DNA from: a virus
Virus record (IMG/VR): IMGVR_UViG_3300022592_000024
Span: 1-28,472 of that record
DNA length: 28,472 nt
Reading direction: 5' to 3' (one strand)
This document shows positions 1 through 28,472 of this stretch, piece after piece; the stretch's first letter is position 1; every line of letters starts with the position of its first letter. Made by a program: the position numbers and the translations under genes. Below the pieces are notes generated by a model that was not told where the DNA came from, did no database searches, and saw only the letters and a list, made by a program, of their open reading frames with translations.

Positions 1-71
1 TGCGTTTAGACAATCAGCGTGGCGATTCTAACCAGAATATTTGGAACGTAAACTACGTAAGAAGCTTCTAA
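1..71 (+). CDS. 3' end of an upstream gene, probably a virion protein
   Basis: Only the last 22 in-frame codons (from base 3) are present, ending with TAA at 69-71. The visible tail is Asn/Arg-rich and ends NYVRSF. Nothing in it identifies a family. Its position directly upstream of a run of fibre-like genes on the same strand suggests another structural protein; that is inference from context only. Confidence 0.6.
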   Translation, partial: RLDNQRGDSNQNIWNVNYVRSF

Positions 72-89
72 ATCAAATAGCATAATCCT

Positions 90-97
90 GCTAAATA
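90..97 (+). promoter_or_regulatory. possible T4-type late promoter (GCTAAATA)
   Basis: GCTAAATA lies in the short gap 19 bases before the next start codon. It resembles the T4 late promoter TATAAATA and its cyanophage variants. T4 late promoters have no -35 box, so the match is short and could be chance in AT-rich DNA. The location in front of virion genes fits. Confidence 0.3.
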
Positions 98-115
98 TAC
101 TAAAGAGAGCGGATT

Positions 116-892
116 ATGACTATTCAAACAATTAATATAGGTAGCTACGCAAACGACGGGTCTGGCGACGATTTGCGCACGGCATTTACTAAAGTGAATG
201 CCAATTTTGCCTTATTAGGAACTGATATCCCAGTAGCTGAAGCTACAAATAATATTACTACATCAGTAGTTGTAACTAACACAAGTAAAGTTGGAAGCGG
301 GCCATTTTTAGTAACATTTACCTTTGACCGTTTAACAGCAGTGCCTGCAAGCAGTCAGTATTATTATGTAACAGGCTGTCCAAATCCCTTGTATAACGGA
401 CATTATTTCTGCACAACTAGCGGATATAATACTGTTACTTTATCTTATCCTACTGATCCAGGGACATATATCGGTACATCTCCAACTAGTATAAAATCTA
501 GCGTTGGCATATTTGGTTCAAAAGTTGGCAATGTTATAAACTTTAATAGTTTAAAAAGTAGTGACAACAGCGTTTCTATCGTTCCAAACTCCGATGGCAC
601 TATTGATATTAAAGCGGCTGGCGGTGTTATTAACGATACAGCTCCAAGCCTAGGAGGGGATTTACTTTTAAACGGACATGTTATCCGTGGTGCCAACGGA
701 ACTGGAGATGTTCAGTCAACAGTCTACGGTATCGATGTACAAGTTCTAAACGGCATTGTTGGGTTACTAATACAAAATAATGCGTTTACTTTCGACTTAG
801 GAGTCATTGTTGGTAATTATAGCACTATTGATTTAATGATGGGTTATCTCAATGCGCCTATAAACAACGGGTTAGACTTTGGAAAACTATAA
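116..892 (+). CDS. fibre-like virion protein
   Basis: 258 aa. The first 35 residues (NIGSYANDGSGDDLRTAF, then KVNANF) match an N-terminal module common on tail and baseplate fibre proteins of aquatic T4-like phages, where it probably helps attachment or oligomerisation. The rest is rich in Thr, Ser, Asn, Gly and Val, as expected for beta-structured fibres, with no signal peptide or catalytic motif. The start follows an AGAG-type ribosome site and a late-promoter-like motif. The next gene follows after 17 bases. The class (virion, fibre-like) is inferred from the N-terminal module and neighbours; the precise part is unknown. Confidence 0.6.
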   Translation: MTIQTINIGSYANDGSGDDLRTAFTKVNANFALLGTDIPVAEATNNITTSVVVTNTSKVGSGPFLVTFTFDRLTAVPASSQYYYVTGCPNPLYNGHYFCTTSGYNTVTLSYPTDPGTYIGTSPTSIKSSVGIFGSKVGNVINFNSLKSSDNSVSIVPNSDGTIDIKAAGGVINDTAPSLGGDLLLNGHVIRGANGTGDVQSTVYGIDVQVLNGIVGLLIQNNAFTFDLGVIVGNYSTIDLMMGYLNAPINNGLDFGKL

Positions 893-909
893 GCATAACG
901 GATTAACTA

Positions 910-3426
910 ATGCTTAATATTTGGACTAAACCATCAGGATATACGTGGACGCATAATCAATTTGGCTTTGATGGCGGCAACACTTATTTTGATCAAAGAC
1001 ATACAATATTTGATCCAGGGCCTATTGTTGAACGTATTAATTTAACATTGCCATTACCTATAATTCCAACTGCTGGAGTTACTTTTACAGTTATCTCAGG
1101 ATCATTACCACCGGGTGTAAAAATTGTTGGTAGTGTGATTAAAGGAATTCCTTATGGTGTTGTTCGTGATACCACATATACATTTTGTGTTCGCGCATCT
1201 GACGGAACAAGCGTTTCCGACAGAACTTTTTCAATAACAGTTGCTACAGGTAAAGCTCCTGAGTTTGTTACGCCCGGCGGATTATTACCTGTTGGATCTA
1301 ATCAACAGCGTTATATACTAAACAACAACTTTGTAGATTTTAATCTTAACGCAGTTGATTACGATAATCAACCAGTAAGTTATTTTATTGCTAGTGGTGA
1401 CGGTGTTTTACCTCCAGGATTAACTTTAGATGCTAGTGGAAGAATACATGGATTTGTAAATCCAGTATTAACTGTGCCTGCTCCAGTAACTGGAACTGGT
1501 GCGTACGACATTGATTACTACGATTCTAGTTTTTATGATTTTGCTTACAAGCCATCGAACGGTTATGACTCATATAATTACGATCACGAGATATTTGATT
1601 TTAGTACACCAACCCTTCCTCCACGTAGTATTAACCAACGTTATGAATTTATTGTAACTGCTATTGCTGGAACTAAAACTGTCAAACGTACATTTGGAAT
1701 ATTTGTTGTTAGCCCAGAATTATTAACAGCTGACGACACAGTAATTTCTGATGACACTACTGTTTTCAAAGCAGACGCTACACCATTAGAAGCACCATTA
1801 TTTGTCAACGATTCTAATTTAGGAACGTTCCGTGCAAACAATTATATAACTATTGAAATTAGTACATTTAAAAGTGCTACAACAACAGCACCTACATTTA
1901 CTATAGACGATGCTAAAAAACTCCCACCTGGGCTACAGTTTGCTCCAGTTGGCGATACAGTATTCTTAGCAGGATCAATTCCGTTCCAAGCCGCTATTAG
2001 TAAAACTTATACATTTACAATTACAGGAACAAGAACTAGTACAGACATTCAGCCCGCAACTACAAGTAAAACTTTTACGATTACAGTTATCGGCGAAGTT
2101 AACAATACTATCGATTGGTCGACTAATTCATTCTTAGGTGAGTTGCCTGCTAACTATAATAGTAATTTTAAAATACAAGCAGTTGCTACTGATCCAAATA
2201 CTGTTGTTATCTATTCTAAAGATATTCAACCTAGTGAAATTGGATTACCTCCAGGTTTAGATCTAGATGTCAACGGAGAAATTGTAGGTAAAGTAAATCA
2301 GTTTGGTGTAACTAATATACCTCGTTATACAACTTTTGAAAACGGCACTTGGTATTTAGATAGACATTTTACAACCATTGATAATAATCATCAATACGAC
2401 ATTATCGGTAAACGTGGACTAATATTGTTTGACCAGGATACTGGTTTTAATATCGATAGCGGTGCAACTACATTTGATAGAACTTACAAATTTACAATTA
2501 AAGCTACTGACCAATATGGCTATGCTATAGCAAGTAGACAATTCCAAATTAATATAAGTACTCCAAATCAAATATTGTACAGTAACATTAGAACTAAACC
2601 GTTCTTAAAGCCAACTCAAAGAAATTCATGGACTACGTTTATTAATGATCCAACAGTATTTGATATTAACAGCATTTATCGACCTGCTGATACAAACTTT
2701 GGTGTGCAAACTAATTTGAATATGTTAATATACGCCGGTATAGAAACGACACTTGCTGAAAAATATGTAAGTGCTATGGGTCTAAATCATAAGCGTAAAC
2801 GTTTCCACTTTGGAAGTGTTAAAAAAGGTGTTGCTGTTGAAAACGGAAAAACTGTATATGAAGTAGTATATGTAGAAATGTTAGATCCATTAGAACCTGC
2901 AACCGGAGTATTACCGTCTAGCATTAAATATTCCCAGCACGACACACTAACTGTTTCAGCAGATATTAGTAATTCAGTATGGTTAGGCCCAGTTGACAAA
3001 AACGGTAACAGTAATGTTTCATTGTTAAACAAAGCAGATCCGTATTTAGATTACCCGCTACAGAATATTACTGTAGATAGTAAAGCGTATCAAGTAAGCG
3101 ATAAATCGCCAAATACTTACCACCCAAGCAATATTTCAAACTGGCAGAAAAACATAGAATCCATCGGGCACGTAGAACGTAATTATTTGCCTATTTGGAT
3201 GCGTAGTATTCAGCCCGGAATGAAAGAACAGCTAGGATTTAAGCTGGCTGTACCGTTATGCTACTGCAAACCCGGAACTGCCGATAAGATAATTTTAAAC
3301 ATAAAACACAGTGGTTTTGACTTCAGAACACTAGATTACACTGTGGACAGATATATAATAGATTCCGTGGACGGATCTTCAACAGATAAATATCTAGTGT
3401 TCAGAAACGATAGGATAACCGTATGA
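910..3426 (+). CDS. large virion protein with Ig-like (He_PIG-type) repeats
   Basis: 838 aa. Four copies of the LPPG turn typical of He_PIG/cadherin-like Ig folds lie near residues 66, 167, 338 and 446, each followed by a G-x-I/V-x-G strand and a T-Y-T-F or F-x-I-x-V strand about 40-60 residues later. The C-terminal third (about 560-838) is different: it contains a basic stretch around NHKRKRFHFG and a YEVVYVEMLDPLEP segment of a kind I associate with structural proteins of T4-like aquatic phages. There is no signal peptide or transmembrane segment. The likely role is a baseplate- or tail-associated adhesin or spacer. It overlaps the next start by ATGA, so the two are probably translationally coupled. 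Confidence 0.65.
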   Translation: MLNIWTKPSGYTWTHNQFGFDGGNTYFDQRHTIFDPGPIVERINLTLPLPIIPTAGVTFTVISGSLPPGVKIVGSVIKGIPYGVVRDTTYTFCVRASDGTSVSDRTFSITVATGKAPEFVTPGGLLPVGSNQQRYILNNNFVDFNLNAVDYDNQPVSYFIASGDGVLPPGLTLDASGRIHGFVNPVLTVPAPVTGTGAYDIDYYDSSFYDFAYKPSNGYDSYNYDHEIFDFSTPTLPPRSINQRYEFIVTAIAGTKTVKRTFGIFVVSPELLTADDTVISDDTTVFKADATPLEAPLFVNDSNLGTFRANNYITIEISTFKSATTTAPTFTIDDAKKLPPGLQFAPVGDTVFLAGSIPFQAAISKTYTFTITGTRTSTDIQPATTSKTFTITVIGEVNNTIDWSTNSFLGELPANYNSNFKIQAVATDPNTVVIYSKDIQPSEIGLPPGLDLDVNGEIVGKVNQFGVTNIPRYTTFENGTWYLDRHFTTIDNNHQYDIIGKRGLILFDQDTGFNIDSGATTFDRTYKFTIKATDQYGYAIASRQFQINISTPNQILYSNIRTKPFLKPTQRNSWTTFINDPTVFDINSIYRPADTNFGVQTNLNMLIYAGIETTLAEKYVSAMGLNHKRKRFHFGSVKKGVAVENGKTVYEVVYVEMLDPLEPATGVLPSSIKYSQHDTLTVSADISNSVWLGPVDKNGNSNVSLLNKADPYLDYPLQNITVDSKAYQVSDKSPNTYHPSNISNWQKNIESIGHVERNYLPIWMRSIQPGMKEQLGFKLAVPLCYCKPGTADKIILNIKHSGFDFRTLDYTVDRYIIDSVDGSSTDKYLVFRNDRITV

Positions 3427-4733
3427 CAAACCCAACCCAAAGTTTAATTAATTTCGGCTCAATTGATGCCACATACCCTGTAGCAGGACAGGATAATAAT
3501 AGCCAAGGTTTTAGAGATAACTTTAGCAATATTAGAACTGGCTTAGGACAAGCTAGTACTGAAATTACTGCTTTACAGCAAAATGCCGCGTTCGTAAATG
3601 CCAATAATAACTTTGGCGGAAATACAATTACTAACGCAATTTACAATCAATTCTACGGAACATTCCTTAGTCTTGGTACTGTAACTAGTAACCAGGACAT
3701 TAATTTACAAAACGGCCCTGTACAATCAGTATACCTAGGCGGTAATGTTACACTAACATTCCGTAATTGGCCAGCAAGCGGATCATACGGTCTTGTTAGA
3801 CTATTTGTCTACAGCGATGGTAGCGGAGTTAGAACACCTACGCTAGCAACAGCAAGCGGTAACAGTATCAAATACGAAACAGCATTTCCAAAATTGCCAG
3901 GAACAACAACTCCAGGTGTTGTAGTTGGCGGCGAAAAAGTTGTAAGTGTCGCTGTTACAAATCCAGGTTCCGGTTATACTCTTCCTGTTTCTGTAGGATT
4001 TAGTGGTGGTAGTCCACAAGCTAGCGGATCTGTAGCCACTGCTACTGCCGACTATAAAGTTGTTAGTGCTACAGTTACTGGCGGTTATGCTGGTAATGGT
4101 TATGCTGTTAATGACATTATTATGCTTAATTCTAATCCAACTGTAACATTTAGCGTTTCAAGTTTGAATTTAGGATTCACAGCTAATACTTCTAACGGTA
4201 GTCCTAACCTAACTAATATTTCAAGTGCTTTGAATCTTGGCCCAGGAGTTGCTATTACTGGTAACGGTATTCCTGCTAACACAACTATTATTTCAGTTGC
4301 AAATGACGGCTTATCTGCTGTTATGTCTGCTAACGCTACTGCTACACAAACTGCGGTCGCTCTTACTTACAATAGTTCAACAGGCCCAATCGGTGCATTG
4401 ACTGTAGTAAGTGCTGGTGCATTTGCGCTACCTGCTTCAGGTTCATTTGAAACTACACTAGTAAATTATCCAGGTGTAAGTGCTGGTGCTCAAAGTACTG
4501 GATATGGTGCTCGTGTTGTATTAAGTTTTGGTATCAATACTGTTACTGTTACCTACGGTGGTAACGGTTATACTACTGTTCCAGCTGTAACATTTACAGG
4601 CGGTGGTGGTACAAATACTGCGGCTACTGCAACAATTACTACCAGTACAAGTACAAATCCAAAAATTATCGAAGCGTCTAGCTTCGACGGTGGTACTACT
4701 GTATTCGTAAGATACCTAGGCGAATATCACTAA
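3423..4733 (+). CDS. Gly/Thr/Ala-rich fibre-like virion protein
   Basis: 436 aa. The N-terminus has FGSIDATYPVAGQDNNSQGF followed by a DNFSNIRTGL helix, which is reminiscent of the N-terminal module of the 116-892 protein. The body carries NxGxGYT-type repeats (near residues 180-195, 218-230 and 378-395, each followed by a P-x-V-x-F-x-G-G strand). Residues about 254-314 form a segment with GPGVAITGNGIPANTTIISV, a motif seen in phage and bacterial fibre repeats. All features point to a beta-structured tail fibre or capsid decoration. Its start overlaps the previous stop (ATGA), and the next gene starts on its last base (TAATG), so the virion genes form one operon. Confidence 0.6.
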   Translation: MTNPTQSLINFGSIDATYPVAGQDNNSQGFRDNFSNIRTGLGQASTEITALQQNAAFVNANNNFGGNTITNAIYNQFYGTFLSLGTVTSNQDINLQNGPVQSVYLGGNVTLTFRNWPASGSYGLVRLFVYSDGSGVRTPTLATASGNSIKYETAFPKLPGTTTPGVVVGGEKVVSVAVTNPGSGYTLPVSVGFSGGSPQASGSVATATADYKVVSATVTGGYAGNGYAVNDIIMLNSNPTVTFSVSSLNLGFTANTSNGSPNLTNISSALNLGPGVAITGNGIPANTTIISVANDGLSAVMSANATATQTAVALTYNSSTGPIGALTVVSAGAFALPASGSFETTLVNYPGVSAGAQSTGYGARVVLSFGINTVTVTYGGNGYTTVPAVTFTGGGGTNTAATATITTSTSTNPKIIEASSFDGGTTVFVRYLGEYH

Positions 4734-4963
4734 TGCATCCATTAGTATCTGATTTGTCTACATTAAAAGAATCCGAGCTTCATGCTCGGATTTCCGACTT
4801 GACAAAAAAGTACTACATGACACGTAATCCAGATGTACAGTGGCAAATTGCTGGTGTTTTAGATTCACTCAGAGATGAAGTGAGAACTCGAAATGCCAAG
4901 CAGATGCAAGATACTATGAAAAACGGTAATAATAATCTTGACAGTTTAATTAAATTCAACTAA
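4733..4963 (+). CDS. small conserved-looking protein, function unknown
   Basis: 76 aa, mostly helical and charged, with no membrane segment, signal or known motif that I recognise. The ATG sits in the TAATG overlap with the virion gene upstream, so it is probably co-translated with it. A perfect 9-bp inverted repeat lies within its first 60 bases (4770-4792) and may make a stem in the mRNA. The end of the gene overlaps a strong promoter for the next gene. It could be a minor virion or assembly factor by position, but nothing in the protein shows this. Confidence 0.55.
   Translation: MHPLVSDLSTLKESELHARISDLTKKYYMTRNPDVQWQIAGVLDSLRDEVRTRNAKQMQDTMKNGNNNLDSLIKFN
4770..4792 (+). terminator. perfect 9-bp hairpin inside the 5' part of a gene
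   Basis: Arms AATCCGAGC (4770-4778) and GCTCGGATT (4784-4792) enclose a 5-nt loop, followed by one more T. It lies 37 bases inside the 76-aa gene. It could act as a weak terminator for the virion operon, as an attenuator, or as a translational stem. The T-run is too short for a confident intrinsic terminator. Confidence 0.35.
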
Positions 4964-4966
4964 AAT
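4938..4966 (+). promoter_or_regulatory. sigma70-like promoter, probably giving a leaderless mRNA
   Basis: TTGACA (4938-4943), 17-bp spacer, TAAAAT (4961-4966). Box quality and spacing are near consensus for bacterial sigma70. The A of the next start codon is at 4973, seven bases after the -10 box, which is where initiation normally occurs. The ATG is also inside an 8-bp inverted repeat (ATTCAACT 4954-4961, AGTTGAAT 4967-4974). Confidence 0.65.
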
Positions 4967-4972
4967 AGTTGA

Positions 4973-5488
4973 ATGAATCTAGACAAATACTCGAATCCAA
5001 TTTTTAATGAAAATGATTTGTTTGAAGCCTTATACAAAGGTTATCAAATAAACTCATCCGATGTAGTATTCGTTGCAGAACGAAACAGCGATATAATAAA
5101 TCTTGAAAATCAAACCGGTGTTAGATTTTTTGAACCAATCAACGGTCCAACATTAACTGTTGAACAGCTCGACAACGAATGGCAAAAACAGTGGAACATG
5201 CCTTCAGAATATAAAACATTAGATATCGAAGCGTGGATATGGGAACAAACGCCACCATGGGATCCACAACATACTAGAGTTACAGAAGAACTTGCGGCTT
5301 TTAAAGAACGCAACATGATGGATCTACTACGCTGGTTAAAGTACTTTGTCGATACTTGCAGGGCTAATAACATAGTTTGGGGTGTTGGACGAGGATCTAG
5401 CGTAGCAAGTTATATCCTATTCTTAATAGGAGTACACAAAATAGACAGTTTGAAATATAATTTAGACTGGCAGGAATTCCTCAGATAA
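4973..5488 (+). CDS. DnaE-like palm fragment (DNA polymerase III alpha N-palm), catalytically incomplete
   Basis: 171 aa. Residues about 95-171 follow the bacterial DnaE (C-family polymerase) palm: a helix resembling the DnaE E-L-x-V-I-x-x-M-G-F-x-x-Y-F-L-I-V region, then VWGVGRGSSVASYILFLIGV (the GxGRGS motif that contacts the primer-template/nucleotide in DnaE), and KIDSLKYNLDWQEFL, equivalent to DnaE D-P-L-x-F-x-L-L-F-E-R-F-L. The protein stops exactly there, just before the PDFDIDF segment with the catalytic aspartates, and I see no continuation in any frame. It lacks a PHP domain, fingers and clamp-binding tail. It cannot be a polymerase; it might bind nucleotide or interfere with or adapt the host replicase. 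It has its own strong promoter and no Shine-Dalgarno. Confidence 0.7.
   Translation: MNLDKYSNPIFNENDLFEALYKGYQINSSDVVFVAERNSDIINLENQTGVRFFEPINGPTLTVEQLDNEWQKQWNMPSEYKTLDIEAWIWEQTPPWDPQHTRVTEELAAFKERNMMDLLRWLKYFVDTCRANNIVWGVGRGSSVASYILFLIGVHKIDSLKYNLDWQEFLR
5433..5461 (+). promoter_or_regulatory. possible sigma70-like promoter in the 3' end of the DnaE-fragment gene
   Basis: TACACA (5433-5438), 17-bp spacer, TATAAT (5456-5461). The -10 is perfect and the -35 matches 4 of 6. It would serve the gene starting at 5515 with a leader of roughly 45 nt that contains its AGGAGA ribosome site. Confidence 0.35.
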
Positions 5489-5514
5489 GTAGTATTGTAA
5501 TCCAGGAGATTAAA

Positions 5515-5736
5515 ATGGCAATGAAAGAACAACCAAAAATGATATACAGAACCATGCAAGGTAAAGAAATTGACATGGGTAAGCTAATTGCTCGTAATGA
5601 GAATAGTGTTGCTGTAGGCAATATGAAGGTTAATGCTCGTGGTGACTTACTAGGCCCGGGTGGCAAGGTTGTCAAAACTAGAGAACAACTTCAAGCAGAG
5701 CAAGCTCAAGCTAACGATGCAACAGGTGGTGTATGA
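5515..5736 (+). CDS. small conserved-type phage protein, function unknown
   Basis: 73 aa. It starts after a good ribosome site (AGGAG, eight bases before the ATG). The middle contains VGNMKVNARGDLLGPGGKVV, a Gly-rich turn segment that I associate with small proteins of aquatic T4-like phages but for which I know no function. The tail is Gln/Ala-rich (about residues 58-70). No membrane segment, signal or Cys pair. It overlaps the co-chaperonin start by ATGA, so it is probably translated together with it; whether they work together is unknown. Confidence 0.55.
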   Translation: MAMKEQPKMIYRTMQGKEIDMGKLIARNENSVAVGNMKVNARGDLLGPGGKVVKTREQLQAEQAQANDATGGV

Positions 5737-6149
5737 GTATTAATCCTATCAAAGGCACAATTAAACCAATCAGAGATCATGTACTAATCTCCGATATGAG
5801 TTTTGAAGAACAAAAAACCAGCTGGGGTCTTGTTATTCAAAGCGATGATGGTAAAAGCGAAGGTATTAAGCCGCGATGGGGCCGAGTTTGGGCGGTTGGG
5901 CCTGAACAAGACGATGTAAAAGTTGGCGAGTGGATTCTAGTAGAACACGGACGTTGGACTCGCGGTATTAACATCGAAAACGATGATGGTACAGTTACAA
6001 CAGTTCGTCGGGTTGAAAATAAATCAATCCTCATGTCCGCAGATGAAAAACCATCAGATTTGTCATTTGGACTAGCTAGTCCTTCAAACGGTGATTCGTT
6101 TGATGCTTCACACTTTGCAGAAGCAATGTACGACGGTCAACGCGGTTAA
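5733..6149 (+). CDS. GroES/gp31-like co-chaperonin
   Basis: 138 aa, longer than E. coli GroES (97) and T4 gp31 (111). The GroES plan is visible: IKPIRDHVLI near the N-terminus (GroES: IRPLHDRVIV), a mobile-loop region about 22-45, then RWGRVWAVGPEQDDVKVGEW (GroES: G-x-V-x-A-V-G and D-V-K-V-G-D), and ENKSILMSADE at the end of the core (GroES: NEEVLIMSESD). About 25 extra residues follow, ending GQRG. The role would be capping host GroEL for folding of phage proteins, as gp31 does for the T4 capsid protein. The start overlaps the previous gene by ATGA. The mobile loop looks divergent, so the exact GroEL contacts are uncertain. Confidence 0.75.
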   Translation: MSINPIKGTIKPIRDHVLISDMSFEEQKTSWGLVIQSDDGKSEGIKPRWGRVWAVGPEQDDVKVGEWILVEHGRWTRGINIENDDGTVTTVRRVENKSILMSADEKPSDLSFGLASPSNGDSFDASHFAEAMYDGQRG

Positions 6150-6168
6150 TAGATTATCTTTTGAGCAT

Positions 6169-6189
6169 CAGGGCTATTGACTAGCCCTG
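6169..6189 (+). terminator. 8-bp perfect hairpin after the co-chaperonin gene
   Basis: CAGGGCTA (6169-6176) and TAGCCCTG (6182-6189) with the 5-nt loop TTGAC. The downstream sequence (TTGTCACC) has no real T-run, so termination may be weak. The loop holds most of a -35 box, so the hairpin and the following promoter overlap. Confidence 0.4.
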
Positions 6190-6205
6190 TTGTCACCTTT
6201 ATAAT
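6177..6205 (+). promoter_or_regulatory. sigma70-like promoter
   Basis: TTGACT (6177-6182), 17-bp spacer, TATAAT (6200-6205). It sits between the co-chaperonin gene and a short membrane-protein gene and would start RNA around 6212, just ahead of the AAAGGAG ribosome site. It probably feeds the run to dCMP deaminase, including the clamp loader. Confidence 0.65.
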
Positions 6206-6224
6206 AAGGAAAAGGAGATCTCAG

Positions 6225-6365
6225 ATGTATATATTACATATTATTGCTACAGCGGCGGCGGTGTATTTTGCCAAAGAAGCCTATGACGATCACAGAATCG
6301 AATGGGCTATGTTTTGGTCGCTATTAATAGGCTGGGATTTACACACAATGTTAAGTTACATATAA
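6225..6365 (+). CDS. 46-aa membrane-associated small protein
   Basis: The ATG at 6225 is preferred because AAAGGAG lies nine bases upstream; an in-frame ATG at 6177 would lie inside the promoter and hairpin. The 46-aa product begins MYILHIIATAAAVYFAKEAY and has a second hydrophobic stretch AMFWSLLIGWDL, so one or two short membrane helices are likely, joined by a charged DDHRIEW linker. No known family. It is the first gene after the 6177 promoter, which suggests early expression; function unknown. Confidence 0.55.
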   Translation: MYILHIIATAAAVYFAKEAYDDHRIEWAMFWSLLIGWDLHTMLSYI

Positions 6366-6375
6366 GGAAAATACT

Positions 6376-6633
6376 ATGAGTACACATGGCGAAGCAGTTG
6401 AAGATATTAAAAAGGCAAAAGATTTATTAGACTCTGTAGGTGATACATCAACTACTACACATCCAGATCCAGTAAAACACAAATATATTAGTTTTGTCAA
6501 AAGTGGATTTAGAATTGCGGCAGGTCTAGCACTTGCAGGTGGCGGTTGGCTTGAAATGAATCCCTACATTCAAGGTGCAGGCCTATTGCTAGTATTAGCA
6601 GAAATTTTAGGCATTGCCGAGGAACTAGTATGA
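6376..6633 (+). CDS. small membrane protein, function unknown
   Basis: 85 aa, with the start after AAGGAAAATACT. The N-terminal half is hydrophilic and helical (KKAKDLLDSVGD). Residues about 44-60 and 66-82 are hydrophobic (AAGLALAGGGW and GAGLLLVLAEILGI), giving a likely helical hairpin in the membrane. No signal peptide and no lipobox. It overlaps the next gene by ATGA. It lies in a short operon of small proteins leading to the clamp loader, but the sequence gives no link to replication. Confidence 0.55.
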   Translation: MSTHGEAVEDIKKAKDLLDSVGDTSTTTHPDPVKHKYISFVKSGFRIAAGLALAGGGWLEMNPYIQGAGLLLVLAEILGIAEELV

Positions 6634-6854
6634 TAGCAGACGATCAGCTACAACACATTTATAATCAGTGTTTAGAATTTAATTCTCACATGATTGAACA
6701 ATATGGCGGAATGGAAGTGGCCGCTATTATGATGGCACAAGCATTAAGCATTTACAAAACTGCGTTGTCTACTGAAGATTTTAACCGTATGGTTGATAGC
6801 ATTTCTAACAGTAGAGATCAAGTTAAAACATTTATGGGACCAGCACTACAATGA
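6630..6854 (+). CDS. small helical protein directly before the clamp loader, function unknown
   Basis: 74 aa, soluble, predicted mostly helical, rich in Met and Gln, with no motif I recognise. It overlaps both neighbours by ATGA (6630 and 6851), so it is tightly coupled to the gp44-type gene. In T4 the second clamp loader subunit (gp62, about 187 aa) follows gene 44; this protein is far too short and on the other side, so I do not call it gp62. A small partner of the clamp loader is possible from context only. Confidence 0.5.
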   Translation: MIADDQLQHIYNQCLEFNSHMIEQYGGMEVAAIMMAQALSIYKTALSTEDFNRMVDSISNSRDQVKTFMGPALQ

Positions 6855-7768
6855 TTGAATTATGGGTTGACAAATACCGTCCAAAGTCCATCGAAGGTTA
6901 TGTATGGCGTGATAACGCACAGCGTAGACAAGTTGAAAGTTGGATTAAAGACAAGAGCATTCCGCACTTGTTGTTAAGTGGTACTCCAGGTATTGGTAAA
7001 ACTACTATGGCTAAAATGCTAGTCAACGAAATCGGTATTGAAGATGCTGATGTGTTAGAAGTTAACGCAAGTCGCGAAACTGGTATTGATTTTATTCGTA
7101 ACAAGATTGTTCCGTTTATTCAAAGTATTGCATGGGGTCCATTTAAAGTTGTGCTACTGGACGAAGCAGACCGTTTGAGTCCGCAAGCGCAAGACTCGTT
7201 AAAAGGTATTATCGAAGAGTACAGCAGTTTTGCTAGATTTATTCTTACTTGTAATAATCCTAACATGGTTGTTCCAGCACTACACAGTCGCTGTCAACAG
7301 TTCCATTTTACTAAGCTAGACCAAACAGAGTTTACAGTTCGTGCGGCTACTATCTTAGGAGATGAAGAAGTTGAATTTGATTTAGAAACATTAGACTTGT
7401 ATGTATCTAGCACTTATCCAGATTTGCGTAAATGCTTGAACTTGCTACAACAAAATACTAGCGAAGGCAGATTACACTCGCCTCATAAAGAAGATGCTGG
7501 TACATTAGACTATAAGTTTGAAATGGTTGAGCTGTTTAAAGCTGGTAAAATACAAGAAGCACGTAAAATGCTTTGTAGTAAGGCTCGCCCAGAAGAAATG
7601 AGCGATATCTATCGCTGGATGTATGACAACATCGAAGTGTTTAGTCCAGACGAAGCAATACAGAATAAAGCTATCTTAATTATTAAACAAGGACTTGTGG
7701 ATCATACTTTGGTAATTGATCCAGAGATTAACTTGGCCGCAACACTTATTAGAATCGCTAACCTATGA
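6851..7768 (+). CDS. 44: sliding clamp loader ATPase (T4 gp44 type)
   Basis: 305 aa (T4 gp44 is 319). The N-terminus WVDKYRPKSI is the RFC-box start of clamp loader subunits. Walker A is GTPGIGKTT (residues 44-52), Walker B is VVLLDEADRL (100-109), sensor 1 is near LTCNNP (132-137), and the arginine-finger SRC motif is at 146-148. The C-terminal part is the helical collar domain. It would load the gp45-type clamp onto primed DNA for gp43, using ATP. Usually four copies join one gp62; I see no gp62-like gene nearby, and gp43 is about 19 kb downstream. It overlaps the genes on both sides by ATGA. Confidence 0.92.
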   Translation: MIELWVDKYRPKSIEGYVWRDNAQRRQVESWIKDKSIPHLLLSGTPGIGKTTMAKMLVNEIGIEDADVLEVNASRETGIDFIRNKIVPFIQSIAWGPFKVVLLDEADRLSPQAQDSLKGIIEEYSSFARFILTCNNPNMVVPALHSRCQQFHFTKLDQTEFTVRAATILGDEEVEFDLETLDLYVSSTYPDLRKCLNLLQQNTSEGRLHSPHKEDAGTLDYKFEMVELFKAGKIQEARKMLCSKARPEEMSDIYRWMYDNIEVFSPDEAIQNKAILIIKQGLVDHTLVIDPEINLAATLIRIANL

Positions 7769-8217
7769 AACCAAAGTTTATCTATGCCTACATGAAAACT
7801 GCCGAAGTGTTTGCAGAGCTTAGTCATGCACGTAGATTACACGTTGGTGCTATCATTGTTAAGGACGATAGAATTATTAGTATCGGCTACAATGGTATGC
7901 CCGCAGGATGGGATAATAACTGCGAGTATGAACTACTCGAAGATAATGGCGACGATGAACCTGAAGTAGTATTAAAAACTAAACCGGAGGTCTTACATGC
8001 TGAAACAAATGCAATCGCTAAATTGGCTAAAAGCAATGAGTCTGGGCTCGATGCTTATATGTTTATTACTCACGCTCCTTGTTTGGATTGCGCCAAACTT
8101 ATATACCAGTCTGGCATTCGGAGTGTCTTTTATCGTGACGCTTATCGTAGCGAAGATGGAATACGTTTTCTCGAACAGTCAAAGGTAGCAGTTACACAAG
8201 TGAAAAAGGAGTCTTAG
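7765..8217 (+). CDS. cd: deoxycytidylate (dCMP) deaminase
   Basis: 150 aa. Zinc-dependent cytidine-deaminase fold: HAE at residues 78-80 (zinc ligand His and catalytic Glu) and PCLDC at 105-109 (two zinc Cys). GYNGMPAGW (41-49) is the substrate loop typical of dCMP deaminases. It converts dCMP to dUMP, feeding dTMP synthesis for phage DNA; the T4 enzyme is somewhat longer (193 aa) and allosteric. An acidic stretch (ELLEDNGDDEPE) lies between the two halves. It overlaps the clamp loader by ATGA. Its stop codon is in the loop of the terminator hairpin. Confidence 0.92.
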   Translation: MKPKFIYAYMKTAEVFAELSHARRLHVGAIIVKDDRIISIGYNGMPAGWDNNCEYELLEDNGDDEPEVVLKTKPEVLHAETNAIAKLAKSNESGLDAYMFITHAPCLDCAKLIYQSGIRSVFYRDAYRSEDGIRFLEQSKVAVTQVKKES

Positions 8218-8229
8218 GACTCCTTTTTC
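8202..8229. terminator. bidirectional intrinsic terminator
   Basis: Perfect 12-bp inverted repeat: GAAAAAGGAGTC (8202-8213), loop TTAG, GACTCCTTTTTC (8218-8229). The arms supply a T-run on both strands, so it can end transcription of the dCMP deaminase operon (+) and of phoH (-), which converge here. The loop contains the deaminase stop codon TAG. Confidence 0.85.
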
Positions 8230-8254
8230 TACGACAATCTAAAGTATTTCTACT

Positions 8255-8974
8255 TTATTCTCCATACACTGCTAACACCTCCTTCACAGCGTTATGGCGT
8301 TCGATGTCCTTGGCTTCAAATTGAATGATGTCAATATGTTCCAAATATTCTTTTTGTTCGAGCAGTTTGCAGAAATCAATCAGACCATTATCGCTCAATC
8401 GGTCTGCTTGTGCCAAATCTCCAGTGACTACCATCTTAGAGCCCTCTCCTAAACGGGTTAGTAGCATTTTCATTTGATTGACAGTTGCATTTTGCATTTC
8501 GTCTGCAACTATGTATGCGTTTTTAAATGTGCGTCCACGCATATACGCAAGTGGGCTTATCTCAATAACACCTTCCTCTAGCATCTTGGCTATTTCTTTA
8601 GTTTGATAATATTCTCCGAGTACGTCAAATATAGGACGAGTCCAAGGTGCCATCTTTTCATTTAAGTCACCTGGTAAAAATCCTAAATCTTCGTCTACGG
8701 AAACGGCGGGTCTTGTCACAACGATTTTGTCAACCTTGCCTTCCTGAAACAACTTAACTCCATATTGTACAGCCAACATAGTTTTACCCGTACCGGCTGG
8801 GCCGATAGCAAGTACTATGCTTGTATGTTCTGCGTACAATTTACTGAGATATAGTTTCTGATTAGCATTACGTGCCTGAATTGACACACGTTGCTTTTTC
8901 GCCGGAAGATATGGCTGAAAATCAATTATGTTAACTTCTGATGTAAAACGCTTTTTCACTCGTTGTTTACTCAT
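8255..8974 (-). CDS. phoH: PhoH-like ATPase
   Basis: 239 aa, the only minus-strand gene in the window. Walker A is GPAGTGKT (58-65), followed by VVTRPAVSVDEDLGFLPGDL (85-104), the PhoH signature, Walker B-like IVADEMQN (155-162) and TGDLAQ (184-189). This is the whole PhoH ATPase core with a short basic N-terminus (about 50 residues), as in other phage PhoH proteins. Family members bind and hydrolyse ATP and are linked to RNA metabolism; the role in phage infection is not settled. It converges with the dCMP deaminase gene at the shared terminator and diverges from the 9090 gene. Confidence 0.93.
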   Translation of the reverse strand: MSKQRVKKRFTSEVNIIDFQPYLPAKKQRVSIQARNANQKLYLSKLYAEHTSIVLAIGPAGTGKTMLAVQYGVKLFQEGKVDKIVVTRPAVSVDEDLGFLPGDLNEKMAPWTRPIFDVLGEYYQTKEIAKMLEEGVIEISPLAYMRGRTFKNAYIVADEMQNATVNQMKMLLTRLGEGSKMVVTGDLAQADRLSDNGLIDFCKLLEQKEYLEHIDIIQFEAKDIERHNAVKEVLAVYGE

Positions 8975-9003
8975 CTAGTCTGCTCCTACTCTACATGGTT
9001 AAA

Positions 9004-9047
9004 GTAGGACTTGTAGTGACCGCCTTTGATAACTACAGAGGTCCTAC
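9004..9047. promoter_or_regulatory. two-part inverted repeat between divergent genes
   Basis: Outer arms GTAGGAC (9004-9010) and GTCCTAC (9041-9047); inner arms TGTAGT (9012-9017) and ACTACA (9032-9037); loop of 14 bases. It lies between phoH (-) and the 9090 gene (+), so it is in the leader of one or both or serves as an operator. No T-run follows on either side, so a terminator is unlikely. Confidence 0.45.
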
Positions 9048-9089
9048 ACTATTATTTACTGTTTTCACAAAAGAATAAACTGCTAATGT

Positions 9090-9758
9090 ATGAAAACAAA
9101 TCAGCTAAATAATGTAGTAGAAATGGGCCCACAAATTATGCACCACGACATATTAGACGTTATAAACAACATTCAAGAACTATACGAAAATAACAGCAAT
9201 CTAGCCGCGTTAAAAGACTTTGAACGTGTTCTAGATGAAATGGATATGTACGTATATAAAAACTGGCTAGATGGCGAGTTAGCCTACGGCCCACGTGTAG
9301 AGCGTCACTGGATTACAGCAGGCTTTATGTGGCCTAGAGATAAGATGCCAGACCCAGAAGCTGGTAAACGTTTATTAGAACTAGGCTGTAAAATCAGCTA
9401 TCAGAAAAGTCATCTAGTAGAAGCACGTACTATTCGTAAACCAGAAGACATTCGTCCTGGTACAAAGAAAGGTAAGTTAGATCGCAAGCCTGTTTGGATT
9501 GTAGAATTAACAATGCCTAAGAAATTAGTGTTCGATGTTTACAAAGGTTACATGAACAAGATGCGCGAAGAAATGGGCGCAGACGGATTGAAGACAAACA
9601 CACCAACACCATTAGATACTAATGCGGCTCAACAAATTAGCCCAGCACCAAGTATGCCTATGGGAGGAACACCAGGCGGAGCAGGAGCACCAACTCCAAC
9701 ACCAGGCGGTGGAGCACCAGCAATGGGCGCGGCTCCAACACCAGGAGCACCAGCATAA
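9090..9758 (+). CDS. conserved-type phage protein with Pro/Gly/Ala-rich tail, function unknown
   Basis: 222 aa. Residues 1-175 form a compact domain with [20 protein letters not shown] and [17 protein letters not shown], a pattern I associate with aquatic T4-like phages but without known function. Residues about 176-222 are low complexity (Gly, Pro, Ala, Thr), probably a flexible tail. No signal or membrane segment. The ATG at 9090 has no clear ribosome site; an in-frame ATG at 9123 (M12) is an alternative. The next gene starts on its last base (TAATG), suggesting a functional pair. Confidence 0.55.
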
Positions 9759-10501
9759 TGGAATTATCTGAAGCATTACGTGCCAGCGATCTTAAAAACT
9801 TAGTCAAGAATGTTTTTGATGTAGATGCATATAAAAGTAAGATTGGCAATGATAGAGATATCGTTGTACTTTCTTTTACAGTTGACAGCAAAGATCCAGC
9901 AGAAGACTTAGAACATTTCTTTGAAATGGGTTATCAGTTTGTCATGGATGCTGAAGCGACATCGGGTGAAATGGACGATGGTAAACATCGCGTGTTTGTT
10001 GAAATAGAACGTAGCCGTCATATTGCAGAACAAATCATGGAATTAGTAGACGGTGTTAAAAAACTTACAGGTTTGGAAGATGTACGTTTCCGTTATCATA
10101 AAGAATTTAAAAGCGAAGAAGCTACAGAAGAAAACTTAGCTAGTAAAATTCCAGTTGATCCTGCTAGCTACGATCAACAAATACAAGAAAGCACACTAAA
10201 CAATTTTAGTAATTTTTTCCGTAATAGTTATGTCGATGACATCAAGCTACTAGGGGAGAATATTAAATTCAAACGTATCTATAAAGATCCAATTGAATTT
10301 AAAATAGTAAACTTCGGCGACAAATATGAGATGCATGAGTCGTTAACGGGGGCGGTTATGTTGGAAACAAAGCATATTTCAGAATCTTTGTTTTTAACAA
10401 AATATATCGGCGATTACAATATTACAAAAATAGGTAATCAATACATCTTTGAAAACAAAGATTACGCACTTATATTGGAGAAAGCGAATGTCGGATTTTA
10501 A
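9758..10501 (+). CDS. conserved-type phage protein, function unknown
   Basis: 247 aa. The N-terminal about 125 residues are an alpha/beta domain ([20 protein letters not shown], then a [20 protein letters not shown] strand-helix), and the C-terminal part (about 150-247) alternates short strands ([28 protein letters not shown]). I know similar proteins from aquatic T4-like phages, always unassigned. No membrane or export signal. It is coupled to the gene upstream by TAATG and overlaps the endolysin start by 14 bases. Confidence 0.5.
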
Positions 10502-11114
10502 TTTCGATTTTACATTAGATAAATTTAAAACAATTATTGGTAATAACCCATATGCAGACCATTGGTATGAAGCACTATGTGAAATACTACCAGATTATGA
10601 TATTAATACAGTACCACGTGTTGCGGCATTCTTAGCACAAACAGCACACGAATCAGGTGGATACAAAGCCATTAAAGAAAACTTAAACTATAAAGCAGAA
10701 AGTTTATGTAAAGTGTGGCCTAAGTATTTCAATGCTAGTAATGCTAACGAGTATGCTCACAATCAAGAAAAAATTGCCAACAGAGCTTATGCTAATCGTA
10801 TGGGCAATGGGCCAGAAGAATCAGGCGACGGTTACAAATTCTGTGGAAGAGGACTTATTCAATTGACTGGTAAAGACAACTATACACGTTATGCTCAAGC
10901 AACTGATCAATCATTAGACGAAGCTAGTGAACACTTAACAACATTTGAAGGTTGTGTACAATCAGCGGCTTGGTTCTGGGAAGCTAACAACCTAAACCAA
11001 TACGCAGACACAGGCGATATTTTAACAATGACCAAACGTATTAACGGTGGTACATTAGGTTTAGAAGATCGTCAAAATCATTATAATCACGCTATTCAAG
11101 TATTACAAGGTTAA
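10488..11114 (+). CDS. GH19 (chitinase-like) endolysin
   Basis: 208 aa from the ATG at 10488, chosen because TTGGAG lies 7-12 bases upstream; an in-frame ATG at 10449 would add 13 residues overlapping the gene upstream and has no ribosome site. The GH19 fold is shown by AQTAHESGGYKAIKENLNY (50-68) with the catalytic Glu55, and FCGRGLIQLTGKDNY (118-132). Phage GH19 enzymes cleave the glycan strands of peptidoglycan. There is no signal peptide, so it should need a holin. It is the first gene of the lysis cassette. Confidence 0.9.
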   Translation: MSDFNFDFTLDKFKTIIGNNPYADHWYEALCEILPDYDINTVPRVAAFLAQTAHESGGYKAIKENLNYKAESLCKVWPKYFNASNANEYAHNQEKIANRAYANRMGNGPEESGDGYKFCGRGLIQLTGKDNYTRYAQATDQSLDEASEHLTTFEGCVQSAAWFWEANNLNQYADTGDILTMTKRINGGTLGLEDRQNHYNHAIQVLQG

Positions 11115-11116
11115 TC

Positions 11117-11566
11117 ATGTTAACATGGCTAATTGAACATACGCTACTACTTTTACCAACATGGTTTTGGTTTGTAGTAGCTGGTATCGGTGCAGTACTT
11201 TATTTCTTTAGCGATCTTGTAGGATTATTTCCCCCTGCAAAACCATATGCACGAATTATTAAAGTGTTAGGTGGAGTTGTATTATTAGCAGGTGTTTACT
11301 TAACTGGCGGAGCTGGTATTACTAGTTTGTGGCAAGAACAAGTAAATGATATGAAAGATAAAGTTGCTAAAGCTGAACAAGCTAGTGCTGATGCTAATTC
11401 ACAAATTAAAACAGTTATACAAGAAAAAACAAAAGTTATACACGATACACAGATAATAGTACAGGAAAAAATTGTAAAAGATGCGGCCAAGATGGATGCT
11501 ACTTGCATAATCGATCCTGTTGCTATTGATGATTTAAATCAAGCGGCTGGAGGTAAGAAGAAATGA
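11117..11566 (+). CDS. spanin-like inner membrane protein (Rz-like)
   Basis: 149 aa. Two hydrophobic segments (about 10-33 and 47-66) are followed by a long Lys/Glu/Ala/Gln-rich coiled coil (about 75-125) and a short tail with one Cys (ATCIIDPVAIDDLNQAA) and KKK. A membrane anchor plus periplasmic coiled coil, placed between an endolysin and a small lipoprotein, is the layout of an i-spanin. Classic Rz has one membrane helix, so the second is unusual. A holin is the alternative. It overlaps the next gene by ATGA. Confidence 0.55.
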   Translation: MLTWLIEHTLLLLPTWFWFVVAGIGAVLYFFSDLVGLFPPAKPYARIIKVLGGVVLLAGVYLTGGAGITSLWQEQVNDMKDKVAKAEQASADANSQIKTVIQEKTKVIHDTQIIVQEKIVKDAAKMDATCIIDPVAIDDLNQAAGGKKK

Positions 11567-11832
11567 AACGTTTATTAATCTTATTTCCAGTAGTCGTGTT
11601 AGCAGGTTGTTTACAAACTGTTCCTGTTAAAATGAGTTTTCCATCTGTTCCAGAAGAACTTGCTCAAGCATGTCCAGATTTACAACAAGTAGAGCCGGGC
11701 ACAACTAAACTAAGCGATGTTGTTAGTGTTGTTTCAAAGAACTACGGACAATATCAGGAGTGTCAAGTTAAAGTTGATCAGTGGATACAGTGGTACAATA
11801 CACAGAAGAAGATCTTCGAGGAGGTTAAATGA
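11563..11832 (+). CDS. small outer membrane lipoprotein, probable o-spanin (Rz1-like)
   Basis: 89 aa. Signal peptide MKRLLILFPVVVLAGC with lipobox LAGC (Cys16), leaving a mature lipoprotein of about 74 residues. The mature part contains two more Cys and ends VDQWIQWYNTQKKIFEEV, an amphipathic helix of a kind seen in phage lysis lipoproteins. Directly after the coiled-coil membrane protein, it would be the outer half of a spanin pair that fuses the membranes in the last step of lysis. Spanins cannot be assigned by sequence similarity alone; this rests on layout. Confidence 0.6.
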   Translation: MKRLLILFPVVVLAGCLQTVPVKMSFPSVPEELAQACPDLQQVEPGTTKLSDVVSVVSKNYGQYQECQVKVDQWIQWYNTQKKIFEEVK

Positions 11833-12233
11833 AACGCTTATTAACGGCAGTTTTATTAGCAACTAGTTTATCAGGATGTGCCATTTACGATGCTTATTTT
11901 ATGGCACGGTTTGACAACAACGAATACGCATTAATCAATCGTATTCGTACACAGGCAAATTTAGGTGCGGCCAAATGTGGCAAGCCTGAAGTTGTTGCTG
12001 AAGTAGATGGCATTTGGCGTACGGCAGTAGAATTTAGAAATTACACACAGAGTATTCCACACAATGAAGAAGCAACTAAGATGGGCAACGAATTAGCAGA
12101 AATTGTTAAAGGGTTGAGCGATCGTTATCACGGAACTGAACCAGTTAGCATGATGTATTGTACTACAAAGTTTAGCAGTATTGAGCGTAATGCTGTTAAC
12201 ATACAAAACGTTATCGGGAAGAAACCAAGATGA
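11829..12233 (+). CDS. second lipoprotein in the lysis cassette
   Basis: 134 aa. Signal peptide MKRLLTAVLLATSLSGC with lipobox LSGC (Cys17). The mature part is helical with two Cys (AAKCGK and MYCTTK) that could pair. The first six residues are the same as in the lipoprotein before it (MKRLL), which is ordinary for signal peptides, and I see no further similarity. Two consecutive lipoprotein genes with ATGA overlaps are unusual. It might modulate the spanin or block superinfection at the envelope; both are guesses. Confidence 0.6.
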   Translation: MKRLLTAVLLATSLSGCAIYDAYFMARFDNNEYALINRIRTQANLGAAKCGKPEVVAEVDGIWRTAVEFRNYTQSIPHNEEATKMGNELAEIVKGLSDRYHGTEPVSMMYCTTKFSSIERNAVNIQNVIGKKPR

Positions 12234-12484
12234 GTCAAGATGTTCATAATGCCCTAGAGGCAATTTATAATACAGGCGATCCAGCGATGCAGGATCTTGC
12301 TAATCGTGCTTTGCAATTAAAAACAGCGTTAGAACAAAAGCAAATTAGCCCAAGTGAATTTAAAGAAATGGTTACAGACTTGTACCATGAAAAGAATATT
12401 AACGAAAGTGTGCAAGATTTAGAATTAAAAGAGCATATAAATACTACTATGAATGCTTTAATTAATTTAGCAAGTCTATATTAA
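12230..12484 (+). CDS. small helical protein in the lysis cassette, function unknown
   Basis: 84 aa, no signal or membrane segment, helical, rich in Leu, Gln, Glu and Asn. It overlaps the lipoprotein gene by ATGA and ends 21 bases before the holin-like gene. A cytosolic regulator of lysis is possible from position only. Near the 3' end of this gene lies an exact TATAAATA (12436-12443). Confidence 0.5.
   Translation: MSQDVHNALEAIYNTGDPAMQDLANRALQLKTALEQKQISPSEFKEMVTDLYHEKNINESVQDLELKEHINTTMNALINLASLY
12436..12443 (+). promoter_or_regulatory. exact T4 late promoter motif (TATAAATA)
   Basis: TATAAATA on the + strand, 62 bases before the holin-like start codon. It is the only exact match I noticed on this strand. 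A few chance matches are expected in AT-rich DNA of this length, so position is the main support: late timing is what a holin gene would need. Confidence 0.4.
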
Positions 12485-12505
12485 GTAGCGAAAGGAGCGA
12501 AAAAC

Positions 12506-13123
12506 ATGAGCGATAAAAAAGAAAGAGATCCGGAATGGATGCAAAAACTATGGCGTCCAGCAATGGGTTGGATGTACATGCTAATCTGTTTATTAGATAT
12601 GGCAGTATTTCCAGTCCTATGGTCATTGTTACAAGCAATGATGCACATGCCTATTACACAATGGAATCCACTAACACTTCAGGGTGCTGGTTTATTCCAT
12701 ATTGCGATGGGTGCAGTATTAGGTATTAGTGCGTTTGGTCGTACACAAGAAAAACTAGCAGGCACAGCGGCTAACCCAACAGCAACAGCACAGATTACTA
12801 CAAACAATCAAAACATGACAGGCAACGTTGCTGGCGGTTTTGGTAGCAATCAAGGCGGTGGGTTCGGTGGTTCAGCAGGCGGATTTGGAGGAGCATCAAG
12901 TGGCGGATTCGGTTCATCAACAGGCGGGGCTTCAGCATTTGGCGCACCTGCGGCAGGAGGCTTCGGTGCTTCCAGCGGTGGTTTTGGGGCAACAACATCT
13001 CCAGCACCAGCCGCAAGTGGCTTTGGCGGAGGCGGCTTTGGAAGCTCACCTTCAACAACAGCACCAGTAACAACAACAGCAAGTGGTAAAAAGATCGTAC
13101 CAACAGACGATCCAGTTTTATAA
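12506..13123 (+). CDS. holin-like membrane protein with FG-repeat tail
   Basis: 205 aa with a strong ribosome site (AAAGGAG). The N-terminal part has WRPAMGWMYMLICLLDMAVF (16-35), which resembles the RP-x-x-GW-x start of three-helix holins, then hydrophobic segments at about 20-46 and 60-77. From about 84 to 190 the protein is low complexity and contains nine Phe-Gly dipeptides (residues 112, 120, 127, 135, 145, 153, 160, 173, 178) in a Gly/Ser/Ala/Thr background. The last 15 residues are charged (KKIVPTDDPVL). It lies at the end of the lysis cassette, which supports holin function. The tail should be cytosolic or periplasmic and disordered; its job is unknown. Confidence 0.55.
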   Translation: MSDKKERDPEWMQKLWRPAMGWMYMLICLLDMAVFPVLWSLLQAMMHMPITQWNPLTLQGAGLFHIAMGAVLGISAFGRTQEKLAGTAANPTATAQITTNNQNMTGNVAGGFGSNQGGGFGGSAGGFGGASSGGFGSSTGGASAFGAPAAGGFGASSGGFGATTSPAPAASGFGGGGFGSSPSTTAPVTTTASGKKIVPTDDPVL

Positions 13124-13134
13124 GGACAATTAAA

Positions 13135-13311
13135 ATGAAAAAATTACTAGCACTATTAGCATTATGCGTAGCTACTACAGCATTCGCCGGCGGTGAAGCA
13201 AAAAAGGTTTGCGAAACTAACCCAAAAACAAAAAAGGAAGTTTGCAAAACCGTTAAAGTTCACAAGAAAGTAGAAGGCGATAAAGTTCCAGACGCTACCA
13301 AAAAGAAATAA
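13135..13311 (+). CDS. 58-aa exported Lys-rich peptide
   Basis: Start after AAGGACAATTAAA. Signal peptide MKKLLALLALCVATTAFA with probable cleavage after AFA (residue 18), giving a mature peptide of about 40 residues. The mature part is very basic (about one third Lys) and has two Cys (residues 26 and 37) that could form a disulphide in the periplasm. No lipobox. It follows the holin-like gene by 11 bases and ends before the hairpin at 13328. It might be a periplasmic lysis helper or cationic envelope factor; no family is recognised. Confidence 0.65.
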   Translation: MKKLLALLALCVATTAFAGGEAKKVCETNPKTKKEVCKTVKVHKKVEGDKVPDATKKK

Positions 13312-13322
13312 TTTCTTTAGGC

Positions 13323-13351
13323 TTGACAGGTCAAGTTAAATATAGTACACT
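13323..13351 (+). promoter_or_regulatory. sigma70-like promoter before dnaJ
   Basis: TTGACA (13323-13328), 17-bp spacer, TACACT (13346-13351; 4 of 6). Predicted start near 13358, giving a leader of under 20 nt without a Shine-Dalgarno. The promoter is embedded in the hairpin described at 13328-13369. Confidence 0.45.
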
Positions 13352-13375
13352 AACTATATTACTTGACCTATTTTT
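13328..13375 (+). terminator. long hairpin with T-run between the lysis cassette and dnaJ
   Basis: Outer arms AGGTCAAGT (13328-13336) and ACTTGACCT (13361-13369), a 2-nt bulge, inner arms AATATAGT (13339-13346) and ACTATATT (13353-13360), and a 6-nt loop. ATTTTT (13370-13375) follows and runs straight into the ATG of dnaJ. This fits an intrinsic terminator of the lysis operon. Because it overlaps a promoter, it may also be an operator. Confidence 0.65.
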
Positions 13376-14236
13376 ATGACTATGACTGATTACTATCAAA
13401 TATTGGGTGTTGCTGAAAATGCTAGCCCAGACGAAATTAAAAAAGCCTACAGGAAGTTGGCTAATCAGCATCACCCTGACAAGGGAGGCGATCAAGCCAA
13501 GTTTAAAGATATTTCCGTAGCATACGATATTTTGAGCAATCCTCAGAAAAAAGCCGAGTACGACCAACAACGACAATTTGGAAACGGACAACAATTCCAT
13601 TTTAATACAGGTGCTGGCGGATTCGATCCTTTTTCACAAATGTTTGGCGGTGGACATCCATTCGCAGATATATTTGGACGAGCACACGGACATCAAATGC
13701 GCCGTAATAGAGATCTTAATATCCAATGTCAAATTACATTGTTAGATAGCTACCAAGGTAAACAATTAGAAGCACAGTATCACTTACCTAGTGGCAAAAG
13801 TCAAACAGTTGTAATTAATGTACCAGCTGGTATCGAACACGGTTCAACTATTCGTTATAGTGGACTAGGTGACGATAGTGTTGCCGGTCTACAACGTGGA
13901 GATTTAAACGTTACTATTTTAGTAATGCCCGATAAAAAGTTTGAGCGTCGTGGAGATGACTTGTACACGTTTATCGAAGTTAGTCCAATTGAAGCAATGA
14001 TTGGTTGTAGAAAATCTATTAAGACTATTACAGGTGCTAGCATGGATTTAGAATTGCGTCCGGGTGTAGATACTGGGACTGAATTTGCTAGTGCTGGCAA
14101 TGGATTTCCAAATGTAAACACTGGTCGTAAAGGGCGGTTTGTTAGCGTTGTAAAGATTGTTGTTCCAACAGTTATCGATCCAGTTATAGTGCAAAGGTTA
14201 CAACAATTAAATGCTGAACTTAGTCAAAGATCCTGA
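13376..14236 (+). CDS. dnaJ: DnaJ/CbpA-type J-domain co-chaperone
   Basis: 286 aa. J domain at 4-68 with the essential HPD at residues 33-35. A Gly/Phe-rich linker spans about 69-105. The C-terminal substrate-binding domains follow directly (about 112-280); there is no CxxCxGxG zinc domain, so this is a class B (CbpA-like) J protein. It would stimulate the ATPase of host DnaK and deliver clients; phage may use it for protein folding or for replication complexes. No ribosome site is visible before the ATG at 13376; an ATG six bases on (13382) gives MTDYYQILGV, the usual start of this family, and may be the true one. It overlaps the deformylase gene by 26 bases. Confidence 0.93.
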   Translation: MTMTDYYQILGVAENASPDEIKKAYRKLANQHHPDKGGDQAKFKDISVAYDILSNPQKKAEYDQQRQFGNGQQFHFNTGAGGFDPFSQMFGGGHPFADIFGRAHGHQMRRNRDLNIQCQITLLDSYQGKQLEAQYHLPSGKSQTVVINVPAGIEHGSTIRYSGLGDDSVAGLQRGDLNVTILVMPDKKFERRGDDLYTFIEVSPIEAMIGCRKSIKTITGASMDLELRPGVDTGTEFASAGNGFPNVNTGRKGRFVSVVKIVVPTVIDPVIVQRLQQLNAELSQRS

Positions 14237-14699
14237 TCCAAAATTAAAACAAAAGGCCGCAAACTGGGACTTTGAACAGTTCGTTAATGCGGCTGTTGTC
14301 GAACGAGAAATGTTCGAGTTAATGAATGCTAGCGGAGGTATTGGCCTTGCTGGTAACCAAGTTGGATTATTATACAGAGTATTTGTTATGAAATTATCCG
14401 ATGGACGAGAAATCGGTTGTTTCAATCCATGGATAATGATTGGCGATAATGACATGATACAAGCCGAAGAAGGGTGTTTAAGTTTCCCCAATTTATGGCT
14501 TAAAGTCCCTCGTCATAACAAAATTACTGCCGCATATCTTGACAGTGCAGGAAAACAATGTATAATAGAACTTGAAGGCATCGATGCTAGATGTTTCCAA
14601 CATGAGTTGGATCATCTAGACGGTATTACATTTACAGAACATGTAAGTGATTTAAAACTTAAAATGGCTCGAAAGAAGCAAAGGAAAATAAATGGTTGA
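14211..14699 (+). CDS. def: peptide deformylase
   Basis: 162 aa. All three deformylase motifs are present: GIGLAGNQ (43-50; the usual form is G-x-GLAAxQ, here the second Ala is Gly), EGCLSFP (87-93, metal ligand Cys89), and QHELDHLDG (130-138, metal ligands His131 and His135 and catalytic Glu132). It removes the formyl group from nascent N-termini. Unlike very short phage deformylases, it keeps a C-terminal helix rich in Lys/Arg (ARKKQRK). It starts inside the dnaJ gene and overlaps the clpA start by 8 bases, so the three proteostasis genes form an operon. Confidence 0.93.
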   Translation: MLNLVKDPDPKLKQKAANWDFEQFVNAAVVEREMFELMNASGGIGLAGNQVGLLYRVFVMKLSDGREIGCFNPWIMIGDNDMIQAEEGCLSFPNLWLKVPRHNKITAAYLDSAGKQCIIELEGIDARCFQHELDHLDGITFTEHVSDLKLKMARKKQRKING

Positions 14700-16968
14700 A
14701 CCAAGCGATAATCTACAAGTGGTATTTGAAAAAGCAATTGAAACTGCTAAAAAACTCAGCCACGAATATCTAACTATCGAGCACTTGTTGTTTGCTATGC
14801 TTTGTGAAGAAAGTTTTGCAAACACTATTACAGGTTTTGGTAGCGACCCGCTTTTTATTAAAAAGAATTTAGAACATTATCTAAACAATAAATGTGACGA
14901 AATTGTTAGCCCTGGGCCTGTTATTAAACCTAAGAAAACACAAACCGTAGAACGTGTACTTAATAAAGCATTTACACAAGTATTGTTTAACGGACGTCAA
15001 AAGATCGAACCAACAGATGTATTCCTTGCTATGATGGGCGAGAAACGTAGCTGGGCTCATTTCTATATTGCTCAAGCAGAAATCGACAAAGAGAAATTTG
15101 CAGATTACTTGAACAATAATATGGAAGAAGCTGAGGAAGAAGAAGTTGATATGGGTACTGCACAAGGTAATAAAGCACTCAAGGCATTTACTACCAATCT
15201 TAACGATGCAGTTAAAAAGAATAAAATCGACCCAGTTATTGGTCGTGTAGACGAGCTAGAGAACGTAGCACTTGCTATGGGTCGTCGTAGTAAAAATAAC
15301 GTAATCCTAGTAGGAGATCCTGGTGTAGGCAAGACGGCTATAGCCGAAGGTTTAGCATACAACATAGTTAAGGGCGCAGTTCCGGACTTCCTCAAGGAGT
15401 ATACAGTTTATAACCTAGACATTAGTGCCATGTTAGCAGGTAGTAAGTACCGCGGTGACTTTGAAGAACGTTTTAAGATGGTTCTAAAAGGTTTGTCAGG
15501 CAAAGGTAAAACTATCTTGTTTATTGACGAAGCACACATGATTAGCGGTGCTGGTTCAGCAAGTAACTCTGCTAACGATTTGTCAAACATGATGAAGCCA
15601 GCACTAAGCAAAGGTACTATTAAAGTTATTGCTAGTACTACGTGGGAAGAATACCGTAAGCACTTTGAAAAGGATCGTGCGTTGATGCGCCGTTTCCAAC
15701 GCATTACGGTTGACGAGCCAACTACAGAAGTAGCATTACAAATTCTTAAAGGTATTAAGAAGTATTACGAAGAACATCACAAGGTCAAAATCAAAGACGA
15801 AGCATTGTCTGCGGCTATTAAATTGAGTGTTAAGTATCAAGCAGATAAGAAACTACCAGATAAAGCAATTGACTTGATCGACGTTGCTTGTAGTCGTTTT
15901 AATTTGAAAATGCCAGATAGTGAACGTGTTGTTAACGAAGCTAGTATTCAGTTTGAACTTGCTAAGATGGTTAATATGCCTGCTGAACAAGTAGCAGAAC
16001 AAGAAAGCGAAAACCTAGTTAACCTACAAAGTCAACTATCCGCAGAAGTATATGGTCAAGATCTTGCACTGACAGAAGTTGTTGACAAGATTATGGTCGC
16101 ACAAGCTGGTCTTAAGTCAGAGAACAAGCCAGTTGGTAGCTTTGTATTCATGGGTCCAACAGGAACTGGTAAAACAGAAACTGCTAAGAGTCTTGCTAAA
16201 CACCTAGGCACCAAGTTGCTACGTTTTGATATGTCAGAGTATCAAGAAAAGCACAGTATCTCCAAATTGATCGGTAGCCCTCCAGGTTATGTTGGCTTCG
16301 AAGAAGATGCTGGTCAGTTGATTACACAGATTCAAGAAGCACCTAATGCTGTTCTGTTGTTGGACGAAGTTGAAAAAGCTCATCCAGATGTTATGACTGT
16401 ATTGTTGCAACTAATGGACAATGGCTTTATCACAGGATCTAATGGTAAGAAAGCAGACTGCCGTAATATCATTCTTATTCTTACAACCAATGCTGGTGCA
16501 AGTTCTGCTGAAAAGAATCAAATTGGCTTTGGCGCACAAGAAAAAGACTACAGTGATGCAGACTTGAAGAAGTTCCTAACTCCAGAGTTCCGTAACCGTT
16601 TGGATGGTATCATTACCTTTAACAAGTTGGGCAAGGAAACAATGGTTAAGATTGTTAACAAATTTGTTGACCAACTTAAAGAACAAGTTAAGGACAAAGC
16701 AGTACGCATCAAGATTGATAAAGAAGCCATTAACTGGCTCATCGACAAAGGCTTTGATAGCAAGATGGGTGCTCGTCCTTTACAACGTGTTATTGACAAG
16801 GAAATCAAACGTGACCTTGCTAAACTCATGTTGTTTGGTGATTTGAAATCAGGCGGCTGGGTAACTATCACTGTTGATGATGATAAGATTGCTCTAGCAG
16901 TTAAGCCTAAAACTCCTAAGTTACCATTTGTAGCTGTTGAAATAGAAAATGATCTACAAGGAAACTAA
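14692..16968 (+). CDS. clpA: ClpA-type AAA+ unfoldase
   Basis: 758 aa, the same length as E. coli ClpA. The N-domain (about 1-140) carries the ClpA HEYLTIEHLLFAML repeat. AAA1: Walker A GDPGVGKT (208-215), Walker B ILFIDEAH (275-282). AAA2: Walker A GPTGTGKT (488-495), Walker B VLLLDEVEKAHPDV (554-567). There is no long coiled-coil middle domain, which separates it from ClpB. IGF at 611-613 is at the place of the ClpP-binding IGL loop of E. coli ClpA, so docking on ClpP is likely. I see no clpP here, so the partner may be host ClpP. Start preceded by AAGGAAAATAA. Confidence 0.93.
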   Translation: MVEPSDNLQVVFEKAIETAKKLSHEYLTIEHLLFAMLCEESFANTITGFGSDPLFIKKNLEHYLNNKCDEIVSPGPVIKPKKTQTVERVLNKAFTQVLFNGRQKIEPTDVFLAMMGEKRSWAHFYIAQAEIDKEKFADYLNNNMEEAEEEEVDMGTAQGNKALKAFTTNLNDAVKKNKIDPVIGRVDELENVALAMGRRSKNNVILVGDPGVGKTAIAEGLAYNIVKGAVPDFLKEYTVYNLDISAMLAGSKYRGDFEERFKMVLKGLSGKGKTILFIDEAHMISGAGSASNSANDLSNMMKPALSKGTIKVIASTTWEEYRKHFEKDRALMRRFQRITVDEPTTEVALQILKGIKKYYEEHHKVKIKDEALSAAIKLSVKYQADKKLPDKAIDLIDVACSRFNLKMPDSERVVNEASIQFELAKMVNMPAEQVAEQESENLVNLQSQLSAEVYGQDLALTEVVDKIMVAQAGLKSENKPVGSFVFMGPTGTGKTETAKSLAKHLGTKLLRFDMSEYQEKHSISKLIGSPPGYVGFEEDAGQLITQIQEAPNAVLLLDEVEKAHPDVMTVLLQLMDNGFITGSNGKKADCRNIILILTTNAGASSAEKNQIGFGAQEKDYSDADLKKFLTPEFRNRLDGIITFNKLGKETMVKIVNKFVDQLKEQVKDKAVRIKIDKEAINWLIDKGFDSKMGARPLQRVIDKEIKRDLAKLMLFGDLKSGGWVTITVDDDKIALAVKPKTPKLPFVAVEIENDLQGN

Positions 16969-17575
16969 GAGTTTATTCCTAAAACGTTACCAGTACAAAG
17001 TTGTATTGGTAACGTCGGGTGCTTCGTATTTTAGAGGTGGAGATTTTGATAATGCATTAAAAGAATTATCAGACCCTAAGATAAGCACAGGATACCACTG
17101 GCAAGTTAGGATTAAAGATCCAGAAACAACTATTCCAGTATGTATGGATCTGTGTGTTCAGTTAAAGAAGATGACTGATATAGAAGTAAGGGTCGAAAGT
17201 CCATTTTTAAGCATTTACACTAATAATCCTAAAGATGTAAGTATTTTAGAAAAGAATTTCAAAGATTCTATCAAGTATATCAGTAAACCGGCTACTCCTG
17301 GTAAGTTAGACGAAGATTCTGTAGTAATGCCCAAGCTAAGTGAATACGATTTTAAAGTTACACTAGCCGCTACTAAAACAGAGCACTCTGCTTTTGTAAG
17401 TTGGGCATCTAATAACTCTAAAATAAGAATTACTAAGAGTTGCATACGTGAACTGTCACGTAATCGTAGTTGGGGTGGTACACACTTCTATGTTGCCGGT
17501 GATAAGAATTTACTTGTTGCTAAGATGCATTTAGGCGGCGCTATTGCTAAAATACAGCGTATTGTCAAAGAATAA
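16949..17575 (+). CDS. conserved-type phage protein, function unknown
   Basis: 208 aa. It begins inside the clpA gene (20-base overlap). The N-terminus has LKRYQYKVVLVTSGASYFRG, and the C-terminus ends with a helix after GGTHFYVAGDKNLLVAKMHL. Overall alpha/beta, soluble. I associate similar proteins with T4-like aquatic phages, without a function. An adaptor for ClpA is imaginable from its position but unsupported. Confidence 0.5.
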   Translation: MIYKETKSLFLKRYQYKVVLVTSGASYFRGGDFDNALKELSDPKISTGYHWQVRIKDPETTIPVCMDLCVQLKKMTDIEVRVESPFLSIYTNNPKDVSILEKNFKDSIKYISKPATPGKLDEDSVVMPKLSEYDFKVTLAATKTEHSAFVSWASNNSKIRITKSCIRELSRNRSWGGTHFYVAGDKNLLVAKMHLGGAIAKIQRIVKE

Positions 17576-17592
17576 TCTGCATACCCAAATAC

Positions 17593-17600
17593 GATAAATA
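17593..17600 (+). promoter_or_regulatory. possible late promoter (GATAAATA)
   Basis: GATAAATA in the 72-base gap before the 17648 gene, similar to T4 TATAAATA and the cyanophage form. A perfect 14-bp palindrome ATTTATTAATAAAT follows at 17624-17637. This is the first gap after the clpA operon and the probable start of the virion-cargo transcription unit. Confidence 0.4.
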
Positions 17601-17647
17601 CTCTAACCCCCTTGGTATTAGGGATTTATTAATAAATGGGCTAGAAA

Positions 17648-18022
17648 ATGCGAATTAATGAACTTTGCGAAAGCGTAGGCGCTGAATTAGATAAAGATAT
17701 TGAACATCAGGATAGACACGGTTTAGGGTTTAACCTTGCCGACGACTTGTTGTTTTTTATGCATCACGATGATGATGCATATCGTCGTCATACATATCCA
17801 GCTATTATGAAAGCATACGATTCTCATAAAGCTGAAAAACCTACAGATATGGCATTGTTTAGTGCGGCAGTTCACGAAGCATACGAAAAATATCGTACTA
17901 AATTCCAAGACATTCGTGAGCTTCCAGAAAGTTTAGATGACGACACAGTTCGTGAAATTTGTGAACACATGCACGAACACGAAACTCAAAAAATCCAAGA
18001 CGGTCATTACGGGGAATACTAG
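17648..18022 (+). CDS. small acidic/His-rich protein with capsid-targeting-like N-terminus
   Basis: 124 aa. It begins MRINELCESVG; Glu at position 5 followed by a hydrophobic pair, and L-C-E at 6-8 matches the [LI]-x-E cleavage rule of the T4 prohead protease. The body is helical, rich in His, Asp and Glu (HHDDDAYRRHTYP; CEHMHEHETQ near the end), which could bind metal. No known family. It is the first gene of the block whose proteins share this N-terminus, and its stop overlaps the next start (TAGTG). Confidence 0.5.
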   Translation: MRINELCESVGAELDKDIEHQDRHGLGFNLADDLLFFMHHDDDAYRRHTYPAIMKAYDSHKAEKPTDMALFSAAVHEAYEKYRTKFQDIRELPESLDDDTVREICEHMHEHETQKIQDGHYGEY

Positions 18023-19257
18023 TGTTACTCCGTGAATTGTTTCTTAAAGAAAATGCGACTGGTCCACATCCTACTACAGGTGTTAATCTAGGCCGAGCGT
18101 TTAATCACCCAGAACATTTTATTATATTCTACGGTCTGACTGGTATCAACGAAGCAATTCAACATTTAATAGATATAGTTGCAGAACCTAAACAATTAAG
18201 ATTTAAATGGGACGGTAATCCTCAGATCTATTGGGGGCGCGAAAAGAAGAACGGACCATTAGTACTAGCAGGACATAATGGATGGAGTAAAGGTGGCAGA
18301 GATACTGGCACTACAATAGACGATTTTACAAGTCCTAAAGCAATTGAAAACTTTATTGTTAATAAAAGTGGTAATCCAAAGACTCCCGAAGAAGTTGCAG
18401 AACGACAAAGATTTGCTAGCGAGTTTAGCGGATTGTATCATATATTTGATGCGGCTACACCAAAAGACTTTGTAGGGTTTGTTTATGCTGATGCATTATT
18501 CTTGCCTAACACTAAGCCAGCACCGGTCGACGGTGTGTATACTATGAGACCAAATCCGCATAGTAAAACAGAATATCATATAGACTCCAATGTTAAAAAA
18601 GAAGGTCCGTTAAAATTAGCATCACGTGTGCCGGGTGCTCAAGCTATGATAGTAGCACATGGAACATTTAAAACATTTGGTGCTCCAGATAATGAACAGA
18701 TTCCAGAAGATGACTTTAGCAAATTTAATAAGACTCCTGGGTTGATTGTTGTAAGTCCAATTTACAATGATACAAAACCTCAAGTCGACATGTCTGAAAT
18801 TGAAGAAGTAAAAAAGGTTGGTGGATATATTGACCAACATGGACAAAATATACAAAACTTTGTAACACATATACCGCCTGCGGACAGACAAGGATTCTTT
18901 TATAGATTTTTGAATATACATAATTCAGCTAACGATTTTGATAGTATTACTCCGCAAATGTTCTACGACTGGATGGCTAGCCCTAAAGATCCTAAAAATC
19001 TAGATAGCCCATCTATGGTAAGTTCTAACAAACAACTACATATTAAAAATACAGATTTAAAATTTAATGCGTTAGCACCAATGTTTCACTTGATGAAAAT
19101 TATGCGACGCACACGTCATGCTATTAACGATAGCATTAATAGTACACATAAACCAGAGTGTTGGGCAAGTAATCCAGAAGGATTTGTACGTTACGCAGGT
19201 CAAGGACATCAACACGGTCATATAAAACTTCAGAATGCAGGATGGAAAGATGAGTAA
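18022..19257 (+). CDS. putative ligase-like nucleotidyltransferase (KxDG protein), possible virion cargo
   Basis: 411 aa, GTG start overlapping the previous stop; GGGGAA lies just upstream. Residues 62-65 are KWDG inside LRFKWDGNPQIYWGR, the form of the nucleotidyl-lysine motif I (K-x-D-G) of ATP/NAD-dependent ligases and capping enzymes. DFVGFVYADALF (about 150-161) could be the following motif (G-x-x-x-x-D), and VDGVYTMRPN (about 169-178) may be a later strand. I associate it with a phage family of unknown activity; ligase chemistry is inferred from the motif. The N-terminus MLLRELFLKE looks like a capsid-targeting sequence with an L-x-E site (8-10). It overlaps the HxGH nucleotidyltransferase by 8 bases, so the two may act together. 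Confidence 0.5.
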   Translation: MLLRELFLKENATGPHPTTGVNLGRAFNHPEHFIIFYGLTGINEAIQHLIDIVAEPKQLRFKWDGNPQIYWGREKKNGPLVLAGHNGWSKGGRDTGTTIDDFTSPKAIENFIVNKSGNPKTPEEVAERQRFASEFSGLYHIFDAATPKDFVGFVYADALFLPNTKPAPVDGVYTMRPNPHSKTEYHIDSNVKKEGPLKLASRVPGAQAMIVAHGTFKTFGAPDNEQIPEDDFSKFNKTPGLIVVSPIYNDTKPQVDMSEIEEVKKVGGYIDQHGQNIQNFVTHIPPADRQGFFYRFLNIHNSANDFDSITPQMFYDWMASPKDPKNLDSPSMVSSNKQLHIKNTDLKFNALAPMFHLMKIMRRTRHAINDSINSTHKPECWASNPEGFVRYAGQGHQHGHIKLQNAGWKDE

Positions 19258-20821
19258 TAGCAAACACGTTACTTTTTGCTTTGGTAGATTAAACCCTCCA
19301 CACTACGGACACAGTGGATTAATTCAAGCTGTGAAAACTGACGCACAAAAACACGGCGGTGATTGGTTTATCTTTACAAGTAAGAGTCACGATAAGAAAC
19401 CTGATCCAAAAAATAAGAATCCAATAGCGTACTCAGAAAAAATACAATGGATCGATTTAATCAATCCCGGACTAGGTAAACATTTTGTTAGAGATTCTAG
19501 TATTGCTAAAACATTCTTAGAAGCCGCGGCTTATTTGTATAGTTTAGGTTACACTAGTGCGACCTTTGTAGCAGGAGATGAAGATATGCCTGCTATGAAA
19601 CCTGCGTTGGAACAATATAATCATCAACAAAGAGATGCTAAAGGTAATCCGCACAGACACGGATTTTATGCGTTTCATCCGTTTTTATTCCATGCAAACC
19701 CAAGAGTAACAAGTGCTACTAGTGCTAGAGCGGCCGCGATTGCAAACGATCCAGATGCATTTTTCTCAGCAACAAAAGTTCCAAAAGATTGGACTGTAAA
19801 TGGCAGAACGTTATTAGAAGCGACTCGCGCAGGACTTGTACCCGAGTTAGCAGAACCAGATGAGTCTATACCTGTACAGAAGAAGCCTGTGAAACAGTTA
19901 AATACAGTAGTACCCAAGGAAAAAGTTATGAAGAAAGGACCAGCACAAGAATTAGCTGAATCGATGCATAAGCATGGCATGGATGCATACGAACGCGACC
20001 ATCGTGCCGCAACTAGTAACATGGGCGTGGATCATAATTTCCGTAACCAGGAACGTAACGCTGGATTAGAACACGAAAGAAACAATATTGCTATTTCTAT
20101 TAACGGAAAAAAATGGAAAGTATTTCCAGGCAAAGGTCATGCTGACAGTCACGAAGAGTGGAAACATTTACAACACATGAAAGACTGGTGTGCTAAAAAG
20201 TCTGCGTCGACTGGTAAAAAATGGTCTGCACACTTAACTGGCGAGAATCCTACTGTGTCCGAAGGCAAAACACAAAAACAAGAAGCACCTAAGCCACGTA
20301 ACTTTGTTGCTAAGAACGCAATTCAAAGCGGTGCTGGCGCACATAAAGATAAAAAGAAAGCTATGAAGCAAGGCGATACAAAACACAAAGGCAAATTAGA
20401 ATTTGCCGAAGGTCGTTTGAGTGCTAGCCTAAATAGTATTTTTGAAGAAAGATTCGAAGTATTGTATGAAGCTGAAAAGATTCCAGACAGTCATGCTACT
20501 GCTACACCCGGAATGACTACTCATCCAAGTTTAGATAACAGCAGTCCGTATCACCCATGGCGTTTTGCGGCCAACTTCTTACCTGGTGCTAACGGTAAAG
20601 ATCCTTATGAACATCAACCGGAACGTGATGGCCCAAACGGACAGCACTTGGTCACTGTAGCATATACTTCTGAAGAAGATACCATGATTAAACAAGCAGA
20701 AAAAGCATTCGGTGCTGAAGCAAGACGAATTGCAATTTCTCCACCAGGAAGCACTGAACTACCCGATACATACAAAACTAGTCCAGTAGCAACTCCTAAA
20801 CGTAACAAGTACGGTGTATAA
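19250..20821 (+). CDS. HxGH nucleotidyltransferase (NMNAT/cytidylyltransferase superfamily) fused to virion-type modules
   Basis: 523 aa from the ATG at 19250, preferred over 19235 because GGAAAG precedes it. Residues 9-25 (FCFGRLNPPHYGHSGLI) hold the catalytic HYGH at 18-21, and SATSAR near residue 155 matches the ISxTxxR nucleotide motif. This fold transfers a nucleotide from NTP to a phosphate, for example in NAD synthesis. After about 190 residues come a basic linker, NFVAKNAIQSGAGAHKDKKK (near 350-370), which I have seen repeatedly in phage virion proteins, and a C-terminal domain (about 415-523) shared with the 21135 protein, including TSPVATPKRNKYGV. Substrate unknown. Confidence 0.7.
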   Translation: MSNSKHVTFCFGRLNPPHYGHSGLIQAVKTDAQKHGGDWFIFTSKSHDKKPDPKNKNPIAYSEKIQWIDLINPGLGKHFVRDSSIAKTFLEAAAYLYSLGYTSATFVAGDEDMPAMKPALEQYNHQQRDAKGNPHRHGFYAFHPFLFHANPRVTSATSARAAAIANDPDAFFSATKVPKDWTVNGRTLLEATRAGLVPELAEPDESIPVQKKPVKQLNTVVPKEKVMKKGPAQELAESMHKHGMDAYERDHRAATSNMGVDHNFRNQERNAGLEHERNNIAISINGKKWKVFPGKGHADSHEEWKHLQHMKDWCAKKSASTGKKWSAHLTGENPTVSEGKTQKQEAPKPRNFVAKNAIQSGAGAHKDKKKAMKQGDTKHKGKLEFAEGRLSASLNSIFEERFEVLYEAEKIPDSHATATPGMTTHPSLDNSSPYHPWRFAANFLPGANGKDPYEHQPERDGPNGQHLVTVAYTSEEDTMIKQAEKAFGAEARRIAISPPGSTELPDTYKTSPVATPKRNKYGV

Positions 20822-21138
20822 TGCGACAATATAGAGTTACTAGTCAAGATATAAATCAAGACAGTCCAGATGACTGTTTTCTCGATCCTAGTGACCCTAT
20901 ACACGAAATGAAAGCTATAGCACACTTAGGCGGACTGGGTGCAGATGCAAGACTACACAAATTACGTGTAGAACAAGGATCTAACATAAGTGTTACTGGA
21001 ACTGAAAAAGGTCGTATACAACGAGAAATGAATATCAAACCTGGAACGGACGAATGGTTTAAATTATGGTTTAGTTTACCTAAATTTATGGAAGGCGAAC
21101 GAGCTGTTGGCACAGGATTTAGAGGCGTAAGAAAATGA
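20821..21138 (+). CDS. small protein, function unknown
   Basis: 105 aa, starting on the last base of the nucleotidyltransferase gene (TAATG) and overlapping the next gene by ATGA. It contains DPSDPIHEMKAIAHLGGLGA and a basic segment GTEKGRIQREMN. No membrane segment and no signal. It lacks the M-x3-E start of its neighbours. The position in a tightly coupled set of probable virion genes suggests a related role, but the sequence does not show one. Confidence 0.5.
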   Translation: MRQYRVTSQDINQDSPDDCFLDPSDPIHEMKAIAHLGGLGADARLHKLRVEQGSNISVTGTEKGRIQREMNIKPGTDEWFKLWFSLPKFMEGERAVGTGFRGVRK

Positions 21139-21575
21139 GATTAAGGGAATTTTTTAATAAATTAAACGAAGGGTCGGATGGCATTAGTACTAGCGATTCG
21201 GACGTCGACGGTTCTGGAACTGCACAGGGCGGTAAAAAACGCTCTAAAGGTCGCGGTAAAATACACGACCATCACCAAGCCGCAATTCCTGGATTAACTA
21301 CTATTCCCGATTGGCCCGGTATGTACTATAACATGTATCGTTTAGGTGTGCATCTAGCTGGTAGTCCTGAAAATCCTAATGATAATGCTGGTCCTTTTAG
21401 AAACGAGATGACGTTTACTACATATACTGATATTGAAGAAGAAATGGTAAAACATAGCGCCAAAGAAATGGGTGTAAAATTAAATGTATTAAGCAGTAAG
21501 GACAGTATTGAAACAGCTGATACTAACACTACTAGCCCTGTAGCAACACCTAAGCGCAATAAGTACGGAATTTAA
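21135..21575 (+). CDS. probable internal virion protein with SPVA...NKYG domain
   Basis: 146 aa. N-terminus MRLREFFNKLNEG (capsid-targeting-like; L-N-E at 10-12 fits a prohead protease site). A Gly/Ser/Asp-rich and basic linker follows (about 14-45), then a domain starting at HDHHQAAIPGLTT and ending TSPVATPKRNKYGI. The same domain ends the nucleotidyltransferase upstream: 13 of the last 14 residues are identical, and PG-[ML]-TT and the TYT/AYT-x-x-E-E strand-helix also line up. This is a duplicated module that I associate with virion proteins of T4-like aquatic phages. Confidence 0.55.
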   Translation: MRLREFFNKLNEGSDGISTSDSDVDGSGTAQGGKKRSKGRGKIHDHHQAAIPGLTTIPDWPGMYYNMYRLGVHLAGSPENPNDNAGPFRNEMTFTTYTDIEEEMVKHSAKEMGVKLNVLSSKDSIETADTNTTSPVATPKRNKYGI

Positions 21576-21576
21576 T

Positions 21577-21786
21577 ATGAGAGCTAAAGAGTTTTTATTG
21601 GAGTTTCCAACCGCAGGAACAACTAATAGCAGTTCTTTTGCAAGTATTCCTAACCCGCATATTGCAAATAGCAAGCCTTATAAGAAAAAACCAGGTAAAA
21701 TTAAGAGCGTTAATGCTTTAGATTCAAACGTAAGTCTGTTTGGAGCCGTTGGAGAAAACCAGGCTACAGCAGTGATTAAGAGATAA
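21577..21786 (+). CDS. 69-aa protein with capsid-targeting-like N-terminus
   Basis: It begins MRAKEFLLEFPTAG: Glu5, then hydrophobic residues, with L-L-E at 7-9 as a possible prohead protease site. The remainder is low in complexity, with Ser/Asn/Lys, no cysteine and no membrane segment. If cleaved, the mature peptide would be about 60 residues. The small size, basic body and N-terminus recall T4 internal proteins (IPI-IPIII), which are injected with DNA. Function unknown. Confidence 0.5.
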   Translation: MRAKEFLLEFPTAGTTNSSSFASIPNPHIANSKPYKKKPGKIKSVNALDSNVSLFGAVGENQATAVIKR

Positions 21787-21789
21787 ATA
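21782..21789 (+). promoter_or_regulatory. possible late promoter (GATAAATA)
   Basis: GATAAATA overlaps the stop codon of the 69-aa gene and lies 21 bases before the 21811 start. The same eight bases occur at 17593 before the first gene of the block, which slightly raises confidence that they are promoters. Confidence 0.35.
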
Positions 21790-21810
21790 TTAGAACAACG
21801 GAGTCCACTC

Positions 21811-22917
21811 ATGGCCAAACAAGATCTTTATAAAACCGCACAACAAAGTGCAAAACTATTCAAGCTAATCAGCGAGAATGAAGAATTAGAGGGTTGGGTA
21901 TCTAAAAAGATTACCAAAGCCGCCGCTGATATCGAAAGCGTATATCAGTACTTAAACTATGAAAAGCATTTCAAAGAACAAGAACGTGCTATCAATGCTA
22001 ACGAAAGTCTTAGCGAAAGTGCTAAAGAAGAATTACGTGCTAAACTAGCAGAAGCCAAAGACAAAGTAGCTAAGATGAAAATCAAAGCCGCTAAAGAAAA
22101 GTCTAAGATGGATGAGAATGCATTTGATACCAAGTCAAAGGGCGAAATGAAAGTCGGCGATACTAAAAAGACTCGCACTGGTGAGTTAACTAAGACATCT
22201 ACTGGTGTAGTACACAAGAATACTAGCTATCACGATGACGGCGATGCTGATGACAAATCAGGCAAGGGCATCAAGAGCCACGCTAAAGCTAAGTCAGCTA
22301 GCGAAAAGAAAGCAGAAGCTCCTGCACAGAAAAAGTCTAAGACTGGTACTTGGGGAATGGAAGGCGGTCAAAAGTTTGACAACCGTAAAGTTTCAGAAGC
22401 CAAAGCTAAATGTTCATGCGAAGAAAAGGGCAAAGCTAAATGCGCAGTACACGGCAAGATGGACGAAGCTAAAGACAAGACTATGAGCAAGGCCGCTAAA
22501 GGTGTAATGAAGTACGGTAAAGACGGCATGCAAGCTCTTGCTAAAGCTGGTAAGGAAGGCAAAGATCTTGATAAAGTTCGTGCTAAGTACGACAAGTATG
22601 ACGAAGCTAAAGAATTAAAAGGCGGTCAGAAGAAACTAGATCAAAATCATAACGGTAAATTAGACAGTGACGATTTTGCTAAACTACGTGCTAAAAAGAA
22701 TATCAAAGAAGCTATCGCTCGTGCTCAAGCACTATTAGACGAAGGTAAGAAAAAAGCATCTGGTAAAAAGCCAGCATGGTTAGAAAAAGCTGAAGTTGAA
22801 GCTGAAGAGCGTGAAGGTAAGAAAGTTAGTAAAGCCGAAGAAAAGAAAGTAGGCATTATTAAAGAATCTGCTGAACTAGATCGCTTGAAGTTTTTGACAA
22901 AACAACTTAACGGATAA
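21811..22917 (+). CDS. Lys/Ala/Glu-rich helical protein with EF-hand-like loop, probable virion protein
   Basis: 368 aa, ribosome site CGGAG. Residues 27-50 (EGWVSKKITKAAADIESVYQ onward) form a helical module found again in the next gene. Much of 55-115 and 215-365 is charged helix. C201-x-C203-x7-C211-x2-H214 could bind zinc. D277 to D288 (DQNHNGKLDSDD) matches an EF-hand or dockerin calcium loop (Asp/Asn at 1, 3, 5; Gly at 6; Leu at 8; Asp at 9 and 12). The very high Lys content suggests DNA contact, as in an internal head or scaffold-like protein. The sequence ends KQLNG. Assignment to virion is inference. Confidence 0.55.
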   Translation: MAKQDLYKTAQQSAKLFKLISENEELEGWVSKKITKAAADIESVYQYLNYEKHFKEQERAINANESLSESAKEELRAKLAEAKDKVAKMKIKAAKEKSKMDENAFDTKSKGEMKVGDTKKTRTGELTKTSTGVVHKNTSYHDDGDADDKSGKGIKSHAKAKSASEKKAEAPAQKKSKTGTWGMEGGQKFDNRKVSEAKAKCSCEEKGKAKCAVHGKMDEAKDKTMSKAAKGVMKYGKDGMQALAKAGKEGKDLDKVRAKYDKYDEAKELKGGQKKLDQNHNGKLDSDDFAKLRAKKNIKEAIARAQALLDEGKKKASGKKPAWLEKAEVEAEEREGKKVSKAEEKKVGIIKESAELDRLKFLTKQLNG

Positions 22918-22921
22918 TATC

Positions 22922-23461
22922 ATGGACATGAAACGCATTTTGCAGGCTATGGATGGAGTAAGTTCAAAGCCTGCAGAAGGCGCTAATGACATGAAGAAAT
23001 TTCTTCAGGTTGTTACCGAAGGCGCCAATCCACATAAAGTTACATTGCCAGTACAAATGGCCATGCAACACTATGCCGAAGTTAAAACTGAACAACCTAG
23101 AACAATTAAAGAAGTTAAAAAGACAGCCATGTCTAGTTTGTTACAACAGTATGTAACTGAAGTAGAACAAGACCTAACAAGCGAACAACAAGCTAAAAAA
23201 GAATTAGTTAGCGAACAAGCTCGCATCATTGCAGATCGTGTACTTGCAAAAGAAAATCACGATCCTCATGAATACGGTTACGAAGGCGAAATGGCTGAAA
23301 ATCAATTCACTGCCCTAAAACATGCTATTCATGAATTAGAAGCTATGATGGACCCAAATGAAGATTTACCAGAATGGGTACAAAGTAAAATAACATTAGC
23401 TACTGATTATATTGAAACAGTTCGTGACTACTTAATAGGCGAACGCGGCGCGGCAGAATAA
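22922..23461 (+). CDS. helical protein sharing a module with its neighbour, probable virion protein
   Basis: 179 aa, no clear ribosome site. N-terminus MDMKRILQAMDG, then a similar short helix NDMKKFLQVVTEG at 23-35, which looks like an internal repeat. It continues with VTLPVQMAMQHY and ends with LPEWVQSKITLATDYIETVR (149-168), the same helical module as residues 27-50 of the protein before it (E-W-V-x-x-K-I-T-x-A-x-x-x-I-E-x-V). No signal or membrane segment. Conserved in style with aquatic T4-like phages; function unknown. Confidence 0.5.
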   Translation: MDMKRILQAMDGVSSKPAEGANDMKKFLQVVTEGANPHKVTLPVQMAMQHYAEVKTEQPRTIKEVKKTAMSSLLQQYVTEVEQDLTSEQQAKKELVSEQARIIADRVLAKENHDPHEYGYEGEMAENQFTALKHAIHELEAMMDPNEDLPEWVQSKITLATDYIETVRDYLIGERGAAE

Positions 23462-23462
23462 T

Positions 23463-25925
23463 ATGGATTTTAAGAAGTTACTTTCACAGTTAGATACTAT
23501 TGAACAACGTCAGCTTTTAAAAGAGTCTGAAGAGTTGTTAGAACGTGCTCACATTAAAGATGTTGAAGCCACTGCTAGTATCACAGACAAAGCACAACGC
23601 TATGCGGCTTTAGCTAAACTAGCTAAGGATGGCAAGTATGTTGGCATGTTTGATCCCGTGACTGGTAATTTTATTGACCAAAATGGTAATGCGGCTTGGT
23701 TTGGTGCTTACAAAGACGAAGTAGCACAGTTAGCTAAACACGGTTTAATTCCTGACTCTGCTAAAGAAAAAACTAGTCACTTCCTTGGTATGATGGGAAT
23801 GGACAAAAAAGAAGCTGGTGCTATTCAAACTGATGTTCGTACAAGAGAACAAGCTATACAAAAAGCAACAGGGTTAATAGACAAAGCATTAGAAAGTCTT
23901 AAAGCACAACCTAGTGCTACTAGTAATGTTTCAAACGCAACTGTTGATACAACTAAAGGCCCTGCAAACATGGGTGCGGCCAATAATGAATCGTTAATTC
24001 GAGGTAGTCTTGCCCAAGCATTAACAGAATCGTTTGGTTACAACTATACATCGCTAATTGAAAGTATTAGCCGTGAAGATCATCAATACATTAAAAAAGT
24101 ATTGACGCAAATTGATAAAGTAGAAGGCGATGATGACGTTACTGAATTCAAAGCCAAGTATGCAGAGTATACAAAGCGTAGAGATCAACTAATTGAACAG
24201 ATCAAAGCATTAGTTCAAGAAATACAATCTAAGCCATTAAAAGAAAGTCAACAAATAGACGAAGGCGCTGTAGATATATTAAAATCTATTGCAGGTAAAG
24301 CCGCTTTGCCATTGTATGCAATTTATGAAGTTTATCATGCGTGGCAAGCTATTAAAGCTATTCCTAAAGGTTGGCCAAAAGAACGTTATAAAAACGAAGT
24401 TACTAAAATAATTGCCAAGCCGGTTGCAGAAATTGGTATCAGTGCTTTTGCTATTGCTATTGGTACAATGTTAGCTGGCCCGATTGGCGGTTTAGGTGCT
24501 GGTGTTGCAAGTATGTTTGTAAGCAACTCAACAGCGGATGCCATTGCTTCGACTATTGCAAATTTAATTTATTCAGACGGCAAGGATGATGGAACAACAA
24601 ATCCTGGCACTGGCAATAAAGAAACTCAAAATAACAATAGTACTGCATTACATCAACATTTACAATATAACAAAACTGTACAAGATTTACAAAATAAATT
24701 AGGTGGCAAAGCAAAGTTGCCTAAGTTTGGCCCGGACGGCAAACTAGGTTCTGAAACTATTGGTGCTATTCAAGCATATAGAAAAGAAAAAGGTATCAAA
24801 TCTGATGCCGAAGCGATTGCACAGTTATTAGGCATTAGCGATGTTAATCAAGCAGTAGCCGCAATACAACCTACTAGCGAATCAATCATTTATAGTAGTA
24901 TGACTGAAACTGAACGTATGGCCTATCTGGCTAAACGTTTAAGAGGCATTGAACAAGTTAACGAAGGTTTAAAACAACGAATCTTCACAGCAATTTTAGA
25001 TAGACTTCCATTCATAGCTACTGAAAGAGCCGTAGTCGGAGAAATTGGAACTACTGCTAACATCTTAAGCGGCAAGTACAAAGGTACTTGGACATGGAAC
25101 GATAGTCTAGGAAAGTACACTGGCCCAGGTGGCAAAACTTTAGCACCAAAAGATTTGGCAAAAGTTGGTGCAGAGGCGGAAGCAATCGAAGCTCGTGCAA
25201 CCGCTACTAAATCTGTACAGCATGACCAAGTTGAAATTGGTACTGGTTCACAAAAACAAACATATACACATAACGGCAAACAATGGGTTGACGCTAATGG
25301 CAAGCCTGTTAAGAATCCCGGTGTAATTGCAGATTTAGAAAAAGCAAATGCAGAGATTAAAGGTGCCGCGCATGATGCTAAGGTAGGCACTTCTAATAGT
25401 GCTGGTACACCAACACCTGCTCCAGCGGCCGGTGGCGTAGCAGGCAAAGCACAACAAGCTATTTCAAAAATTAAAAATTCAAGATTAGGAAAATTAGCTA
25501 ATAACCAATTATTCCTTACTGTTGCGGCCGCTCTTGGTACAGCAGGTTTCTTGTTTAGTCAAGATGGAAACATTATTGGTCAAGGTCTAGAAGACGCAAC
25601 AGGCGAAACTAACCCCAATACTCCAAACGGACCAGTTACTCCTAATAACCCAACTAATCCAACTAACCCTGGTACAGATGATAAAGCAAAGACAGATCCA
25701 AGATTAGACCAATTGAAAACGTTAATTCAACAGTACAACGATGCTTTCCCAGACGATCCGTTGCCAGCAGACTTGCAAAAACAAGTAACGGCTTTAACTG
25801 GTACAACTGGTACTGCTGATAAAGAAACTACTCCACCACCTACTAAACCAAGAACTGTTAGTGCAGTAGATATTGCTAAAGGTATACAAAACGGTACAAT
25901 AGATCCAGAAAAAGGCATACAATAA
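23463..25925 (+). CDS. large probable internal/ejection protein with peptidoglycan-binding motif and hydrophobic segments
   Basis: 820 aa. It begins MDFKKLLSQLDTIEQRQLLK. Hydrophobic Gly/Ala-rich segments lie at about 320-350 (ISAFAIAIGTMLAGPIGGL) and 681-697 (LFLTVAAALGTAGFLF). Residues about 405-440 read VQDLQNKLGGKAKLPKFGPD, then G-K-L-G-S-E-T-I-G-A-I-Q-A-Y, which fits a PG_binding_1 peptidoglycan-binding repeat. Residues about 540-620 hold two similar short units (GKYTGPGGKTLAP and GKQWVDANGKPVKNP). The end is Pro/Asn/Thr-rich. No catalytic motif is seen. The mix of peptidoglycan binding and membrane insertion suggests a protein ejected with DNA to cross the envelope; this is inference. 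Confidence 0.55.
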   Translation: MDFKKLLSQLDTIEQRQLLKESEELLERAHIKDVEATASITDKAQRYAALAKLAKDGKYVGMFDPVTGNFIDQNGNAAWFGAYKDEVAQLAKHGLIPDSAKEKTSHFLGMMGMDKKEAGAIQTDVRTREQAIQKATGLIDKALESLKAQPSATSNVSNATVDTTKGPANMGAANNESLIRGSLAQALTESFGYNYTSLIESISREDHQYIKKVLTQIDKVEGDDDVTEFKAKYAEYTKRRDQLIEQIKALVQEIQSKPLKESQQIDEGAVDILKSIAGKAALPLYAIYEVYHAWQAIKAIPKGWPKERYKNEVTKIIAKPVAEIGISAFAIAIGTMLAGPIGGLGAGVASMFVSNSTADAIASTIANLIYSDGKDDGTTNPGTGNKETQNNNSTALHQHLQYNKTVQDLQNKLGGKAKLPKFGPDGKLGSETIGAIQAYRKEKGIKSDAEAIAQLLGISDVNQAVAAIQPTSESIIYSSMTETERMAYLAKRLRGIEQVNEGLKQRIFTAILDRLPFIATERAVVGEIGTTANILSGKYKGTWTWNDSLGKYTGPGGKTLAPKDLAKVGAEAEAIEARATATKSVQHDQVEIGTGSQKQTYTHNGKQWVDANGKPVKNPGVIADLEKANAEIKGAAHDAKVGTSNSAGTPTPAPAAGGVAGKAQQAISKIKNSRLGKLANNQLFLTVAAALGTAGFLFSQDGNIIGQGLEDATGETNPNTPNGPVTPNNPTNPTNPGTDDKAKTDPRLDQLKTLIQQYNDAFPDDPLPADLQKQVTALTGTTGTADKETTPPPTKPRTVSAVDIAKGIQNGTIDPEKGIQ

Positions 25926-25930
25926 TATTT

Positions 25931-25948
25931 GGCAAACTTTGGTTTGCC
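25931..25948 (+). terminator. 7-bp hairpin after the large protein gene
   Basis: GGCAAAC (25931-25937), loop TTTG, GTTTGCC (25942-25948); a T-A pair just outside extends it to 8 bp. Only ATTTCC follows, so termination may be weak. It separates the cargo block from dsbA. Confidence 0.5.
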
Positions 25949-25965
25949 ATTTCCACCTCTAAAGG

Positions 25966-25994
25966 TTGATTTTTTAAAATAAGTAGTATATAAT
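25966..25994 (+). promoter_or_regulatory. sigma70-like promoter for dsbA
   Basis: TTGATT (25966-25971), 17-bp spacer, TATAAT (25989-25994). The predicted start is near 26001, with AAGGAG about five bases later. It stands directly in front of dsbA and may also serve gp43. Confidence 0.65.
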
Positions 25995-26015
25995 AGGCAA
26001 ACAAGGAGATATTTT

Positions 26016-26273
26016 ATGTCAGGTAGAAATTACGGCGCGGAAGAAAAAGCAAAACTAGAAAGACTAATCAACGAAGGCTCAACAGTATTACGTGAAATTG
26101 AAGATTTAAATGAAGGCTTAAAAGAAACTGTTAAGGCAGTTGCTGAAGAATTGAATATTAAATCAAGCGTTATTAATCGTGCTATTAAAATTGCCCATAA
26201 AGGTAATTGGACTGAATACAACGAAGACGTTGCAGAAATTGAAGCTATTTTAGATATTACTAAAAAAATCTAA
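26016..26273 (+). CDS. dsbA: DsbA-type dsDNA-binding late transcription factor
   Basis: 85 aa (T4 DsbA is 89). Start after AAGGAGATATTTT. The sequence is helical and charged: EEKAKLERLINEGSTVLREI, then LNEGLKETVKAVAEELNIKS and VINRAIKIAHKGNW, ending with an acidic helix. This matches my memory of the T4-type DsbA layout, a double-stranded DNA-binding protein that assists late promoters. The central part (KAVAEELNIKSSVINRAIK) could be a helix-turn-helix. It is driven by its own sigma70-like promoter and lies before gp43. Confidence 0.7.
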   Translation: MSGRNYGAEEKAKLERLINEGSTVLREIEDLNEGLKETVKAVAEELNIKSSVINRAIKIAHKGNWTEYNEDVAEIEAILDITKKI

Positions 26274-26295
26274 ATAAGTATATAGACTAAGGCAA

Positions 26296-26311
26296 GCGGG
26301 CCATAAACCGC
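26296..26311 (+). promoter_or_regulatory. first hairpin of a tandem pair before gp43
   Basis: GCGG (26296-26299), 8-nt loop GCCATAAA, CCGC (26308-26311). The loop differs from that of the following hairpin (GCCCAAAA) at only two of eight positions. Confidence 0.45.
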
Positions 26312-26322
26312 ACATAGGTGTT

Positions 26323-26340
26323 TGTCAGCCCAAAATGACA
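26323..26340 (+). promoter_or_regulatory. probable gp43 translational operator hairpin
   Basis: TGTCA (26323-26327), 8-nt loop GCCCAAAA, TGACA (26336-26340), directly before AGGAG (26345-26349) and the ATG at 26355. The T4 gene 43 operator, where gp43 represses its own translation, also has a 5-bp stem with an 8-nt loop (AAUAACUC) just before the ribosome site. The geometry agrees; the loop sequence differs. Confidence 0.55.
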
Positions 26341-26354
26341 TATTAGGAGAAACA

Positions 26355-28472
26355 ATGAGCTATGTTGATGCATGGTTTGACCGTAATGACGATGTCATTA
26401 AAGTAGTCGAACGCAACAAGAAAGGCGAAAGGGAATTTAGAGACATTCCTGTACGCCATACATTTTATTACGCAGATCAGCGTGGTAAATATCAATCAAT
26501 TTACGGTGATGCACTAGGCAAAATCGTAGTCAAGAGTACAAAAGAGCTACGCAAAGAACAAGCGATTCATAGTAATCAAAAGCTATTTGAATCAGACATC
26601 AATCCAATTTTTGCTTGTCTAAGTGAAAACTACTTAAACGCAGATGCTCCAAAATTAAATACGGCATTTTTCGATATTGAGGTAGACTTCGATCCAGAAC
26701 GTGGGTATGCATCGCCAGATGATGCATTTATGCCAATTACTGCTATCGCTGTTTACCTACAATGGTTAGAAACTATGGTATGTTTAGCTATTCCTCCCAA
26801 GGGTGTTAAGATGGAAGATGCTAAAGAAATGGTCAAAGACTTTCCTAACACATATCTGTTTGAAAAAGAAGCAGAGTTGTTGGACATGTTCTTAGACTTG
26901 ATAAAAGATGCAGATGTTATTAGTGGTTGGAACTCGGAAGGCTTCGATATTCCGTATACAACTAATCGTGTTACAAAAGTCTTAAGCAAAGAAGATACTA
27001 GACGTTTTTGTTTGTTCGATCAATTCCCTAAACGCAGAGAATATGAAAAGTTCGGTCGTGTTGCTACTACATACGACTTTGTCGGTCGTGTACACTTAGA
27101 CTATCTTGAACTGTATCGCAAGTACACTTACGAAGAACGTCATAGCTATCGTTTGGATGCTATTGCTGAATATGAATTAGGCAAGCGTAAAACACAGTAC
27201 GAAGGTACGTTGGATCAGTTATACAACAATGACTTTAAGACATTCGTTGAATATAACATTAATGACTGTAAGCTACTTGACGATTTAGATAAGAAGCTAA
27301 AGTTCTTAGATCTTGCCAACACACTGGCACATGAAAACACAGTATTACTACAAACTACAATGGGCGCGGTGGCTGTAACAGAGCAAGCTATTATTAACGA
27401 AGCACATCGCAGAGGTTTCCAAGTTCCCAATCGTCCTAAAATGGATGATAGAGAAAATACTGCGGCCGCAGGTGCGTATGTTGCTTATCCTAAAGAAGGC
27501 ATTCATGATTGGGTCGGTTCGTTAGATATTAACAGTCTGTATCCTAGTGCTATTAGAGCACTAAATATGGGTCCAGAAACAATTATTGGTCAGTTGCGTC
27601 AAACAATGACTGACGAGTATATCGAAAACAAGATGGCTAAAGGGTCTAGCTTTGCGGCCTCTTGGGAAGGTATATTTGGTTCATTAGAATACACAGCAGT
27701 AATGAATCAAGAAATTGGTACAGAAATTACTATCGACTGGGAGAACGGTGATAGCGATGTATTAAGTGCGGCCGAAGTCTACAAGTTAATTTTTGATAGC
27801 CACCAACCTTGGGTTATTAGTGCTAACGGTACAATCTTCACGTACGAAAAAGAAGGTATTATTCCTGGACTATTAAAGCGTTGGTATGCTGAACGTAAAG
27901 AGATGCAGGCCAAACTTAAAGATGCTATCAAAGCAGGTAACAAAGTCGAAGAAGAGTATTGGGACAAACGACAACTAGTTAAGAAGATTAACTTGAACAG
28001 TTTGTATGGCGCTATTTTGAATCCCGGCTGTCGCTTCTTTGATAAACGCATTGGCCAATCAACAACACTAACTGGTCGTCAAATTGCCAAACACATGGCT
28101 GGTAAGGTTAATGAAATTGTTGCCGGAGATTATAATCACGTAGGTAAAGCTATTATCTATGGTGATACTGACTCATGCTATTTCAGTGCTTACAAGACTC
28201 TACAGAAAGATATCGATGCAGGCAATATATCGTGGACTAAAGAAAACGTTATTTCCCTGTATGATAATATCGGCGACGAAGTTAATGCGACATTTCCACA
28301 GTTTATGTTAGACACATTCCACGTGCCAAAGACACGCGGTGAAGTTATCAAAGCAGGGCGTGAGATTGTCGGAAGTAAAAGTCTGTTTATTACTAAGAAG
28401 CGTTACGCTGTGTTGTATTACGACAAAGAAGGCAAACGTGCAGACGTAGATGGTAAGCCAGGTAAGATCAAG
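26355..28472 (+). CDS. 43: family B DNA polymerase (T4 gp43 type), 3' truncated by window end
   Basis: 706 codons are visible and the frame is open at the end; T4 gp43 is 898 aa. Exonuclease motifs: FFDIEVD (about 105-111) and GWNSEGFDIPY (about 191-201), and YNINDCKLLDD for the third. Polymerase motifs: SLDINSLYPSAIR (motif A, about 394-406), KKINLNSLYGAI (motif B, about 544-555), and IYGDTDSC (motif C, about 600-607). All catalytic Asp and the Lys/Tyr of motif B are present, so it should be an active replicase with 3'-5' proofreading. The thumb and clamp-binding tail lie beyond the window. Start after AGGAGAAACA; a hairpin operator precedes it. Confidence 0.96.
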   Translation, partial: MSYVDAWFDRNDDVIKVVERNKKGEREFRDIPVRHTFYYADQRGKYQSIYGDALGKIVVKSTKELRKEQAIHSNQKLFESDINPIFACLSENYLNADAPKLNTAFFDIEVDFDPERGYASPDDAFMPITAIAVYLQWLETMVCLAIPPKGVKMEDAKEMVKDFPNTYLFEKEAELLDMFLDLIKDADVISGWNSEGFDIPYTTNRVTKVLSKEDTRRFCLFDQFPKRREYEKFGRVATTYDFVGRVHLDYLELYRKYTYEERHSYRLDAIAEYELGKRKTQYEGTLDQLYNNDFKTFVEYNINDCKLLDDLDKKLKFLDLANTLAHENTVLLQTTMGAVAVTEQAIINEAHRRGFQVPNRPKMDDRENTAAAGAYVAYPKEGIHDWVGSLDINSLYPSAIRALNMGPETIIGQLRQTMTDEYIENKMAKGSSFAASWEGIFGSLEYTAVMNQEIGTEITIDWENGDSDVLSAAEVYKLIFDSHQPWVISANGTIFTYEKEGIIPGLLKRWYAERKEMQAKLKDAIKAGNKVEEEYWDKRQLVKKINLNSLYGAILNPGCRFFDKRIGQSTTLTGRQIAKHMAGKVNEIVAGDYNHVGKAIIYGDTDSCYFSAYKTLQKDIDAGNISWTKENVISLYDNIGDEVNATFPQFMLDTFHVPKTRGEVIKAGREIVGSKSLFITKKRYAVLYYDKEGKRADVDGKPGKIK

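Follow-up and report, generated by a model that had tools for sequence, protein, structure and literature searches.

The DNA polymerase of phage T4, gp43, is the textbook example of a polymerase that represses its own mRNA. Does the leader of a gp43-like gene in the 28,472-base virus record of an uncultured giant phage carry a comparable control element, and if so, what is the element made of? The record in its entirety is the stretch of DNA analysed here (the window). It ends inside polB, the gene of a family-B DNA polymerase (26355-28472, plus strand), which starts with the ATG at 26355 and continues beyond the window end; its product matches Pfam PF00136 (E 8e-31) and PF03104 (E 3e-19) and PHROG 262 (E 4e-159). 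The preceding gene (26016-26273, plus strand) encodes a DsbA-like phage transcriptional regulator, with matches to PF11126 (E 6e-5, slightly below the curated threshold) and PHROG 639 (E 2e-11).

A repeated unit before polB

An earlier note, made from the sequence of the window, had described two related hairpins upstream of the gp43 gene, the second of them placed and shaped like the T4 gp43 operator. Both are real and lie between 26296 and 26340: in hairpin 1, GCGG (26296-26299) pairs with CCGC (26308-26311) around the loop GCCATAAA (26300-26307), and in hairpin 2, TGTCA (26323-26327) pairs with TGACA (26336-26340) around the loop GCCCAAAA (26328-26335). The likeness of the second to the T4 operator holds when a T4-type leader is used as control: a 5-bp stem and an 8-nt loop adjoin the ribosome site, the stem ending 14 nt upstream of the ATG. 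The stem of the first has 4 bp. The two hairpins are also related as described, being copies of one repeated unit that is conserved with covariation. The hairpin itself, taken by the note as the unit, exists but is only part of it; a GGY triplet before each stem (26291-26293 and 26317-26319), conserved as strongly as the loop, had been overlooked.

When elements 1 and 2 are aligned, the unit reads as a GGY triplet, a spacer of 1-4 nt and a 4-6-bp stem whose two strands flank the loop GCCNNAAA, which has 8 nt and in some copies 9; two copies of the unit fill the polB leader. Element 1 (26291-26311, plus strand), the upstream unit and 5' copy of the tandem, begins 17 nt past the stop of the preceding gene and consists of S1a GGC (26291-26293), a linker AA (26294-26295), S2a GCGG (26296-26299), S1b GCC (26300-26302), an A-rich loop ATAAA (26303-26307) and S2b CCGC (26308-26311). 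Element 2 (26317-26340, plus strand), the ribosome-proximal unit, has the typical geometry (L1=3, S2=5, L3=5): S1a GGT (26317-26319), a linker GTT (26320-26322), S2a TGTCA (26323-26327), S1b GCC (26328-26330), an A-rich loop CAAAA (26331-26335) and S2b TGACA (26336-26340). The Shine-Dalgarno sequence of polB, AGGAG (26345-26349, plus strand), starts 4 nt past the end of element 2.

Minimum-free-energy folding of the window stretch alone gives an ordinary energy (z -0.7), so energy by itself lends the element no support; support comes from comparison with relatives. The earlier note had pointed to covariation in the gp43 leaders of relatives as the comparison to make, and to unconserved stems or loops in close relatives as the outcome that would speak against its reading. 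Conservation is found, and the stems covary well above controls, with a paired-column covariation score of 0.361 vs 0.122 in shuffled alignments and at most 0.101 when the columns are slid by 1-3. The stem sequence is nearly free while pairing is kept (29 distinct pairs in element 1, 18 in element 2). Every pair of the element 1 stem changes on both sides among relatives, and the two inner stem pairs of element 2 interchange CG, UA, AU and GC; about a quarter of element 1 copies carry a one-base stem bulge. A descriptor scan of the window and the best 80 polB loci returns 166 matches on the plus strand and 3 on the minus strand, and this strand control together with the covariation rules out chance hairpins.

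Two further features of the window concern its other ORFs. Those at 19235-20821 and 21135-21575 share a C-terminal tail, TSPVATPKRNKYG[V/I] (20758-20821 and 21512-21575), which recurs at ORF ends in L286, L185, L215, L241, L252, L260, L269, L099 and L103 and looks like a C-terminal tag that virion or head proteins share. The ORFs at 17648, 18022, 21135, 21577, 22922 and 23463 have mutually similar N-termini (such as MRLREFFNKL, MRAKEFLLEF, LLRELFLKEN, MDFKKLLSQL), which to us are reminiscent of the capsid-targeting leader of T4 internal proteins.

Probable pairing of GGY with the loop

The GGY triplet is complementary to the loop triplet GCC. In the collection of at least 544 elements with a GCC loop, the upstream triplet is GGY in 544/544, either GGT (495) or GGC (49). 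Among polB leaders with a GCT loop at the place of the element, six distinct ones have AGT as the triplet and L355 has AGC, and the mixed combinations GGY/GCT and AGY/GCC are absent from the matches listed. One leader, L185, departs from the rule, its GGT facing a loop TCC with two of the three pairs kept. On the 216-row polB tree, the AG/GCT form lies at three separate places, i.e., in L112, in L396 and in a marine group with L351, L355, L476, L479 and L480. The outer pair of S1 thus goes from G-C to A-U, a change on both sides, at three places of the tree; the middle pair is invariant, and the third shows changes on a single side. When 50 elements were aligned without gaps, 150/150 S1 cells were paired, compared with 97% in shuffles, and five sequences had both-sided changes where 0.5 were expected; the outer pair is the only free test, since the alignment admitted only elements with G at position 2, a pyrimidine at 3 and GC[CT] in the loop. 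A sign test over independent pairs gives p 0.25 with only 3 pairs, too few to reach significance.

Complementary triplets that change together support an H-type pseudoknot over a plain hairpin, and each element probably folds in this way, with GGY:GCC as S1. As predicted from the sequences, S1 would have 3 bp and S2 4-6 bp, with 0 nt between the stems and an A-rich third loop of 5 nt; pairing of GGY with GCC would leave only NNAAA of the loop free. A plain hairpin whose loop is read by a protein is less likely, because GGY changes together with the loop. An S1 longer by one pair, joining the base before GG to the base after GCC, was dropped as its pairing is inconsistent. Five leaders (L070, L315, L254/L223/L250, L541) also contain a hairpin with a GCT loop about 59 nt before the ATG; it is distinct from the element, which these leaders have separately. 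A DNA scan for GCT loops returned mostly noise, plus two further contigs of the L355 type, AGC:GCT.

Occurrence, spacing and inserted genes

The 80 nearest polB loci of IMG/VR all have the element pair (80/80), 78 directly before polB, among them L040, whose element 1 contains masked bases, and 2 at a displaced position (L076, L078). Seeding with more distant polymerases extends the set to at least 348 distinct leaders, in the counts of which near relatives weigh heavily; the element is found in at least 311 distinct polB leaders, with two copies in 239/311, and these leaders come from uncultured phages of freshwater and the sea. When IMG/VR was scanned twice with DNA patterns that made no use of polB, the scans led back to the same gene: among the matches listed, tandems precede polB wherever the contig continues, insertions aside. 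A covariance model of the tandem matches strongly once per contig in 13 large contigs (86-282 kb), each time at the polB leader, and weakly in the two remaining large contigs, which belong to a single-element clade; no strong element was found by the model elsewhere in the large contigs. Weak extra matches (E 3e-4, L606; E 0.04) look like chance. The element is linked exclusively to the polB transcription unit.

The element is absent around about a dozen leaders of the clade, within 0.4-1.5 kb of upstream sequence, and from five cultured relatives whose polB is similar: Pseudomonas phage PA5oct, Sinorhizobium phage Phosso, Escherichia phage 121Q, Klebsiella phage RCIP0023 and Cronobacter phage GAP32. 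A blastn search of 50,697 phage records with the consensus tandem gave no match, and the Rfam covariance models gave no relevant match to the window and 5 relatives at permissive thresholds.

Across leaders, the distance from the end of the last stem to the ATG is 9-21 nt, mostly 11-15, a spacing that we take to fall inside the 30S footprint, and in nearly all of them an SD-like motif starts 0-4 nt past this stem. A marine clade of 48 rows, with support 99, has one element only, its stem abutting the Shine-Dalgarno sequence; two copies are thus not always needed. Copy number switches between two and one a single time on the polB tree, with the copy state of L355, L185 and L040 assigned by hand for this count. 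In single-element leaders such as L391, L383, L357 and L520, another hairpin replaces the upstream copy, either GCTC-ACTTTAA-GAGC or CGCC...GGCATG, the latter variable in its inner part. A clade polB with a single-element leader is also encoded by L590 (PBPT01000016.1, 335 kb), which is filed as a Neomarinimicrobiota MAG and is probably a jumbo-phage genome misplaced in it; its placement possibly hints at the host.

Three unrelated, co-oriented genes have been inserted between the element and polB, encoding a 2OG-Fe(II) oxygenase-like protein (200-207 aa), a PHROG 7084-like protein (233-240 aa) and a Cys-rich protein (57-63 aa), and in each case the element stays at the operon head. In the ten cases read, the stop codon of the inserted gene either touches the polB start or shares bases with it (for example ATGA or TAATG), which is what translational control relayed by coupling would predict. 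Leaders with an inserted gene include L493, L350, L586, L547, L538, L100 and L122, and coupled two-gene operons have formed recurrently at this one spot before polB. A different insertion is seen in L076, L078 and L292, where a gene on the opposite strand with an endonuclease-like DUF723 match (L078:2229-2972 and L076:204-947, minus strand) lies between an intact element pair and polB. The element is about 800 nt from polB in these three, and the separation of operator from gene suggests that control has probably been lost. Upstream promoter motifs (TAARTA, TATAAT) are present in some leaders and are not conclusive; a promoter-like TATAAT, a weak signal, starts 11-12 nt before the first GG in 18/240 tandem leaders.

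A putative operator and its known counterparts

The position at the operon head, the spacing to the Shine-Dalgarno sequence and the coupled insertions fit a translational operator of the polB transcription unit. From sequence comparison and the T4 precedent, the two tandem H-type pseudoknots are probably such an operator, under autogenous control with the polymerase as binder. The choice of the polymerase as ligand follows the analogy with T4 gp43; repression, and cooperativity between the copies, we likewise infer. Free polymerase, not engaged at the fork, would bind the A-rich pseudoknots, with the A-rich loop as the likely contact, in the way of the loop A and C bases in T4, RB69 and RB49. 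The ribosome-proximal copy would hold the polymerase complex against the Shine-Dalgarno sequence, the upstream copy would add affinity or cooperativity, and the bound complex would block 30S binding. Accumulating template DNA would then titrate the polymerase off the leader, and synthesis would resume; with an intervening gene, the block would reach polB through translational coupling.

The same operator might be read by another RNA-binding protein of phage or host (an SSB, a RegA-like protein, a host factor). Nothing in the sequence names the binder, and T4 gp32 binds a leader pseudoknot (PMC535899), so that the structure suits an SSB and a polymerase alike, yet a general regulator should have several targets and the large contigs have one strong site, at polB; this reading is unlikely, if still to be reckoned with. 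Lower stands a structural leader without a dedicated ligand, which would protect the mRNA 5' end, fix a low translation rate or act as a thermosensor: stable stems beside a Shine-Dalgarno sequence can tune translation by themselves, and the TATAAT motifs hint, weakly, that the mRNA may start close to the elements, whereas neither protection nor tuning would need near-invariant GGY, GCC and AA, or a restriction to polB, while the stems drift. We regard it as improbable.

A tandem small-molecule riboswitch resembling the preQ1 or SAM-II type, perhaps with a nucleotide as ligand, is more doubtful again. Known riboswitches offer examples of the size, topology, A-rich third loop, Shine-Dalgarno placement and tandem arrangement of the element, but the few conserved unpaired positions, mainly AA, offer little for a selective pocket, and the element is tied to a single gene, not to a metabolic set, and matches no Rfam family. 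Hardly credible is a signal at the level of DNA, with the inverted repeats as a recombination site, a homing-endonuclease target, an origin or a protein-binding site. Although the DUF723 endonuclease-like gene was inserted directly behind the element in L076, L078 and L292, the compensatory changes (29 distinct pairs in element 1) keep the pairing and not the sequence, which largely refutes this reading; the features are also strand-asymmetric, with GGY at the 5' side and AAA at the 3' side of the loop, and the distance to the sense-strand Shine-Dalgarno sequence is near-fixed.

With the translational operator of polB as the favoured reading, it is on balance likely that a tandem pseudoknot operator is widespread in uncultured giant phages, that it puts the polB operon under the control of the replicative DNA polymerase itself, or of a nucleotide ligand, and that the operator stays at the operon head when genes enter. 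The clade supplies hundreds of natural variants of one operator in which fixed and free positions are plain; it also offers a transition from tandem to single copy, seen once on the tree, and insertions in the operon that are natural tests of coupling, and the covariance model describes an RNA family missing from Rfam.

The preQ1 and SAM-II riboswitches are small H-type pseudoknots with an A-rich third loop close to the Shine-Dalgarno sequence. The element shares their topology, this loop and this proximity; unlike them, it has no Rfam match, no link to a metabolic gene and fewer conserved unpaired nucleotides. The operator of E. coli rpsO (ribosomal protein S15) is a pseudoknot of a self-regulating nucleic-acid-binding protein (PMC3014915), though a cellular one, and is likened here by description. 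Closer in setting is gene 32 (SSB) of T4, T2 and RB69, likewise a phage replication gene whose leader has an H-type pseudoknot, there for autogenous translational control. The gene 32 pseudoknot lies 67 nt upstream of the start and is followed by UUAAA repeats where gp32 spreads (PMC3014915, PMC535899); here, by contrast, the gene is polB, and the element sits directly at the Shine-Dalgarno sequence without UUAAA or UAAA repeats.

T4 gp43 and gp32 repress their own translation via a leader hairpin or pseudoknot (PMC3014915, PMC535899). When not replicating, gp43 binds its leader at a hairpin and at sequence that overlaps the ribosome site; for gene 43 there is no evidence of a pseudoknot, and up to the 2010 review no gp43-RNA complex had a solved structure (PMC3014915). 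The Tequatrovirus gp43 leader, our T4-type control, reads AGCCT-AATAACTC-GGGCT, a 5-bp stem with an 8-nt loop that ends 18 nt before the ATG; its geometry and position match those of element 2, while its sequence does not. The likeness to the T4 and RB69 operator thus lies in the family-B polymerase leader and in the 5-bp stem and 8-nt loop of element 2 near the ribosome site. Operator loops have -UAAC- in T4 and RB69 and -UAAA- in RB49 (PMC3014915). The 3' half of the loop is A-rich here as well, with AAA, and UAAA in element 1; in contrast to T4 and RB69, the loop GCCNNAAA has no UAAC, and element 2 also lacks UAAA. By analogy, the element would work like the gp43 operator; the likeness claimed is one of action, not of common origin. 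The predicted GGY:GCC pseudoknot, the two tandem copies (one in the marine clade) and the free stem sequence set it apart from the T4 and RB69 operator, and the different sequence, the predicted pseudoknot and the tandem copies would be what is new in this polymerase leader.
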